From positions 1,501,001-1,565,000 of the forward strand of contig NZ_FNSK01000001.1 in the NCBI RefSeq assembly GCF_900105075.1: DNA of 64,000 nucleotides. The letters run 5' to 3'. The notes beneath the pieces are model-generated. The model ran no database searches. It worked only from the letters and a program-made list of their open reading frames with translations, and was not told where the DNA came from. Below, piece after piece: positions 1-64,000 of the stretch (the first letter of the stretch is position 1; each line of letters opens with the position of its first letter). Position numbers and translations under genes: made by a program. Source of the stretch: Rhodobacter sp. 24-YEA-8. GTDB taxonomy: Bacteria > Pseudomonadota > Alphaproteobacteria > Rhodobacterales > Rhodobacteraceae.

Positions 1-752
<752 letters not shown>

Positions 753-879
753 TGGCCGCAGAGATGAACCCGAACTGTTCATCTCTGCACATTCAAGCCG
801 TCTTGAAATTCTTCTGGTGCGATAGTTGATAGGTGTCAACGCAAACGCCGCAACGCGGCATCCAGATAGGCACCTGAAA

Positions 880-1479
880 ATGTCGAAGACCATCGAAGCC
901 CTGACCAAGCGCCGCACCCAATATGCACTTGGCCGCAACGTCACCCTGTCGAAAGATCAGATCGAAGCGCTGATCAAAGAGGCGATCCGCCAGGCCCCCT
1001 CGTCCTTCAACTCGCAAAGCTCGCGCGCCGTGATCCTCTTCGGCGCCGACAGCGAGAAAGTCTGGTCGCTGATCGATGCCGAACTGCGCAAGATCGTTCC
1101 GGCCGAGGCTTTCGCTTCGACCGAGGCCAAGCTGAAATCCTTCGCAGCCGGCGTCGGCACTGTTCTGTTCTATGAAGACCAGGACACGATCAAGGGCCTG
1201 CAGGAAAACTTCCCGCTCTATGCCGATGCTTTCCCGGGCTTTTCGCTGCATTCCGCCGGCATGGCGCAGCTTGCCGTCTGGACCGCGCTTGCCGAAGAAG
1301 GCATCGGTGCCAGCCTGCAACATTATTCGCCGATCGCCGATGCGGCCCTGACCGCCGCGTTCAACCTCCCCGCCAGCTGGAAACTCCAGGCGCAGATGCC
1401 GTTCGGCTCGAATGAAGCGCCCTTCCTCGACAAGGCCTTCATCGAAGACGCCCATCGCTTCGTTACCCTCGGCAAGTAA
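880..1479 (+). CDS. Nitroreductase family protein (Frm2/YdgI-like)
   Basis: A 199-residue soluble protein of the FMN-dependent nitroreductase fold. It has the N-terminal KRRTQYALG segment and the QAPSSFNSQSSRAV stretch that binds the FMN phosphate in the short Frm2/Hbn1/YdgI subgroup. The central FSLHSAGMAQLAVWTAL helix and the C-terminal PFGS segment also fit that subgroup. The reading frame is open upstream to 826, but the ATG at 880 begins exactly at the conserved N-terminus, so it is preferred. Such enzymes reduce nitro or quinone compounds with NAD(P)H; the natural substrate is unknown. A strong terminator follows, so it is probably monocistronic. Confidence 0.85.
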   Translation: MSKTIEALTKRRTQYALGRNVTLSKDQIEALIKEAIRQAPSSFNSQSSRAVILFGADSEKVWSLIDAELRKIVPAEAFASTEAKLKSFAAGVGTVLFYEDQDTIKGLQENFPLYADAFPGFSLHSAGMAQLAVWTALAEEGIGASLQHYSPIADAALTAAFNLPASWKLQAQMPFGSNEAPFLDKAFIEDAHRFVTLGK

Positions 1480-1499
1480 TCCGGGCCGGACCTTACCAC

Positions 1500-1530
1500 A
1501 AAAGGGGAAGGCCAAACGCCTTCCCCTTTT
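1500..1530 (+). terminator. Rho-independent terminator after nitroreductase gene
   Basis: A perfect 13-bp inverted repeat (arms 1500-1512 and 1518-1530, loop caaac) whose right arm ends in four Ts. It lies 20 bases after the nitroreductase stop. The left arm begins with four As, so it may work in both directions. Confidence 0.85.
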
Positions 1531-1597
1531 GCATTTCTGCCGCCCGGAGCTGTGAAAGCCGGTTGACGGGAACGGGTTTCCCCCCCGACAGTCAGCC

Positions 1598-2218
1598 ATG
1601 GACAGCGCCTTTCTGATCACTGCCTTTGCCACGCTTTTCGTGGTGATCGACCCGCCGGGCCTCGTTCCGCTGTTCATTGCCCTGACGCAGGGCATGGACC
1701 CAGGCCATCGCCGCGCCATGGCGCGCCGCGCCTGCCTGATCGCTGCCGCCCTTTTGCTGATCTTCGGTCTCTTCGGCGAGGTGATCCTGAACTTCATCGG
1801 CATTTCGATGCCGGCTTTCCGCATTGCCGGTGGCATCCTTTTGTTTCTGACCGCCCTCGACATGCTGTTCGAGCGCCGCACACAGCGCCGCGAAGGCCAG
1901 CAGGCCGATCCCGATCATGACCCCTCGGTTTTCCCGCTCGCGACACCGCTGATCGCCGGCCCCGGTGCCATCGCCACCATGATCCTCCTGATGGGCCAGG
2001 CGGGCGAGGCCTGGAGCGCCAAACTCGCCGTCCTCCTCCTCCTCGCGGCGATCATGCTGGTGACCTTCCTCTTCTTCCTCGCCTCGCCGCTGCTGGAGCG
2101 TCTGCTTGGCCGCACCGGCACCGTGGTGATCACCCGGCTTCTGGGCATGCTGCTCGCCGCGCTTTCTGTCCAGTTCGTGATCGATGGGGTGCGCCAGACC
2201 GGGTTGATCACCGGCTGA
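1598..2218 (+). CDS. MarC family integral membrane protein
   Basis: A 206-residue, very hydrophobic protein with about six predicted membrane spans. The N-terminal FATLFVVIDPPGLVPLF segment and the mid-protein FPLATPLIAGPGAIATMILL segment are the two signature regions of the MarC/UPF0056 family. The family is an inner-membrane protein of unresolved function; its old link to antibiotic resistance in E. coli has been withdrawn. The ATG at 1598 gives the usual family length. It stands between two unrelated genes on the same strand. Confidence 0.9.
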   Translation: MDSAFLITAFATLFVVIDPPGLVPLFIALTQGMDPGHRRAMARRACLIAAALLLIFGLFGEVILNFIGISMPAFRIAGGILLFLTALDMLFERRTQRREGQQADPDHDPSVFPLATPLIAGPGAIATMILLMGQAGEAWSAKLAVLLLLAAIMLVTFLFFLASPLLERLLGRTGTVVITRLLGMLLAALSVQFVIDGVRQTGLITG

Positions 2219-2271
2219 CGCCCTTCCAGCCCGCCCGCCTTTACGCCATAGTCGGCCCAAAGGAGACCCAA

Positions 2272-2847
2272 ATGGATTCAGAGCTCTGGCCGCGCGTCAT
2301 CTATCTCAGCCTGCTGGTGGCGGCGCTTGGGAGCTGGATCCTGGTCGAATATCGCGGTCGCTTCGGTACGGCGCTGTGCACCTTCGCCGCCTGGGGGCTG
2401 ATCTTCGTGGGCCTTGCCGCAGGCTATGGGCTCTGGAAGGATATCCAGGGCGAGAACCGCCCGCGCCAGATGGCGAGCGAGGCCGGCGAGATGGTGTTGC
2501 GCCGCGCCGCTGACGGCCATTTCTACGCCGCCCTCGACATCAACGGCACCGAGGTCTTCTTCATGGTGGATACCGGCGCCACCAATATGGTGATCTCGCG
2601 CCGCGATGCGGAACGGCTGGGCTTCCACCCTGATGAGCTGCGTTATTTCGGTGAGGCCTCTACCGCCAATGGCATCGTGCGAACCGCCCGCGTCACGCTT
2701 GATGAAATCGATTTCGGCCCCTTCACTGACCGCTCCATGGACGCCTGGGTGAATGAGGGGGAAATGGACGGCTCGCTCCTTGGCATGGATTACCTGCGCC
2801 GCTTCTCGATCCGCATCGAAGGCGATCGCATGATCCTGACGCGCTGA
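2272..2847 (+). CDS. TIGR02281-type retropepsin-like aspartic protease, membrane-anchored
   Basis: A 191-residue protein with two N-terminal membrane spans (about residues 7-25 and 32-52) and a C-terminal retropepsin-like domain. The active-site motif is FMVDTGATNMVISRRDA, with one catalytic Asp per chain as expected for clan AA enzymes that dimerise. The LLGMDYLRRFSI motif near the end is the second hallmark. This family (TIGR02281) is common in alphaproteobacteria, and the protease domain should face the periplasm. Substrates are unknown. An AAAGGAGAC ribosome-binding site precedes the ATG. Confidence 0.88.
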   Translation: MDSELWPRVIYLSLLVAALGSWILVEYRGRFGTALCTFAAWGLIFVGLAAGYGLWKDIQGENRPRQMASEAGEMVLRRAADGHFYAALDINGTEVFFMVDTGATNMVISRRDAERLGFHPDELRYFGEASTANGIVRTARVTLDEIDFGPFTDRSMDAWVNEGEMDGSLLGMDYLRRFSIRIEGDRMILTR

Positions 2848-2899
2848 CGCGCTGCCAGCTTCCACCTGGCATAAATACTCCCGCAGCGGGCGCGCACCG

Positions 2900-3370
2900 T
2901 CAGCCAGCAGCACCGCCGGTCGAGGACTTCATCTCCCACCGCCCCGAAGCGTCCGACCAGTATTCCGCCACCAGCCCGGCCGCGACCACCGCTTTCCATT
3001 CGGCCCGTGCCGCCTGCATCTGCCGCTCATCGGCGCCCTCGAACAAAAGCCAGACCCGCTCCATCAATGCCGCCTCGCCCGGATCGACCGGTGATCCCGC
3101 CAGAAGCATCACAGCCTTCGCGCCATTGACTGCAGCCCCCGTGCCCAGCAACACCGGCTGGAGGGCATCATGATCACCCCCCGCAAGCCCATGCGGCAGA
3201 AACCCCTCTCTCGGCTCCAGCCAGAGCTGCATATCCAGCCGCTCCAGAAGCGCAGGATCCGGGCCGCGCAGCATCACATTCCAGCCCTGACCCAGAGCCT
3301 GGGTCAGGAGCGGGCGCGCAGCCTCGGCAAGACTGCGCGCCGTCAGATGGTAGAATTTTACCGCGCCCAT
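2900..3370 (-). CDS. holC: DNA polymerase III chi subunit
   Basis: A 156-residue protein beginning MGAVKFYHLT, the usual start of HolC, with the family features GWNVMLRG, LDMQLWL and GFLPHGLAGG. Chi links the clamp loader to single-stranded DNA binding protein at the replication fork. The gene follows pepA by 7 bases on the same strand, an arrangement common in proteobacteria (pepA-holC). Translation is probably coupled to pepA. The C-terminal tail after WEMK is short and low in complexity. Confidence 0.92.
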   Translation of the reverse strand: MGAVKFYHLTARSLAEAARPLLTQALGQGWNVMLRGPDPALLERLDMQLWLEPREGFLPHGLAGGDHDALQPVLLGTGAAVNGAKAVMLLAGSPVDPGEAALMERVWLLFEGADERQMQAARAEWKAVVAAGLVAEYWSDASGRWEMKSSTGGAAG

Positions 3371-3377
3371 GGGCGGA

Positions 3378-4847
3378 TCAGCCCTCGAACCGGTCCTGGA
3401 TCAGCCGGTTCAGCGCCCTGACGCCCCAGCCGGTCGCGCCTTTCGGGCTGAACTCGGTTCCCGATTTCGCCCAGGCGGTGCCGGCGATGTCCAGATGGAT
3501 CCAGGGCGTATCGGGTTTCACAAAGCGCTGCAGGAACTGCGCGGCGGTGATCGAGCCGGCATCGCGCCCGCAGGAATTGCGCATATCGGCGACCCGGCTT
3601 TTCAGCATCCGGTCATAGACCGCACCCAGAGGCAGCCGCCATGCGCCCTCATTCTCGCCCGCAGCTGCTTTCAGGAAGGCGTTGCACAGCGTGTCATCAT
3701 TGGAAAACACCCCGGCATTATCGTCGCCAAGCGCCACGATCACTGCGCCCGTCAGGGTCGCCAGATCAATCATCCCGCGCGGCGCAAACCGCTCCTGCGT
3801 GTACCAGAGCACATCCGCCAGGACGAGCCGGCCCTCGGCATCGGTATTGATCACCTCGATCGTGTCGCCCTTCATAGAGCGCACGACATCGCCGGGCCTT
3901 TGTGCCTTGCCGTCAGGCATGTTCTCGACAAGACCCACCAGCCCGACCACATTGGTCTTTGCTTTGCGCAGCGCAAGCGTCCGCATCACCCCGGCCACGG
4001 TGGCGGCGCCGCCCATATCCATCACCATGTCTTCCATACCGACCGCCGGTTTCAGGCTGATGCCACCGGTGTCGAAACAGACGCCCTTGCCCACAAGCGC
4101 CAGTGGCGGCTCGTCTTTTGCGCCGCCCTTCCATTGCATGACCACGACCTTGGACGGGCTTTCCGATCCCTGACCAACCCCCAGCAGCGCCCGCATCCCC
4201 AGCTTTTCCAGCTCTTCTTCCTCAAGGATCTCGACCTCAAGGCCCAGTTCCCCCATCGCAGCCAGCCGGGCGGCGAATTCATAGGTGTTCAGCACATTCG
4301 CAGGCTCATTGATCAGATCGCGGGTGAAGAACACCCCTTCTGCCAGCGCGGCAAAGGGGGCGGCCTCGGCCGCGACCTCTTCGGGTTTTGCGACACAGAA
4401 AGAAACCGGCCCAAAGTCCTTTTTCTCGCCCGAGCGGTAGATCTCGAATTCATAGGCCCGCAGCGCGAGGCCGAAGGCGATTTCTGCCGCGCGCGGATGG
4501 GTCTCGGCCAGAACCGTCAGCGCCTTGTCGCGATGCGCGGCCCCAATGCTGGCGCCGGCTTTGCGCGCGGCTTCCGCATCGGTGCGCTTTGGCAGGCGCA
4601 GGATTTGCACCGCATCCGCTGCGAGCCCGGCGGGAAAGGCCAGTTCCAGCGCTTCGCCAGGTTTGAGCTTGCCGAAAGCCTCTGACCCGACCGCGCGGGT
4701 CAGCGCGCCTTTTGCCGCGCGGTCCAGCTTGCGCGCCATGGGCGACAAGGCGCCTGCGGCATCGGCGAAAAGGGCGATCCGTCCGGTAAGATCCGTCAGA
4801 TCCCCCTTATCGGAATCTTCAAAACGGATCTGAACAGGATGCGACAT
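3378..4847 (-). CDS. pepA: Leucyl (cytosol) aminopeptidase, M17 family
   Basis: A 489-residue two-zinc exopeptidase. The catalytic half carries LVGKGVCFDTGGISLKP (metal-binding Lys and Asp), the mid-domain GLVENMPDGKAQRPGD, and NTDAEGRLVLAD, the M17 signature with metal-binding Asp and Glu and the catalytic Arg. The N-terminal macro-like domain is variable. The frame is open to 4919, but the ATG at 4847 (MSHPVQIRFED) matches the usual start. The enzyme removes N-terminal residues from peptides in the cytosol. The gene is divergent from lptF, with holC directly downstream. Confidence 0.95.
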   Translation of the reverse strand: MSHPVQIRFEDSDKGDLTDLTGRIALFADAAGALSPMARKLDRAAKGALTRAVGSEAFGKLKPGEALELAFPAGLAADAVQILRLPKRTDAEAARKAGASIGAAHRDKALTVLAETHPRAAEIAFGLALRAYEFEIYRSGEKKDFGPVSFCVAKPEEVAAEAAPFAALAEGVFFTRDLINEPANVLNTYEFAARLAAMGELGLEVEILEEEELEKLGMRALLGVGQGSESPSKVVVMQWKGGAKDEPPLALVGKGVCFDTGGISLKPAVGMEDMVMDMGGAATVAGVMRTLALRKAKTNVVGLVGLVENMPDGKAQRPGDVVRSMKGDTIEVINTDAEGRLVLADVLWYTQERFAPRGMIDLATLTGAVIVALGDDNAGVFSNDDTLCNAFLKAAAGENEGAWRLPLGAVYDRMLKSRVADMRNSCGRDAGSITAAQFLQRFVKPDTPWIHLDIAGTAWAKSGTEFSPKGATGWGVRALNRLIQDRFEG

Positions 4848-5061
4848 GATGTTGATTTCCCTGCGAAAGAAGATGATTTCAGCACGAAAATCAAGGGCCG
4901 GCGACCGGTATTTCCGCACTTTCGCCCAAAGCTAGCCCCCCGGACGGCGCTTGACCAGATATGAGTTTTCCCTGACCGAGATATCAGCTAGGGTCGGCGC
5001 CGAAACAGCCACTCCCCCTGCCGGCCCGCGTGCCCGCAGATTGCGACTTCCGGTATCCCAC

Positions 5062-6210
5062 TTGTCGAAATTCGACCGCTATCTGCTTTCCCAGCTTCTG
5101 GCCCTGTTCGGCTTCTTCAGCCTTGTGCTGGTGGCGGTCTATTGGGTCAATCGCGCAGTGGGGCTTTTTGACCAGCTGATCGGTGACGGTCAGACCGCGC
5201 TGGTCTTTGTCGAATTCTCGCTTCTGACCCTGCCGAATGTGATCCGCCTGGTGCTGCCGGTCTCGGCCTTTGCCGCCTGTCTTTATGCGGTGAACCGGCT
5301 GATGCAGGATTCAGAGCTGGTGGTGATGCAGGCGACCGGCTTTTCGGCCTTTCGCCTTGCGCGGCCGGTACTGTTCTTCGGGATCTGTGTTTTCGCGATG
5401 CAGATGGCCCTGACGAATTTTCTCGTCCCCAGAAGCCAGGCCCGGCTGACCGCCCGCTCGGCCGAGATCTCGGAAAACGTCACCGCGCGTTTCCTCAATG
5501 AGGGGCGTTTCATGCATCCCGCCGCCGGGGTCACACTTTACATTCGCGAAATCAGCCAGTTGGGCGAGCTGAATGACATTTTCCTTGCCGATGACCGCAA
5601 CCCGAGGGAGCGCGTCACCTATACTGCCCGCCAGGCACTGATCGTGCGCGGCGAAGAAGGGCCACGCCTCGTGATGCTGGACGGGATGGCGCAAAACCTG
5701 GCCCAGGACGGAAGCGCGCGGCTTTCGGTGACGCGATTCTCCGATTTCACCCTTGATATGGCCGGGATCGTCGGCGCCAAGGCGACCCGCCTGCGCAGCC
5801 TGCGTGAAGTATCGACGCCCGATCTTCTGATGGCCGGCCCAGACCTGCAGGCCGAGACCGGCGAGAGCCGGGCAAAGCTGCTGGAGGAAGGCCATGGCCG
5901 GATCGCGACTTCGCTGCTTGGGGTCGCGGCGCCGCTGCTCGGCTTTGCTGCGCTGATGCTCGGGGGCTATTCGCGCTTTGGGCTGTGGCGCCAGATCGGG
6001 CTGGCGGTACTGCTGATCATCCTGCTGCAACTGGTCAATACCGCCGGTTCGGGCGCGGCATTGCGGTCGGAAATCCGCTGGCCACTGGTCTATGCGGCGC
6101 CGATCCTGGGCATCGTTCTGGCCACGGTGATGCTGTGGTATGCCGGGCGCCCGCGCTGCATCCGCGCGGCACAGGCCGAAGCCGGCCCCCAGACCGGAAG
6201 CGTTGCATGA
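5062..6210 (+). CDS. lptF: LPS export ABC transporter permease LptF
   Basis: About 382 residues with the YjgP/YjgQ layout: three membrane spans, a periplasmic beta-jellyroll and three more spans. The start KFDRYLLSQLLALFGFFS followed by VYWVNRAVGLFDQLI is typical of the rhodobacterial protein. The frame is open from 4951, but the extra N-terminal residues are polar and unlike the family, so the TTG at 5062 is chosen; its ribosome-binding site is weak. LptF and LptG form the inner-membrane core of the Lpt machine that lifts lipopolysaccharide from the membrane. The stop overlaps the lptG start (ATGA), so the two are translationally coupled. Confidence 0.9.
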   Translation: MSKFDRYLLSQLLALFGFFSLVLVAVYWVNRAVGLFDQLIGDGQTALVFVEFSLLTLPNVIRLVLPVSAFAACLYAVNRLMQDSELVVMQATGFSAFRLARPVLFFGICVFAMQMALTNFLVPRSQARLTARSAEISENVTARFLNEGRFMHPAAGVTLYIREISQLGELNDIFLADDRNPRERVTYTARQALIVRGEEGPRLVMLDGMAQNLAQDGSARLSVTRFSDFTLDMAGIVGAKATRLRSLREVSTPDLLMAGPDLQAETGESRAKLLEEGHGRIATSLLGVAAPLLGFAALMLGGYSRFGLWRQIGLAVLLIILLQLVNTAGSGAALRSEIRWPLVYAAPILGIVLATVMLWYAGRPRCIRAAQAEAGPQTGSVA

Positions 6211-7304
6211 CGCTTTCCCTCTATATCGCGCGCCGTTTTGCGATGACCGTGGGCCAGGTGTTTCTGGTATTTTTCGGCATCCTGATGCTGATCGACATGA
6301 TCGAGCAGCTGCGCAAATTCTCGGGCAAGGGCGCAGGTCTTGGCGATGCGTTCCACCTCTCGATCCTGAATGTGCCCGAAACCCTGTACCGCATCCTGCC
6401 TTTGATCTTCGTGATGGGGTCAATCGCGATGTTCCTGTCGCTGGCGCGCTCTTCCGAGCTGGTGGTGGTGCGGGCGGCCGGGCGTTCGGGGCTGCGCTTT
6501 CTTGCGACGCCGGTGGTGGTGGCGACGCTGATCGGGCTGATGGCGGTCGCGGTGCTGAACCCGATGGTGGCGGCGACCTCGCGCGCCTATGATGACCTTT
6601 CGGCCCGCTATGCGGCGGATGGCAGTTCGGTCCTGTCGGTGTCAGATGCCGGGCTCTGGCTGCGCCAGGGTGGCAGCTATGGCCAGACGGTGATCCAGGC
6701 CGGACGCGCCAATTTCGACGGAACCGAACTGACCCGCGTGACCTTCCTGACCTTTGGCGAACAGGGATTGCCAGTCACCCGGATCGAGACCACCAGTGCG
6801 AAACTGGTCAAGGGCGCCTGGATCCTCTCCGGCGCCAGGGTCTGGAACCTGAACGCCGACAATCCCGAACTGTCGGTCAAATCCTGGCCCGATGGCACCC
6901 GCCTGCCCACGGACCTGACGCCCGAACGGATCCGCGACAGTTTCGGCACGCCTTCGGCCGTGCCGGTCTGGCAATTGCCGAATTACATCAAAGACCTGGA
7001 GCAAGCCGGTTTTTCCGCCCGCGCCTACCGTCTGTGGTTCCAGATGGAGCTGGCCCAGCCGCTTTTGCTGACCGCGATGGTACTGGTTGCCGCAGGCTTC
7101 ACCATGCGCCACACCCGCGCCGGCAAAACCGGCATCCGTGTGCTTTACGCCATCCTTGCCGGATTCGCGCTCTTCTTCCTCAGGAATTTCGCGCAGGCCC
7201 TTGGCGACAGTGGCCAGATTCCGGTATCACTGGCCGCGTGGAGCCCGCCGCTTGCAGCGGTGATGCTGGCGCTTGGTCTTTTGTTGCATCTGGAGGACGG
7301 CTGA
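6207..7304 (+). CDS. lptG: LPS export ABC transporter permease LptG
   Basis: A 365-residue permease starting at the ATG that overlaps the lptF stop. It shows the family start (TLSLYIARRFAMTVGQVFLV), the LPLIFVMGSIAMFLSLARSSELVVVRAAGRS region (key pieces LARSSELVV) and the closing FFLRNFAQALGDSG-IPVSLAAW segment typical of LptG. It has six membrane spans with a periplasmic domain between spans 3 and 4. It works with LptF and the ATPase LptB to extract LPS. The lptB and lptC genes are not in this window. The next gene, lptD, begins 1 base after its stop. Confidence 0.94.
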   Translation: MTLSLYIARRFAMTVGQVFLVFFGILMLIDMIEQLRKFSGKGAGLGDAFHLSILNVPETLYRILPLIFVMGSIAMFLSLARSSELVVVRAAGRSGLRFLATPVVVATLIGLMAVAVLNPMVAATSRAYDDLSARYAADGSSVLSVSDAGLWLRQGGSYGQTVIQAGRANFDGTELTRVTFLTFGEQGLPVTRIETTSAKLVKGAWILSGARVWNLNADNPELSVKSWPDGTRLPTDLTPERIRDSFGTPSAVPVWQLPNYIKDLEQAGFSARAYRLWFQMELAQPLLLTAMVLVAAGFTMRHTRAGKTGIRVLYAILAGFALFFLRNFAQALGDSGQIPVSLAAWSPPLAAVMLALGLLLHLEDG

Positions 7305-7305
7305 T

Positions 7306-9471
7306 ATGCGGATACGCCGCCTCGTCGCATCGCTGGCCGTCTCGCTTTTATGCTCCACCGCACCGCTTCTGGCGCAGGCACCCGATGACCGCGCCACTCT
7401 GATCTCTGACCGGCTGGAAATCGAGGGTAACAACCGACTCGTCGCTTCGGGCAAGGTCGAGGTGCTGCAAGGCGGCTACCGGCTTTCGGCCACGCGGGTC
7501 ATCTATGACAAATCGACCGACAGGCTTTTGATCGAAGGGCCGCTGAGCCTGACCGATGCCGATGGCAGCGTACTGATCCTCGCCTCGCAGGCCGAACTTT
7601 CCGCCGATATGAATGAGGGGATCCTGCAGAGCGCCCGTGTCGTTCTGGACCGGCAGCTGCAACTGGCGGCGGGCAATATCGCGCGGATCGGCGGGCGCTA
7701 TTCGGCAATGTCGAATGTGGTCGCCTCAAGCTGCAAGGTCTGCGCCAGCCATCCGACGCCTTTGTGGGAGATCCGGGCGAAACGCGTGATCCATGACGCA
7801 GAAGAGCGGATGATCTTCTTTGAAAACGCGCAATTCCGCGTCGCCGGAATGCCGGTGGCCTATATCCCGCGTCTGCGCCTGCCCGATTCCACCCGCGAAC
7901 GGGCGACCGGCTTTCTGGCGCCCCGGCTGCGCACGACATCGAGCCTCGGCTCGGGGCTGAAACTGCCCTATTTCATCGCGCTTGGGGAAAGCCGCGATGT
8001 CACGCTCACACCCTATGTCACCACCCGCGACAGTCAGACTCTGGAACTGCGCTATCGTCAGGCCTTCCGGACCGGCGCGATCCAGCTTGAAGGCTCCGTG
8101 ACGAAGGACAAGCTGACCGAAGACGCGACGCGCGGCTGGGTCCGTGCCCGGGGCGGCTTTCAGCTGCCCGAAGATTTCCGGCTGACCTTCGATATCCAGG
8201 CCACATCGGACAATGCCTATCTGCTGGATTACGGCTATTCCGATACCGACCGGCTCGACAGCCGGGCCGAGATCAGCCGGGTACGCCGGAATGGGTTTTT
8301 CTCGGCAAGGATGGTCAGCTTCCAGTCGCTTCGGGATGACGAGGACAATGACACCCTCCCCGCGCTTGCGACCGATCTGACCTTCCACCGGCGGTTCTCG
8401 CTGGGTCCGATCGGGGGCCTCGGGGGGTTCCGGCTGCAATGGCATTCGCATTACCGCACCTCGTCGAACCCGTTTGACAGCAGTGATCCGGCGAAAGCCG
8501 ACGGGATCGCCGATGGCCGTGACGTGAGCCGGCTTTCTGCGCGGTTCGACTGGCGCCGCAGCTTTGTCTCGGATCAGGGCCTCGTGGCGACGATTCTCGG
8601 CGAAAGCCAGATTGACGCCTATCGCCTGCGCCAGGATGCGGTTTTTGCCGGCCGCTATACCCGTGCCCATGCGGCGGCCGGGCTGGAGCTGCGCTGGCCG
8701 CTGGTCAAGGCGACCGCCTCAGGCGCGACCCATGTGATCGAGCCGGTGATCCAGCTGATCGGCGCGACCCGTGACCGCTCTGGCCTGCCCAATGAGGATT
8801 CGGTGCTGGTCGAGTTTGACGAGGGCAATATCTATGCGCTTGACCGCTTTCCCGGGGCGGATGCGATTGAACAATCCAGCCGCGCCAATGTCGGGCTGAC
8901 CTGGACGCGCTATGATCCGGCGGGCTGGAATGCAGGTTTCACGCTGGGCAAGGTGTTCCGGCGCAATGACAGCGACAGCTTCAGCCCCGGATCGGGCCTG
9001 GGCGGGCTGAATTCCGACTGGCTGCTGGCGGCGACCGTCGGTCTCCCCAATGGTCTCTCTGCCACCGGGCGCACGGTTTTTGACAATGATCTTGAACTCA
9101 GCAAGGCCGAGCTGAGGCTGAGCGCCGCGAATGAGACAGTGACCCTGTCATCTTCCGCACTCTGGGCGGTCGCGGATATCGAGGAAAACCGCCCCGACCC
9201 GACGCGCGAGCTGACCTTTGATGCGGTCTGGCGGGTGAACCCTGCCCTCGCGGCCAAGGCCGAAGGGCGCTATGATTTCAACCAGAGCCGCGGCACCATT
9301 GCGGGCCTGGGGCTGGAGTTCCGCAATGAATGCGTTGTGGTGGATGTTTCCCTCTCGCGGCGTTTCACCTCGTCAGATAGTGTAACCCCCACCACGTCCT
9401 TCGGCCTTTCTGTCGATCTGATCGGCTTTGGCAGCGGCCAGAAGGCTGGCCCGTCGCGACGCTGCTACTGA
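7306..9471 (+). CDS. lptD: LPS assembly outer-membrane protein LptD
   Basis: A 721-residue outer-membrane protein. A signal peptide (MRIRRLVASLAVSLLCS, cleavage near AQA) is followed by an OstA/LptA-like beta-jellyroll (LISDRLEIEGNNRLVASGKV) and then the large beta-barrel. A CxxC-type pair (SSCKVC) sits near residue 140 and another Cys (RNEC) near the C-terminus, positions where LptD forms inter-domain disulfides. The frame is open from 7273 inside lptG, but the ATG at 7306 gives a proper signal peptide. LptD inserts LPS into the outer leaflet. Placing lptD behind lptFG and ahead of the chaperone gene surA is normal for this order. Confidence 0.95.
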   Translation: MRIRRLVASLAVSLLCSTAPLLAQAPDDRATLISDRLEIEGNNRLVASGKVEVLQGGYRLSATRVIYDKSTDRLLIEGPLSLTDADGSVLILASQAELSADMNEGILQSARVVLDRQLQLAAGNIARIGGRYSAMSNVVASSCKVCASHPTPLWEIRAKRVIHDAEERMIFFENAQFRVAGMPVAYIPRLRLPDSTRERATGFLAPRLRTTSSLGSGLKLPYFIALGESRDVTLTPYVTTRDSQTLELRYRQAFRTGAIQLEGSVTKDKLTEDATRGWVRARGGFQLPEDFRLTFDIQATSDNAYLLDYGYSDTDRLDSRAEISRVRRNGFFSARMVSFQSLRDDEDNDTLPALATDLTFHRRFSLGPIGGLGGFRLQWHSHYRTSSNPFDSSDPAKADGIADGRDVSRLSARFDWRRSFVSDQGLVATILGESQIDAYRLRQDAVFAGRYTRAHAAAGLELRWPLVKATASGATHVIEPVIQLIGATRDRSGLPNEDSVLVEFDEGNIYALDRFPGADAIEQSSRANVGLTWTRYDPAGWNAGFTLGKVFRRNDSDSFSPGSGLGGLNSDWLLAATVGLPNGLSATGRTVFDNDLELSKAELRLSAANETVTLSSSALWAVADIEENRPDPTRELTFDAVWRVNPALAAKAEGRYDFNQSRGTIAGLGLEFRNECVVVDVSLSRRFTSSDSVTPTTSFGLSVDLIGFGSGQKAGPSRRCY

Positions 9472-9653
9472 TCGCCGCGCAAGGCGCCGCCCGACCAGGG
9501 CGGGTCAGGCAGGCAGGGCTTGCGCCCCGGCTTCGGGAGTGGCAGGCAGGGATAAGAGGAAAGCTGCGGCGGCGGGCCCCGATTGGCCCTGTCAGTCACA
9601 GGTTTGCCAGAGATTAAGAGCTGACAAGAGACTACGGGCAGGCGGTCGGACAG

Positions 9654-10961
9654 ATGGTAAAAGCTGAGAACACCCCGCGCAACAGGCTGCGCAATGCGAC
9701 TTCGGGACTGGTCCTGATGAAAGCCCCGGACATGTGCACATTCAGGGGCGCGATCATGAGCGCAGTCATGAGCTCGGCATTCGCCGCACCGCTGGTCGCG
9801 CCGGTGGTTTTTGCACAGCCCGCGCTGGCGCAGAACCTGTTTGCGCCGCGGGTCTACGTGAATGAGCAGGTCATCACCGAATATGAGGTGACGCAGCGCG
9901 CGCGTTTCCTCCAGATCCTGAATGCGCCGGGCGATCCTGAAACCGAAGCGGTGAAATCGCTGATCGACGACCGGCTGCGGATGAGCGAGGCGAAACGGCT
10001 TGGCGTTAAGCTGAAGCCGGAAGAACTGACTGCGGGGATGGAAGAATTCGCCACCCGCGCCAATCTGACCGCCGAACAGCTGATTGCGGAACTGGCCAAG
10101 GCCGGTGTCTCGGCCGAAACCTATCGCGATTTCGTCCAGGCCGGTGCCTTGTGGCGCCAGGTGGTGCGGGATCGTTTTGCCGGGCGAGTGCCGGCCTCCG
10201 ACGCCGATGTCGACAAGTTCCTGGAAGCCGCGACCCGGCCAAAGGCGATGAAGGTTCAGGTCTCAGAGCTGGTGATCCCGGCCGAACCCGGCCGTGAGGC
10301 CGAGGCGATGGCACTGGCAGAGCGGCTCTCGCGCGAGGTCAAATCCGAAAGCGCCTTCGCGGCGGCGGCGCGCAACTATTCGGCGGCGCCCACCGCGCCT
10401 ACCGGCGGTCGCGTGCCCGACTGGCTGCAGCTTTCCAACCTGCCGCCTGCGATTTCCTCGCAGCTGCTGGCGCTGTCGCCGGGAAAGACCTCGGCGCCCA
10501 TCTCGGTGCCGGGGGCGGTGGTTCTGTTCCAGCTGCGCGCGATTGCCACGGATGAAAAGGCCGCGCCAATCAGCGTCACGGTGGAATGGGCCGATTTCCT
10601 GATCCCGGATTCGATGGAAGAACTGGTGCGGGTCAGCGCGGGCTCAGATGTCTGCAACGACCTTTACGCCCTGGCAAAGGGCTTGCCGGCCGACAATCTG
10701 ACGATCCGGACACAGGCATTGTCGGAAATCTCGCCCGAGATTGCGCTTGATCTTGCAAAGCTGGATCAGGGGGAGTTTGTGACAAAGCCGCGCGGTGATG
10801 GCTGGCGGCGGCTGATCATGCTGTGCAAACGGCAGCCGGTCATGGATCCGCCCCCGAACCGCGAGCGGGTGAAAGAGGTTCTGATGAACCAGAAGCTCGA
10901 TGGTCTGGCCGAGAATTATCTCGAGGAACTGCGCCATGCGGCGCTGATCCGCCGGCCCTGA
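9654..10961 (+). CDS. surA: SurA-type periplasmic chaperone / peptidyl-prolyl isomerase
   Basis: Up to 435 residues. After a hydrophobic leader ending near FAQPALAQ, the mature protein starts with the SurA N-domain pattern VYVNEQVITEYEVTQRARFLQIL. A parvulin-like PPIase domain follows in the middle (VSELVIP, FAAAARNYSAAPTAPTGGRVPDWL). The C-terminal lobe is a second, degenerate region. The start is uncertain: ATGs occur at 9654, 9717 and further in, and only the inner ones put the signal peptide near the N-terminus. SurA escorts outer-membrane proteins such as LptD, the gene just upstream. Confidence 0.88.
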   Translation: MVKAENTPRNRLRNATSGLVLMKAPDMCTFRGAIMSAVMSSAFAAPLVAPVVFAQPALAQNLFAPRVYVNEQVITEYEVTQRARFLQILNAPGDPETEAVKSLIDDRLRMSEAKRLGVKLKPEELTAGMEEFATRANLTAEQLIAELAKAGVSAETYRDFVQAGALWRQVVRDRFAGRVPASDADVDKFLEAATRPKAMKVQVSELVIPAEPGREAEAMALAERLSREVKSESAFAAAARNYSAAPTAPTGGRVPDWLQLSNLPPAISSQLLALSPGKTSAPISVPGAVVLFQLRAIATDEKAAPISVTVEWADFLIPDSMEELVRVSAGSDVCNDLYALAKGLPADNLTIRTQALSEISPEIALDLAKLDQGEFVTKPRGDGWRRLIMLCKRQPVMDPPPNRERVKEVLMNQKLDGLAENYLEELRHAALIRRP

Positions 10962-11056
10962 TATCAGGCTGACGGGCAAGCCCGGGGGGCATATAATCGG
11001 GGTCGGCCCCCGCCCCCCCGGAATATCTGGATCAAGAGAAAGACAGGAGCGGAGCT

Positions 11057-11902
11057 TTGGCGACGATAGACGGGCTGCCGCCACTGCGCGAAGTGATCCG
11101 CGCCCATGACCTGGTCGCGAAAAAGCAACTGGGGCAGAATTTCCTGCTCGACCTTAATCTCACCTCGAAGATTGCCCGTTCGGCGGGGGATCTGAGCGGC
11201 TCCGATGTCCTTGAGATCGGGCCAGGGCCCGGCGGGCTCACGCGTGGGCTGCTGGCCGAAGGCGCCCGCCATGTGGTTGCGGTTGAAAAAGACGCGCGCG
11301 CGCTGCCGGCGCTGGCCGAGATCGCTGCGGCCTATCCCGGGCGGCTGACGGTGCTGCATGGCGATGCGCTGGAGCTGGATGTGGCGGCGCATCTGACCGC
11401 ACCGGTAAAGATTGCGGCCAACCTGCCCTATAATATCGGCACCGAGCTTCTGATCCGCTGGCTGTCGCCGCCAGTCTGGCCCCCTTTCTGGCAGAGCCTG
11501 ACGCTGATGTTTCAGAAAGAGGTGGCCGAACGGATCGTGGCAAAGCCCGGCAGCGACCATTACGGTCGGCTGGCGCTGTTGGCGGGCTGGCGGACCGATG
11601 CGAAGATTGTCATGACCCTGCCGCCGGAAGCCTTCACCCCGGCGCCGAAGGTGCATTCGTCGGTGGTGCATCTGACCCGGCTCGAGGAGCCGCGCTTTCC
11701 GGCGGATGGCAAAGTGCTGAACCGGATTACCGCCATGGCCTTCAATCAGCGCCGCAAGATGCTGCGTTCCTCGCTGAAGGGGCTCGCGCCTGATGTCGAG
11801 GCGCGGCTGGAATCGGTTGGAATCGCGCCGACTGCGCGGGCCGAAGAAATCGGGCTGGAAGCCTTTTGCGCGCTGGCCCGCAATATTTCGGCCGGAACCT
11901 GA
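11057..11902 (+). CDS. rsmA: 16S rRNA (adenine1518/1519-N6)-dimethyltransferase
   Basis: A 281-residue Rossmann methyltransferase of the KsgA/RsmA family. It has [11 protein letters not shown] at the N-terminus, the AdoMet motif [16 protein letters not shown], and motif [13 protein letters not shown], which flips the target adenine. The C-terminal part carries the [13 protein letters not shown] box. The start is TTG at 11057, preceded by a good AGGAGCGGAG ribosome-binding site. It dimethylates two adjacent adenines near the 3' end of 16S rRNA. In many Rhodobacterales pdxA lies between surA and this gene; here only 95 bases separate them. Confidence 0.95.
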
Positions 11903-12446
11903 AGACTGACGGGTCGGTGGCTGCCGAGGCTGGCAGCAACATCGCCTCCGACGAGATACTTTGAGTTTCGCCCTGATCTCTGGACAGTTGTTCGGCTGAT
12001 TTGCGCTGTTGGTCCCGCCCGTGGATCAGTTTCGATGCTGTTTCAGGACGCCCCATCGCGGGAGCCGTCCCCGGGCCTGTGAGCCAATCTGACCGCCGTG
12101 CAGACGACGCATGTGTCTTTCAGCAAGGCGAACAGGCGCTCAGGGAAGACGTGGTCTGACAGGCCGCTGATTTAGCACCGGGCTGAGAATGTTGTTCTTT
12201 GCCCTTTCAGGGCTTTGGTTTGTGCATCTGACCTATTTGGCGGGTTTGGCTGATCGCGCGCTTTGCTGCGGCGAAGCGGTGGGGGGCTGCGTTCAGCGCA
12301 GCAAAGCAGAAGCGCCGTTCCGGCGTGTCAGACACCCACGAGGCCAGAACCTTGCGGGAGGTCACCATCCCATGTCGGCGAGCTGACAGAAGCCCCCCGT
12401 TGCGAGGCCAGACCGCACGTGCCGCGAACCAGGTCTGACCGGCGCG
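11903..12446 (+). other. Gene-poor gap, no supported gene
   Basis: About 540 bases after rsmA. Short ORFs exist on both strands (for example 12189-12386 on plus, with a hydrophobic N-terminus), but none has a convincing ribosome-binding site or a family I recognise. No tRNA, clear terminator or repeat was seen. It could be decayed sequence. Confidence 0.4.
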
Positions 12447-12740
12447 CTACCGGCGCAACCCTTCAACACTGCAGGGGGAGATCGCGCAGCGCTCTGCCGG
12501 ATTGTCAGCTTTGGGTTTCCAGTTCAGATCGGCGGCCGGCACACGCATAAGCCGGACAGGCCCCTGCTTTGCATCATAGACCTTGTTCGAAACAGGCAAG
12601 GTCATTTGCCAGGCACGGTAAAAAGGCCTGTCCGGGCCAGGCCGTTCAATCCGTAACATCAGGTTGGGTGCATTTCCGGCGCCCCATTGCTTCTCTATAA
12701 AAGGACGCGTGCGGTCCCGACCAGAGGCGACACTGAGCAC
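12447..12740 (-). CDS. Possible small hypothetical protein or gene remnant
   Basis: A frame of 97 codons from a GTG at 12740. The composition is protein-like (RPFIEKQWGAGNAPNLML, then RPFYRAWQMTLPVSNKVYD) and ends with two cysteines near CAISPC. The same frame stays open upstream but only as a shadow of the DUF4167 gene. It lies directly after two hairpins that should end the DUF4167 transcript, so it would need its own promoter or read-through. There is no clear ribosome-binding site and I do not recognise the family. It may be the 3' end of a lost gene. Confidence 0.25.
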   Translation of the reverse strand: MLSVASGRDRTRPFIEKQWGAGNAPNLMLRIERPGPDRPFYRAWQMTLPVSNKVYDAKQGPVRLMRVPAADLNWKPKADNPAERCAISPCSVEGLRR

Positions 12741-12769
12741 CCGCCGACAGTGCCACGCCAGTCGGCGGG
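12740..12769 (-). repeat. Stem-loop between DUF4167 terminator and small ORF
   Basis: A perfect 9-bp inverted repeat (12740-12748 and 12761-12769) with a 12-base loop, immediately beyond the DUF4167 terminator on the minus strand. There is no T-run after it, so it may stabilise an RNA end rather than terminate. Confidence 0.5.
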
Positions 12770-12774
12770 AAAAC

Positions 12775-12800
12775 AAAAAGGCCGCCCCGGGGCGGCCTTT
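12775..12800 (-). terminator. Rho-independent terminator of the DUF4167 gene
   Basis: A 12-bp perfect palindrome (arms 12777-12788 and 12789-12800) built of AAAGGCCGCCCC and its complement, with a run of Ts on the minus strand. It lies 7 bases beyond the DUF4167 stop. Confidence 0.8.
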
Positions 12801-12807
12801 CTTTCCT

Positions 12808-13932
12808 TCACTCGGCGGCTTCGGGGGTATCCGGGCCACTGGCGGTCTTGCGCGGGCGGCTGACGCGACGCGGCTTTTCGATCTCGGCGACCTCTGCAGG
12901 CCCGGCAGCTTCGTCAGCCTCACGACGGGCATTGGCGCGCGGCGCGCGGCTGCCGGCGGGACGCTCGGCTTTCGCAGGTTTTTCGGCAGGTTTCTCACCG
13001 CGCGGCGTGCGCGGACCACGCGCGGCGCGACCCGTGGCTGAAGATTCGGTTGCGGCAGATTCGCTCGTGGCAGGTGCGGCTGCAGGCTCTTCGCCGGCCT
13101 CGGCCGATTTGCTGGCAGTGGCGAAAAGCGGCGTATCTGCAGCGGCCTCCGGAGTGGCAGCGGGTGCGCTCTCCCCGCCGGACAGTACCGGTTCCGAAGG
13201 CGCGGGCGCCGGGGCGCCACGTTCGGGAAGATCAACGAGGCCGCTATTATCCGAACCAAAATCGATCACATCTGAAATCAGATCCGGCTGGCGGGTGTCT
13301 TCGCGCTGATGGCGCGGCTCCCGTCCCTCGCTACGACCTTCGCCGCGCGGTTCATTGCGCGAGTCGTTCCGGTTCTCGTTGCGCCCTTCAGCGCGGGTCT
13401 CATTCCGGCCCTCGTTACGACCTTCACCCCGGTTGTCCCCGCGGTGGTCATTGCGACCATCATTGCGGGTTTCACCGCGGCTGTCATTTCGGCCATCGTT
13501 GCGCTCAAAGCGGTCGCCGCGATCATTGCGGTTGTCACGCTCTCCACGCTCGCGATTGTCGCGGTTGCCGCCATTCTGGTTGCCATATTGGCCGCCATTC
13601 TGGTTGCCGGAATTCTGGTTGCCAGAGCTCTGGCCGGCGCCGCTTTGCTGATATTGCTGTTGGCGGGCTTCCTGCTCGACAGCAAGCTCGCGCTGCGCCT
13701 CGGCCAGCATCCTTGTATAATGCTCGGCATGCTGGAGGAAATTCTCTGCCGCCACGCGGTCATTCGACAGCTGCGCATCCCGCGCCAGCGTCTGGTATTT
13801 TTCGATAATCTGCTGCGGCGTTCCCCGCACCTTGCCTTCAGGACCCGACGAATCGAACACACGGTTGACGATATTGCCGAGCGAGCGCGGGCGGTTCTGA
13901 TTTGAACGCGAGCGTTTCTTGGAAGAGCGCAT
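12808..13932 (-). CDS. DUF4167 domain-containing protein with long Arg/Asn/Asp/Gly-rich region
   Basis: A 374-residue protein. The first ~85 residues form the DUF4167 domain: MRSSKKRSRSNQN, GNIVNRVFDSSGPEGKVRGT and the AENFLQHAEHYTRML helix. From about residue 95 to 215 comes a highly repetitive RND/RNE/GRN segment. The C-terminal third is rich in Ala, Pro and basic residues. The KVRGTPQQIIEKYQ motif and the surrounding prmC-prfA genes are the usual alphaproteobacterial setting, which hints at a translation or RNA role, but no function is established. Composition suggests an RNA-binding or phase-separating disordered protein (inference). Confidence 0.85.
   Translation of the reverse strand: MRSSKKRSRSNQNRPRSLGNIVNRVFDSSGPEGKVRGTPQQIIEKYQTLARDAQLSNDRVAAENFLQHAEHYTRMLAEAQRELAVEQEARQQQYQQSGAGQSSGNQNSGNQNGGQYGNQNGGNRDNRERGERDNRNDRGDRFERNDGRNDSRGETRNDGRNDHRGDNRGEGRNEGRNETRAEGRNENRNDSRNEPRGEGRSEGREPRHQREDTRQPDLISDVIDFGSDNSGLVDLPERGAPAPAPSEPVLSGGESAPAATPEAAADTPLFATASKSAEAGEEPAAAPATSESAATESSATGRAARGPRTPRGEKPAEKPAKAERPAGSRAPRANARREADEAAGPAEVAEIEKPRRVSRPRKTASGPDTPEAAE
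13309..13660 (-). repeat. Degenerate coding repeat encoding R-N-D/E-G units
   Basis: Within the DUF4167 gene, short units such as GRNE, GRND, RGEGRNE and RDNR are iterated many times. At DNA level this appears as imperfect 9-15 base tandem repeats, prone to slippage and therefore to length variation between strains. Confidence 0.6.
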
Positions 13933-14216
13933 CTTTGCCTAATGTCCAGGGATCACCGTGGCCCCCATAATGCCGCTTTGTGCGACGGGAAATGCAGGGG
14001 CGGGATCGGTTTTGCGGGAAGGGCGCGGTCAGCGCCAGATCCACCGCATGAATTTGCTAAACCATGTGAGCCGCAGTCTGGCAAGCTGATTCTGCCGGGA
14101 AATGCACTCATCCACAGGGTTTTTTCGGTGAAATACGATATAGTTGCCCATTTGCCGGGTTCAAGACGCGCAATATCAGCAAATGCTCTGCTGATTAAGG
14201 TGGGCAAAGACGCAGG

Positions 14217-15068
14217 TCAGGCCGCAGCGATGGCGCTGACAACCCTGTCTTTGCCGTCAAAATCCTGAATTATGTCTACATTTTTAAAGCCACCGGCGGC
14301 AAAGATCTCTGCTACCGCCCTGCCCTGATCCCAGCCGACTTCGACGATCAGCCGGCCGCCAGGCCGCAGGGCTGCGGGGGCCTGGGTCGCAATGGCACGG
14401 TAAGCGCTCAGCCCGTCGCCGAAATCGGTCAGCGCGAGATGGGGCTCATGATCGCGGACTTCGGGCTCAAGGCCGGCCATGGCGTCGAGCGTGATATAGG
14501 GCGGGTTCGAGACGATCAGATCGGCCTTTTCCGTGACGCCGTCGAGCCAGCTTGTCCGGACGAAATCTGCCCGCCCGCTCAGGTCAAGTGCTTCGGCATT
14601 GCGCCGCGCCACGTCGAGCGCCGCAGCCGAGATATCGGTCGCAATCCCCGTCGCCGCAGGGTTTTCTGCAAGCAGGGTCAGAAGGATCGCCCCTGTCCCG
14701 GTGCCAAGATCGATCACCTGCGAGAATGGCAGCCGCAGCGCTTCGCTGATCAGGATCTCGGTCTCGGGGCGCGGGTCGAGCGTGTCGGCTGTGACGATGA
14801 AACTGCGACCGTAAAACAGCCGCTGGCCGACGATCTGCGATACGGGCATGCGGGCGGCGCGGGCAAGAACCGCGGCATCGAACCGGGACGCAGAGCCATG
14901 ATCCAGCGGATCCGCCAGATGCAGCAAAAGCCGTTCAGGCCCGATCCCGATGGCATGTGCCAGCAAAAGCCGCGCATCACGGGCGGGATCTTCAACTCCT
15001 GCCGCGCGCAGCTGCGCCACGGCCTCCGCCAGCACCAGTTTCGCCAGACGGCCCGGGCCGGTGCTCAT
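14217..15068 (-). CDS. prmC: Peptide chain release factor N5-glutamine methyltransferase
   Basis: A 283-residue methyltransferase. The N-terminal helical domain recognises release factors; the C-terminal Rossmann domain has motif [14 protein letters not shown] and the signature [10 protein letters not shown] that binds the target glutamine. It methylates the Gln of the GGQ motif in RF1 and RF2. Its start overlaps the prfA stop by four bases (ATGA), so enzyme and substrate are made from one coupled message. Confidence 0.96.
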
Positions 15069-16120
15069 GTCTCTTCCTCGGCCAGCCTGCTGGCCTGGTC
15101 ATGGGCACTCAGCGCCTGGATCACCTCGTCCAGATCGCCCTGCATGATCTGGTTCAGCGCATAGAGCGTAAGGTTGATCCGGTGATCGGTCATCCGGCCC
15201 TGCGGGAAATTATAGGTGCGGATGCGTTCCGAGCGGTCTCCGCTGCCGACCTGCGATTTGCGGTCGGCGGCGCGTTCACGGGCCAGCCGGTCGCGCTCGA
15301 TCTCAAACAGGCGGGCGCGCAGCACCGCCATGGCATTGGCGCGGTTCTGATGCTGAGATTTTTCCGACGAGGTCACGATGATGCCGGTGGGCAAATGGGT
15401 GATCCTGACTGCCGAGTCGGTGGTGTTCACATGCTGGCCCCCGGCGCCCGAGGCCCGCATCGTGTCGATCCGGATGTCAGAGGCCGGGATGTCGATATCG
15501 ACCTCTTCCGCCTCGGGCAAAACGGCGACGGTCGCGGCCGAGGTATGGATTCGGCCCCCGGCTTCGGTCTCGGGCACGCGCTGCACGCGGTGGACGCCGG
15601 ATTCGTATTTCAGCTTCGCATAGACCCCGGTGCCCTGGATATAGGCGGTGAATTCCCTGATGCCGCCCAGATCCGTGGTCTGGCTTTCAAGCACTTCGAA
15701 CCGCCAGCCCTGGGCTTCTGAATAGCGCTGATACATGCGGGCAAGGTCGCCTGCGAAAAGGCTCGCCTCCTCGCCGCCGGTTCCGGGGCGAATCTCGAGG
15801 ATCGCCGGACGCTGATCGGCGGCATCTTTCGGCAATAGCGCGAGGCGCAGCTGATGTTCCATTTCGGGCAATGCCTCGCGCAGACGCGGGAGTTCTTCTT
15901 CCGCCAGCGCGCGCATTTCGGGATCACCGAGCATGGCCTCGGCCTCGGCCAGATCGGCGCGGGCGCGCATCCAGGACGCGATCCCCGTGACGACCGGCTT
16001 CAGGTCGGAATACTCGCGGCTCAGCGCGGCAATCTCGCTTGCCGCGGCGCCGGCATTCAGCCGGGCCTCGACATATTCAAATCGTTGGGTGATGCGGGCG
16101 AGTTTGTCCTGGGGCAGCAT
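15065..16120 (-). CDS. prfA: Peptide chain release factor 1
   Basis: A 351-residue RF1. It carries the PxT anticodon-like tripeptide region ([18 protein letters not shown]), which reads UAA/UAG. The GGQ motif ([19 protein letters not shown]) near residue 228 catalyses peptide release. The long N-terminal coiled-coil domain separates RF1/RF2 from short YaeJ-type rescue factors. It is the first gene of a prfA-prmC pair on the minus strand. Confidence 0.97.
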
Positions 16121-16183
16121 GGATAACCCCTGCCGTGCGCGACGGCGCGGGTCAAGGGGGCGCAGCGGTCCCTGAGCCCGGGG

Positions 16184-17080
16184 TCAGGAAGACGAGCCCC
16201 CTTTGCCGCCTGCTGCGCGGATGGCCTGCAACAGCCTTTGGCGCACCGGCCCAAGCCAGGCGTCCGACCAGATCATGCGCCGCCCCTTGCGGTCCACCAC
16301 TTCGCTGCCTTCCGGCAGATCAGCCAGCGTCCCGGCCTTGACCTCGGCCCCGGGCAGCGTGATGGCGGCAAGACGCGCGCGCCGCCGCCGCACCCATGGC
16401 AGTGCACCGTATAGCCGCCCCAGCCAGAGCCAGGGCAACATGAATTCGGCAGGGAGCTTCACGACCATATCGCGCGGCACCGCCGAGATCACCGGCTGCG
16501 CCACCCAGGAGATGAAGCGCTCATCCGCCCGCATCGGGGTACCGGTGAAATCCTCCCTGCCCTTTGCCATGGCGAGGAATTGCCCGGCGATGTAATCGCA
16601 CCGCCCTGGTTGCCAGACCACGACCGAGCTGTTGCCACGTGCATAGCGCCGGCCGGCGGTCAGCCGGTGCAGCACCCGTGATGCCGCGCCAAAAGGCAGA
16701 ACCGTGCTTTGCAGGATCGAGATCGCATCCGGGTCGCGCCGCCGCCGGATCAGCGGCGACAGATCGCCCAGCACAACCGTATCAAGATCCAGATAAATCG
16801 CCGGCAGATCTCCGGGCACAAGCTCCGGGCAGAACATGGCGAGCTTGGCCTGGCAGCCGCCGCGCATCCATGCGGGCTGAAGGAATTCGGGCGGGAAGGC
16901 CAGTGTGCCGATCCCGTCTGCCAGCCCTTCCCGGGGCCGGTCGGTGATCAGCAGCACGCGCTGCAGCCCCGCCGAAGTTTCGCGCACGGCCGCGACAAGG
17001 CCATTCACATCCTGAGCGCCATATTTCTCGCCCCAGATCACCAGCACCAGCTGCCAGCCGGCGATATCGCTCTGTCTCAT
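16184..17080 (-). CDS. Glycosyltransferase-like protein (GT8-type fold, DxD motif)
   Basis: A 298-residue cytosolic protein. LVLVIWGEKYGAQDVNGLV is followed by a nucleotide-sugar binding region with the metal-binding pattern YLDLDTVVLGDLSPL (DxD). RGNSSVVVWQPG and ADERFISWV follow. The frame is open to 17245, but the first stretch is poor in structure and the ATG at 17080 (MRQSDIAGWQ) gives a natural start. Similar proteins in Rhodobacterales are annotated only as hypothetical or glycosyltransferases. Acceptor and sugar are unknown. Confidence 0.65.
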   Translation of the reverse strand: MRQSDIAGWQLVLVIWGEKYGAQDVNGLVAAVRETSAGLQRVLLITDRPREGLADGIGTLAFPPEFLQPAWMRGGCQAKLAMFCPELVPGDLPAIYLDLDTVVLGDLSPLIRRRRDPDAISILQSTVLPFGAASRVLHRLTAGRRYARGNSSVVVWQPGRCDYIAGQFLAMAKGREDFTGTPMRADERFISWVAQPVISAVPRDMVVKLPAEFMLPWLWLGRLYGALPWVRRRRARLAAITLPGAEVKAGTLADLPEGSEVVDRKGRRMIWSDAWLGPVRQRLLQAIRAAGGKGGSSS

Positions 17081-17192
17081 CGTGATCGGCCCTGCGCCCG
17101 GAATTCCAGGATCCGATCCTGCCCTGATCGCGCGGGAAGCGCCAGCCGCCTGATTTTGGCGCGCTGGAACAAAAAAGCCATAACACCCTGGT

Positions 17193-17624
17193 TCAGAACA
17201 TTTTCTGACCGGCCTTCGCGAGATGGAAGCCATGGCCTTCGCCATTCCGGCAGGTCAGGCCGGTCTTTTCCGACTGGCAAATGATCTCACCGATCACCAA
17301 CTCTGACCCATAGCCCAGAACCGCCGAACGAGGATCGCGGACCGTATCGCCGTGACAGGTCAGCTCGGCCGGCCCGGTCTCGCCGAGCAGGAAGGACATG
17401 CCCCAGTCAAGATCGCAATCCTCGGGCGGCACGGTATAGGTCTGTTTGCCCTCTGCCATGTCACAGCGCAGCCAGAGATCGCCCTCAGATGCATCATAAT
17501 AGCAATGGATATTGTCTGATGGGCTGCGAAAGCTGCCGCTCTGATCCTGAGCCGCCGCCGCCCTGGCATCGAAGATGGTGGCTGGCCCGAAGGCCAGCAC
17601 CGAAAGGAGAAGAAACCGCCACAT
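17193..17624 (-). CDS. Secreted DUF6636-like protein
   Basis: A 143-residue protein with a signal peptide (MWRFLLLSVLAFGPATIF, cleavage near ARAAAAQ). The mature part begins FRSPSDNIHCYYD and carries several cysteines in pairs (NIHCYY, LRCDM, EDCDLDW, ELTCHGD, IICQSE, LTCRNGEGHGF), which fits the small periplasmic DUF6636 family. Disulfide-stabilised and exported; the function is unknown. It is the last gene of a minus-strand run, 60 bases after the amidohydrolase gene. Confidence 0.75.
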   Translation of the reverse strand: MWRFLLLSVLAFGPATIFDARAAAAQDQSGSFRSPSDNIHCYYDASEGDLWLRCDMAEGKQTYTVPPEDCDLDWGMSFLLGETGPAELTCHGDTVRDPRSAVLGYGSELVIGEIICQSEKTGLTCRNGEGHGFHLAKAGQKMF

Positions 17625-17684
17625 CTGTTATGCTCCTGTTCTGGCCGGGGACCGATCAGGGCCAGACACCGGCAAAAACCGGCC

Positions 17685-18851
17685 TTACCCCGGGATCGGT
17701 TGCGACTTTTCGACAAGGCGGGCGAGGAAGCTTGCGCCGATCGGCGCGGCCTCATCGTTGAAATCATAGGCCGGGTGATGCAGCCCCGCCCCCGGCCCGA
17801 TGCCGAGGAAGAGATAAGATCCGGGACGCGCCTCCAGCATATAAGAGAAATCCTCGGATCCCATCTCGCGATTTGACTGATCATTCACCGCCGCATCGCC
17901 CGAAATCTCGCGCGCGACCGAGGCCGCGAATTCGGTCTCTTTCTCGTCATTGATGGTGGCAGGATAGCCCCATTCGTAATTCACCTCGGCATCGACGCCG
18001 AAAGCGGTCGCGGTGCCCGAGACGATCTCGAGAAAGCGCTTTTTCAGAAGATCGCGCACATCGGGCCGGAAGGCGCGGATCGTGGCGGCGAAAGTGCCGC
18101 TTTCGGGAATGATGTTCGAGGCGGAACCCGCATTGATCATCGTGACCGAGATCACCGCCTCGTCCAGCGCATAGACGTTTCTCGGGATGATGGTCTGCAC
18201 CGCCTGGACCATGGCCACGATTGCCACCACCGGATCGACGCATTCATGCGGCGTCGCTGCATGGCCGCCACGGCCCGTCACCGTGACCCAGGCCGTATCG
18301 ACCGATGCCATGATCGGCCCCGGCGTGGTCTGGAAATTTCCAAGCGCCAGATTCGGCGCATTATGGATCCCGAAGACGCGGGCAATGTTGAAGCGATCCA
18401 TCACGCCCTCTTTCACCATCACCTCGCCGCCGCCGCCATCTTCCTCGGCGGGCTGGAACAAAAGCGCGACATCACCGACGAAGTTGCGGGTCTCGGCAAG
18501 GTATTTCGCCGCGCCCAGCAGCATCGCCACATGCCCGTCATGGCCACAGGCATGCATGCGGCCCGGCACGGTCGAGGCATGGTCCGCCCCGGTGAGCTCG
18601 GTGATCGGCAGCGCATCCATATCGGCCCTGAGCCCGATCACCGGCCCCGCTCCGCGCCCCTTGATGATCGCCACAACGCCGGATTTCGCGATCCCCTCAT
18701 GGATCTCATCGACGCCAAATTCCCGCAGCCGTTCGACGATGAAGGCCGCGGTCTCGTGACAGTTGAATTCCAGCTCGGGCCGGGCATGGATATGCTGACG
18801 CCAGCCCTTCATTTCCCCGGCATAAGAAGCGATACGGTTCAGTACGGGCAT
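17685..18851 (-). CDS. M20 family amidohydrolase (hippurate hydrolase type)
   Basis: A 388-residue di-metal hydrolase. Metal ligands are visible in MHACGHDGHVAMLLG, in the catalytic FQPAEEDGGGG segment and in the EMGSEDFSYML region near the C-terminus. Between them lies the lid/dimerisation domain with GGHAATPHECVDPV. These features define the IAA-amino acid/hippurate hydrolase branch, which cleaves N-acyl amino acids. The frame is open further upstream, but the ATG at 18851 (MPVLNRIASYAGEMKGWRQ) fits the family. It is divergent from mazG. Confidence 0.9.
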   Translation of the reverse strand: MPVLNRIASYAGEMKGWRQHIHARPELEFNCHETAAFIVERLREFGVDEIHEGIAKSGVVAIIKGRGAGPVIGLRADMDALPITELTGADHASTVPGRMHACGHDGHVAMLLGAAKYLAETRNFVGDVALLFQPAEEDGGGGEVMVKEGVMDRFNIARVFGIHNAPNLALGNFQTTPGPIMASVDTAWVTVTGRGGHAATPHECVDPVVAIVAMVQAVQTIIPRNVYALDEAVISVTMINAGSASNIIPESGTFAATIRAFRPDVRDLLKKRFLEIVSGTATAFGVDAEVNYEWGYPATINDEKETEFAASVAREISGDAAVNDQSNREMGSEDFSYMLEARPGSYLFLGIGPGAGLHHPAYDFNDEAAPIGASFLARLVEKSQPIPG

Positions 18852-18933
18852 TGCGGCGGCTTTCCTGGTTGTCTCACGGCCCGGAGGGACCGATTCATCA
18901 CCCGTATAATGTGACCCAAACCGGAGCTTCGCA

Positions 18934-19779
18934 ATGTCCGTATCCCGCCTTGACCGCGCCGAAAGCGACCAATTGGTTAACGATGACGCGACCCGGGCCG
19001 GCGATATCGCGCGGCTGGCGGAAATCATGCTGCGGCTGCGCGATCCGGAAACCGGCTGCCCCTGGGATGTGGAACAGACCCCGGCCTCGATTTCACGCTA
19101 TTGTCTGGAAGAGGCGCATGAGGTGGTCGATGCCATCGAGCGTGAGGCCTGGGATGAGCTGAAGGGGGAGCTGGGGGATCTTTTGCTCCAGGTCGTGTTT
19201 CATGCGCGCATGCAGGAAGAGGCCGGGCGCTTTGATCTGTCAGATGTGATCCGCGCGATTTCCGACAAGATGATCGCCCGCCATCCGCATGTTTTCGGTG
19301 ACGAAAGCCGCGATAAAAGCCCCGATCAACAGCGCATCGACTGGGAGGAGCTGAAAGCACGCGAGCGCGGACCTGCGCGAGTGCTCGACGGCGTGGCGAT
19401 GGCGCTTCCGGCGCTGTCGCGGGCGGTCAAGCTGCAGAACAGGGCGGCGCGGGTCGGGTTTGACTGGCCCGGTGCGGGCGATGTGCTGGCCAAGATCACC
19501 GAGGAGGCCGCCGAGGTCGTCGAGGCGCGCGACACCCTGAGCGAGGTCGAACTGACTGAGGAAATGGGCGATCTGCTCTTCGTCATGGCCAATCTCGCGC
19601 GGCACCTGAAGGTCGATCCCGAGGCTGCGCTGCGGGCAGCAAACCAGAAATTCACCCGCCGCTTCAACCGGATCGAGGACTGGCTGGCCGAGGATGGCCG
19701 CAGCCCGGCGGCGTCGGACCTTGCCGAGATGGATGCGCTGTGGGACCGGGCCAAGGCAGAAGAGAAGGCCACAAAGTGA
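18934..19779 (+). CDS. mazG: Nucleoside triphosphate pyrophosphohydrolase MazG
   Basis: A 281-residue protein with two tandem MazG domains. The first holds LRDPETGCPWDVEQT and the metal-binding ExxE pattern EEAHEVVDAIE with ELGDLLLQVVFHA. The second holds ITEEAAEVVEARD and EEMGDLLFVMANLARHL. HPHVFGDE separates them. It hydrolyses non-canonical or stress-related NTPs to NMP and pyrophosphate. It is read divergently from the M20 amidohydrolase gene with an 82-base spacer that must hold both promoters. Confidence 0.95.
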   Translation: MSVSRLDRAESDQLVNDDATRAGDIARLAEIMLRLRDPETGCPWDVEQTPASISRYCLEEAHEVVDAIEREAWDELKGELGDLLLQVVFHARMQEEAGRFDLSDVIRAISDKMIARHPHVFGDESRDKSPDQQRIDWEELKARERGPARVLDGVAMALPALSRAVKLQNRAARVGFDWPGAGDVLAKITEEAAEVVEARDTLSEVELTEEMGDLLFVMANLARHLKVDPEAALRAANQKFTRRFNRIEDWLAEDGRSPAASDLAEMDALWDRAKAEEKATK

Positions 19780-20341
19780 GCGCCAGGGGGTAACTTTCCA
19801 GGCCGGCATTCCGCAGGTTATACGTCGATTTGCCCGGAGATTTCGGGAGATGAGACCGCGAAACCGACGGCACGCGCGCGGGGGTTAATCGCTCTGCAGG
19901 CAAATTTCCGGATACCCGGCAGATGCCCCGCTCTGCGCCCTCTCCCGTCTGCCGGTGCCAGCTGATTCTCACCTTCTCCGTTGTCTCCAACCGCAATCCC
20001 GGCCTTGGCGATACAAGCCGGCACAGGGGCAGTTTTACGCTTAACGGCGCGCCGAGAAACATGTCTGTCAAGGATGACGAAGACGTCTTTACCAATGAGA
20101 CCGGCGTTGAAAATGACGGCGCCCTGGCCCTTGCGACCAACGGTGAAAGCCGGGGCAGCGCTCGCAAGGCGTCGAAAGCGTGATATCGAGCGGATGGCGA
20201 CTATATTGCGAGATCAAAAACAGCGATCTTTACGATGGTAGCCCGGTCAGCTTGCAGGCCCCCCGGATCGCGCCCTCTCGCAACGCGGCACGGGATTGGC
20301 TAAGCTCGCGTCAGATCCCGGGTACAGCGCAGGTAAAGCTC
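19780..20341 (+). other. 560-base gap with one doubtful micro-ORF
   Basis: No recognisable gene. A 40-codon frame from the ATG at 20061 to 20183 encodes an acidic peptide (MSVKDDEDVFTNETGVE...), with only a weak upstream GAGAAA. The frame of the downstream nucleoside hydrolase is open from 20180, but the added residues do not look like part of that family. No terminator or repeat is evident. Confidence 0.4.
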
Positions 20342-21286
20342 ATGGCAGAACAGCAAAAGATCATCATCGACACCGATCCGGGCCAGGATGATGCGGTCGC
20401 GCTTCTGCTTGCGCTGGCCAGCCCCGAGGCGCTGCAGGTGCTTGGCGTGACCGTGGTCGCCGGCAATGTGCCGCTGTCGCTGACGGTGCGCAACGCGCTG
20501 AATATCGTCGGCCTCACGGGGCGGCGCGATGTTCCGGTCTTTGCCGGCTGCGACCGGCCCATGAACCGCGAGGGTGTCACCGCAGAAGAGGTCCATGGCG
20601 CAAGCGGGCTGGACGGGATCGACCTGGGCGAGCCAGAGCTGACCGTCAGCTCGCAACACGGCGTTGATTTCATTGTCGAAACGCTGCGTCGTGAAGAGGC
20701 TGGAACGGTAACACTCTGCACCCTCGGCCCGCTGACGAATATCGCCACCGCTTTCAGCCGCGCCCCGGATATCATCGCGCGGGTCCGCCGGATCGTGCTG
20801 ATGGGCGGCGCCCTGTTCGAAGGCGGCAATATCACCCCGGCGGCCGAGTTTAATATCTATGTCGACCCCGAGGCTGCGGATATAGTCTTCCGCTCCGGCG
20901 TCGATCTGGTGGTGCTGCCGCTTGATGTCACCCATAAGGCGCTGACCTCGCGCGCCTGGGTGAATGGTCTGCGCGCGCTTGGCACCCGCGCCGGAGACGC
21001 GGTCGCCGCCTGGACCGATTTCTTTGAGCGCTACGACACCGCGAAATATGGCACTGACGGTGCCCCGCTGCATGACCCTTGCGTGATCGCCTTCATGCTG
21101 CGCCCCGGGCTCTTTTCCGGTCGCTTCATCAATGTCGCAATCGAGACGAAATCCGAACTTACGCTTGGCATGACGGTGGCCGACTGGTGGGGCGTCACGA
21201 AACGGGCGCCCAACGCGCTTTTCATCGGATCGGTTGACCGCGACGGCTTTTACGCCTTGCTGACCGAACGCATCGCGCGGCTGTAA
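20342..21286 (+). CDS. Nucleoside hydrolase (IunH/RihA family)
   Basis: A 314-residue calcium-dependent hydrolase. The N-terminal IIIDTDPGQDDAVALLLAL is the family signature (Asp cluster binding Ca2+ and the ribose). GAALFEGGNITPAAEFNIYVDPEAAD-type residues (key piece PAAEFNIYVDPE) and the LHDPCVIAFML segment complete the active site. It splits ribonucleosides into base and ribose for salvage. The ATG at 20342 is chosen over the longer frame. Convergent with the PhoR-like kinase gene, only 16 bases away. Confidence 0.92.
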   Translation: MAEQQKIIIDTDPGQDDAVALLLALASPEALQVLGVTVVAGNVPLSLTVRNALNIVGLTGRRDVPVFAGCDRPMNREGVTAEEVHGASGLDGIDLGEPELTVSSQHGVDFIVETLRREEAGTVTLCTLGPLTNIATAFSRAPDIIARVRRIVLMGGALFEGGNITPAAEFNIYVDPEAADIVFRSGVDLVVLPLDVTHKALTSRAWVNGLRALGTRAGDAVAAWTDFFERYDTAKYGTDGAPLHDPCVIAFMLRPGLFSGRFINVAIETKSELTLGMTVADWWGVTKRAPNALFIGSVDRDGFYALLTERIARL

Positions 21287-21302
21287 ATCAGTTTGGGGGC
21301 CG

Positions 21303-22346
21303 TCAGGTTTCGGGCAGCATCACTGAAAACACCGAGCCCCTGCCCTTTTCGCTCTCGATCTTCAGCCAGCCGCGATGGCGGTTGATGATATGTTTGACGA
21401 TGGCGAGCCCCAGTCCGGTGCCGCCTTCAGCCCTCGAACGATGGGCATCGACCCGGTAAAACCGCTCGGTCAGGCGCGGCAGGTGGATCGGGTCGATCCC
21501 GTCGCCCTGATCGGCCACATCCACCCGGATCGCCGGCCCGCGCGAGGTGGTCTCGCGCGTGATGGTCACCGTCACCGGCTTGTCGCGCGCCCCGTATTTC
21601 ACCGCGTTTTCCATGAGGTTCAGGAAAACCTGGGTCAGCTGGTCGGCATCTCCCGGCACCATGACCCGCCCGTCGATCCCCTCAAACCGGATCGTGCAGC
21701 CATGCGCCTCGGCCACCTGGCGCACCGAGGCCGCAGCCGAGCGCAGAATTCCGGGCAGATCAATGGTTTCGCGCGGCCGCACCCGTTCTTCAGCCTCGAC
21801 CCGGCTCAGATGCAGAAGATCGCGCACCAGCCGGTTCATCCGCCCGGCCTCGCGCGACATGATACCAAGAAAGCGGTCGCGCGCCACCGGGTCATCCTTC
21901 GCCGCCGATTGCAGCGTTTCGATAAAGCCCATCATCGCCGTCAGCGGTGTGCGCAGCTCATGGCTGACATTGGCGACAAATTCACGGCGGATCGCCTCGT
22001 TCTGCGCCTCCGAGGTCACATCCTGCATCACGCAGATCACCTGCGGCGGATCGGCGGCGGGCAGGCCCGAGACCTTGACCCGGTATTGCGCATCATCGGG
22101 CAGGCGCAAAAGGATGCGCCGTTGCGCCCCATCCCGCCGCGTGCCTGAAACCGCATCCAGCAGCTCCGGACCGCGCAGTGAAAGCGCCAGGTTACGGCCC
22201 CGCGCCTTTTCGCCCAAAATCGCCAGCGCCGGCACATTGGCCGCCCGGACCGTGTCGCGGTCGTCCAGCGTGAAGGCCGGCAGTGGCAGCCCATCCAGCA
22301 ATTGCTCGACCAGCCCAGGCTGTGCCTCGCCGTCCTCGTCCGACAT
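21303..22346 (-). CDS. PhoR-like sensor histidine kinase, no membrane span
   Basis: A 347-residue kinase. An N-terminal PAS-like domain (LPLPAFTLDDRDTVRAAN) is followed by the dimerisation H-box FVANVSHELRTPLTAMMGF, with phospho-accepting His near residue 133. The ATPase domain has an N-box NLMENAVKYG, a G1 box VADQGDGIDP and a G2 box GGTGLGLAIVKHI. This resembles PhoR, but no N-terminal membrane segment is visible, so it should sense a cytosolic or protein signal. Neither phoB nor pst genes are adjacent. The start overlaps the gamma-CA stop (ATGA), implying coupling. Confidence 0.85.
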   Translation of the reverse strand: MSDEDGEAQPGLVEQLLDGLPLPAFTLDDRDTVRAANVPALAILGEKARGRNLALSLRGPELLDAVSGTRRDGAQRRILLRLPDDAQYRVKVSGLPAADPPQVICVMQDVTSEAQNEAIRREFVANVSHELRTPLTAMMGFIETLQSAAKDDPVARDRFLGIMSREAGRMNRLVRDLLHLSRVEAEERVRPRETIDLPGILRSAAASVRQVAEAHGCTIRFEGIDGRVMVPGDADQLTQVFLNLMENAVKYGARDKPVTVTITRETTSRGPAIRVDVADQGDGIDPIHLPRLTERFYRVDAHRSRAEGGTGLGLAIVKHIINRHRGWLKIESEKGRGSVFSVMLPET

Positions 22347-22873
22347 CACGCGTGCCCCACCGGTTTCAGTCCGGCGCGGAAGCGGCGCGCATTGGCCTGA
22401 TAGCCCTCGGCCGAGAGGATCAGGCGGGCTTGCGCGGCCTCATCCAGCACGCGCACCACCTTGCCGGGGCTGCCCATGACAAGGCTGTAATCGGGGATGA
22501 CCTTGCCTTCGGTGATCAGGGCACAGGCGCCGATCAGACAGCCTTTACCGATCCTTGCCCCGTTCAGCACCGTCGCCCCCATTCCGATCAGTGAGCCCTC
22601 ACCGATCTCGCAGCCATGCAGCATCGCCTTATGGCCAATGGTGCAATTCGCGCCGATCACCAGCGGATAGCCCATATCGGTATGGAGCACCGCATGTTCC
22701 TGGATATTCGAGCCCGCGCCCACATCAATCAGCTCATTATCGCCGCGCAACACAGCGCCGAACCAGACATTCGCCCCCGGCCCCAGCCGCACCTTGCCGA
22801 TCAGTTCGGCCGAGGGCGCAACCCAGGCTTCCGCATCAATTTCAGGCGCGAGCCCATCGAGTTCCCAGATCAT
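22346..22873 (-). CDS. Gamma carbonic anhydrase family protein
   Basis: A 175-residue left-handed beta-helix protein with hexapeptide repeats ([37 protein letters not shown]). The three metal-ligand histidines of the family are present: HTDMGYP, and the two in [31 protein letters not shown] is the usual C-terminal cap. Family members include Cam/CaiE/YrdA; most uncharacterised ones bind metal but lack shown carbonic anhydrase activity. Start and stop both overlap their neighbours by four bases (gmk upstream, kinase downstream). Confidence 0.92.
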
Positions 22874-23505
22874 CTTGCGGCAAACTCCTCATTGAGACCG
22901 CGCACAAAGCCGGCCAGATCGGGCTGTCTTTCCCGTTTCAGCCGCTCCGCGGTGATGATGGCGCGCAGCCGCTCGAAACATTCATCCTGGTCGTCATTGA
23001 CCAGCACGTAATCATATTCGGCCCAATGGCTGATCTCGTCGCGGCTTTTCGCCATACGGCCTGCGATCACGTCTTCGCTGTCCTGACCCCGCCCACGCAG
23101 CCGGCGGTCGAGTTCCGCAATCGAGGGCGGCAGGATGAAAACCGATACTGCGTCGCGCCCTAGGGCCGAATTGCGGATCTGCTGGCCGCCCTGCCAGTCG
23201 ACATCGAACAGGGTATCGCGGCCCTCGGCCATCGCGGCCTCGACCGGCGCGCGCGGGCTGCCGTAGAAATTGCCGAAGACCTCGGCATGTTCCAGCATCC
23301 CCCCCTGATCCACAATGGCGCGAAAGCCGTTATGGTCATGGAACCAGTAATGGATGCCATGTTCCTCGCCGGGCCGCGCTTTGCGCGTGGTGGCCGAGAC
23401 CGAGAATTTCAGTGTCGGATCCCAATCCATCAGCCGCCGCGCCATGGTGGATTTGCCTGCGCCCGAGGGGGAGGAAAGGATCAGAAGAAGCCCGCGCCGC
23501 GCCAA
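22870..23505 (-). CDS. gmk: Guanylate kinase
   Basis: A 211-residue enzyme with the P-loop [17 protein letters not shown], the GMP-binding [19 protein letters not shown] region, and [15 protein letters not shown]. It phosphorylates GMP to GDP for nucleotide synthesis. The gene follows yicC by 14 bases and its stop overlaps the gamma-CA start, giving a yicC-gmk-gammaCA-kinase operon. The yicC-gmk pair is widely conserved. Confidence 0.96.
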
Positions 23506-23519
23506 ATTACCACTCCCCG

Positions 23520-24401
23520 TTATTCGACATTCTGCACCTGTTCGCGCATCTGGTCGATCACCGTCTTCAGGTCAAGCCCGATCCGGGTCAGGTCGATATC
23601 CTGAGACTTTGACAAAAGCGTATTGGCCTCACGCAGGAATTCCTGCATCAGGAAGTCGAATTTACGACCGACCGGCGCCTGATCGGCCAGCAAGGCCCGG
23701 GCCGCCGCGACATGGGCGGTAAGACGGTCGATCTCTTCGGTGATATCGGCTTTCACCGCCATCAGCGCGAGTTCCTGCGCGAGGCGGGTTTCATCAAGGC
23801 CATCGACATTCCTGCCGACCCTCGCCAGCGCCTCGCCAAGCGCCTCGCGGGCTTTCGGGCGGCGGGCCTCTGCGGCGGACTTCGCCGCCGCGACAAGGTC
23901 GGAAATCCCGCCCAGCTGCGCCGCGATCACGGCGTTCAGGGCCTGGCCCTCCGCCGCGCGCGAGACATTGAAAGCCTCGATCAGCGCCGGCAGATCGGCG
24001 AGAATCGCTGCCGCAAGCGGCGCGGTATCCTCATCGGTGCCCGACGTCTCGATCACTCCGCGCATCGCCATCAGATCGCCGGCCGTCAGCGGCGTCAGCA
24101 GCAGATCGGCCGCAGTCGCCCGCGCCGTCACCTCGCCCGCAAGCCGCAACAGCACATCCAGCACCTCCGTATTCAGGCGCGGGCCCGCCTGGGCGCCTTC
24201 GTCCCGGCTCAGCCGTAAGGACAGGCTGACATTGCCACGCCCGAGCGCCTTTTGCAGCGCGGCGCGCAGCCCCGCCTCGAGCCCGTCAATCCAGTCCGGC
24301 ACCCGGAGCCGCAGATCAAGCCCTTTGCCATTGACCGAGCGCAGATCCCAGGCCCATGAAAATCCCACGGCCTGACCACGTCCGGCCGCAAATCCCGTCA
24401 T
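23520..24401 (-). CDS. yicC: YicC family endoribonuclease
   Basis: A 293-residue protein starting MTGFAAGRG, the typical YicC start (the TTG at 24413 would add only four residues). The N-terminal domain has [18 protein letters not shown]. The C-terminal DUF1732 domain ends with [21 protein letters not shown] and [17 protein letters not shown]. YicC in E. coli is an RNase acting on the small RNA RyhB. First gene of the yicC-gmk operon. Confidence 0.94.
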
Positions 24402-24594
24402 TGAAATTGTCAAAATAAACTCCCATCAGCCCGGTTGGCCCGGACCGTTCAGGTTCCCATAACAGCTCTTTACCATTTTAAGAGATTTCCATGCAAACCC
24501 GGTAGATTTTGTTCTAAAATATACCTGACGATACAACATCACTGCGACGGCCGGCTCCACCGGTCTCGCGTATCGGGGTACAGGGGCGCGGGGG

Positions 24595-24615
24595 CGTTAC
24601 AGGTTACGTTACAGG
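24595..24615 (+). promoter_or_regulatory. Direct repeat CGTTACAGG x2 upstream of PAS gene
   Basis: Two copies of CGTTACAGG start 12 bases apart (24595-24603 and 24607-24615), with a third partial copy (GGTACAGG) about 20 bases upstream. They lie in the ~260-base divergent region between yicC and the PAS gene, 47 bases before the chosen start. This looks like a binding site for a transcription factor, but none can be named. Confidence 0.3.
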
Positions 24616-24661
24616 CACACAGGCGACCGGGTCCGCCCGGCCTTTGGTGCAGGAGGCGGGT

Positions 24662-25441
24662 TTGACACAGGATTTCTTCACCCTCGGACCGGCACGGCGC
24701 GACCCGGCTGAAGAGGCACGTTTTATTAGCCTGCAAAGGGTGCGCGGCTATTGGGAAGGGCTGATCGGGCCGGGCGGCGCGCTTCCGGAGCCGGCGGCGC
24801 TGGATCCGCGCGGGCTTTTGCCGGCGCTGGAGGATGTGTTCCTGGCCGAGCGGATCGGCGAGGGGCTTTTGCGACTGAGAATCGCCGGGCGGCGGGTCTC
24901 TGCTCCGGCCGGGGTCGATATGCAGGGCCTGCCGCTTTCGGCGATATTCCTGCCCGAGGCACGGCCGGCACTGGCCCATACAGTGGAACGGGTCTGCAAT
25001 CATAATTCCCTCGTGACGATGGAATTGCAGGCGGAAGGCGGCCCTGGTCGCCCGGCGCTGACGGCACGGCTTTTGCTCCTGCCGCTGGCAGTACCGTTGC
25101 GGGGCCAGCCGACAGTACTCGGATGCCTCTCGACCCTGGGTGAGATCGGCCGTGCGCCGCGTCGGTTCATGGTTGCAGGCGCGGTGGAAGAGCGGCTGGG
25201 CCAGCGGATCAAATCGGCCTCCGCCAGGCCGGGGCATTCAGTCACCCTGCCGGATTTTGGCCAGGCCGCTTTGCCGCAGGCCCCGAACAGCCAGCCGGAA
25301 GAGCGGGTCCCGGATTACATCTTCGCGGAAAGACCTGCCGATTTTACGGTGCCCGACCTCGGGGATGCTGCGGGTGGCGACGGGCAGGCGACAGAACCTC
25401 CGGCACGGCCAAAGCTGCGCCTGGTGCATTCGTCAGACTGA
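24662..25441 (+). CDS. PAS domain-containing protein (PAS_5/DUF-type)
   Basis: A 259-residue protein. The N-terminal LQRVRGYWEGLIGPGG and LPALEDVFLAERIGEGLLRLRIAGRRV regions match the PAS_5 family common in alphaproteobacteria. The C-terminal 90 residues are Pro/Ala-rich and probably disordered, ending KLRLVHSSD. There is no kinase, cyclase or HTH domain, so it may act as an adaptor or regulator. The TTG at 24662 is preferred because an AGGAGG Shine-Dalgarno sits at 24651-24656. The frame also has a GTG at 24644. Confidence 0.75.
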   Translation: MTQDFFTLGPARRDPAEEARFISLQRVRGYWEGLIGPGGALPEPAALDPRGLLPALEDVFLAERIGEGLLRLRIAGRRVSAPAGVDMQGLPLSAIFLPEARPALAHTVERVCNHNSLVTMELQAEGGPGRPALTARLLLLPLAVPLRGQPTVLGCLSTLGEIGRAPRRFMVAGAVEERLGQRIKSASARPGHSVTLPDFGQAALPQAPNSQPEERVPDYIFAERPADFTVPDLGDAAGGDGQATEPPARPKLRLVHSSD

Positions 25442-25486
25442 AAATGCGGGCAATAACGGGGCAGCGCCTGGCACCCTGCCCGGCCG

Positions 25487-26008
25487 TCAGCCCGCCGCAG
25501 GGGTTTCGCGCTGATCCAGTTGCAGGCTCATGAAGTGCAGATCGAGCCAGCGGCCGAATTTCTGCCCGACCTGGGGCATCACCACGCCTTCGCTGAAGCC
25601 GAGCTTGCGATGCAGCGCCAGCGAGGCGGTGTTTTCCGCCTCGATCCCGGCGATCATCACATGCAGGCCCTGCGCACGGGCGCGGGTGATCAGCGCCTCC
25701 ATCAGCGCATGAGCGAGGCCAAGACCGCGATAGGCGACGCCCACATAGACCGAATGTTCCACCGTAAGCCGATAGCCATCAAAGGCCCGCCAGGCGCCGT
25801 ATGAGGCATAGCCGGTGACCCCGCCATCTTCGGCCTGCGCCACCAGCACCGGGTAGCCCCCCGCGCGCCGGGCCGCCATCCAGTCGATGCGATTGGCGGC
25901 ATCCACCGTCGCTTCGTTCCAGATCGCGGTCGTATGGAGCACGGCGTGATTATAGATCTCCGCGATGCCCGCGGCGTCATGGTCAAGGGCATCGCGGATC
26001 TGCATCAT
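25487..26008 (-). CDS. GNAT N-acetyltransferase, phosphinothricin acetyltransferase-like
   Basis: A 173-residue GNAT protein. It starts with IRDALDHDAAGIAEIYNHAV, typical of the Pat/Bar/YwnH branch, and has the AcCoA-binding VYVGVAYRGLGLAHALMEALI motif (Q/RxxGxG/A) and LHRKLGFSEGVVM near the C-terminus. Such enzymes acetylate small amines, for example methionine sulfoximine or phosphinothricin. The gene overlaps the next GNAT gene upstream by four bases. Confidence 0.87.
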   Translation of the reverse strand: MMQIRDALDHDAAGIAEIYNHAVLHTTAIWNEATVDAANRIDWMAARRAGGYPVLVAQAEDGGVTGYASYGAWRAFDGYRLTVEHSVYVGVAYRGLGLAHALMEALITRARAQGLHVMIAGIEAENTASLALHRKLGFSEGVVMPQVGQKFGRWLDLHFMSLQLDQRETPAAG

Positions 26009-26625
26009 TTCACCATTTTGCGGATATAGGTCCAGGTGGGCACAATCGCATTGCGCGCCACCGAAAATGCCTCGGCATCGCCCAGATATTCAAACCCCGC
26101 ATTGGTCAGCACGCGGGCCGATCCGGGATTGTCCTGGAACACTTCGGCGAAATAGGTGCTGTCTTCCAGAGGGTTGGCCGCAACCAGCGCCCGCACCGCC
26201 TCGGAAGCGATGCCGGTATTCCAGAATACCGGCGCGACCCAATAGGCGACCTCGGACTGGCCGGAGCGGCCTGCCTTCACCTCCATCGGTTTAAGGCTGA
26301 TCACCCCGAGAAGTTCGGACAGACCATGTGCGGCCCCGTCCATCACCCAGACCGAACCCGGCCGGTCATGGTTCATCGACCGGTTGACATAGGCCTCGGC
26401 GGCGCCGGGCGGGAATGGGTGCGGGATGTTCTGCGTCGCATCGGCCACGCGTTTATCGCCGGCGTAATGCGCAATCAGACCGGCGTCAGAGGCCCGGACC
26501 GGGCGCAGGATAAAGCGCCCCGCCGCGATCTGCAGGTCACTGACCCCTTCCACTGAAGCAGCTGCCGCAGCGATTCCCTTACCGGCGCCGTAAGGCCCCG
26601 GGCTGCGGATCGTCTCGAATTCCAT
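26005..26625 (-). CDS. GNAT N-acetyltransferase, RimJ/RimL type
   Basis: A 206-residue acetyltransferase. The GRFILRPVRASDAGLIAHYAGDKRVADAT start and the YWVAPVFWNTGIASEAVRALV AcCoA site, followed by NPGSARVLTNAGFEYLG, are those of the Acetyltransf_3 (RimJ/RimL) branch. The first ~33 residues are extra, so an internal start is possible, though none is obvious. It shares a four-base overlap with the downstream GNAT gene, so both come from one message. Confidence 0.85.
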   Translation of the reverse strand: MEFETIRSPGPYGAGKGIAAAAASVEGVSDLQIAAGRFILRPVRASDAGLIAHYAGDKRVADATQNIPHPFPPGAAEAYVNRSMNHDRPGSVWVMDGAAHGLSELLGVISLKPMEVKAGRSGQSEVAYWVAPVFWNTGIASEAVRALVAANPLEDSTYFAEVFQDNPGSARVLTNAGFEYLGDAEAFSVARNAIVPTWTYIRKMVK

Positions 26626-26706
26626 GGCTTCCCTCCTGCTCGAAGCTCATGTGGGTATCGGATCCTCGTTCTCCCATAGCCGCCCGGGCTTTTCCACGGC
26701 GGAAAT

Positions 26707-26738
26707 GAGAAAAGGGACCGGCTTTTAGAGCCGATCCC
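26707..26738 (-). terminator. Rho-independent terminator after rplU-rpmA
   Basis: On the minus strand a 10-bp stem (arms 26729-26738 and 26714-26723, one G-U pair) is followed by TTTTCTC. It lies 31 bases beyond the rpmA stop. Confidence 0.75.
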
Positions 26739-26768
26739 TCCGATACATCTGATATGTAAAGGTTCGGC

Positions 26769-27038
26769 TTACTCGGCCGCCTCCGCAACGGGAAGCACCG
26801 AAATAAAAGTGCGGCCCTTGAGGCCCTTGCGGAATTTGACTGCGCCTTCGGCAACCGCATAGATCGTGTGGTCACGGCCCATGCCAACGCCTTCACCCGG
26901 GAAGAAGGTGGTGCCGCGCTGACGCACGATGATGTTGCCCGGAATGACAGCCTGGCCGCCATAGAGTTTCACACCAAGGCGACGACCAGCCGAGTCGCGA
27001 CCGTTGCGGGACGAACCGCCTGCTTTTTTCTGTGCCAT
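26769..27038 (-). CDS. rpmA: 50S ribosomal protein L27
   Basis: An 89-residue protein with the invariant L27 start [37 protein letters not shown] and [17 protein letters not shown]. It reaches the peptidyl transferase centre of the large subunit. It follows rplU by 6 bases and is the last gene of the operon. Confidence 0.97.
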
Positions 27039-27044
27039 GGGGGA

Positions 27045-27497
27045 TTACTCCTCTGCAGCAGCGGCCTTGCGGGCGCGCTTCGGTTTCTCGGCAGCTTCCG
27101 GAGCAGCCTTGGCAGCACCCGGGGCTTCATGAGCGGTGCGGCGCGCATCAGCGGTACCGGTCGCAGCTTTGACGCCCGACTTGTCAGCGCCAGCGGCGAG
27201 AACTTCGGTCACGCGAACCAGCGTCAGGTGCTGACGGTGGCCTTTGGTGCGCTGCGACGAATGCTTCCGGCGGCGCTTGACGAAGTGGATGGTTTTCGGG
27301 CCTTTGATCTGATCGATCACTTCGGCCTGCACAGCGGCGCCGGCCACGAAGGGCACGCCGACGGTGCTGTCCACCATCAGGATTTCGTTGAACTGGATTT
27401 TTTCACCAGCGACGGCATCAAGCTTTTCCACGCGCAGAACGTCACCCGCCTGCACTTTGTATTGCTTGCCGCCTGTTTTCAGGACCGCAAAGGTCAT
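27045..27497 (-). CDS. rplU: 50S ribosomal protein L21 with C-terminal extension
   Basis: A 150-residue protein. The first ~103 residues are a standard L21: MTFAVLKTGGKQYKVQAGDV, and the C-terminal HSSQRTKGHRQHLTLVRVTEV region. About 45 additional residues, rich in Ala, Lys and Glu, follow and end RARKAAAAEE. Such tails occur on L21 in other alphaproteobacteria and are probably disordered on the ribosome surface. The frame is open to 27638, but the ATG at 27497 is the family start. Confidence 0.95.
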   Translation of the reverse strand: MTFAVLKTGGKQYKVQAGDVLRVEKLDAVAGEKIQFNEILMVDSTVGVPFVAGAAVQAEVIDQIKGPKTIHFVKRRRKHSSQRTKGHRQHLTLVRVTEVLAAGADKSGVKAATGTADARRTAHEAPGAAKAAPEAAEKPKRARKAAAAEE

Positions 27498-27754
27498 AAT
27501 CTGTCTTCCTTCATTGCCCGCGTCCTGTGGCCCCTCTGACCCTTTACCGGGTCTTTGGTGTTCATGGGTTCCCCCGCCTTCGGACAGCGCATCCGTCACC
27601 GGATGATGTTCAAAAAGAATCCGCCCCTGGATTCGCACCCTGGGGAAGATGTGCGCTTATGATCTGCATCAGGCATCGCGTCAAGTCATTCAGCCGGCGC
27701 GGCCCGGGCCCGACAGGTTTGCTTCCGTCCCCTGCCCGTCCCGGATCGGTAGGT

Positions 27755-28771
27755 TCAGATCCGCGCGCCGCGCAGCACCTGCCCCGCCTCGTGGCCCAGC
27801 TCCTGCATCACCACCCGGAAGGTTTCACCATAAGCGGTGAACAGCGCCTGGTTCAGCGCCCTGCCGCTCTCGCTTTTGCTGAAGGCGAGGAACTGCTCCA
27901 GCTCGGCGTCACTGAGCGGTGCATAAGCCTCGGTCATGAAGGTCAGAAGCCAGGAGGTGGTGCTGGCCCGGATCTCGGCCTCCTGCGCCCAGACCTGGGC
28001 CATCCGGTCGGCTTCCGGCAAGCGTTGCTCCGGCGGCAGCGTGGCCGCGAGTGCCTCGTTGAACGCCGCCGATCCGGTGAGACCCGAGGCGACATTCCCC
28101 TCGATCAGATCCGAAGCATCAATCAGATTGCGGATCAGTCTGAGCCTTGGCGCACGCGCATCGCGCAGCTTGCCTGCAGCGACCTCGGCGGCCTCCTTGC
28201 TGTCCGGTTCCAGCAGCGTCTCGCGTGCCGCGATCTCGCGCGCCACAATGGCCTTGCCGGTCGGAGACGAAAAGAACGCAACCGCATCGGCCAGAACCTC
28301 AGGCCTGCCCGCCAGCGCCTCGCTCATCGCCTGCGAGAATCGCGCCCGCAGGACGTCGGGCTGATAGATCCGCGCCACACTGGCCTGCCAGCGAAGACCA
28401 CCCCTGCCCCCGAGCAGGCCCTGATCGAGCCCCTCGCCATATAAGTGCCCCTCGCGCGCGATCACCCCGAACAGCGCGCCGAGACCGAGGCTCTCCTCAA
28501 GAGCCGCCAGAGTCGCGTCCTGAGCGGCCGCGTCCTCACCGCCAGTCTGGTCTGTCAGCGCCTGTCCGGTGGGGGCCTGATCGATGGGCGCCTGTTCGGT
28601 GCCCGCCCCGTCACGCCCCTCGGCAAGCGCCGCAAAATCGGCGCCCGGCATGGGCAAGACCGCAATCAGCGCAGCGAAAGCTGCCGCATGCGGCCAGCTT
28701 CGGGACGGATAAGCCGCGCCCTGGTCCAGATGCCTGACCGCCAGACCTCGCCTTCCCTCATTGCGCTGCAT
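27755..28771 (-). CDS. DUF2059 domain-containing exported protein
   Basis: About 338 residues. A hydrophobic stretch (AAAFAALIAVLPMPGADFAAL) near residues 28-48 acts as signal peptide or anchor. A low-complexity Gln/Ala/Asp-rich linker follows, then two DUF2059-like helical regions; the second (EAYAPLSDAELEQFLAFSKSE, then ALNQALFTAYGETF) is the clearest. DUF2059 proteins are periplasmic or envelope proteins of unknown function. The ATG at 28771 is preferred to the TTG at 28831 because it shortens the leader; ATG 28813 is also possible. Confidence 0.7.
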   Translation of the reverse strand: MQRNEGRRGLAVRHLDQGAAYPSRSWPHAAAFAALIAVLPMPGADFAALAEGRDGAGTEQAPIDQAPTGQALTDQTGGEDAAAQDATLAALEESLGLGALFGVIAREGHLYGEGLDQGLLGGRGGLRWQASVARIYQPDVLRARFSQAMSEALAGRPEVLADAVAFFSSPTGKAIVAREIAARETLLEPDSKEAAEVAAGKLRDARAPRLRLIRNLIDASDLIEGNVASGLTGSAAFNEALAATLPPEQRLPEADRMAQVWAQEAEIRASTTSWLLTFMTEAYAPLSDAELEQFLAFSKSESGRALNQALFTAYGETFRVVMQELGHEAGQVLRGARI

Positions 28772-29054
28772 CCCGCTTCTCCCGTTTGCCGGTTTCAGAT
28801 GCAGCCTAAGCATGGCCAGGTCAGAGGCCAAGTGGGGGATCGCTCAAACCTGCGTGCGCGGCCCGCGCCGGGTCAGCAAACCCTGCGCGACGCAAAGACC
28901 GCCTGATCTTTCACAGGGCGCGCGCCATCCAACCCGGCCGCTGCCAATTTTCCGCCCTGAACACTCATCCCGAGAAAAATCCTGTCGAAACGGGCTTGCG
29001 CTTCCCGAAACACGAAGCTAAACCCCGCCTCCATAGACGACCCCCAGAAAGCGC

Positions 29055-29144
<90 letters not shown>

Positions 29145-29164
29145 TTTCACATTTGCTGTGGGTA

Positions 29165-29552
29165 AACGCGCCTAACGCCTTGAAGGGTAAGGACGTTTTT
29201 GGGGTTCGAAACCCTGTTTCCGGTGCATATTCCAGACGATCACAAAACGCCAGTTTCAGCACTAATTTTTGGCACTCGATTCTGCCAAGATTCCATATTT
29301 TTGAAGGGTTTGCGAGGAAACCGAAGGCGAGTTCGAACAATTCCTCAAAGGTACCATGTCGCTGAGTGCAGTTCAGGCGCTTTTCCTCAAACGCGATCTT
29401 GCTGCGTTCAAGTGTGCTGATCCGCTTCTCATAGGCCTTCGTCACCGTACCCGATGTGGCTTCAACGATCCTATCAAGCAACGCTTCAATCTGGGTATCA
29501 ACCTTGGCGATCTCGCGCTCATAAGCTTTCGTCATCGCCTTGGCCTGCACAG
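29165..29552 (-). pseudogene. Serine recombinase (large resolvase) C-terminal remnant
   Basis: From the IS edge at 29552 leftward the frame reads AYEREIAKVDTQIEALLDRI and AYEKRISTLERSKIAFEEK. It continues LFELAFGFLANPSKIWN and ends GFRTPKTSLPFKALG. This is the coiled-coil and C-terminal tail shared by proteobacterial large serine recombinases with a zinc-ribbon domain. The N-terminal catalytic and DNA-binding parts are missing, cut off exactly at the IS3 element. Past SLPFKALG the frame reads on through the complement of the tRNA (AERVGFEPTV), which is an artefact. The family often integrates at tRNA genes. Confidence 0.85.
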
Positions 29553-29566
29553 TGAGCTACTCCCCG
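29553..29566 (+). repeat. IS3 element left inverted repeat
   Basis: TGAGCTACTCCCCG, a perfect inverted match to 30806-30819. The TGA start is typical of IS3-family ends. Confidence 0.9.
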
Positions 29567-29591
29567 ATGCTTGGACAGTTTTCGAGGATGT

Positions 29592-30458
29592 TTAAGCTAC
29601 TGCCTGTGCCTGCCGGTCGGTTTCGATGCTGTTGAAGTAGACCACGGCGGGGGGCAACCCGCCATGGGCAGTGTGTGGCCGCCGATGGTTATAGAAGCTG
29701 ACCCAGGATCCGATTGCGGCCTTTGCCTGAGACCCGGTCTCCCAGGCATGCAGATAGACGCATTCGTATTTCAGGGACCGCCACAGGCGCTCGATGAAGA
29801 CATTGTCGATGCACCGCCCCTTGCCGTCCATCGAGATGCGGGTTCCGACGCGTTTCAGCCGATCTGTCCAAGCGAAGGACGTGAACTGGCTGCCTTGGTC
29901 AGTGTTCATGATTGTGGGCGCGCCGAACCGGTGGATGGCCTCGTTCAACGCCTCGACGCAGAAGTCCGCTTCCAGGGTGTTCGATATGCGCCAGGCCAGA
30001 ACTTTGCGCGTGAACCAGTCCATGATGGCGACCAGATACAGAAACCCCCGCCGCATCGGGAGATAGGTAATGTCGGCGCACCAGACCTGACCGGGGCGAT
30101 CGACCCGCAGCCCGCCCAGCAGGTAGGGATAGGTCTTGTGGCCCTTTCTCGGCTTGCTGGTGTTGGGCTTCTGGTAAATCGGCATCAAACGCATGAGCCG
30201 CATCAGCCGCCGGATGCGCTTCTGGTTCACGCCGTGCCCCTCGTTTTGCAGATGCCAGGTCATCTGCCGGACGCCGTAGAAGGGCGTATCCATGAACTGC
30301 CGGTCGATCAGCTGCATCAGGCCGAGGTTCTGATCAGTCTCTCCAGCCGGCTCGTGGCAGAACGACGAGCGCGAGATCGACAGCAGGCGGCACTGCGCCC
30401 CGATCGACAGTGCAGGGTGGTCCCGTTCGATCATCCCACGCCTCACTTTCCGCTCCAC
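29592..30458 (-). CDS. IS3-family transposase OrfB (DDE integrase core)
   Basis: A 288-residue product from the GTG at 30458, most likely made only as an OrfAB fusion. It has the HTH_21 region (FYGVRQMTWHLQNEGHGVNQ) and the rve domain with catalytic residues in VWCADITYLPM (D), IMNTDQGSQFTS (D) and NVFIERLWRSLKYECVYL (E). The C-terminal FYNHRRPHTAHGGLPP motif is standard. All three acidic residues are present, so the enzyme is probably active. Confidence 0.95.
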   Translation of the reverse strand: MERKVRRGMIERDHPALSIGAQCRLLSISRSSFCHEPAGETDQNLGLMQLIDRQFMDTPFYGVRQMTWHLQNEGHGVNQKRIRRLMRLMRLMPIYQKPNTSKPRKGHKTYPYLLGGLRVDRPGQVWCADITYLPMRRGFLYLVAIMDWFTRKVLAWRISNTLEADFCVEALNEAIHRFGAPTIMNTDQGSQFTSFAWTDRLKRVGTRISMDGKGRCIDNVFIERLWRSLKYECVYLHAWETGSQAKAAIGSWVSFYNHRRPHTAHGGLPPAVVYFNSIETDRQAQAVA

Positions 30459-30739
30459 GGCTTGAGCTTTCGTGACAAAAAATCGTTGGCGACAGCCAGC
30501 TCCCCGATCTTGGCGTGCAATGACCGGACCGTCTCTTCATCCACCTCCGTCGCGGGCTTCTTGCCGCCGCGCTCGAAGATGTCCGCAGCCCCGTCGAGCA
30601 GCGATTTCTTCCATTGATGGATCATCGTCGGATGCACGCCGTATTCGGCCGCCAACTCCGACACAGTGCGCTCGCCCTTGATGGCCTCAAGTGCCACGCG
30701 CGCCTTGAAGCCCGCGTCATGGTTCCTGCGTTTTCGCAT
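30443..30739 (-). CDS. IS3-family transposase OrfA (HTH protein)
   Basis: A 98-residue DNA-binding protein beginning MRKRRNHDAGFKARVALEAI, with the helix-turn-helix TVSELAAEYGVHPTMIHQWK and a C-terminal leucine-rich helix (LHAKIGELAVANDFLSRK) for oligomerisation. Near its end lies the heptamer T TTT TTG (complement at 30476-30482), in the correct phase for programmed -1 frameshifting into orfB, which overlaps by 16 bases. Confidence 0.94.
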   Translation of the reverse strand: MRKRRNHDAGFKARVALEAIKGERTVSELAAEYGVHPTMIHQWKKSLLDGAADIFERGGKKPATEVDEETVRSLHAKIGELAVANDFLSRKLKPWSGK

Positions 30740-30805
30740 GCCTGATCTCCTCGTCCGTGGAGACCAGCAAACGTCAGATCGTAGCTTCCGTCACTGTCCG
30801 ATTTC

Positions 30806-30819
30806 CGGGGAGTAGCTCA
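30806..30819 (-). repeat. IS3 element right inverted repeat
   Basis: The complement of TGAGCTACTCCCCG; it lies upstream of orfA and is matched by 29553-29566. Confidence 0.9.
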
Positions 30820-31225
30820 AGCGCTTGCGCTGACAGGTGACAACATCAACGCAAGTGACGGCACCATAGCTGTGCGCAGCCTGAAAAAACGCGGTGCCTT
30901 CATCGTGCGCGAAATCCCCGTGCCCGATCATATCATCAATCAACTGAAAAGTTTGAGCGGGGCAGAAGATGCCCTGCTCTGGACGCTCTCGCGCAGCCGT
31001 GCATGGTGGCTGATAAAGGCCGTCATGCAAGACGCCAAAATAGGCGCAGGCCCTCACGCCACACCGAAGGGCTTGCGCCATGCCTACGGGGTACACGCGA
31101 TCCGTTCAGGCATCCCCATTACACTTGTGCAGCGCTGGCTTGGTCATGCCAGCCTGTCTACAACCGCTATCTATACCCATGTGCTGGGGCATGAAGAACG
31201 CGAAATCGCCAGCCGCATGTGGTGA
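30820..31225 (+). pseudogene. Tyrosine recombinase/integrase, C-terminal catalytic half
   Basis: The frame is open directly from the IS edge and reads ALALTGDNINASDGTIAVRS. It then runs through KGLRHAYGVHAIRSG (box II R and H) and LVQRWLGHASLSTTAIYTHV, which holds the second Arg/His region and the nucleophilic Tyr. The first catalytic Arg and the N-terminal core-binding domain are missing, removed at the IS border. The first usable start inside (GTG 30872) would give a 117-residue protein that cannot be a full recombinase. It is convergent with traG, whose stop lies one base away. Confidence 0.88.
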
Positions 31226-31226
31226 G

Positions 31227-33233
31227 CTAGAATCCGATTGCAATGGCATAGGCCGCAACCGCACCGCCCACCGCCAAGATCTTGAGCGCCATGAATGTTG
31301 CAGAGCGCAACGCCAGCCTCACCAAACCCGTTCTGGCAGGGCGCACTGGCAGCACAATCTCGCGCGGAGGTAGGGTATTCTGCGCCGAAGGTGCTACGGC
31401 TCTATTCTGGGCAGGCGGCGGGGGCGTTGCCAGTACGTGCTTGAAGAACACCGCCATATCCCGCTGTGCAATCTGCGCACGGGTGAGCGGCGGTGCATGA
31501 TCGCGGTGCGGATCGAATTTTTCCGCAAGCACAGGATTAGTAAAATACAGGGTGCGCTTTAGTGCGACAGGTTGCAGGCCAGAGATCAGCGCCAACATGG
31601 CGGGGTTCTGGCGGCTACCGAACAACCGCCCTACTTCATCCGGCGTCAGCGACGGGCGCTTGTGGAAGGTTTCACTAGCACCCTTGGTGTTCCCCTCACT
31701 GGTGCCATGTGTCGTGCTGCGACTCTCACCGCGTGACCAGCCTTCGCTGGCACTTCGGGAATCCCCTAACGTGAAGCTGCCGTTTTGCCCGAATGATGCA
31801 GAGCTGGACGAGCCAATCGTGCGATTGCCGGAATACCCCCGTTGGGTGCCGTGGCTTTCACTCTGGCTGCGCCCCTCGCTATGACTATAGCTTTGTGCCC
31901 AACGGCGCAGTTCCATATCGCCAATCATCTTGGAAACATATTCGCGTGTGAAATTGTCATCATTCCCGAAGAACAGTTTCACGCCCGCATTCGCCACCAT
32001 GGTTTCCCAGTTGTCTTTATACACGTCCTTCAACTGCGCCATGTTTTGCGACACAAACATCATCTTCACGCCATAGCCCGCAATTTGCGCGGCTGCGTTC
32101 TCAATCACCTTCATGCGCCCAAGCGCCGGAAACTCATCCAGCACCATCAGCATAGGGTGTTTGGGCGGAACGCGCACACGGGCGCGTTCCATTTCACCCA
32201 AGATCAACGTAGTCATCATGCGCAGCCAGCGGTAATGACTGCCCATGAAACGCTGCGGCAGACACAGGTACGGACTGGTGGGTGCGGTCTTTAGATCAGA
32301 TAGCTGGAAGCTCGATCTATCAAGGCAGGAACGCAGCGCAGGGCTGTCCAGAAAATCTGTGTTCGTCCGCGCCACTTGCAACGCTGACATCAACGTTCGC
32401 GGCGAAGCCTCCAGCAATTCTTGCAACATCGCCCCGTGCTTTGCGACCACCCCGCCAAACGCGCCGTTGTGTCGCATCCGCGCAAACAGCAGACTGATAC
32501 CGCTGGGCAGTTCTTCCACACCGTTACGCTCAAGAAGGCGGCGCATTTCATCATCGCCTGCCAGAAGTGCATGGCGCAGGGTCAGGAGGTTTCGTTGATG
32601 ATCGGCATAGCTCCGATCACTGGCGACGTGCAGGATCAGCGCTTTGATGATGCCTTTGGCCGTATCATCAAAGAAGGAATCCCCACCCCCTTCGCTGACG
32701 ATCAAGGCATCCGCCATACGCGCCGCATCGTCCACCGCCTCGCGCTTGCGCGTCAGGATCACATCCAGCGGATTGAACGCTGCCCGCATATCCGCAAAAT
32801 CATCGCCCCCCCCCCGCACCACTTCGCCAAAGGGATCAAGTATCAACACACGCTGTCCCAAGCCCGCGCTATAGGCAGATCCCGCCCCGCGTCTGCGGGC
32901 AGTGACCATAGCGTTTTCTCCCTTGGGGTCGATCACCACTACCGACCCCGGCCACAGGCACAAATTCGGCACGATTACAGACGCGCCTTTTCCCATGCGG
33001 GTGCCGCTCACCAGCAGCACATGGCGGTCATCACGGTATCCGGCAGGTTCGCCTGCAAGATCACGCGACAACCACAGATCACCCGTGCGAAACCGGAAAG
33101 CACCCGCAGCGTCTAAATTGTGCCACGCCGCCGTGCCGAGCGGGATATGAGATGCATCGGTGTTTGTGACCGCACCGGACATGGAATGTGCCACGCCGTG
33201 CAGGGTAGGCAGATTGACAATGCTATTGGTCAT
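31227..33233 (-). CDS. TraG/VirD4-like type IV coupling ATPase
   Basis: A 668-residue protein. The P-loop GTRMGKGASVIVPN is followed by VVVIDPKGENAMVTA. The Walker B region is LMVLDEFPALGRMKVIENA, and FVSQNMAQLKDVY follows; all are T4CP signatures. There is a Ser-rich linker around residues 460-530 (repeated SES/SRS/GTSEG). Unusually, no membrane span precedes the P-loop; one span is predicted at the extreme C-terminus (ILAVGGAVAAYAIAIGF). Coupling proteins carry relaxase-bound DNA to a secretion channel; no channel genes are nearby. The ATG at 33233 is preferred to the TTG at 33251. It lies 14 bases behind the relaxase gene. Confidence 0.9.
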   Translation of the reverse strand: MTNSIVNLPTLHGVAHSMSGAVTNTDASHIPLGTAAWHNLDAAGAFRFRTGDLWLSRDLAGEPAGYRDDRHVLLVSGTRMGKGASVIVPNLCLWPGSVVVIDPKGENAMVTARRRGAGSAYSAGLGQRVLILDPFGEVVRGGGDDFADMRAAFNPLDVILTRKREAVDDAARMADALIVSEGGGDSFFDDTAKGIIKALILHVASDRSYADHQRNLLTLRHALLAGDDEMRRLLERNGVEELPSGISLLFARMRHNGAFGGVVAKHGAMLQELLEASPRTLMSALQVARTNTDFLDSPALRSCLDRSSFQLSDLKTAPTSPYLCLPQRFMGSHYRWLRMMTTLILGEMERARVRVPPKHPMLMVLDEFPALGRMKVIENAAAQIAGYGVKMMFVSQNMAQLKDVYKDNWETMVANAGVKLFFGNDDNFTREYVSKMIGDMELRRWAQSYSHSEGRSQSESHGTQRGYSGNRTIGSSSSASFGQNGSFTLGDSRSASEGWSRGESRSTTHGTSEGNTKGASETFHKRPSLTPDEVGRLFGSRQNPAMLALISGLQPVALKRTLYFTNPVLAEKFDPHRDHAPPLTRAQIAQRDMAVFFKHVLATPPPPAQNRAVAPSAQNTLPPREIVLPVRPARTGLVRLALRSATFMALKILAVGGAVAAYAIAIGF

Positions 33234-33247
33234 GGTGTTTTCCCGTC

Positions 33248-34387
33248 TCAAAGGTCGAGATCAAAGCCACGTTGTTTGGGGGTTCTGGGGCGGGAAGCAT
33301 CGGGAGCTTTCTTCGCATCCAACCCCATTGCCCGCGTCAGGCGCAGCATCTGGCCTATCTTCGCAGCAAGTTTCATACGCTCTTGGCGTTGCTGGGTTTT
33401 AAGATCAGCACGGCGCTGATGCAGCGCCGTCATGTCTGCGGCCTGCACCTGATACAGCCCTTCCCGCTGGCTGCGGTCACGCTGGTATGCCGCGACCGCT
33501 TCACGGCCATTCTGCGCCCGCGTCTGTGCCGCCCGTCCTGTGATAAAATCCAGCACGCCTTTCAGGCCAGAGCGTAAGCGTTCGGCCCGCTCTTTGGATT
33601 CCGCCTGCCAGCGCTGTGCATGGCCGCGCTCCAAGCGCAACCGTTCCGCACGATGCTCGCGCACCAACTTGGCGCGTTCATCCTCAAGCGGTTTCAGGGC
33701 GCGGCGTTGTTCTTCACGCGAGGATTTCAGATGCTCTTTCAAACCCGCTGACAGCTTGGCTTGGGTCTGCGCTTTCGTATCTTCAACGCTAGGCAAAGCA
33801 TCAGGACTACCAAGACGGGCGGTTACGTCCTTGGTTTTCACCCCCGTCATGCGGGCGACTGAATACACCTCACCATGAATATCAACCGCGACAAAGCCAC
33901 GCCGATCACCTCGCGCCAGAAAATATCCGCTATCCTCAAGGGCTGCCTTAAAGCTTTGTTGGTTGTCCGATCCGATCCAAGCTTGCTGAAATACCTGTTT
34001 GATTTCACGCGGATCAAGGTCGATCCGCTGCGCTTGCTGCCATTCAGCAAGTGTGAAGTTGAGAGGATTTTTCCAGCCCTTTTCGCGGTAACCTTCCGAC
34101 AGCTTCCAGCCATGTTCAAGATACAGGTCTTTGGACAAGGCGTTGAGTGCGGTTTTGAAATACGGCAGATTCACCGCCTTCAAGCTCTCGGCATCAATAC
34201 GCGACCACACCACATGGGCGTGCCTGCGCCCTTTCTTTTCATGGATCACCACGGCGCGAGGCTGGCCGACCAGGCCGAGCTTGCGCTCAGCTTGGTCAGC
34301 CGCCGCCATGAGATCATCAAGGCTTGCGTTCCCGTCCTTGGGTGGGTTCAGGCTAAGTGAAAACAGGAACTGCTTGCACCGCGTACC
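33248..34387 (-). pseudogene. Relaxase/mobilization nuclease, N-terminally truncated
   Basis: The open frame starts after a TAG at 34388-34390 and reads GTRCKQFLFSLSLNPPKDG without a start codon. The first ATG is at 34309 (353 residues from there). HAHVVWSRIDAESLKAVNLP contains part of the histidine triad of MobA/VirD2-type relaxases. The C-terminal two thirds is a long basic coiled coil. The N-terminal ~60 residues, where the nicking tyrosine of such relaxases lies, are missing. It probably cannot nick DNA. It is followed by traG on the same strand, the normal relaxase-coupling protein order. Confidence 0.82.
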
Positions 34388-34390
34388 CTA

Positions 34391-34830
34391 TCCACCGCAG
34401 CAAAGCCTCATTATCGGGAATCTCTGAAAGCTGACGACAAAGGCGTGCTGTCCGAGATAGCACAACGACCGACTTCATGACTTACTCCCGGGCGATCTAT
34501 GCGAACAAGCTCCGGCTTCTGGTGGCGATCGCATAGAGAAAGATGGGGCCGAGGCTCTTGTCGGTTATGCGGCCGACGATCTAAAGGCGCGCGGTCTGGT
34601 GCCTGACGTGCGAGAGCCGAGCTGCTGCGTTCGCTGGCCGAAGTGCAGCTCGAAGCATTGAACGCCCTCCAGGAGCGCGACGAAGGCAAGGTCAAGGTCA
34701 GCGCACCGAGCTTGCCCCTCCTGACCGAACCCGATCCCGAGCCGGTCGTCATGTCACCCGGTACCCGAGGCACCGGGACAACCTTCTCTGATGTTCTGTC
34801 AGCGCTCCACAAAGAGCGCACCGCTGGAGC
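34391..34830 (+). other. Decayed coding remnants at relaxase break point
   Basis: No intact gene. On the plus strand one frame encodes RIEKDGAEALVGYAADDLKA and ends near 34620. An adjacent frame continues AELLRSLAEVQLEALNALQE and then EGKVKVSAPSLPLLTEPDPE. The two read like one gene broken by a frameshift. On minus, a 41-codon micro-ORF (34353-34478, MKSVVVLSRTARLCRQLSEI...) runs out of frame into the relaxase. I do not recognise either. This is probably the scar of a deletion or insertion that removed the relaxase N-terminus. Confidence 0.45.
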
Positions 34831-34831
34831 G

Positions 34832-35242
34832 TTATTTGTCGCACAGGCAGCTTGCTCTTCCTGCCTCGTCATTCCACCACCCCAGCCGGGCGGTGTTTCC
34901 TGAGAAGGTTTTACTTTTTCCTCGCTTGTCGACGTGTTCATAGAGGGTAACCCTGCATCCGGGGCCCATCTTGACCGAACCTATGTCATCGTTCCAGCGC
35001 CTGGAAAACACTTCGGTATATTGAAAACTATGTCCATTCGTGGTGCTTCTGTATCCGGGGTCATCGGCTGCAATAAGCATCATTCCTGAAGTCAAAACAT
35101 ATGACCGCCCTTTAAAATCCTTATGCTCGAATACCTGGCAGCCATTTTTCAGACCTGGCGTTGTTTCTGCATGCACAGGCAGAGACAGAAAAGATATTGT
35201 GGCTGCCACAATCCAGGGAAGTGATTTTATTTTTCCGATCAC
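34832..35242 (-). CDS. Secreted beta/gamma-crystallin-like protein
   Basis: A 136-residue protein with a signal peptide (SLPWIVAATISFLSLPVHAE). The mature part has two Greek-key-like patterns (aromatic-x4-x-x-Gly): FEHKDFKGRSY near residue 38 and LYEHVDKRGKSKTF near 100. The segments WNDDIGSVKM and WWNDEAGRASC resemble the calcium-binding ND-x-x-S/T-S loops of microbial beta/gamma-crystallins. It ends with CLCDK; three to four cysteines could form disulfides. Base composition is poorer in GC than the core genome. Its product likely binds Ca2+ outside the cytoplasm (inference). It lies downstream of the SH3b gene on the same strand. Confidence 0.6.
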   Translation of the reverse strand: MIGKIKSLPWIVAATISFLSLPVHAETTPGLKNGCQVFEHKDFKGRSYVLTSGMMLIAADDPGYRSTTNGHSFQYTEVFSRRWNDDIGSVKMGPGCRVTLYEHVDKRGKSKTFSGNTARLGWWNDEAGRASCLCDK

Positions 35243-35294
35243 ATCAGATCTCCGTTGTTTTAAAGTGACAATGTCGACATCGCTCCGGACGGCA

Positions 35295-35828
35295 TCAGTA
35301 CTTTGCGATTGACAGAGGGGATCTCAAAACCCAGCCACGCTGACCGGAAGCCGTCTCGACATAGCAATAGCCGTTCCGGCACAAGTTCGATTTCAGCATA
35401 TGCAGAGGCTGTCCGACTGGAATAACCGTAATCACTTCGTCGTGTTTGCTTGGGCCTGACCGCAGGTTGAGCTTGTTCTGGGAAACGCCATAGCCGACAG
35501 AATCAATACGGTCTGGCAAGGGAACTGTAATGTCAGTAGTCCCATCTTTCAGGATCCAGCCTCGGATGCCTCCCGGTCCCTGAACCAGGCAGTATCCGTT
35601 CATGCAACTGGATATGTTCAGGAACACGAACTCACTTCCTTTGGGGAACTCACCAAGTTTCGTGTAGGACTTACCCGGCCCATTGCGAACAGCCAGAAGT
35701 TGCGTTGCTTCACCCCGAATGCCGGGCATGCTTCCGCCACGCCCCATAAGTTGACTCATTGACGCGGAAGGGAGACCTGCCACGACCGCGAGGATAAATA
35801 TGGCCGCACATATTCCGCCAAATCGCAT
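35295..35828 (-). CDS. Exported protein with two bacterial SH3 domains
   Basis: A 177-residue protein from the ATG at 35828, which has a good AAGGA site 7 bases before; the frame itself is open to 35870. The signal peptide (FGGICAAIFILAVVAGL) is followed by two SH3b repeats: LLAVRNGPGKSYTKLGEF...GYCLVQ...GWI and LNLRSGPSKHDEVITVIPVG...GYCYVE...GWV. Each repeat carries the same C-x3-GYC pattern (SSCMNGYC, NLCRNGYC), presumably a disulfide. SH3b domains bind cell-wall or envelope ligands. It is probably co-transcribed with the crystallin-like gene 52 bases downstream. Confidence 0.75.
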   Translation of the reverse strand: MRFGGICAAIFILAVVAGLPSASMSQLMGRGGSMPGIRGEATQLLAVRNGPGKSYTKLGEFPKGSEFVFLNISSCMNGYCLVQGPGGIRGWILKDGTTDITVPLPDRIDSVGYGVSQNKLNLRSGPSKHDEVITVIPVGQPLHMLKSNLCRNGYCYVETASGQRGWVLRSPLSIAKY

Positions 35829-35961
35829 AAATTTTCCTTTCACATTTCTGACAGGGTGGTGTTTGGTCACCAGAATTCACCGCAATCTTCAAAAAACAAA
35901 TGATGACGAAAGGGTTTTTTGCGCACCCGCAATGATTGCAATATAGGGAAATATTCAAAAA

Positions 35962-36366
35962 TTACGGCATACATTTAATATTTTCTATCCGAAACGTGAA
36001 TGGGGTCGACCCAGGGCGTGCAGCGATCATATGCGTTACAATGACGTCAACATGACATTGATCGCTGCTGATCCGATACCCCTGATTTATTTCCTCTATT
36101 GAGCTGATTTTTCGATCATTCAGGGCAGTTGAAATGTATCTGTCATCGAGGATTATTTTAATGACCTTTGCGCTGTCGCTGTATCCGGTGATGGCTGCCT
36201 TTGGCGGGGTGTGCATGGCAAAGGTCAGGGCGATGACAACTATGGTTCTGACGAGGCTGCGTTGCGCGCCTTTCAAGCCCGGATTGGCATCTGCCACGCG
36301 GCCGCTACCAAAGAAAGTCCGCCCATCCGGCAACCATATTGCGTTATTTTGTGCAGGATCCGACAT
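35962..36366 (-). CDS. Small hypothetical exported or anchored protein
   Basis: Read from the ATG at 36366 it has 134 residues; the frame is open to 36510, so the start is uncertain. A hydrophobic segment (LVRTIVVIALTFAM) at about residues 37-50 would act as signal or anchor. The remaining ~80 residues (VIKIILDDRYISTALNDRKI, then EEINQGYRISSDQCHVDVIV) contain two cysteines, one close to the C-terminus (KCMP). No family was recognised. The GC content is low. It is divergent from the OmpA-type gene and precedes the SH3b gene on the same strand. Confidence 0.5.
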   Translation of the reverse strand: MSDPAQNNAIWLPDGRTFFGSGRVADANPGLKGAQRSLVRTIVVIALTFAMHTPPKAAITGYSDSAKVIKIILDDRYISTALNDRKISSIEEINQGYRISSDQCHVDVIVTHMIAARPGSTPFTFRIENIKCMP

Positions 36367-36582
36367 CCCGGACAGCCCTGTCGAAAGATGGGCGCCGATA
36401 CTGCAAGGCGTTGGCAGAGGGCAGGTGAAATAATTCAAGATCATATGCCTCTCAGCGACGGGATGTCCTTTCCGGATCATTGCGGCCCCAGCCGGGAAAG
36501 CATCCACCAAATGGTGGATGTGACTGAAAATATTTCCTCTAAAATCTGCGGCCGGTTGGATAATTACGCTTTAGGAGTTCCC

Positions 36583-37593
36583 ATGAAGACCCGGTCCATC
36601 TTATCTGTTGCGCGCGCCCTGACATCCTGCCTGTTTGCCAGCCACCTTATGACGACAACGGCCGGTGCGCAGGAGCTGCCACAGTTGCTGGACTTCTTTT
36701 CCATCGCGACTCCGACCGAAAAGACACCCCGGATCGACAATTATGACGAGACCTGGATGATCACCGGCCCGGTCTCTGATTCGCTCACGAAAGCGACCGA
36801 GGGCGAGAACTGGAAGCTTCTCGAGGGGCGGATCATCTATGCCTATTACCGCTTCGCGCCGGGCGACAGCGCACTGCAGATCACCCGCAGCTTTGAGGCG
36901 GCGGCGAAGGATGCCGATTATGACGTGGTCTTCTCTTGCAACTCCGAACGTGGCGACTGCTTTACCAGCGGCGACAAGGTGCCGGGGCTCTATGTCGGTC
37001 TGTTGCTTGATAAGCCGAACAATATGCCCGCGCTGGATGCGCTTGATATGCAGATCGTTCGCAACCTTTTCCAGACCGGCGGCGCGCGGCTGCTCTATCT
37101 GACGAAAGGCACCGGCGAGAATGTCATCCATATGCAGGTGGCGCTTGCCGATACCCCGGAAAAGGGGGTCATGGCGATCACCAAGACCGTAATCACCGGG
37201 GATGAGCCGGGGCTGACCGGCGCCACTTCGATGCGCGACAAGCTGGTCGCCGGGGAAAACGTTACGCTCGACAATCTGCTGTTCGATACGGACAGCGCCA
37301 TCCTGTTGCCGCCATCGCGCGAACAGGTTTTCGAGATTGCCATGATGCTGCGTGATGATCCTGCACTGAAGCTGGAGATCATCGGCCATACCGACAGCGA
37401 TGGCGGGCGGCCACATAACCAGGGACTGTCAGAAAGACGTGCAGCGGCTGTGGTCGATGCGCTGGTCAATGGCTTTGACATCGAAGCCGAGCGACTGACC
37501 TCCTCCGGGCGGGGCATGGATGAGCCGGTGGCAAGCAATGCGACCTCCGCCGGAAAAGCCAAAAATCGCCGTGTAGAACTGAGGTTGCGCTGA
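36583..37593 (+). CDS. DUF4892-like/OmpA family outer-membrane protein
   Basis: A 336-residue protein with a signal peptide (MKTRSILSVARALTSCLFAS, cleavage near AGA). The first ~210 residues match the pattern of DUF4892 proteins: WKLLEGRIIYAYYRFAPGDS, then DVVFSCNSERGDC and LYLTKG. The C-terminal OmpA domain has LLFDTDSAILLPPSREQV, LEIIGHTDSDGG, LSERRAAAVVDAL and KAKNRRVELRLR, including the Asp and Arg that hold peptidoglycan. AGGAG lies 6 bases before the ATG. It should tie the outer membrane or a partner to the cell wall. It overlaps the next gene by one base (TGATG). Confidence 0.82.
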   Translation: MKTRSILSVARALTSCLFASHLMTTTAGAQELPQLLDFFSIATPTEKTPRIDNYDETWMITGPVSDSLTKATEGENWKLLEGRIIYAYYRFAPGDSALQITRSFEAAAKDADYDVVFSCNSERGDCFTSGDKVPGLYVGLLLDKPNNMPALDALDMQIVRNLFQTGGARLLYLTKGTGENVIHMQVALADTPEKGVMAITKTVITGDEPGLTGATSMRDKLVAGENVTLDNLLFDTDSAILLPPSREQVFEIAMMLRDDPALKLEIIGHTDSDGGRPHNQGLSERRAAAVVDALVNGFDIEAERLTSSGRGMDEPVASNATSAGKAKNRRVELRLR

Positions 37594-38204
37594 TGAGCCG
37601 GACCATGGCCCTGCTTCGGAACCGTGCGCGAGCCTGGACAAAGGCCGCGGCACTTGCCGTCGCCGCTTTTTCTGTCACGCCTGATCGTGCCGAGGCGGTC
37701 ATGATCTATTTCTATTCCGAGAACCATTGCCGGGGAAAGGTGCGTCTGACCACCCAGTTCCGGGCGGTGAACGGGATCCGCGGCCATGGCCTTGGCAACC
37801 TGAATGATGAATTCCGCTCGGTGAAATTCGTGACGGATTACCCGGAAAAGGCAGATATCGCCGGCGGTTATCTTGCCGTTTACGATGACCCGGAAGGCCG
37901 CCCTTCCGTCGATGACGAGGCCCATATCTGGATCAAGGATATCCGGCTTTTCCCGCCCGGCGGATTTTGCGTTGGGACATTCGAGAACAACCTCAATGGC
38001 GCAGTCAAAGTTGAATACAGGCGCAAGAATGGGCTCGACGGCAAGGTTTCCTACTTTGTGATGGAATGCAGGGACAGCTGCCGGGAAAGCGTCGATCCTC
38101 CGACCGAAAACAGCGGCGCGCCGCCCCGAAAAGAGCTGAAGCTGAGAGACTGGCCGCGGTTTGAGGATCGCGTTTTCAAAGGTGGCAATTTCCCGAAACC
38201 CTGA
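37593..38204 (+). CDS. Exported protein with crystallin-like motif
   Basis: A 203-residue protein. The signal peptide is AAALAVAAFSVTPDRAEA. The mature start MIYFYSENHCRGKVRLTTQF has an aromatic-x4-x-x-Gly pattern, and GNLNDEFRSVKFV resembles the ND-x-x-x-S loop in the 34832-35242 product. Four to five cysteines are visible (HCRG, GFCVG, MECRDSC). The C-terminal 40 residues are Pro/Lys-rich. No exact family is recognised; a single beta/gamma-crystallin-like domain is the best guess. It is translationally coupled to the OmpA-type gene by a TGATG overlap, so the two probably work together. Confidence 0.6.
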   Translation: MSRTMALLRNRARAWTKAAALAVAAFSVTPDRAEAVMIYFYSENHCRGKVRLTTQFRAVNGIRGHGLGNLNDEFRSVKFVTDYPEKADIAGGYLAVYDDPEGRPSVDDEAHIWIKDIRLFPPGGFCVGTFENNLNGAVKVEYRRKNGLDGKVSYFVMECRDSCRESVDPPTENSGAPPRKELKLRDWPRFEDRVFKGGNFPKP

Positions 38205-38304
38205 ACTGCCCCCGTTTTGCCTGACCACCGGCAGCGTTCGATTTTTCTTGCCAGAAAGCAGAGCCCAGGGATCAATATGGCGGGTCTGACCAGGATTTTG
38301 CCAT

Positions 38305-39444
38305 ATGGACTTACATATTTCCCCGGAACGCCTTTCTGCTCTGATTGCCAGAATCTATGACTGTGCCCTTGATCCATCCCTCTGGCCGGATGCGATGGGC
38401 GCGATTTGTGACGAGCTTGATCTTCGCACCGGTGTTGTCAGTCTGATTGATCTGGGAACGGGCCAGCCCCTGCTGGCCTCTGCCACCGGGTTTGATCCCG
38501 CCTGGCTCGGGCGGCTGCACGAATTCTCGGACGGGCTGGTTTCGCTTTGGGGCGGTGAAGCCGTTGTGCGGAACATGCCGCTTGAGGAACCGGCGGTGCT
38601 CTCAGCGGTCAATCCGGTTGCGATTTCCGAGGAGAGCGCTGATCCCTTTCATCTCGGTTTCAATCAGCCTCAGGGTTTTGTCGATGCCATTGCCGTGGGG
38701 CTGACACGCGATGAGACCATGCTCGGAACCATCGGCTTCAACCGTCATGAAAGCCACGGCCTGGTCGGCCCGCGCGAGATCGCGATCATGCGGCTCCTTG
38801 TGCCGCATCTGCAACGCGCGATAGCCGTGAGCCGCGTGCTGGAAATGCAGCAAATCCGTCAGACCAATCTGGAAACCGCACTGCACGCGATCCGTGCTCC
38901 TCTCTTTATGATCGACAGTGATCTACATCTGCATTTCCACAATAGTGCGGCGGAAAAGGTTGTCGCAGATAGCGGCATCCTCAGGGTGGTCAATGGCACG
39001 CTTATATTGACGGACCCGGAGGCGCAGCGCCGGGTCAGAAAAGCGCTGCTTTCGGTCGGCGCATGCGATGATCCCGCAAAGGCCAGCCCCTTTGGCACGG
39101 CCTTCACAGATGCTGAAAATGCGCCATGGGTCGCGCATGTCCTGCCGATCACGGGCAGGGCGGGATCGGCAGGCGCGCAATACATGCTCTTCCTCGCGGG
39201 TCCGTCACTGCGAGAAGGGTCAGCTGCGCTGGAAGCGCTCGCGTCTCTTTACGCACTGACAGGCGCAGAGACGCAGGTCTTGCAACGGCTTTGCACCGGT
39301 CAGTCTGCGAAGCAGATCGCTGAAGATCTTGGCATCGCGCTCAGCACCCTGAAAACCCACACATTGCGGATCTATGAGAAGACAGGGCTGCATCGCCAGG
39401 CGGAGCTGGTCGCGCTGGCCCGTGGTGCGCTGGCCCCGGTCTGA
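38305..39444 (+). CDS. LuxR-family transcriptional regulator
   Basis: A 379-residue regulator. The C-terminal GerE-type helix-turn-helix reads LTGAETQVLQRLCTGQSAKQ, then IAEDLGIALSTLKTHTLRIY and EKTGLHRQAELVAL. The N-terminal ~300 residues contain a GAF/PAS-like sensory region (LRTGVVSLIDLGTG; PLFMIDSDLHLHFHNSAAEK). There is no membrane span or receiver phospho-Asp, so it likely answers to a small molecule. It lies 100 bases after the exported protein gene on the same strand and may control this cluster (inference). Confidence 0.85.
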   Translation: MDLHISPERLSALIARIYDCALDPSLWPDAMGAICDELDLRTGVVSLIDLGTGQPLLASATGFDPAWLGRLHEFSDGLVSLWGGEAVVRNMPLEEPAVLSAVNPVAISEESADPFHLGFNQPQGFVDAIAVGLTRDETMLGTIGFNRHESHGLVGPREIAIMRLLVPHLQRAIAVSRVLEMQQIRQTNLETALHAIRAPLFMIDSDLHLHFHNSAAEKVVADSGILRVVNGTLILTDPEAQRRVRKALLSVGACDDPAKASPFGTAFTDAENAPWVAHVLPITGRAGSAGAQYMLFLAGPSLREGSAALEALASLYALTGAETQVLQRLCTGQSAKQIAEDLGIALSTLKTHTLRIYEKTGLHRQAELVALARGALAPV

Positions 39445-39930
39445 ACAGCACAATTCGGCCCGTCGGAAGGTGATCGGGTCGTGCCCCCGACCGGGCGACG
39501 TCGGCCAATGCCCCCGCGCAGCCTCGCCGACTGCCCGCGGTCAGGCGAGTGACGCAGTCCTAAAGCGCGGGCCAGAGAAGGCGCCTTGTTCAGTGCCATG
39601 TAACAGACACAGAAGCCTGACCTGCTCAGCGCAAATGCTTCGCCCCGACGCCACAGGTGATACCAGGTGGCCTATGCGCACCGCCACGACGCGCCATTCC
39701 AGTTTCTGATCGGCTTCCTTTGCGAAATACTGTTCAAGGAAAGAGCAGCAAAGGAGCGCAAAAGTGAGTGGAAGGACTGGCCCCCCGCTCCAGCGTACGA
39801 GCAGGGCAAGGTGCAGCGTTTTATGTAGTAAAATGCCCAGCAGCACGAAACCAGAGGTGCCTTGGCAACAGGAATACAGCCAATATATCACTTAAAATCA
39901 GCTACATAACAATCTATGTTTCTGAAGTTT
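39445..39930 (+). other. Gap before tRNA-Ser, no confirmed gene
   Basis: About 490 bases. The only protein-like frame is a 53-codon ORF from a GTG at 39667 to 39828 (VAYAHRHDAPFQFLIGFLCE, later EILFKERAAKERKSEWKDWP). It has no good ribosome-binding site and may be a remnant. The last 100 bases before the tRNA are AT-rich. No attachment-site duplication of the tRNA 3' end was found here. Confidence 0.4.
39667..39828 (+). CDS. Possible small hypothetical protein or remnant
   Basis: 53 codons from a GTG; basic, with a hydrophobic patch (FQFLIGFLCEILF) followed by a charged tail. The family is unknown. It sits at the right edge of the island next to tRNA-Ser(UGA). Confidence 0.2.
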   Translation: MAYAHRHDAPFQFLIGFLCEILFKERAAKERKSEWKDWPPAPAYEQGKVQRFM

Positions 39931-40020
<90 letters not shown>

Positions 40021-40689
40021 ATGCGCGTTTCAGGCGGGGTCACCCCGAGGCGACGGTTGCCCGCCCGATCACGCAGGTCTTGCTTACTGACTGCTGAAAC
40101 AATTTCCAAGCTGATAATGTGAACTCGGCCTCCGACCTTTTGCCAGACGGCGCCTCCCCCTGGCGCATCGCATGGGCGGGCAGCTGTGGACTGAAGGTGC
40201 GGCCATCACTCGAGGATAAGCAGATCCGGCAGGACGGCGTCAGGGCATCTGCACCTTTTATACTACTTAAGCATATGTATTTCATTATAAAATACACAGA
40301 ACCCCAACCCCCTGCCAATCTCCGCCAATCGTGAAAGGCAGGGCCGCCTCGGCTCTTTCCATAATGGGGGGCTCTGGGTATACTGACGCGCAAAAGAGCA
40401 GACAGGCAACGCAGACAGACATTCCCGCAAGCGGGACGGCCGGCGACAGGACCGACCCGTTCCGGGTGCGGGATGAGGGATCCCCGCAAGGTGATGCCCG
40501 TTTTTCTGTGATCGCCTGAAAAACAATTTAAAAGCGCGGCATTCGAGACCGCGTATGGCGCGTATGAGGGCGGACATGAGCAGATGTGAACAGCCAGCCG
40601 ATCCGGAGTTGAAGGCTCCCGTCGGTTTCCCGGCACTGCGTGGCGCTGGCCGGCCGGCCGGTGCGCCGGTAAAGGGCGGTCTGGCTGCA
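40021..40689 (+). other. 670-base gap between tRNA-Ser and SPOR gene
   Basis: No supported gene. It includes an AT-rich patch (about 40256-40305). A TATACT hexamer at 40379-40384, with a weak TTTCCA 17 bases before it, could be a promoter. The reading frame of the SPOR lipoprotein extends back to 40555, so part of this stretch may be coding if an earlier start is used. Confidence 0.4.
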
Positions 40690-41685
40690 ATGGGGCGGAT
40701 TCGCACGGCCCTGCTTGCCACGGGCGCATTGCTGGCGCTTGCCGCCTGCGAGCCCGGGACCGGACCGTTCACATCTTCGCCCGGCGGCAGCGCGGCGACA
40801 GCATCCGCCGCGAATGCCGCGAAACCGAAACGGTCAACCACGATCGTCGAGCGCGATGTCGAAGCGCCTCAGGTCTTCCAGGTCACCGAGGAGGCGCTCT
40901 GGGACGGGCGGCCGTCCTTGGGCGGCGTCTGGGTCGCCTCGCCGAATGTGACCGACCCCGAGCGGGTGATCATGCGCAATCAGGCCAATGGGAAATTCGT
41001 CATCGGCGCGCTTTTCAGGCGTGAGGCCGACAATCCCGGGCCGAAACTGCAGATCTCGTCAGATGCGGCTGATGCGCTCGGGCTCCTTGCCGGGCAACCG
41101 GCAAAGCTTTCAGTGACGGCCCTGCGCCGCGAAGAGACGCAGCAGACCGCGCCCGGTCAGCCGGTGCTCGACAGCAATGAAAGCCTCGCTGTCGCGAAGG
41201 CTCCGGTAACGACGGGTCCGCTGGATGGTGGTGGCGTCACCTCGGCCGCCCTGCCCGCCGCCGGCGCAACCGCTGCGGTAGCCCCGGTACAGGCCGGTAC
41301 CAAAAAGACCAAAAGCCAGCTGAAACGCGAGGCGGAAGAGGCCGCAAAACAGGCAGATGCGAGGCTTGCAGCCGCAGAAGCCACCGCTGCCGCAGGCGCC
41401 GGCACGACAGCGGGTGCGGTCGCGGCACAGCCTGCAGCCCAGGCTGCTCCCCCTGCCCCCGCGCCGGCCGCCACCAAAGGCCGGTCGATCCAGATCGGCT
41501 TCTTCTCGCAAGAGGCCAATGCCACCCGCGCCCAGGGCCAGCTTGCAAAGGCCGGTGTCACCGCCCAGATCCGCAAGGAAAGCTCGCAGGGCAAGGATTA
41601 CTGGTCGGTCTTTACCAAAGGCGATTCTGCCACGCTGAAGAAAATCAAATCCGCCGGCTTTGCCGATGCCTATATGCTGAAATAG
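40690..41685 (+). CDS. SPOR domain-containing lipoprotein
   Basis: About 331 residues from the ATG at 40690, which gives a lipoprotein signal peptide MGRIRTALLATGALLALAAC (lipobox LAAC). The frame is open to 40555, and other starts at 40555/40579 cannot be excluded. Near residue 60 comes EALWDGRPSLGGVWVASPNV, then RRREADNPGPKL-like residues, an Ala-rich linker with a short coiled coil, and the C-terminal SPOR domain (IQIGFFSQEANATRAQGQLA ... YWSVFTKGD). SPOR binds denuded peptidoglycan at division sites. It lies 9 bases before the carboxypeptidase gene, consistent with a cell-wall operon. Confidence 0.88.
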   Translation: MGRIRTALLATGALLALAACEPGTGPFTSSPGGSAATASAANAAKPKRSTTIVERDVEAPQVFQVTEEALWDGRPSLGGVWVASPNVTDPERVIMRNQANGKFVIGALFRREADNPGPKLQISSDAADALGLLAGQPAKLSVTALRREETQQTAPGQPVLDSNESLAVAKAPVTTGPLDGGGVTSAALPAAGATAAVAPVQAGTKKTKSQLKREAEEAAKQADARLAAAEATAAAGAGTTAGAVAAQPAAQAAPPAPAPAATKGRSIQIGFFSQEANATRAQGQLAKAGVTAQIRKESSQGKDYWSVFTKGDSATLKKIKSAGFADAYMLK

Positions 41686-41694
41686 GATACAGAT

Positions 41695-42891
41695 ATGTCC
41701 CTGAGACGGCTTTTCTCTTCGCTCAAATACGCCATCGCGGCACTTGCAACCGCCCTGGTGCCGGCTCAGGCCTTTGAGACCCAGGCGCGTGCCGCCTGGG
41801 TGTATGATGTGACCACCCATACGGTCTTGCTGGACAAGAACGCGACCGAGCCGCTGCCGCCGGCCTCGATGTCAAAGCTGATGACCATCAATATGGTGTT
41901 CGAGGCGCTGAAATCGGGCCGGATGCAGATGACCGACACATTCTCGGTCTCGGAAAAGGCCTGGAAGATGGGCGGGTCGAAAATGTTCGTCAAACCCGAT
42001 GACCGGCCCAGTATCGAAGACCTCCTGCACGGGATCATCATCAATTCCGGCAATGATGCCTGTGTGGTCGTGGCCGAAGGCATGGCGGGGTCCGAGGAGA
42101 ATTTCTCGCGCCTGATGACCGAGCGCGCGCGCGAGCTGGGCATGGCGCAGTCACATTTCGCCAACTCTTCGGGATGGCCGGACCCGGGCCAGCGGATGAG
42201 CCTGCAGGATCTGGGCATCCTCGCGGTGCGGCTGATCGAAGAATTTCCCGAGTATTATCATATGTTTGGCATGACGGGTTTTGTCTATAAAGACCGCGTG
42301 CCCTCGAACAGCGAGAACCGCAATCCGCTGCTGAGGATCAAGGGCGGCGACTGGAAGGCCGATGGGCTTAAGACCGGTCACACCCAGGAGGCGGGCTTTG
42401 GCCTTGTCGGATCGGCAGTCCATGATGACGGGCGTCGCGTGGTCTTTGTGATCACCGGGCTTGAGACCGATGCGGCGCGCGCCCAGGAATCAGAGGCCAT
42501 CGTCAACTGGGCCTTCCGCCAGTTCGCCGCGAAAACCGTGGTGAAACAGGGCAGCCGGGTTGCCGAGGCAGAAATCTTCATGGGCGAGGCCGCGACCGTC
42601 GGGCTGACCCCGGCAAAGGATCTGACGCTGCTGGTGCCGACCATGGGCCAGACCAATATCAACGCCTCCGTGGTCTATAACGGGCCGATCCCCGCCCCGG
42701 TCGAAGCCGGCACCGAGCTTGCCGAGCTGATCATCCAGATCCCCGGCCTGCCCGATCACCATGTGCCGCTGGTGGCCGAGGCACCGGTCGCGAAAGCCGG
42801 TTTTGTGCGGCGCCTGACGGTAACCTCGGGAATCTTGTGGAACACCTATGTCGGGCCAGCGCCAGTGGTTGCGCCCGCTCCGGCCAGCTGA
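41695..42891 (+). CDS. D-alanyl-D-alanine carboxypeptidase (PBP5/6 type)
   Basis: A 398-residue class C-type penicillin-binding protein. A signal peptide precedes residue 27. The catalytic motifs are PASMSKLMT (SxxK), SGND (SxN) and LKTGHTQEAG (KTG). The C-terminal PBP5_C domain (VAEAEIFMGEAATVGLTPAK) and a closing Ala/Pro stretch follow. It trims the terminal D-Ala of peptidoglycan stem peptides. It follows the SPOR gene, and its stop lies 7 bases before the tmk start. Confidence 0.93.
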   Translation: MSLRRLFSSLKYAIAALATALVPAQAFETQARAAWVYDVTTHTVLLDKNATEPLPPASMSKLMTINMVFEALKSGRMQMTDTFSVSEKAWKMGGSKMFVKPDDRPSIEDLLHGIIINSGNDACVVVAEGMAGSEENFSRLMTERARELGMAQSHFANSSGWPDPGQRMSLQDLGILAVRLIEEFPEYYHMFGMTGFVYKDRVPSNSENRNPLLRIKGGDWKADGLKTGHTQEAGFGLVGSAVHDDGRRVVFVITGLETDAARAQESEAIVNWAFRQFAAKTVVKQGSRVAEAEIFMGEAATVGLTPAKDLTLLVPTMGQTNINASVVYNGPIPAPVEAGTELAELIIQIPGLPDHHVPLVAEAPVAKAGFVRRLTVTSGILWNTYVGPAPVVAPAPAS

Positions 42892-42898
42892 GGCCGAA

Positions 42899-43528
42899 TT
42901 GACGGGATTGTTCCTCTCCTTCGAAGGGATCGACGGATCCGGCAAAAGCACTCAGGCCCGGCGCCTTGCCGAGAGCCTGCGTGCCGAGGGCCGCAAGGTC
43001 ACCCTGACCCGCGAACCCGGAGGCTCTCCGGGGGCCGAAGAAATCCGCCGCCTCGTGCTTGAGGGCGCCACCGACCGCTGGTCGGCCGAGACCGAGATCC
43101 TCCTCTTCACCGCAGCCCGCCGTGACCATGTCGAAAAGACCATCCGCCCGGCGCTTGCCCGCGGCGAGGTGGTGATCTGCGACCGGTTCGCCGACAGCAC
43201 CCGCATTTTCCAGGGCCTGACCCGGGGCGATCTGACGGCAACTGTCGACCAGCTCCACGACCTGATGATCGGGATCGAACCCGACCTCACCCTGCTGATC
43301 GACCTCGCCCCCGAAACCGGCCTTGCCCGCGCCACCGCCCGCCAGGGCCATGAGATGCGGTTCGAGGATATGGGCCTCGCCTTCCAGACCGCTGCCCGTG
43401 ACGGCTTTCTCACCCTCGCCCATGCCCATCCGGGCCGGTTCCGGGTGATCAGCGGTGATGCCTCCCCCGACCAGATCGCTGCGCGCATCCGCGAGACCGT
43501 GGCGCCGGAACTGCCCCCTTCCTCCTGA
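42899..43528 (+). CDS. tmk: Thymidylate kinase
   Basis: A 209-residue kinase with P-loop FEGIDGSGKSTQARRLAESL, the DRY-like motif ICDRFADSTRIFQG and the substrate helix. The start is TTG at 42899, giving MTGLFLSFEGIDG, with GAGG 5 bases upstream. The ATG at 42848 inside the previous gene would add unrelated residues. It converts dTMP to dTDP. It heads the tmk-holB-tatD-MBL string common in alphaproteobacteria. Confidence 0.95.
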   Translation: MTGLFLSFEGIDGSGKSTQARRLAESLRAEGRKVTLTREPGGSPGAEEIRRLVLEGATDRWSAETEILLFTAARRDHVEKTIRPALARGEVVICDRFADSTRIFQGLTRGDLTATVDQLHDLMIGIEPDLTLLIDLAPETGLARATARQGHEMRFEDMGLAFQTAARDGFLTLAHAHPGRFRVISGDASPDQIAARIRETVAPELPPSS

Positions 43529-43648
43529 CTGAGATGTTCCGGGGGGCTTTGCGCGGACCTGACCGAGCAAAGCCTGGGCAATGCCCCCGCGCGCGACATC
43601 CTGCCTGCAGCCCCTTTCCCCAGGCCCCCTGACATGCAATGAAAGCCC

Positions 43649-44788
43649 ATGGCTGACGATCCTGATCTTCCGGAACCCGACCGCACCGAAGGCGCGCCCC
43701 ATCCGCGCGAGACCGCCGCGGTGCTTGGCCAGCAGGCTGCCGAGGCCGGTTTCCTCGACGCCTGGAACCATGGCCGGCTGCATCACGCCTGGATGCTCAC
43801 CGGCCCCAAAGGCGTCGGCAAGGCCACTCTGGCCTGGAAGATCGCCCGTTTCCTTCTGACCACCCCGGATCCCGGCACGGATGGTGGCCTTTTCGGCGCG
43901 CCTGAACCGCCCGGCTCGCTCGATACCGATCCCGAAAGCCCGGTCGCGCGGCGGATGCGCGCCCTGGCCGAGCCGCGGCTTTTCCTCTTGCGCCGCGCCC
44001 CGAATGACAAACGCAACGCCATCTCACAGGTGATCACTGTCGATGAGGTCCGGCGGATGAAGAGCTTCTTCGCGCTCTCCGCAGCCGATGGGGGCCGCCG
44101 CGTCGCCATTGTCGACAGCGTGGACGAGATGAACCCCAATGCCGCCAATGCGCTTCTGAAACTGCTGGAAGAGCCGCCTCCCGGCACCACTTTCCTCATG
44201 GTCTCGCATCAGCCGGCGCGGTTGTTGCCGACGATCCGCTCGCGCTGCCGCGAGCTGCGCCTGACACCGCTGGCCCCCGATGCACTTTCCGATGCGCTGA
44301 CCCAGGCCGGCGGCCTGGCACAGCCGCATGAGATCGCGGCGCTGAGCGAGCTCGCGGGCGGCTCGGCGGGCGAGGCCTTTCGCCTGACCAATCTCGAAGG
44401 GCTGGAAACCTATGCCGCGCTGGTGACATTGTTCTCCACCCTGCCGCGCCTTGACCGCCCGCGCGCGCTTGCGCTGAGCGAGGCCGCCGGTGCCCGGGGC
44501 CAGGGTGACCGGTTCGACCTCGTCCTGACCCAGATCGAGCTTTTCCTCTCGCGCCTCGCCCGGGCTGCCGCCAAACGCGAAACCCCGCCCGAGGCCGCGC
44601 CGGGCGAAGCCGCGCTCTTTGCCCGGCTCGCGCCCGGAACCGCTGCCGCCCGCCCCTGGGCCGAACTTGCGCAAAGCCTGACGCTCCGCGCCAGGCGCGG
44701 CAAGTCGGTCAACCTTGACCCTGCCGCCCTTCTCATGGATATCCTGCTGAGGATCGACGCCATGGCGGGAAGCCTCGCCTCCGGCTGA
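43649..44788 (+). CDS. holB: DNA polymerase III delta-prime subunit
   Basis: A 379-residue clamp-loader subunit. GPKGVGKATLAWKIARFLL is a P-loop-like segment. VDEVRRMKSFFALSAADGGR, ALLKLLEEPPPGTTFLMVSH and LLPTIRSRCRELRL (SRC motif, arginine finger) mark the AAA+ core. It completes the clamp-loading complex with DnaX and HolA, while holC lies at 2.9 kb. It is followed by tatD after 30 bases. Confidence 0.94.
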   Translation: MADDPDLPEPDRTEGAPHPRETAAVLGQQAAEAGFLDAWNHGRLHHAWMLTGPKGVGKATLAWKIARFLLTTPDPGTDGGLFGAPEPPGSLDTDPESPVARRMRALAEPRLFLLRRAPNDKRNAISQVITVDEVRRMKSFFALSAADGGRRVAIVDSVDEMNPNAANALLKLLEEPPPGTTFLMVSHQPARLLPTIRSRCRELRLTPLAPDALSDALTQAGGLAQPHEIAALSELAGGSAGEAFRLTNLEGLETYAALVTLFSTLPRLDRPRALALSEAAGARGQGDRFDLVLTQIELFLSRLARAAAKRETPPEAAPGEAALFARLAPGTAAARPWAELAQSLTLRARRGKSVNLDPAALLMDILLRIDAMAGSLASG

Positions 44789-44818
44789 CATGCCGGCCAG
44801 AACCGAGACCGGAACACG

Positions 44819-45730
44819 ATGCCCCCCGAATTGCTGCCCGATACGCCCGCCGATATGCCCTCCCTGCCGCTGCTTGTTGACAGCCATTGCCATCTCGATT
44901 TCCCGGATTTCGAAGGGCAGACCGATGACCTGATCGCCCGTGCGGCCGCAGCCGGTGTCACGCGGATGGTGACGATCTGCACCAGGATCGCACGGCTGCC
45001 CCTCTGCCAGGGCCTGGCCGAGGCCCATCCCGGCGTATTCTACACCTATGGCATCCACCCGCTGCATGTGACCGAGGAACCGGCAATCACCGCGCCGGAG
45101 CTGATCGCGCTGAGCCAGCATCCCAAATTCGTGGCACTGGGCGAAACCGGCCTCGATTTCCACTATACGCCCGAGACCCGCGACGCGCAGCTCGCCTCGC
45201 TCCGGGTCCATATCGAGGCGGCGCAGCTTTCTGGCCTGCCGCTGGTGATCCATTCCCGCGATGCCGATGAGGATATGGAGCGCCTGCTGACAGATGGTAT
45301 GAAAGCCGCGCCCTTCAGCTGCGTGATGCATTGCTACACCTCCGGCGCAAGGCTGGCGGAAGTGGCGCTGGATCTGGGGTTTTACCTCTCGATGTCGGGG
45401 ATCGCCGCTTTCCCCAAAAGCCAGGAGATCCGCGATATCTTCGCCCGCGCGCCGCTTGAACGCGTACTGGTCGAGACCGACAGCCCCTATCTCGCGCCGC
45501 CGCCCTATCGGGGCAAACGCAACGAGCCGGCCTATGTCGCCCATACCGCCCGTGTGGGCGCGGGTCTTTTCGGGCTGAGCGAGGCCGAATTTGCCCGCGC
45601 CACCAGCGCGAATTTCGACCGGCTGTTTTCCCGGGCCGCTGCGTTCGGGGCTTTGCAGGGTGAAAGCCGCGCACCTGACCCGGTCCTGTCGTCAGCCAGT
45701 GCCGTGTCGGTGACCGGAGGCCAGCCATGA
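44819..45730 (+). CDS. tatD: TatD family metal-dependent DNase
   Basis: A 303-residue TIM-barrel hydrolase. Metal ligands are visible in LVDSHCHLDFPDFEG, GIHPLHV, VALGETGLDFHY, VIHSRDAD, MHCYTSG and VLVETDSPYLAPPPYRG. TatD acts as a 3'-5' exonuclease in DNA repair. The C-terminal ~35 residues exceed the family length and are low in complexity. The ATG at 44855 is another possible start, but no ribosome-binding site supports it. The stop overlaps the next gene (ATGA). Confidence 0.94.
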   Translation: MPPELLPDTPADMPSLPLLVDSHCHLDFPDFEGQTDDLIARAAAAGVTRMVTICTRIARLPLCQGLAEAHPGVFYTYGIHPLHVTEEPAITAPELIALSQHPKFVALGETGLDFHYTPETRDAQLASLRVHIEAAQLSGLPLVIHSRDADEDMERLLTDGMKAAPFSCVMHCYTSGARLAEVALDLGFYLSMSGIAAFPKSQEIRDIFARAPLERVLVETDSPYLAPPPYRGKRNEPAYVAHTARVGAGLFGLSEAEFARATSANFDRLFSRAAAFGALQGESRAPDPVLSSASAVSVTGGQP

Positions 45731-46530
45731 GCGTCCTGCGCTTCACCATTCTCGGCTGCGGCTCTTCCGGTGGCGTGCCGCGGATCGGCAATAACTGGGG
45801 CGATTGTGCCCCGTCCAATCCCAAAAACCGGCGTCGCCGGTGTTCCATGCTGGTCGAACGGATCAGTGCCGGGGGCACCACCCGTGTGCTGATCGATACC
45901 GGCCCGGATATGCGCGATCAGCTGCTGGATGCCGGCATCGGCACGCTGGATGCGGTGATCTATACCCATTCCCATGCCGATCACGTCCATGGGCTGGATG
46001 ACCTGCGCCAGATCGTTCTGAACATGCAGCGTCGGTTGCCGGTCTGGGCCGATGGCCCGACCCAGGAGGCGCTGTTTTCGCGCTTTGCCTATGCTTTCAT
46101 CCAGGCCGCCGGCAGCAGCTATCCGCCGATCCTCGAGATGAACACGATCGACGGCGCCGTCGTGATCGAAGGCGCGGGCGGCGCGATTGAATTCATCCCC
46201 TTCCTCGCCGAACATGGCACCATCGATGCGCTCGGTTTCCGGATCGGTCCGCTGGCCTATCTGCCCGATGCCGTCGCCCTGCCCGATGCAGCATGGGAGC
46301 ATTTGCAGGGGCTTGACTGCTGGGTGGTCGATGCACTGCGCCGCAAACCGCATCCGACCCATGCCCATCTGGCGATGACGCTGGACTGGATTTCCCGTGC
46401 GGCGCCGAAGCGGGCAGTTCTGACCAATATGCATCTCGACCTGGATTATGACACGCTATGTGGCGAATTGCCCCGGCATATCCGCCCCGCCTTTGACGGC
46501 ATGGTCATAGAATACGACATCCCGGGCTGA
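45727..46530 (+). CDS. MBL-fold metallo-hydrolase (PhnP-like)
   Basis: A 267-residue metallo-beta-lactamase-fold protein. The start RFTILGCGSSGGVPRIGNNW contains the PhnP/RNase Z-type loop, and the metal motif is IYTHSHADHVHGLDDLRQ (HxHxDH). MHLDLDYDTLCGELP is the C-terminal ligand region. PhnP cleaves cyclic ribosyl phosphates in phosphonate metabolism, but this tatD-linked branch has no proven substrate. It is translationally coupled to tatD. Confidence 0.9.
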   Translation: MSVLRFTILGCGSSGGVPRIGNNWGDCAPSNPKNRRRRCSMLVERISAGGTTRVLIDTGPDMRDQLLDAGIGTLDAVIYTHSHADHVHGLDDLRQIVLNMQRRLPVWADGPTQEALFSRFAYAFIQAAGSSYPPILEMNTIDGAVVIEGAGGAIEFIPFLAEHGTIDALGFRIGPLAYLPDAVALPDAAWEHLQGLDCWVVDALRRKPHPTHAHLAMTLDWISRAAPKRAVLTNMHLDLDYDTLCGELPRHIRPAFDGMVIEYDIPG

Positions 46531-46551
46531 GGCCCAGCAAGAGTAGCTGCC

Positions 46552-47490
46552 ATGTCCGCGCTGTTAGACGTTATCCTGCCGGTGTTCCTCGTCATCGGGT
46601 TCGGCTGGCTGGCGGCAAGAACGGGCAAGTTCAGCGAAAGCCATGTCGACGGGCTGATGAAATTCGCCCAGAGCTATGCACTGCCCTGTGTGCTGTTTCG
46701 TGGCGTGGCCGGGCTGGATCTGTCGCTCGCCTATGATCCGGGAATGATGCTCTCTTTTTATATCGGGGCGTTTTCGGGCTTTGCGATCTGCTTTGCCGGG
46801 GCGCTGTGGCTGTTCCACCGGCCGCTGACCGATTCCATCGCCATCGGCTTTGCGGGGATGTTCTCGAACTCGCTGCTTCTTGGCCTGCCGATCACCGAAC
46901 GCGCCTTTGGGACCGAAGCGCTGGCGGGAAATTTCGCGATCATCTCGGTGCATTCGCCGCTGTTTTACGGGCTGGGGATCTCGCTGATGGAATGGGCGCG
47001 CTCGCGCGGACAGGGCCTCTCGGCTTTTCGACTGTCACGCCAGATCGCGGGCGCGATCCTGCATCAGCCGCTGGTGCTGGCGATCATTTCAGGCTTTGCG
47101 GTCAATCTGAGCGGGGTCGCCCTGCCCGGTCCGGTCTGGTCGGCAGTGGATATGCTGGCGCTGGCAGCGCTGCCGGCGGCGTTGTTCGGGCTGGGCGGCG
47201 TCCTGTTTCGCTACCGGCCCGAAGGGGATCGCTGGACGATTGTGTGGATTTGCGTCACGTCGCTGGTGATCCATCCGGCCATCGCCTGGGGGATCGGGCG
47301 CGGGATCTTCGGGATCAGCGATGCGGCTTTGCGCTCGATGATCCTGACAGCAGCCATGGCGCCTGGCGCCAATGCCTATCTTTTCGCGCATATGTATGGC
47401 GTGGCCAAACGGGTGAATGCTTCGGCGGTGCTGTTTGGCACTGCATTCTCAATCCTCTCGGTCTGGATCTGGCTGCAGATCCTGCCCTGA
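46552..47490 (+). CDS. AEC family transporter
   Basis: A 312-residue membrane protein with about ten spans: LLDVILPVFLVIGFGWLAAR at the start, GFAGMFSNSLLLGLPI, the central GAILHQPLVLAIISGF, and AMAPGANAYLFAHMYGV in the second half. The auxin efflux carrier (AEC) fold transports organic acids or amino acid derivatives in bacteria. Substrate unknown. It follows the MBL gene by 21 bases, so the two may be co-transcribed, and it is convergent with the ABC transporter operon. Confidence 0.9.
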   Translation: MSALLDVILPVFLVIGFGWLAARTGKFSESHVDGLMKFAQSYALPCVLFRGVAGLDLSLAYDPGMMLSFYIGAFSGFAICFAGALWLFHRPLTDSIAIGFAGMFSNSLLLGLPITERAFGTEALAGNFAIISVHSPLFYGLGISLMEWARSRGQGLSAFRLSRQIAGAILHQPLVLAIISGFAVNLSGVALPGPVWSAVDMLALAALPAALFGLGGVLFRYRPEGDRWTIVWICVTSLVIHPAIAWGIGRGIFGISDAALRSMILTAAMAPGANAYLFAHMYGVAKRVNASAVLFGTAFSILSVWIWLQILP

Positions 47491-47500
47491 CGCGGTGCGC

Positions 47501-47548
47501 CGGAGTTTTAAGTAAAACTCCGGCCCGATTTCTTTCTGAAGAAATCGG
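47501..47548. terminator. Two tandem hairpins between convergent genes
   Basis: Hairpin one has 9-bp arms 47501-47509 and 47514-47522 (CGGAGTTTT). Hairpin two has 10-bp arms 47525-47534 and 47539-47548 (CCGATTTCTT). Both are perfect and sit between the AEC gene stop and the permease stop. They probably end transcription from both directions. Confidence 0.7.
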
Positions 47549-47556
47549 CGGCGCGT

Positions 47557-48510
47557 TCAGCGCCCCGTGACGCCGCGCATGGCGTCGGAACGGCGGCGCA
47601 GCACCTCGATCGTGGTCAGGAGCGCGATGGAAATCACCACGAGGATCGTTGCCACGGCAAGGATCGCGGGCGAGATCGCTTCGCGGATGCCGTTCCACAT
47701 CTGGCGCGGGATGGTCTGCTGTTCCGGGCCCGCGATCAGCAGGACAGCCACCACCTCGTCGAACGAGGTGACGAAGGCGAACAGCGCGCCCGAGATCACA
47801 CCGGGCAGGATCAGCGGCATGATCACCTTGAAAAACGTGGTTCGCGGGTTTGCGCCAAGGCTTGCGGCTGCACGGATCAGCGACTGGTCAAAGCCCGACA
47901 GCGTTGCGGTCACAGTGATGATCACGAAGGGAATGCCAAGGGCTGCATGGGCGAGGATCACCCCGGTATAGGTCGAGGTCAGCCGCCAGGGCTGCTCTTC
48001 GGTGCCGCAGGTCACGCCGATGACCGAACAGGGGTTCGAATAGAAAAAGAACATCCCAGTTGCGACGATGATGATCGGGACAATCATCGGCGAGATCAGC
48101 ACCGCCATGATCAGCCGGCGATAGGGCATTTCGGGGCGCGACAGGCCAAGGGCTGCGAGCGTGCCCAGCACGGTCGAGAGAATTGTCGCCCAGAAGCCGA
48201 TAATCACCGAGTTTTTCGCCGCTTTTACCCAGACCGAATTCTGCCACATATCCGACCACCAGGCCGCGCCGGTGGCGCCGGTGCTCTGCATGCCCTTGAC
48301 CACCAGCTCGTCATACCAGCGCAGGGAATAGCCCTCCGGATCGAAGCTCAGCATCTTTGAGGTAAAGGTGAAATAGGGCTCTGCATTGAAAGAGAGCGGC
48401 ATGATGACAAGGATCGGCGCGATCAGGAAGATGAAGATCAGCGTGCAGATCACGATATAGGCGTAATACCAGGCGCGCTCGAGCGGGTCGGCATAGGTCG
48501 GAAGGGCCAT
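47557..48510 (-). CDS. ABC transporter permease (PotC-like)
   Basis: A 317-residue permease with six spans. The first is IVICTLIFIFLIAPILVIMP. The EAA loop is AAASLGANPRTTFFKVIMPLI, where the ATPase docks. FVTSFDEVVAVLLIAGPEQQ is typical of PotC/YdcV permeases for spermidine, putrescine or related amines. The large periplasmic loop after span 1 and the insert NPCSVIGVTCGTEEQPW are unusual in length. Last gene of the minus-strand transporter operon. The ATG at 48510 fits better than the upstream frame. Confidence 0.92.
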   Translation of the reverse strand: MALPTYADPLERAWYYAYIVICTLIFIFLIAPILVIMPLSFNAEPYFTFTSKMLSFDPEGYSLRWYDELVVKGMQSTGATGAAWWSDMWQNSVWVKAAKNSVIIGFWATILSTVLGTLAALGLSRPEMPYRRLIMAVLISPMIVPIIIVATGMFFFYSNPCSVIGVTCGTEEQPWRLTSTYTGVILAHAALGIPFVIITVTATLSGFDQSLIRAAASLGANPRTTFFKVIMPLILPGVISGALFAFVTSFDEVVAVLLIAGPEQQTIPRQMWNGIREAISPAILAVATILVVISIALLTTIEVLRRRSDAMRGVTGR

Positions 48511-48649
48511 GGCTGTCTCCTGACAGGTGGTGTCTTTTCTGGCTGCCGCGGGGAGAAAGACGCCGGGGGCGCTTCGCCCCCCGGCCCCCCAGAGGATATT
48601 TATGGACAGATGAAAGGGGCGGGCTTTTGCCCCTTTCATCGGATTGACG

Positions 48650-49912
48650 TCAGCCGAGCTTGAGTTTGTCGATGCCGATCAGGCGGTCATAGAGCCAGTA
48701 GAGAAGCAGCACGCCGGCGAGCAGCATGGCGGCGAGGGCTGCGGCCTGGCTCCAGTTCGATTTGGTCATATGGAACTGGATCTGGTTCGAGAAGAGCTGA
48801 CCATCGGCGCCGCCGACCAGGGCGGGCGTGATGTAATAGCCGACCGCCAGAATGAAGACGAGAAGCACGCCGGCGCCGATCCCCGGCAGGGTCTGCGGCA
48901 GATAGATCCGGCGGAAGGTGGTCCAGGAGGTGGCGCCGAGCGAGCGCGCCGCGCGGGCATAGCTGGGCGGGATCACCCGCATCACCGAATAAAGCGGCAG
49001 TACCATGAAGGGCAGCAGGATATGCACCATCACAATGATCGTGCCGGTCTGGTTATAGATCAGCGCGAGCCGCCCGCTGTCATCGATCACCCCCATCGTG
49101 ACCAGCAGGGAATTGATCACCCCCTGGCCCTGCAACAGCACGATCCAGGATGTCGTCCGCACCAGAAGCGAGGTCCAGAATGGCAGCAGAACGAGGATCA
49201 TCAGCAGATTGGCCTTTGCCATCGGCAGCGTCGCCAGCATATGGGCGATCGGGAAGGCCAGCAGCAGGCAGATGCCGGTGATCACCGCTGAGAGCAGGAA
49301 GGTCCGGACATAGAGCCAGATATAGACACGGTTCACCTCGGCCACGCGTTCGATACCGCCATCCGAAGAGCGCTGCATATCGATGCCGGACAGGTAAAAA
49401 TCGGTGGTCCAGGGCGATGCCGCCTCCCGCATCGCGACCCACAACAGCGGCTCGCCCCATTTCCTGTCCTGTTCCAGCAGAGCCTCGCGGTAAGGCGGCT
49501 GCAGATCATCGGCCCCGCGCGCGGCAGAGGTGATCAGCGAGCGTGTCCCGGGCACGGAATAGTTGATCCGGGTGCCCGCCTCACCGGCGAGCCGGTTTTC
49601 TTTCATAAAAAGCAGGTCGGAGGCGAGTGCGGCATAGGCGGCCTCATCGGGTTCGGTGCCGGCTGGATTGGCGGCGAACCAGGCCCCGAGCGCGGGCGAG
49701 GCCTTGGAGAACCCGTCATGATAGAAGGAGCGTTGTAGCATCTGCCCGATCGGCAGCGCGAAGGTGATCACGATGAACAGAAGGAGCGGCAGAACCAGCA
49801 GGAAGGCCCGCCGTTTCGCCCGCGACTGTGCCGCGGCCAGCGCCGCCTTCAGCGGGCGGCCATCGGCTGTCTTCAGCCCGGCGGCGGTGGGATCCATGGT
49901 GGTTTCTGCCAT
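48650..49912 (-). CDS. ABC transporter permease (PotB-like, long N-terminus)
   Basis: A 420-residue permease. Span 1 (AFLLVLPLLLFIVITFALPI) is followed by a ~150-residue periplasmic insert. Five further spans follow, with the EAA loop AARSLGATSWTTFRRIYLPQ and a C-terminal GGADGQLFSNQIQFHM. The long insert is typical of rhodobacterial spermidine/putrescine-type PotB homologues. It pairs with the next gene to form the membrane channel. The start is the ATG at 49912. Confidence 0.92.
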   Translation of the reverse strand: MAETTMDPTAAGLKTADGRPLKAALAAAQSRAKRRAFLLVLPLLLFIVITFALPIGQMLQRSFYHDGFSKASPALGAWFAANPAGTEPDEAAYAALASDLLFMKENRLAGEAGTRINYSVPGTRSLITSAARGADDLQPPYREALLEQDRKWGEPLLWVAMREAASPWTTDFYLSGIDMQRSSDGGIERVAEVNRVYIWLYVRTFLLSAVITGICLLLAFPIAHMLATLPMAKANLLMILVLLPFWTSLLVRTTSWIVLLQGQGVINSLLVTMGVIDDSGRLALIYNQTGTIIVMVHILLPFMVLPLYSVMRVIPPSYARAARSLGATSWTTFRRIYLPQTLPGIGAGVLLVFILAVGYYITPALVGGADGQLFSNQIQFHMTKSNWSQAAALAAMLLAGVLLLYWLYDRLIGIDKLKLG

Positions 49913-50060
49913 AATTCTGTCCTGAAACTTCTGCCCCGCATCTGCAGGGGCGCTTATTCTTCTGATCTGTCCGGCCTGGATCGCGTCTCAGGCCCGGCGG
50001 GCATGGTCCGGTCCACGAAATGGCCCGTCGCGGAGTAAGGTCAGCCTCTTGCGAGGCCGG

Positions 50061-50630
50061 TCAGTTGCCGGCGCTTAGTTTCAGACCTGAGGGCGCGGCG
50101 GGAAGTGCTGCGAATTCAACATCATAAGAGGCGCGTTCTTCCTCGCTCATCTGGCTGATCATCACGCGGGTCGTATAGCCGCCTTCGATCACCCCATCGG
50201 GCCGAAACCGCATCCAGTCGGAAATCTCGCTTGCGGGGAAAGACACCGGATCGCCGGCCTTGCCGTGAAAGCCCTGAGGCTGAGCGGCGAGTGTCCCCTT
50301 GACGAGACTTCCGTGAACGCCCGTCAGCACGACCCAGCTATGTTCGGTGCCGGCATCGCCCAGATCGACGGGATGCGCCCATTTCACCATATAGCTGTGA
50401 TCTGAGAGATCGGATTTCGCAGCCGCCGCCAGAACCGGTGGCAGGCTTTCGCGCGCGGCATCCATCGCGGCATTCATCGCGATATCAGCGGTAAGAAAGG
50501 CCATCGCACCCGATTTCGACGACGTCACCGCCCCGGTATCTCTGGCCTGCAGCTCCGGCGGTATGGCGAGCGAAAGCCCGATACCAAAAAACAGGGCAGC
50601 GGCGATCCGGCTCGGTTGGGCAAAGGTCAT
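50061..50630 (-). CDS. Exported DUF2314 domain protein
   Basis: A 189-residue protein from the ATG at 50630. A signal peptide precedes IPPELQARD. The C-terminal ~100 residues match the DUF2314 pattern: YMVKWAHPVDLGDAGTEHSW, SLVKGTLAAQP and SEISDWMRFRPDGVIEGGYT. The frame could start at 50690, but the added residues are Pro-rich and unlike a signal. DUF2314 has no known function. Its place between the binding protein and permease genes of one operon is unusual and suggests a periplasmic partner of the transporter. Confidence 0.75.
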   Translation of the reverse strand: MTFAQPSRIAAALFFGIGLSLAIPPELQARDTGAVTSSKSGAMAFLTADIAMNAAMDAARESLPPVLAAAAKSDLSDHSYMVKWAHPVDLGDAGTEHSWVVLTGVHGSLVKGTLAAQPQGFHGKAGDPVSFPASEISDWMRFRPDGVIEGGYTTRVMISQMSEEERASYDVEFAALPAAPSGLKLSAGN

Positions 50631-50665
50631 CACAGCACTCTGGCGACAGGGAGGGAATGGCGGGA

Positions 50666-50690
50666 GTGCGGGAGGATATGCCCCCCGCAC
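50666..50690 (-). promoter_or_regulatory. Stem-loop after the substrate-binding protein gene
   Basis: Perfect 7-bp arms GTGCGGG/CCCGCAC (50666-50672 and 50684-50690) lie 13 bases beyond the binding-protein stop. Such hairpins protect the mRNA 3' end and let the binding protein be made in excess over the permeases. No long T-run follows, so it need not stop transcription. Confidence 0.5.
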
Positions 50691-50702
50691 CCCCGTTTCA
50701 GC

Positions 50703-51782
50703 TCAGTTCGATACGAGCCAGGCGTTATAGCGCTCGCCCAGTTCGGTATCGCGATCGACCCAGAAATCCTGCGACGAGGCCAGCGCATTGCCGAGGTTCT
50801 GCGGCGCTGTCGGCAGGTTCGGCAGCATCGGCTTGTCGGAGCCGTCGATATTGCCGACGAAAGCTGCGGCCGATTTGCGGGGCGGGCCGTAAGAGATGTA
50901 AGACGCCGCTTTCGCCGAAACCTCGCTTGAGGTCGCATATTTGATCAGCTCAAGTGCCGCTGCTTCATTGGGGGCACCTTTCGGGATCGAGAAACCTTCC
51001 CATTCATAGACCTGGCCGTCCCAGACGATATCGAAGGGCTTGTTCTCGCCATGGGCCGCGTTGAAGATCCGGCCGTTATAGGCCATGGTCATCACCACTT
51101 CGCCATCCGCCAGAAGCTGCGGCGGCTGTGCGCCGGCATCCCAGAACACGGCATCTTTCTTGATCGTATCAAGCTTGGCAAAGGCGCGGTCGACGCCTTC
51201 CGGGGTCTCGAGCAGGGCATAGACCTCAGCCGCCGGAACACCATCCGCCATCAGCGCCATTTCAAGCGTGACTTTCGGGTTCTTGCGAACGCCACGTTTG
51301 CCGGGGAATTTCTCGGTATCGAAGAAATCGGCGATCGTCTTCGGCCCGGCGCCTTCGGCGAATTTCGTGGTGTCATAGCCGATGATGGTCGCAAAAATAT
51401 CAGCGGCAACCATGCATTCGGTCACGGTGCCGGGAAGGAAATCGTCCATCGCCTTGGTGCCATCGGCACCGTCAGGCAGATCGGCGCCATCGATCTGAAC
51501 CAGCTGGCCTTCGTCGCAGAGACGCACGGCATCGGCGATTTCAAGCACGGCGACATCAACGGTCACATTGCCCGCATCGACCTGCGCTTTGACCGGGATC
51601 GCCGGATTGTCGGAATCGATTGAATTGACTTTGATGCCGGTCTTTTCGGTAAAGGGTTTGAAATAGGCTTCGATCTGGCTGTTGGCATAGGCGCCGCCCC
51701 AGCCCATGACCGTGACCTCCTGCGCCAGTGCTGGCAGCGCGAACCCGCCAAGTGCGGTGGAGAGGACGAGCAGTTTTTTCAT
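50703..51782 (-). CDS. ABC transporter substrate-binding protein (PotD-like)
   Basis: A 359-residue periplasmic protein. The signal peptide is MKKLLVLSTALGGFALPALA. The mature start EVTVMGWGGAYANSQIEAYFKPF and later TIIGYDTTKF, MAYNGRIFNA and WEGFSIPKGAPNEAAALELI are those of the SBP_bac_8/PotD-PotF cluster. It delivers a polyamine or similar cationic substrate to the permeases; the exact ligand cannot be read from sequence. It lies 136 bases after potA with several small hairpins in between. Confidence 0.9.
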   Translation of the reverse strand: MKKLLVLSTALGGFALPALAQEVTVMGWGGAYANSQIEAYFKPFTEKTGIKVNSIDSDNPAIPVKAQVDAGNVTVDVAVLEIADAVRLCDEGQLVQIDGADLPDGADGTKAMDDFLPGTVTECMVAADIFATIIGYDTTKFAEGAGPKTIADFFDTEKFPGKRGVRKNPKVTLEMALMADGVPAAEVYALLETPEGVDRAFAKLDTIKKDAVFWDAGAQPPQLLADGEVVMTMAYNGRIFNAAHGENKPFDIVWDGQVYEWEGFSIPKGAPNEAAALELIKYATSSEVSAKAASYISYGPPRKSAAAFVGNIDGSDKPMLPNLPTAPQNLGNALASSQDFWVDRDTELGERYNAWLVSN

Positions 51783-51918
51783 TATCAGTCTCCCGTGTTG
51801 AAAATGGTCCCCTTGCGGGGAAAACAGTGACCCCGGAGCCGCACGGGTCTTATGCCCGTTTTCGCAGCCTCTGAGGCAAGGCCCCGGTAAACCGGGGGGC
51901 GCTTACACGCGGCGGTTC

Positions 51919-53022
51919 TCAGACCGCGTCAAGCGCGCGGGCATCCTGCGGATGCCAGCCGACCTTGATCTTTTCGCCCGGATTGAGCCGGGTCTGATCG
52001 AGGGTATTGCGGCATTTCACCACAAAATCATCGGTCCCGGCGACGCGCATCCTGGTGCGCAGGATGTCGCCCATATAGATGACCTCCAGCACTTCGGCAT
52101 CCAGCGTCAGCGCGCCCGGCGGCATCAGCGAGGGCTTGAACTCGATCCGTTCCGGCCGGATCGAGACCAGCGTCTTCTGACCGCTCGCGGTGACATTCAC
52201 CGGCGTCGCGTCGATCAGCTCCCCGGTCGAAAGCCGCACCCGTGCCTTGCCGCCACCGATCTCTTCAATCGTGCCCGGCAGCTTGTTATTCTCGCCGATG
52301 AACTGCGCGACAAAGCTGTTTTCGGGGCGTTCATACAGATCGGCGGGCGGGGCAAGCTGCTGGATGCGGCCGTCATTGAACACCGCGACCCGGTCGGACA
52401 TGGTCAGCGCCTCGCCCTGGTCATGGGTCACATAGACGACCGTGATGCCAAGAGATTCGTGCAGGTGTTTGATTTCAAACTGCATATGCTCGCGCAGCTG
52501 TTTGTCGAGCGCACCCAGCGGCTCATCCATCAGCACCAGTTTCGGGTCGAACACCAATGCCCGCGCGAGTGCGATACGCTGCTGCTGCCCGCCGGACAAT
52601 TGCGCCGGGCGCCGCGCGATAAATGCGCCCATCTGCACCATATCCAGCGCGCGTTTCACCCGCGTCTCGCGCTCATCCTTACCCATCCCGCGCACTTCCA
52701 GCGGGAAGGACAGGTTCTCCCCCACCGTCATATGCGGGAAAAGCGCGTAATTCTGGAAAACCATCCCGATGCCGCGCTTATGCGGCGGCACCTGATTGAT
52801 CGGGCGGCCATCCAGAAGGATCTCGCCATGGGTCGCCGTCTCGAACCCCGCCAGCATCATCAGGCAGGTCGTTTTACCCGATCCCGATGGCCCGAGCATG
52901 GTCAGAAACTCGCCCTTGGCGATATGGAGGTTCAGATCCTTAACGACCAGCGAGACACCGTCATAGCTTTTTTGAACATGCTCGAAAGCGACGAAAGCGT
53001 CGTTCTTCGGATCAACCGTCAC
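51919..53022 (-). CDS. ABC transporter ATP-binding protein (PotA-like)
   Basis: A 367-residue ATPase. Walker A is LGPSGSGKTTCLMMLAGFE, the signature is PAQLSGGQQQRIALARAL, and Walker B is LVLMDEPLGALDKQLREHM. The switch is TVVYVTHDQGEALTMSDRV. The C-terminal ~110 residues form the TOBE regulatory domain (RPERIEFKPS). It energises the two permeases downstream. First gene of the operon on the minus strand. Confidence 0.94.
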   Translation of the reverse strand: MTVDPKNDAFVAFEHVQKSYDGVSLVVKDLNLHIAKGEFLTMLGPSGSGKTTCLMMLAGFETATHGEILLDGRPINQVPPHKRGIGMVFQNYALFPHMTVGENLSFPLEVRGMGKDERETRVKRALDMVQMGAFIARRPAQLSGGQQQRIALARALVFDPKLVLMDEPLGALDKQLREHMQFEIKHLHESLGITVVYVTHDQGEALTMSDRVAVFNDGRIQQLAPPADLYERPENSFVAQFIGENNKLPGTIEEIGGGKARVRLSTGELIDATPVNVTASGQKTLVSIRPERIEFKPSLMPPGALTLDAEVLEVIYMGDILRTRMRVAGTDDFVVKCRNTLDQTRLNPGEKIKVGWHPQDARALDAV

Positions 53023-53449
53023 TCAGTTCTCCCTGACTTCATTGCTGGCCTGGCCAGCCGAATTCTGCGGCGGATTAACCGCTCTCTTGCCACAGACGTA
53101 AGCAAATGCGGCAGCGCAATGCAACGGGCAATAAAAGATCCCGGCCGCCAAAGCGGTGCGACCGGAGCATGCAGGAAATCTGCCCGAAAAAGCGCCCCGA
53201 AAAAGGAACTCCGCCGCGATGAGCGCCCGTCTTCGGGCCGGTTCCAGACCGATCAGGAGCCTGGCGCCACGTTTTTACGGAGAGGAAAGGTTGATTCTCG
53301 ATGCGGCGGAGGCCGGGTAGACCGGTTTCGCCTGAAAAGAAGGCAGGAAACGCCCCCGCGATCATATGGGTCGCAGGGGCAGTGTCACGGACCGTACAGT
53401 GAGGACCAGCGACGTGAGAGCCAGGCCCGGCTGAATGGGCTCTGGCGGC
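53023..53449 (-). other. Upstream region of the transporter operon
   Basis: 427 bases between potA (divergent transcription leftward) and the uvrA stop. No gene is supported. It must contain the operon promoter, but no clear -35/-10 pair stands out. No riboswitch fold was recognised. Confidence 0.4.
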
Positions 53450-56302
53450 TTACTCTGCCGCCACCCGCCGCGGCTTCAGCATCGGGCCGAGATAGCGCCC
53501 GGTATGGCTGGCCGCGACCCTCGCAACCTCTTCCGGAGTGCCGCTCGCGACAATCTGCCCACCGCCATCGCCGCCCTCGGGGCCGATATCAATGACCCAG
53601 TCGGCGGTCTTGATGACGTCGAGATTATGCTCGATCACCACGACCGTATTGCCCTGATCGACCAGGGAATGCAGCACCTCGAGAAGCTTCCTCACATCCT
53701 CGAAATGCAGGCCCGTGGTCGGCTCATCGAGGATATAGAGGGTGCGGCCCGTGGCGCGACGGCTGAGCTCTTTTGAGAGTTTCACCCGCTGCGCTTCGCC
53801 CCCGGAAAGCGTCGTCGCCTGCTGGCCGACCTTGATATAGCCAAGGCCCACCTCGCATAGCGCATCCATCTTTTCCCGGATCGAGGGCACCGCCTGGAAG
53901 AAATCACGCGCATCTTCGCAGGTCATATCAAGAACGTCAGCGATGCTCCTGGTCTTGAACTTGATTTCCAGCGTCTCGCGATTGTAGCGCTGCCCCTTGC
54001 AGGTCTCGCAGGTGACATAGACATCGGGGAGGAAATGCATCTCGATCTTGATGACGCCATCGCCCTGACAGGCCTCACATCGCCCGCCTTTGACGTTGAA
54101 CGAGAACCGCCCCGGCCCATAGCCGCGCGCTTTCGCCTCGGGCAGGCCCGAAAACCAGTCACGAATATGAGTGAAGGCGCCGGTATAAGTCGCTGGATTA
54201 GACCGCGGCGTTCGCCCGATGGGGCGCTGGTCGATATCAATGACTTTGTCGAGATGCTCGAACCCTTTGATCGTCTCGCAGGGCGCCGGCGTCTCATGCG
54301 CGCCATTCAGCCGGATCGCAGCTGTCTTGTAGAGCGTCTCGATGGTCAGGGTCGATTTGCCGCCCCCGGATACCCCCGCGACACAGACAAATTCGCCCAG
54401 CGGGAATTCGGCGGTCACGTTTTTGAGGTTATTCCCGGAAGCCTTTACAACCGTAAGCTTTTTCCCGTTCCCCTTGCGACGTTCTTTGGGCACTGCAATC
54501 TCGCGCTGCCCCGAAAGATACTGGCCGGTCAGGCTGTCGGGATTGGCCGCGATCTCGGCCGGCGTGCCGCGCGCGATGATCTGCCCGCCATGGACACCAG
54601 CCCCGGGGCCGATGTCGAAAACATAATCCGCCTCGCGGATCGCATCCTCGTCATGTTCGACCACAAGCACGGAATTGCCCTGATCGCGCAACCCTTTCAG
54701 GGTCGTAAGCAACCGGTCATTGTCGCGCTGATGCAACCCGATCGAAGGTTCATCCAGCACGTAAAGCACGCCCGTCAGCCCCGATCCGATCTGGCTCGCC
54801 AGCCGGATCCGCTGACTTTCACCGCCGGAAAGCGTGCCGGCATTACGCGCCATCGTCAGATAGTTCAGCCCGACATTCACAAGGAATCCAAGGCGTTCGC
54901 GTATTTCCTTGAGAATTGCCTTTGCGATTTCATTCTGCTGACCGGTGAGCGTCTCATGCGCCGTCGAGATCCAGTCAAACGCTTCCTGGATCGATTTTTG
55001 CACCACCTGACCGATATGCAGCCCGGCGATTTTCACCGCCAGCGCCTCGGGTTTCAGACGGTAGCCGTTGCAGGAAGAACAGGGCCGATTGTTCTGATAC
55101 CGCTCCATTTCCTCGCGCGACCAGGTGCTGTCGGTCTCGCGGTAACGGCGTTCCATATTGGGGATGATCCCCTCGAAAAGACGGCGCACCTTATAGACGC
55201 GCCCATTCTCATCATAGGTGAAGTCAATCTCCTCACCCTTTGATCCATAAAGGAAAAGCTGGCGGATCTGTTCTGGCAGGTCGCGCCATTTGGTCTTTTT
55301 GTCAAAGCCATAATGCTTGGCCAGACAATCGACCGTCTGGGTGAAATAGGCCGATTTCGATTTCGCCCAGGGGGCAATCGCGCCTTGCAGGATCGAGAGG
55401 CCCTGATCGGGCACCACGAGACGCTCGTCGAAGAACAGCTCCACCCCCAGCCCGTCACAGGACGGGCATGCCCCGAAAGGTGCGTTGAAGGAAAACAGCC
55501 GCGGCTCGATTTCGGCGATGGTAAAGCCGGAAACCGGGCAGGCGAATTTTTCGGAATAGGTTTTCCGTTCGGCGTCCTCATCGGCCATTTCGATCACGGC
55601 GATGCCATCGGCAAGGTTCAGCGCGGTGCGGAAGCTGTCGGCAAGCCGCACCTCAAGCCCCTCGCGCACCACGATGCGGTCGACCACCACGTCGATATTA
55701 TGGCGGAATTTCTTGTCGAGTGTCGGAGGCTCTTCCAGCTCGTAGAATTCGCCATTCACCTTGACGCGCTGGAAGCCCTGTTTACGAAGTTCCAGGAATT
55801 CCTTCTTATATTCGCCCTTACGGTCGCGCACGATGGGGGCCAGAAGGTAGGCGCGGGTGCCTTCCGGCATCGCCATCACCGCATCGACCATATCCTGCAC
55901 CTGCATCGCGGTGATCGGCAGCCCGGTCGCCGGCGAATAAGGCACGCCGACACGCGCGAACAACAGACGGAGGTAATCGTAGATTTCAGTGACCGTCCCC
56001 ACTGTCGAACGCGGGTTCTTCGAGGTGGTCTTCTGCTCAATCGAAATCGCCGGGCTCAGGCCCGAGATATGGTCGACATCGGGCTTTCCGGCCATGTCGA
56101 GGAACTGGCGCGCATAGGCCGAAAGGCTCTCGACATAGCGGCGCTGCCCTTCGGCATAGATCGTGTCAAAGGCCAGCGAAGATTTTCCCGAGCCCGACAG
56201 CCCGGTGATCACCACGAACTGATCGCGCGGAATATCAAGATCGACGTTCTTCAGATTATGTTCGCGCGCGCCGCGCACTTCGATAAACTTATGCTCGGCC
56301 AT
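53450..56302 (-). CDS. uvrA: Excinuclease ABC subunit A
   Basis: A 950-residue damage sensor. Two ABC modules are present: Walker [20 protein letters not shown] and, in the second, [18 protein letters not shown]; signatures [18 protein letters not shown] and [17 protein letters not shown]; Walker [17 protein letters not shown] and [16 protein letters not shown]. Zinc-binding Cys pairs are [15 protein letters not shown] and CEACQG...CETCKG. It works with UvrB and UvrC in nucleotide excision repair. The ATG at 56302 ([11 protein letters not shown]) is the family start; MM from 56305 is possible. It is preceded by a LexA box. Confidence 0.97.
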
Positions 56303-56350
56303 CATCACACCGCCATCTCGACACTCAGGGGATAAACGCGAAAGAGAGAT

Positions 56351-56400
56351 AGGATAAAATCTGCGCCGCGCCAACTGCAATTCGTGAACGAAATATGAAC
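56351..56400 (-). promoter_or_regulatory. uvrA promoter with LexA (SOS) operator
   Basis: On the plus strand 56386-56400 reads GAAC-N7-GAAC, the alphaproteobacterial LexA box (GTTC-N7-GTTC on the other strand). On the minus strand a sigma-70 promoter follows: TTGCAG (complement of 56375-56380), 18 bases, TATCCT (complement of 56351-56356). The operator lies just upstream of the -35. LexA would repress uvrA until DNA damage. Confidence 0.8.
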
Positions 56401-56520
56401 ATTATTCAACTTAGCGGGGCCTGCGCATTTTGGCGCCAGCGCCCGTGCAGACGATGCCCCTCCGGACAGCACAGGCCGGCGCGGCCCTGAAACCTGCGCA
56501 ACAGGCGGACCGAGACCGAA

Positions 56521-57262
56521 GTGTCGCGGAGACTCTGCATCGGCTCGCTCCGGTGGGACATGATCGGGTGCAGTCCGGCGGTGATGCGGCAGGGCCCGGA
56601 TCTGCCTGGTCGCATCACCCGCCTGCCGGCCCGCATCGCGCTGAATATCGCTATGGAGCTGGCGCGGTTTGGCTTCGGCCCCGAGAATCTGACGCTGATC
56701 AGCCGCGACGCCGAAGGTGATGACCTGATCCGTGCCTGGTGTCGGCACCGGATTTGCCTCGCGATCTGAGGATCTGCCGACCGACCGCAATCTGGCGGTC
56801 GAAGCTCCGAACAGGCTGATCGCCGCCGTCTCCGAAGCCCATTCGCTGGCACCGGCCGGCGCGTCTTCTTGCCACTCTCGAAGACGGTCGGCCTGGCTCC
56901 GCGATCGCGCCCCGGACCGGCATGATCGCGCCTGACGGCAATCTGACTGAAGCGCTGCTCGCGGAAATCGCCGCCTCACCCCTGTTTCGCGAGGCCGAAC
57001 TGAAGATTGCCCCGGCAAGGGCGGAAGGCTGCGCCCGCTGCTCACCCATCCCGGCGCGACGCTCTATCTCCATCCCGAAGAGGCCGGGCTGCTGGCAGGA
57101 GCTCCTTGTGACAGCGCGGCCGCGGCGGCCGAAGCCTGCCGTTTAAGACCCACCGTTTCCGTCTGCCCGCCGCATGTCCTCGTGACCCGGGTGACAGGCG
57201 CCGGCGACACTTTCATGGCCGCCCATATCTCGGCCGAACTGCGCGGGCGCGGACCCGCGAGG
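56521..57262 (+). pseudogene. psuK: Decayed pseudouridine kinase (PfkB family)
   Basis: Pieces of one PfkB-type kinase lie in order but in different frames. They are SRRLCIGSLRWDMIGCSPAV with RITRLPARIALNIAMELARF (56521-56745), SEDLPTDRNLAVEAPNRLIA (about 56750-56860), PDGNLTEALLAEIAASPLFR (from about 56930), and HPEEAGLLAGAPC (about 57065-57110). The catalytic segment VLVTRVTGAGDTFMAAHI (about 57175-57230) closes the series. At least four frameshifts or small deletions separate them, and the C-terminal end is missing. The enzyme would phosphorylate pseudouridine. Confidence 0.8.
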
Positions 57263-58018
57263 CGACCATGCGTGTCACCCTCCTGACCGCCGCCAGGGCC
57301 GAGGCTGAAATCCGCATCGCCGGCGGCGGCGGCGTCCCCGCGACCATGGCTGTGCTCGGGGGGCGTATCCATATCGGGCTGACCGAGGCCGAACTGAACA
57401 CCCCTTGCCAGTTCACCGATGTGGCGCAGCTTTCGCGCGCCGATCTCGTGGCATGCGTGGTCCGGGCCGGCACTGGCGCGACGACGCTGGCGGCGACGAT
57501 GATCTGCGCGCGTCTCACCGGGATCACCACTTTCGCAATGGGCGGCATCGGCGGTGTGCATCGTGGTGCCGAGACCAGTTTCGATCTCTCTGCCGATCCC
57601 CAGGAAATCGCCCGATCCCCTGTGACAGTGGTAGCTGCAGGCTCAAATCGAATCTCCACCTGCCGAAGACCCTGGAATATCCTGAAAGCGCCGGTGTGCC
57701 GCTGATCGCTTTTGGCCGGGACGATCTGCCGGCCTTCTGGGCGCGCGACCCGGGCCAGAAGGTGCCCCTGCGCATGGATGATCCGGCGCAGATCGCGGTG
57801 GCGCCGGCCAGCCGGTGGTCTACCAGATCTCCCGGAACATAAGACCCCGCTGCCCGAAGTCGCGGCGTATCACATCACGGCAAAACAGGTGACGCCCATC
57901 CTTCCCAACCGGATCTGTGAGCGGACCGGCACTCGCGCGCTGGCCGCGAATGTCGGACTGGTGCTGAACACTGCCCGGCGCACCTCCCGGAACGCGGCAG
58001 CTTCGGTAAAACACGCCT
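57263..58018 (+). pseudogene. psuG: Decayed pseudouridine-5'-phosphate glycosidase
   Basis: The N-terminal ~50 residues, including the ESTIITHG-type region, are lost at a deletion joint next to psuK. The frame from 57268 then gives PATMAVLGGRIHIGLTEAEL, DVAQLSRADLVACVVRAG and the signature FAMGGIGGVHRGAETSFDLS. Near 57640 it shifts: LPKTLEYPESAGVPLIAFGR, PAFWARDPGQKVPL. A third frame closes with VTPILPNRICERTG and ALAANVGLVLNTARR. The intact enzyme splits pseudouridine 5'-phosphate into uracil and ribose 5-phosphate. Confidence 0.85.
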
Positions 58019-58097
58019 GATCTGTATGGATTTTCCCGGATCGCCCATTGCGCGGGGGGGGCAGCCCCCCCTAGATTAGCGCTATCAGGGAGTTAGC

Positions 58098-58790
58098 ATG
58101 TCCGATCCGATCCTGCCCATTCCGCCCCAAAAGCGCGGATTTTTCGCAAGCCTCAGGGCCAGTTTCCTCACCGGCCTTGTCGTCGTCTTGCCGGTCGGGC
58201 TGACGCTCTACCTCGTCTGGGCGGTGATTGGCTGGATCGACGGCTGGATTCTGCCGCTGATCCCGGCTTATTGGCAGCCCGATGCGGTGCTTTTGCGCTA
58301 TCTCGGGCCAGAATATGAATTCCCGGTGCGCGGCGTGGGCGTGCTCGTTTTCCTGATCTTCACCATTCTGGTCGGCTGGATCGCCAAGGGGCTGATCGGG
58401 CGTTCGATCATCCGCAAGGCCGAGACCATGGTCGACCGGATGCCGGTGGTCCGGTCGGTTTACGGCGCGATCAAACAGGTGGCCGAAACCTTCTTCAACA
58501 AGAAGGAAACCAGTTTCGACAAGGCCTGTCTGGTCGAGTTTCCCCGCCCCGGCTCCTGGGCGCTTGGTTTCATCTCGACGCGCCCGAAAGGCGAGATCGC
58601 GGAACGCCTCGGGACGCTGGGCGGCGAGATGTCGGCGGTGTTTGTCGGGCTGACGCCCTTCACCAGCGGCATGCTCATCTTTGTGCCGACGCGGGAACTG
58701 GTGATCCTTGATGAGACCGGCGTGGATGATGCAGCCAAGCTGATCGTCTCGGGCGGGCTGGTCTATCCGACCCCGAAAGAGCTGGTCTGA
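58098..58790 (+). CDS. DUF502 family membrane protein
   Basis: A 230-residue protein with two N-terminal spans (LTGLVVVLPVGLTLYLVWAV and VGVLVFLIFTILVGWIAKGL). A soluble domain follows with RMPVVRSVYGAIKQVAETFF, LVEFPRPGSWALGFIS, VFVGLTPFTSGMLIFVP and VSGGLVYP, all DUF502 marks. Related plant proteins (COV1-like) are also of uncertain biochemical role. An AGGGAG site precedes the ATG. Confidence 0.92.
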   Translation: MSDPILPIPPQKRGFFASLRASFLTGLVVVLPVGLTLYLVWAVIGWIDGWILPLIPAYWQPDAVLLRYLGPEYEFPVRGVGVLVFLIFTILVGWIAKGLIGRSIIRKAETMVDRMPVVRSVYGAIKQVAETFFNKKETSFDKACLVEFPRPGSWALGFISTRPKGEIAERLGTLGGEMSAVFVGLTPFTSGMLIFVPTRELVILDETGVDDAAKLIVSGGLVYPTPKELV

Positions 58791-58806
58791 TCACGGCAAA
58801 GCATCC

Positions 58807-59823
58807 TCAGCCGAACAGGGCGGCCAGATCCACGGAAGATTCGCGTCCGATTTTATCCGAACAATTGTTCAAAAACTCCTCGCCCGAGGTGCGGCCTGCT
58901 TCGAACAACCGTTGAATCAGCGCGCCGGAGGGCTGCAGTTTTGAACTGGCCGAAAGGTCGTTCATCAGCCGATCGTCAAGAACCATATGGAGGCGCAGAT
59001 CCTTCATCTGGCCTGGCAGGACTCGGCCCTCGGCAATCAGCCGTCTGACAAAGGCAATCGAGCGCAACTCTGACAGAAGCGTCGCGTTGAAGCTAATCTC
59101 ATTGATCCGGTTCTGGATCTCGAGCGGCGTCTCGGGCAGAGACTCGCGCCGCAGCGGGTTGACATGCACGATCAGAATATCGTCTGGCAGCGCCCGGTCA
59201 TAAAGCGGCCAGAGCGAGGGATTGCCGGCGAAACCGCCATCCCAATAGGCCTCGCCACCGATCTCGACCGCCTGGAAGACCGAGGGCAGACAGGCCGAGG
59301 CCATCAGCGCCTCGGGCGTGATCTCATCGCCCCGGAAGATGCGGGCCTTGCCGGTGCGGACATTAGTGGCGCCAATGAAAAGCGCGGGGCCGGCAGCGGT
59401 GCAGACATGGCTGAAATCGAGGTCACGGATGACCGGCTCCAACGGATTGCGCCAGGCTGAACCCCAAGAATAGGGGCTGTAGATCTGCGCCGCCATACCC
59501 TGCGGGCTGACGGGCATCAGCGCCTCGGTCACATCCTGCACCATGCGCATCATTGGCAGGAAAGGCTGAAACCAGGGCAGCAAAACACGAAAGTCACCGA
59601 TATCCGCGATATCGTCCCAGAGCCGGCGCAGCCGCTTGCGCGCGGCCTCGCGCCCGCCTGCAACCAGTCCGGCCTTCAGCGCCGCGCCATTCAGCGCCCC
59701 CGCAGAGGTGCCGCTGATCGCAGCGAACTCCAGGTCCGTCTCCTCGAGAAGCCGGTCAAGAACGCCCCAGGTATAGGCGCCATGCGCGCCTCCCCCCTGC
59801 AATGCAAGGCTGATGGCCGTCAT
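58807..59823 (-). CDS. Patatin-like phospholipase
   Basis: A 338-residue lipase. The oxyanion loop is LQGGGAHGAYTWGVLD, the nucleophile elbow ISGTSAGALNGAAL (Ser in GTSAG) and the catalytic Asp lies in YWDGGFAGNPSLWPLYD (DGG). No signal peptide or membrane span is visible, so it is likely cytosolic. It hydrolyses acyl lipids; in PHB-producing bacteria some relatives act on storage granules. It is convergent with the DUF502 gene. Confidence 0.9.
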   Translation of the reverse strand: MTAISLALQGGGAHGAYTWGVLDRLLEETDLEFAAISGTSAGALNGAALKAGLVAGGREAARKRLRRLWDDIADIGDFRVLLPWFQPFLPMMRMVQDVTEALMPVSPQGMAAQIYSPYSWGSAWRNPLEPVIRDLDFSHVCTAAGPALFIGATNVRTGKARIFRGDEITPEALMASACLPSVFQAVEIGGEAYWDGGFAGNPSLWPLYDRALPDDILIVHVNPLRRESLPETPLEIQNRINEISFNATLLSELRSIAFVRRLIAEGRVLPGQMKDLRLHMVLDDRLMNDLSASSKLQPSGALIQRLFEAGRTSGEEFLNNCSDKIGRESSVDLAALFG

Positions 59824-59946
59824 AGATCCTCCTCTTTCAGCTGCCCTGACATCCCGCCGCCGCGTCAGCGCCGTTTCTTGTAGAGGAAACGGTCCGGATC
59901 CTGTACAGGATCCGGGGCGCGCCCCGCATGGTGCTGTCGTAACGCC

Positions 59947-60720
59947 CTAAAGCGCGGTCCAGCCTCCATCGACCGAGATCGTCGTCCCGGTCACCTGGGA
60001 CGCATAATCCGAACACAGCCAGACCACGGTGCCGCCGATCTGTTCCGTGGTCACGAACTGGCGCGAGGGCTGGCGTTCCAGCATCACCTCACGGATCACG
60101 GTGTCGCGATCCATATCATGAACTTTCATCTGGTCGGGGATCTGCGCCTCGATCAGCGGCGTCAGGACATAGCCCGGGCAGACCGCGTTACAGGTGATTC
60201 CCTGCCCCGCGGTCTCCAGCCCGACGGTCTTTGTCATGCCCACCACCCCATGTTTCGCGGTGACATAGGCCGATTTGAACGGGCTTGCCGTCAGCCCATG
60301 CGCCGAAGCGATATTGACCACCCTGCCCCAGCCCTTTGCCCTCATCCCCGGCAGCGCCACCGCCGTTGTGTGGAAGGCCGAGTTCATATTGATCGCGATG
60401 ATCCGGTCCCAGGTCTCGACCGGAAACTCATCGATCGGGGCCACATGCTGGATGCCCGCATTGTTGACAAGGATATCGCAGCCGCCTGCCTGTTCCACCA
60501 GCGCCCGCGCCTGCGCGCCCGAGGAAAGATCGGCCTGGATATAGCGCGCCTTCACCCCGAATCTTTCGGTGAAACTCTTCGCGAGATCGTGATCTTCCGC
60601 GCGATCGGTGAAGCTGTTGAGGATAATTTCGGCTCCCGCCTTCGCAAGTTCCTCAGCGATTCCGAGACCGATTCCCGAATTCGAACCGGTGATCACCGCG
60701 CGTTTTTCCCTCAGATCCAT
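59947..60720 (-). CDS. 3-hydroxybutyrate dehydrogenase
   Basis: A 257-residue short-chain dehydrogenase. The cofactor motif TGSNSGIGLGIAEELAKAGA, the catalytic Ser region GRVVNIASAHGLTASPFKSA and YVTAKHGVVGMTKTVGLET (Y-x3-K) are present. CNAVCPGYVLTPLIEAQIPDQ is typical of bacterial D-3-hydroxybutyrate dehydrogenase (BdhA). It oxidises 3-hydroxybutyrate to acetoacetate with NAD, a step in poly-hydroxybutyrate use. The ATG at 60720 is chosen over 60735 because the family starts near LREKRAVITG. The patatin gene lies downstream on the same strand. Confidence 0.92.
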   Translation of the reverse strand: MDLREKRAVITGSNSGIGLGIAEELAKAGAEIILNSFTDRAEDHDLAKSFTERFGVKARYIQADLSSGAQARALVEQAGGCDILVNNAGIQHVAPIDEFPVETWDRIIAINMNSAFHTTAVALPGMRAKGWGRVVNIASAHGLTASPFKSAYVTAKHGVVGMTKTVGLETAGQGITCNAVCPGYVLTPLIEAQIPDQMKVHDMDRDTVIREVMLERQPSRQFVTTEQIGGTVVWLCSDYASQVTGTTISVDGGWTAL

Positions 60721-60845
60721 GACCCGATACTCCATGCTGCACCTGCAAGGAACTCTAGCGTCTGAACCCGGGAATTCCAGCAAGGATTGGTAAATCTATG
60801 GTGTTCTCAGGCTGCCCGCTCTTGCATCACATATGGCCTTTGGGC

Positions 60846-60922
60846 CAAAAAAAACGCCGGCGCTAGGCCGGCGTTAAGTCGTTGAGGCAGGTTTCATACA
60901 GGCAAGAAACCTATCGAGCAGT
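60846..60922 (-). ncRNA. Candidate small RNA gene (~75 nt)
   Basis: On the minus strand a promoter (see 60929-60957) is followed by a hairpin with perfect 7-bp arms (AGGTTTC/GAAACCT, 60889-60912). Then comes a single-stranded stretch, and then a Rho-independent terminator with 9-bp GC-rich arms (60853-60861 and 60867-60875) and eight Ts (60847-60854 as As on plus). No reading frame of any length fits. The whole unit is about 75 nt. The family is not recognised. Expression is inferred only from these signals. Confidence 0.6.
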
Positions 60923-60928
60923 GAGTCT

Positions 60929-60957
60929 TATATAGTCCTCTCTGCGCCGATGGCCAA
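60929..60957 (-). promoter_or_regulatory. Sigma-70 promoter of the candidate sRNA
   Basis: On the minus strand, TTGGCC (complement of 60952-60957), exactly 17 bases, then TATATA (complement of 60929-60934). The likely start of transcription is near 60922. It lies back to back with the gene for the family-5 binding protein. Confidence 0.6.
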
Positions 60958-61035
60958 GCTAAAAGTTTGAAAACCCTGGCCCCTCGGCTTAGGGTCGCGC
61001 CAATACACCATGACGGCCCAGGGATTGTTTCCACT

Positions 61036-62880
61036 ATGTCGACCGAATCTCCCCTGCGACCGATGCGCGGCAGCCCGGCTCTTATGGGGGCTCTTGCCGG
61101 CCTGCTTATGGCGGCTTTGATGCCGCACCCTGCAGTTGCAGAACCAAAGCATGGCATAGCTATGTACGGAGAGCCCGCACTCCCCCCTGATTTTGTGTCG
61201 CTGCCCCAGGTCAACGCCGATGCGCCCAAGGGGGGAGCGATCACCATTGCGCTTCCCGGCACCTTTGACAGCCTTAATCCTTTCATCACCTCGGGCCAGC
61301 CGGTTGTCAGCGTCTCTCCCCTGGTGACCGAGACGCTGCTGGGGCGGAATTACGACGAACCCTTCTCGCTTTACGGGCTGCTGGCCGAATCGGTTGAGAC
61401 AGATTCGGCACGGACATACGCAGAATTTACCCTTCGTGAGGCGGCCCGATTCTCTGACGGCTCGCCGGTGACCCCCGAGGATGTGCTCTGGTCTTTCGAG
61501 ACGCTCGGGACCGAAGGCGCGCCGCGCTATCACACTGCCTGGAAAAAGATCGCCAGGGCCGAACAGACCGGCCCGCGCAAGGTGCGGTTCACCTTCACCA
61601 CCGAAGACCGTGAATTGCCGCTGATCCTCGGCCTGCGCCCGATCCTGAAAAAGGCGAGCTGGGACGGGCGCGATTTCACCGCGACCAGCTTTGATCCTCC
61701 GCTCGGCTCCGGCCCCTATCTTGTCGAAAAAGTCGAACGCGGCACCAGTGTCATCTATCGCCGCAATCCCGACTGGTGGGGCAAGGATCTGCCCTTCAAC
61801 CGGGGCCAGTGGAACTTTGACGAGATCCGGTATGAGTATTTTGCCAATCCTCAGGCGATTTTCGAGGCGTTCAAATCCGGCTTCATCACCAGTTTCCGCG
61901 AGACCAACCCCTCGAAATGGGCGACCGCCTATGACTTCCCGGCGCGGCTTGCGGGCGATGTGGTGAAATCGGAAATCCCGCATCACCGGCCCTCGGGGAT
62001 CGAAGGATTCGTGTTCAATACCCGCAACCCGCTGTTCCAGGACTGGCGGGTGCGCGAGGCGCTGATCCAGGCCTTCCATTTCGAATTCGTCAATCAGGTG
62101 ATCAATGGCGGCGTGCAGCCCCGGATCGAAAGCTATTTCTCGAACTCGCCGCTTGGCATGATCCCCGGCACCCCGGCCGAAGGGCTTGAGCGCGCGCTGC
62201 TGGAGCCCTTTGCCGAGAGCCTCACGCCCGGGACGCTGGAAGGCTACCAGCTGCCCTTTGCCAGTGATGAGCGCGATTACCGCCGCAAGCTCAGGGGCTC
62301 GGCGCGGCTTATGGAAGAGGCCGGCTGGCTGGTCGATGACCGGGGCGTGTTGCGCGATGCCGATGGCACCCCGTTCCGCTTTGAGATCCTTCTGAGCGTC
62401 GGCCAGGACGAGCTGATCGCAGTGGCCTCGATCTGGGTCGAGGCGCTGAAACAGCTGGGCGTCGAGGCGCGGGTCTCGATCATCGACGCCGCGCAGATGC
62501 GCGAACGCACCAAGGATTACAATTTCGAGGTCACCCATTACATTCGCTCGCTCTCGCTTTCGCCGGGGAATGAGCTGGTGCTCTATTGGGGTTCGGGCGG
62601 CGTCACGACCCCGGGCAGCGGCAACTGGATGGGGATGAACTCGCCCGCCGCCGACGCGATGATCGCGGCCCTGTTGCGCGCCGACAATCCGGAGGACTTT
62701 CAGGCCGCCGTCCGGGCGCTGGACCGAATCATGACGGCCGGGCGCTATGTCATGCCGATCTGGTATTCCGACCGCGCCCGCATCGCGCATCGCAAAGAGC
62801 TGCACTATCCGGCAAAAATCCCACTCTATGGCGACTGGAACGGGTTCCAGCCGGATACATGGTGGTATCAGGCCGATTGA
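61036..62880 (+). CDS. Extracellular solute-binding protein family 5 (YejA-like)
   Basis: A 614-residue periplasmic binding protein of the oligopeptide class. The signal peptide is LMGALAGLLMAALMPHPAVA. GGAITIALPGTFDSLNPFI, LVTETLLGRNYDEPFSLYGL, FSDGSPVTPEDVLWSFE and DPPLGSGPYLVEKVERG are SBP_bac_5 marks; IYRRNPDWWGKDLPFNRGQW and the closing MPIWYSDRARIAH are seen in YejA. It should bind peptides for an ABC importer, yet no permease or ATPase genes follow here. The frame is open to a TTG at 60967, but the ATG at 61036 suits the signal peptide. Confidence 0.92.
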   Translation: MSTESPLRPMRGSPALMGALAGLLMAALMPHPAVAEPKHGIAMYGEPALPPDFVSLPQVNADAPKGGAITIALPGTFDSLNPFITSGQPVVSVSPLVTETLLGRNYDEPFSLYGLLAESVETDSARTYAEFTLREAARFSDGSPVTPEDVLWSFETLGTEGAPRYHTAWKKIARAEQTGPRKVRFTFTTEDRELPLILGLRPILKKASWDGRDFTATSFDPPLGSGPYLVEKVERGTSVIYRRNPDWWGKDLPFNRGQWNFDEIRYEYFANPQAIFEAFKSGFITSFRETNPSKWATAYDFPARLAGDVVKSEIPHHRPSGIEGFVFNTRNPLFQDWRVREALIQAFHFEFVNQVINGGVQPRIESYFSNSPLGMIPGTPAEGLERALLEPFAESLTPGTLEGYQLPFASDERDYRRKLRGSARLMEEAGWLVDDRGVLRDADGTPFRFEILLSVGQDELIAVASIWVEALKQLGVEARVSIIDAAQMRERTKDYNFEVTHYIRSLSLSPGNELVLYWGSGGVTTPGSGNWMGMNSPAADAMIAALLRADNPEDFQAAVRALDRIMTAGRYVMPIWYSDRARIAHRKELHYPAKIPLYGDWNGFQPDTWWYQAD

Positions 62881-62959
62881 GTGGCTATATTCTCGTGCAG
62901 AAAATCGGGTTCGGGGCCGCGCAGATGGTCCGGCCTTTGGGCAGAAAGGCAGTAAGATC

Positions 62960-63076
62960 ATGAAAAAACTTCTTCTTCTTGGTGCGCTTGTCGCAGGGCT
63001 TGCAGGCTGCAACACGGTTGCGGGCGTGGGCGACGATGTCTCGGGCGGCGCGCGCACCGTGCAGGGCTGGTTCTGA
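62960..63076 (+). CDS. Entericidin-type small lipoprotein
   Basis: A 38-residue peptide from ATG 62960: MKKLLLLGALVAGLAGC with lipobox LAGC, then NTVAGVGDDVSGGARTVQ and a short end. This is the EcnA/EcnB family pattern. In E. coli the pair forms an antidote/toxin couple; in alphaproteobacteria single copies are frequent and probably structural. It follows the binding protein gene by 79 bases. Confidence 0.88.
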   Translation: MKKLLLLGALVAGLAGCNTVAGVGDDVSGGARTVQGWF

Positions 63077-63371
63077 GGCGCTTTCGGTCAAGGGCTTCCG
63101 GCTCTGACCTGAACGCATCTGCGACGACCGCGCCCTTTGGGAGAGCGGTTTCCTGACTTTCCCGACACCACGGGGACCATCCCCTTTCATGCGCCGTCCG
63201 ACTGCGTGTCGGCCACAGGGCTGTGGCACGACTTCGGGGCTGATTTTCTTCCGGTTACACTAAGCCCTCCATGCCTGTGACAGCCCGCGCCCTGGCTTGT
63301 ACCGGGTCGGGCTGCGGACTATGCCGGACGCAGCCGCTTTGCCCCCGCATCCTGCACCGGAGGCCGTCTCG
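63077..63371 (+). other. Gap before acyl-CoA synthetase gene
   Basis: About 295 bases without a supported gene. Several frames are open for 60-110 codons on minus, but none looks like a protein. Confidence 0.4.
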
Positions 63372-64000
63372 ATGATGGACTATACCGACCCCAGCCGTTT
63401 CAACCTCGCAGAACATGTGCTGCGCGCCGGGGCGACGACGCCCGACAAGGTCGCGCTGGCGGTTCTGAGCCTGACGGGTGCGACACGCTGGAGCTATGCG
63501 CAGCTGATCGCCTCGGTCCGGGGGCTTGCGGGCTGGCTGCTGGATGAAGGGCTGCAGCCCGGTGACCGGCTGCTCCTGCGGCTGGGGAATACACCGGATT
63601 ATCCGCTTTGTTATCTTGGCGCGATGGCGGCTGGGCTCGTGCCCGTCGCGACCTCGCCCCTTCTGACCGGGCCTGAAATCACCCGTATGGCCGCGCAGGT
63701 CAGCCCTCAGGCGGTGATCGCCGGCGAAGGCATCGCCTGCCCCGACGGGCCGCGCCGCCTGACCCCGCCACCCACGCCCGAGACCCTGCCCCCCGCCGAC
63801 TGGCATTACGGCCCGGCGGAGCGCGAGGCTTACATCGTTTTCACCTCAGGCACTTCCGGCACGCCGCTGGCGGTACGCCACGCCCATCGCGCCATTCTCG
63901 GCCGCCAGCCGATGCATGACGGCTGGGAGGGGCTGCGGCAAGAGGACCGGCTTTTGCATTCGGGCGCCTTCAACTGGACCTATACGATGGGAACCGGTCT
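63372..64000 (+). CDS. AMP-binding (acyl-/aryl-CoA synthetase) protein, 3' end outside window
   Basis: The first ~209 codons of an adenylating enzyme. MMDYTDPSRFNLAEHVLRAG opens the N-domain, DRLLLRLGNTPDYPLCYLGA and VPVATSPLLTGPEITRMA follow, and the phosphate-binding loop YIVFTSGTSGTPLAVRHAH is the ANL superfamily A3 motif. The pattern is nearest to benzoate-CoA ligase-like enzymes of Rhodobacterales. GGAGG lies 8 bases before the ATG. The substrate cannot be told because the C-terminal domain is missing. Confidence 0.88.
   Translation, partial: MMDYTDPSRFNLAEHVLRAGATTPDKVALAVLSLTGATRWSYAQLIASVRGLAGWLLDEGLQPGDRLLLRLGNTPDYPLCYLGAMAAGLVPVATSPLLTGPEITRMAAQVSPQAVIAGEGIACPDGPRRLTPPPTPETLPPADWHYGPAEREAYIVFTSGTSGTPLAVRHAHRAILGRQPMHDGWEGLRQEDRLLHSGAFNWTYTMGTG

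Follow-up and report, generated by a model that had tools for sequence, protein, structure and literature searches.

The window analysed is a stretch of 64,000 nucleotides from Rhodobacter sp. 24-YEA-8. It contains a block of six genes, here called A to F, which lies inside a variable hotspot (29055..40018) with a tRNA-Ser gene at either end. The coordinates of the six open reading frames given in the preliminary description (34832–39444) are borne out, as are its two divergent arms, A to C running leftward and D to F rightward. Gene A (34832..35242, minus strand) encodes an exported-looking, single-domain protein of 136 amino acids of the beta/gamma-crystallin type. It is followed by B (35295..35828, minus strand), encoding an exported-looking protein of 177 amino acids with two SH3b domains, counted from an ATG at 35828 that is common to both block-bearing genomes. 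The start of C (35962..36366, minus strand; about 134 amino acids, one hydrophobic stretch) is probably the ATG at 36366, which is kept in the second genome. A perfect 20-bp dyad (36501..36520) is located between the arms. On the plus strand, D (36583..37593) encodes 336 amino acids, with a DUF4892-type domain and a C-terminal OmpA domain, E (37593..38204) encodes 203 amino acids with no family above cut-off, and both products look exported. F (38305..39444, plus strand; 379 amino acids) consists of an N-terminal part of about 300 residues and a LuxR/GerE helix-turn-helix domain. The TGATG coupling noted earlier is present: the stop codon of D, ending at 37593, overlaps the start of E.

The hotspot is bounded by tRNA-Ser(cga) (29055–29144) and tRNA-Ser(tga) (39931–40018), and at gathering thresholds these two tRNAs are the only RNA families in the region. 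To the left of the block lie a transposase gene (29592–30458), a tyrosine-integrase fragment (30872–31225), TraG (31227–33251) and a relaxase remnant (33248–34309), which together constitute integrative-element debris. The congener G012 aligns outside both tRNA-Ser genes, at 95% and 91%, with unrelated DNA in between, and a further congener, G004, has different DNA adjoining tRNA-Ser(tga). Other DNA at the same site in these two genomes confirms the island setting proposed at the outset.

Protein A scores just under the Pfam cut-off for Crystall_3 (E 6.8e-6, 26.6 bits against 27.3) and also below that for Crystall (E 8.2e-4, 19.9 bits against 25). It was aligned to crystallin domains encoded at two other loci, three from L070, whose protein is above the Pfam cut-off for both families, and one from L071, whose protein is below. 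The z-scores were 9.0 to 17.8, and for each of the four domains the score was reached by none of 400 shuffles; judged by alignment, A is a member of the crystallin family. Its N-terminus is signal-like and, by eye, ends in VHA. Like the microbial beta/gamma-crystallins (spherulin 3a, protein S, vibrillin), A aligns with the crystallin domains of the two loci and has a signature, FEHKDFKG, close to YxxxxY/FxG. It differs from them in an imperfect second signature (YEHVDKRG), in a long insert in its first half, in its position among wall-protein genes and in the motif for calcium. The canonical Ca2+-binding motif of beta/gamma-crystallins is N/D-N/D-X-X-S/T-S (PMC3551895). It is found twice in L070 and once in L071 (NDRISS, NDTLSS) and not at all in A, in A of the second genome or in E; the two halves of A read NDDIGS and NDEAGR at this position, and E reads NDEFRS. 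A is, by alignment, a crystallin that lacks the canonical motif, and the term "calcium-responsive" used in the preliminary description is left without support. A Crystall_3 search of 19 genomes gave three matches, none above cut-off, two being the A proteins of the block and the third lying in G024; this search was insensitive, for a protein that hmmscan places above cut-off, that of L070 in G020, escaped it. A also matches the I36 peptidase-inhibitor model weakly and below cut-off (E 0.016), while its relative in L070 does so strongly (E 4.6e-14).

Of the two crystallin-like proteins first described, only A survives comparison. Against five crystallin domains E gave z-scores of -0.3 to 1.0, like shuffled sequence, and it has no crystallin match in Pfam, so by these comparisons E is not detectably a crystallin. 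Its sole Pfam row is a weak one to Exop_C (E 0.0088, 16.3 bits against a cut-off of 26.1). Among 146 relatives only its own copy was found, and of 385 genomes of the class seven had a match at E<=0.01, full-length only in its own genome, the other six covering 46–86 residues at E 6.7e-5 or worse. The rest of the gene set first described, namely the double SH3b protein, the OmpA protein and the LuxR-type regulator, stands with the one crystallin.

The two SH3_3 stretches of B are recognised well above cut-off (Pfam E 2.4e-18, 66.5 bits against 27), while C has no Pfam match and its counterpart in the second genome only a weak one below cut-off (E 0.079). The OmpA domain of D is clear (Pfam E 1.5e-19). 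Its N-terminal domain is covered by none of the 60 PDB matches listed (of 84), and D itself is below Pfam detection for DUF4892, in which it differs from the members of that family. The earlier label "DUF4892-like" is nevertheless right by family: D aligns along the DUF4892 domain in alignment A6 (12 D-type proteins including D, with L064 and L067 omitted from the 14 D relatives aligned), eight of whose 12 members match PF16234. D resembles DUF4892 plus OmpA proteins in joining an N-terminal DUF4892-aligning domain to a C-terminal OmpA domain. Within that N-terminal domain a cysteine pair, C119 and C126, is nearly invariant. The solved DUF4892 protein PA1624 of Pseudomonas aeruginosa likewise has a cysteine pair, the bridged residues 110 and 115, within its predicted DUF4892 stretch; its C-terminal domain is reported to have no glycan-binding motifs, which the C-terminal domain of D does have (PMC7716261). 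D was aligned with YiaD and other solved OmpA domains, and residues D271 and R286 are invariant in all 12 members of A6. Their spacing is that reported for m-DAP binding: they are 15 residues apart, as are the published residues D142 and R157 in the OmpA C-terminal domain of Pba (PMC7947798). This m-DAP-type pair supports the wall-anchoring OmpA domain postulated earlier; D differs from Pba and YiaD-type anchors in its additional DUF4892-type domain. D may be a lipoprotein: both copies have a lipobox-like sequence (LTSC/VASC) at residues 13–16, but with an arginine in the hydrophobic stretch.

The helix-turn-helix domain of F is a GerE match (Pfam E 8.4e-12, 45.0 bits against 23.5). An autoinducer-binding domain is absent from its Pfam matches up to E 1, and in this F departs from quorum-sensing LuxR proteins. 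F is similar over its full length to LuxR-type regulators of Rhizobium plasmids (about 31% identity, E 1e-49), but in the one annotated region viewed the neighbours are unrelated to A–E: a sarcosine oxidase, an M10-type metallopeptidase C-terminal protein and a second LuxR. The dyad in the C|D intergenic region, CATCCACCA-AA-TGGTGGATG, is identical in the second genome and falls within the longest stretch of identity in the intergenic alignment. When the alignment columns were shuffled 20000 times, 417 shuffles reached such a stretch. Among 20000 simulated regions, 111 contain a comparable perfect dyad, and perfect dyads of such size are not rare, with 14 matches at eight sites in the 64-kb window. 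Each of the two genomes that carry the block has one exact match to the dyad, and the 11 other congeners have none; with up to two mismatches it occurs in seven of 13 genus genomes, all sites except the two exact ones having two mismatches. At five F-type loci elsewhere no convincing similar dyad was found, and two weak half-site pairs with four mismatches were taken as chance. The 20-bp dyad is the best candidate operator for F.

The same block is present in one congener, G006, among 13 genus genomes examined (the own genome included), and it is known from these two genomes only. Homology with G006 (34826..39452, taken as the limits of the block as a unit) ends 6–8 bases past the A and F stop codons, with different flanking DNA in the two genomes. 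Aligned by blastn to contigs C43 and C4 of G006, the block falls into three pieces (34826–35829, 36346–37613 and 38109–39452); C, between the pieces, matches at the protein level only. A-B-C and D share one contig, and the second contig has the remaining end of E together with F. The two arms thus do occur together, and the refuting outcome named in the preliminary description, arms never found together, did not arise. Since the copy is split over two contigs, we infer the contiguity of D-E-F in G006. The recurrence of F with the block supports the earlier view that the LuxR gene belongs to it. E is interrupted in G006, so the gene set is not inviolate. The two contig ends within E resemble insertion-sequence ends by eye, presumably IS5-like; comparison with the loci analysed, by blastn and tblastx, gave no confirmation of an insertion sequence, tblastx yielding one weak 37-residue match to L007 among the matches listed.

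Identity to the G006 copy is 83% for A, 83% for B, 92% for D and 88% for F, and 52% over the last 102 residues for C. Purifying selection acts on A, B, D and F, whose dN/dS values are 0.16, 0.13, 0.13 and 0.14; C, at 0.48, is weakly constrained. That a second species has the block, and that selection maintains four of its genes, makes it more than a chance assembly. The dS values of D (0.35) and F (0.47) are below those of six flanking genes compared between the same two genomes (0.65–1.13), which suggests lateral transfer; those of B (0.74) and C (0.73) overlap the flanking range.

The wide co-occurrence of the set in other Rhodobacterales that had been envisaged was not found. At 12 D-type loci (some from the genus), five F-type and two A-type loci, all six proteins were searched for at E<=0.01 and no other member was nearby. 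There was no second D at E<=1e-27 in 394 genomes of the family, and within the searches run no relative outside the genus had the set. Peptide-pattern scans of 84,980 species' genomes, which detect close relatives only and may omit the own or very near genomes, confirmed none for E and F. The whole block had no blastn match in plasmids and phages, A, B, C and E had no tblastn match in plasmids at the limits used, and A and C pairs gave nothing confirmed in viral contigs. Nothing relevant to a crystallin/OmpA/LuxR/SH3 set was among the literature matches listed. A described anti-phage defence system was considered and rejected, as PADLOC matches up to E 0.01 came only through OmpA (ZorB) and the helix-turn-helix (CARF).

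Because a related species has the same block in other surroundings, it looks portable, and it is most likely a self-regulated cell-envelope module. Bound to the dyad in the divergent C|D promoter region, F would switch both arms, its own gene included through the D-E-F direction. All five products, A to E, would leave the cytoplasm. Through its OmpA domain D would attach to peptidoglycan (m-DAP) without a covalent bond, presenting its DUF4892-type domain in the periplasm, and B, with its two SH3b domains, might also bind the wall or a partner protein. The contribution of A would be a small domain of the crystallin type, which has four cysteines and need not bind Ca2+, and C and E may be small accessory proteins, E being dispensable. 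The net effect, presumably of benefit to the cell, would be a periplasm or wall reinforced or altered under a condition sensed by F. This complete model, from F and the dyad to the wall, we believe about as readily as we doubt. Of the surface or periplasmic module on mobile DNA first proposed, it retains the exported-looking proteins, the OmpA anchor and the mobile setting, and drops the calcium response. A bolder version, in which the block is an undescribed mobile cargo, a self-contained, inducible periplasm-armour cassette giving a new envelope state on demand (LuxR-type regulator travelling with a private 20-bp operator, peptidoglycan-anchored DUF4892-OmpA protein, double SH3b protein and crystallin-type protein without the Ca2+ motif), is tentative, and we lean against it.

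Unrelated exported genes and a regulator may instead have come to lie together in the hotspot and moved once, with no joint function. The transposase and the remains of an integrative element to the left, the interrupted E, the weak constraint on C and the restriction to two genomes would all suit such passengers, but a gene order shared by two species in different surroundings, the low dN/dS of four genes, homology limits near the block's own gene ends and the dyad conserved between the arms make this unlikely. More improbable still is envelope immunity, with exported proteins shielding the wall from agents that attack peptidoglycan or bind the surface (phage lysins, contact-delivered wall hydrolases, proteases), and A as an exported inhibitor-like protein. 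Integration hotspots often carry defence or competition cargo, the block encodes wall-binding domains, and the I36 peptidase-inhibitor match, weak in A and strong in its L070 relative, would fit; against it, PADLOC and PHROGs yield only generic OmpA, HTH and SH3/amidase similarity, and a toxin or hydrolase partner is not seen in the block. The calcium-responsive surface module of the preliminary description is very hard to credit: A is in the crystallin family by alignment, but both its halves and E are without the canonical motif that L070 and L071 have, and no crystallin similarity is detectable in E.

What is usually sought in integration hotspots is defence, resistance or metabolic cargo, to which a wall-protein set would, if the portable envelope module is real, add envelope remodelling; the block would also supply a testable genetic context for DUF4892-OmpA proteins. 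With a single short candidate operator, the question of the regulator is directly approachable. A scan for promoters and terminators, to which no weight was given, yielded consensus matches only (7 found against 2.3 expected, and 8 found against 5.0 expected).

The window covers 1501001–1565000 of contig C1 in a genome of 5.0 Mb and seven contigs. The six genes of the block (A to F, 34832–39444) form two divergent arms. The leftward arm consists of A (34832–35242), B (35295–35828) and C (35962 to about 36366), and the rightward arm of D (36583–37593), E (37593–38204), whose start overlaps the stop codon of D in the sequence TGATG, and F (38305–39444). This divergent layout and the TGATG coupling agree with the preliminary description. 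Judged by eye, A, D and E have signal-like amino-termini with A-X-A-type sites at their ends; a single hydrophobic stretch is present in each of B and C. Pfam assigns two SH3_3 domains to B, GerE to F and OmpA to D, with a crystallin match for A just below the cut-off; E has only a weak match to Exop_C, below the cut-off, and C, also in its longer form, has no Pfam match. Beyond generic OmpA, HTH and SH3 similarity, NCBIfam, PADLOC and PHROGs returned two chance-level rows for the block (A and C, E-values 0.25 and 0.22). The predicted domain content points to a block acting in the periplasm and wall.

When A is aligned to four crystallin domains encoded by two other loci, the scores are 9.0–17.8 standard deviations above those of shuffled sequences, with 0 of 400 shuffles reaching A's score for each domain. 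As judged from sequence, A is a true relative of the beta/gamma-crystallins. E scores at the level of shuffled sequence against all five crystallin domains with which it was compared, so that, on sequence, the proposed pair of crystallins is reduced to A. The canonical crystallin calcium motif, N/D-N/D-X-X-S/T-S (PMC3551895, in excerpt), is present in the comparison loci L070 and L071. It is absent from both halves of A (NDDIGS and NDEAGR), from the copy of A in the congener G006 and from E, which argues against the calcium responsiveness suggested earlier. A protein encoded by L070 exceeds the Pfam cut-offs of both Crystall and Crystall_3. An exported-looking protein of 325 residues, encoded at 9346–10323 in this locus, has three crystallin-type stretches and was also matched above cut-off by the peptidase-inhibitor I36 and syncollin models.

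D was aligned with its G006 copy, a paralogue from its own genome and nine proteins from other genomes or plasmids. The D-type architecture is common to all 12, and PF16234 (DUF4892) matches eight of them, D itself being unmatched. All 12 proteins keep Asp271 and Arg286 of D, which lie 15 residues apart, and D can be aligned across these positions with solved OmpA domains, 3td3 among them. The same spacing separates the Asp and Arg of the m-DAP pair in Pba of P. aeruginosa (D142/R157; PMC7947798, in excerpt), a protein outside the alignment. The Cys119/Cys126 pair is nearly invariant in the 12 proteins and is reminiscent of PA1624, which has a disulfide within its DUF4892 stretch (PMC7716261, in excerpt). 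Both D copies have a lipobox-like sequence at residues 13–16 (LTSC/VASC) and may be lipoproteins. D has relatives with varying gene neighbours in other genomes and plasmids of Alphaproteobacteria. On a Rhizobium plasmid (L058, 1886–12520), a DUF4892-OmpA gene has further hypothetical genes with exported-looking products and three DUF4189 genes as neighbours; there, the same type of anchor stands in a different gene set.

A close D is present in two of the 13 genomes of the genus, the window's and G006. In the latter, contig C43 (4197 bases) carries A, B, C and D in the order of the window, and F stands at the end of contig C4. E is interrupted in G006, its initial and final parts each passing into other sequence at one of the two contig ends; the intruding sequence resembles insertion-sequence ends (by eye only), and we infer that C43 and C4 meet within E. 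Homology detected by blastn covers 34826–35829, 36346–37613 and 38109–39452, ending 6 bases past the end of A and 8 past that of F; C, between these pieces, is matched at the protein level. In G006, a transposase remnant (DDE_Tnp_1_5) lies left of A, and F is followed on the right by a sulfate-transporter region. The window genome has the orthologue of this region on its 550-kb contig C2, probably another replicon, and not on C1. Protein identities are 83% for A and B, 92% for D, 88% for F and 52% for C (last 102 residues). The dN/dS values are 0.16 (A), 0.13 (B), 0.48 (C), 0.13 (D) and 0.14 (F), with dS of 0.57, 0.74, 0.73, 0.35 and 0.47, respectively. Six flanking genes, one of them an open frame without annotation on the right flank of the window (a second frame of this kind had no match), give dS of 0.65–1.13 between the same genomes. 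The lower dS of D and F, and slightly of A, is consistent with transfer after the two species had separated; the values for B and C overlap with the flanking range.

The intergenic region between C and D is 69% identical in the two genomes, and the longest identical run of its alignment, 21 nt, is made up of a perfect 20-bp dyad and one further base. The dyad, a candidate operator with the sequence CATCCACCA-AA-TGGTGGATG (36501–36520), is located 62 bp upstream of the ATG of D. An identical run this long was reached in 417 of 20000 column shuffles, and a perfect 9-bp dyad with a spacer of 0–4 was present in 111 of 20000 first-order simulations of the region; dyads of such size are not rare in the 64-kb window (14 matches at 8 sites). 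Of the 13 genomes, only the window's and G006 contain the exact dyad, at one site each; sites with two mismatches are present in five of the remaining 11. Because F is the sole regulator in the block, it would be the natural ligand of the dyad; no convincing similar dyad was found at five F-type loci elsewhere. Another alphaproteobacterial genome has four F-matching frames side by side (L073, 3640–8666).

The set is rare in the genomes searched. Among 146 relatives, E is found once, as its own copy, and D in 28 at E-values up to 1e-20, with more than 40% identity over the full length only in its own genome and G006. Among 394 family genomes drawn, each with no more than five candidates scored, none but the window's own has D at E-values up to 1e-27. 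F has matches in 5 of 60 at E-values up to 1e-15 (own 100%, G006 88%, others 24–29%) and A in 4 of 60 (own and G006 full-length, the other two partial). Peptide-pattern scans for E and F across 84,980 species, each represented by one genome, returned nothing; this method detects close relatives only. Nothing relevant to the gene set was among the literature matches listed. A joint function of the block genes is more likely than a chance neighbourhood, since the same set recurs amid different DNA, four genes are under selection and the dyad between the arms is conserved. The block combines known parts in a new arrangement and introduces no new kind of molecule; the weak point of the finding is its basis in two genomes, in one of which E is interrupted.

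In the window, the block sits between tRNA-Ser(cga) (29055–29144) and tRNA-Ser(tga) (39931–40018). This tRNA pair brackets an integration hotspot (window 29055–40018; L105 3450–14089; L107 4862–17001), in which the congener G012 has elements differing from those of the window. Outside the tRNAs, the two sides in G012 align with the window at 95% and 91%; the approximately 10.5 kb between them do not align to the window and carry a serine recombinase, an FtsK-like protein and others. In a further congener, G004, a serine recombinase and conjugation genes adjoin tRNA-Ser(tga), as seen from that side alone; in both congeners, the recombinase directly adjoins a tRNA-Ser. To the left of the block, the window hotspot contains a transposase, a tyrosine-integrase fragment, TraG and a relaxase remnant, and its G+C content is 52–60%, versus 59–69% in the rest of the window (2-kb steps). 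An open frame on the minus strand (28873–29550), overlapping tRNA-Ser(cga) and without a Pfam match, resembles by eye the carboxy-terminal end of a serine recombinase and is possibly an element remnant.
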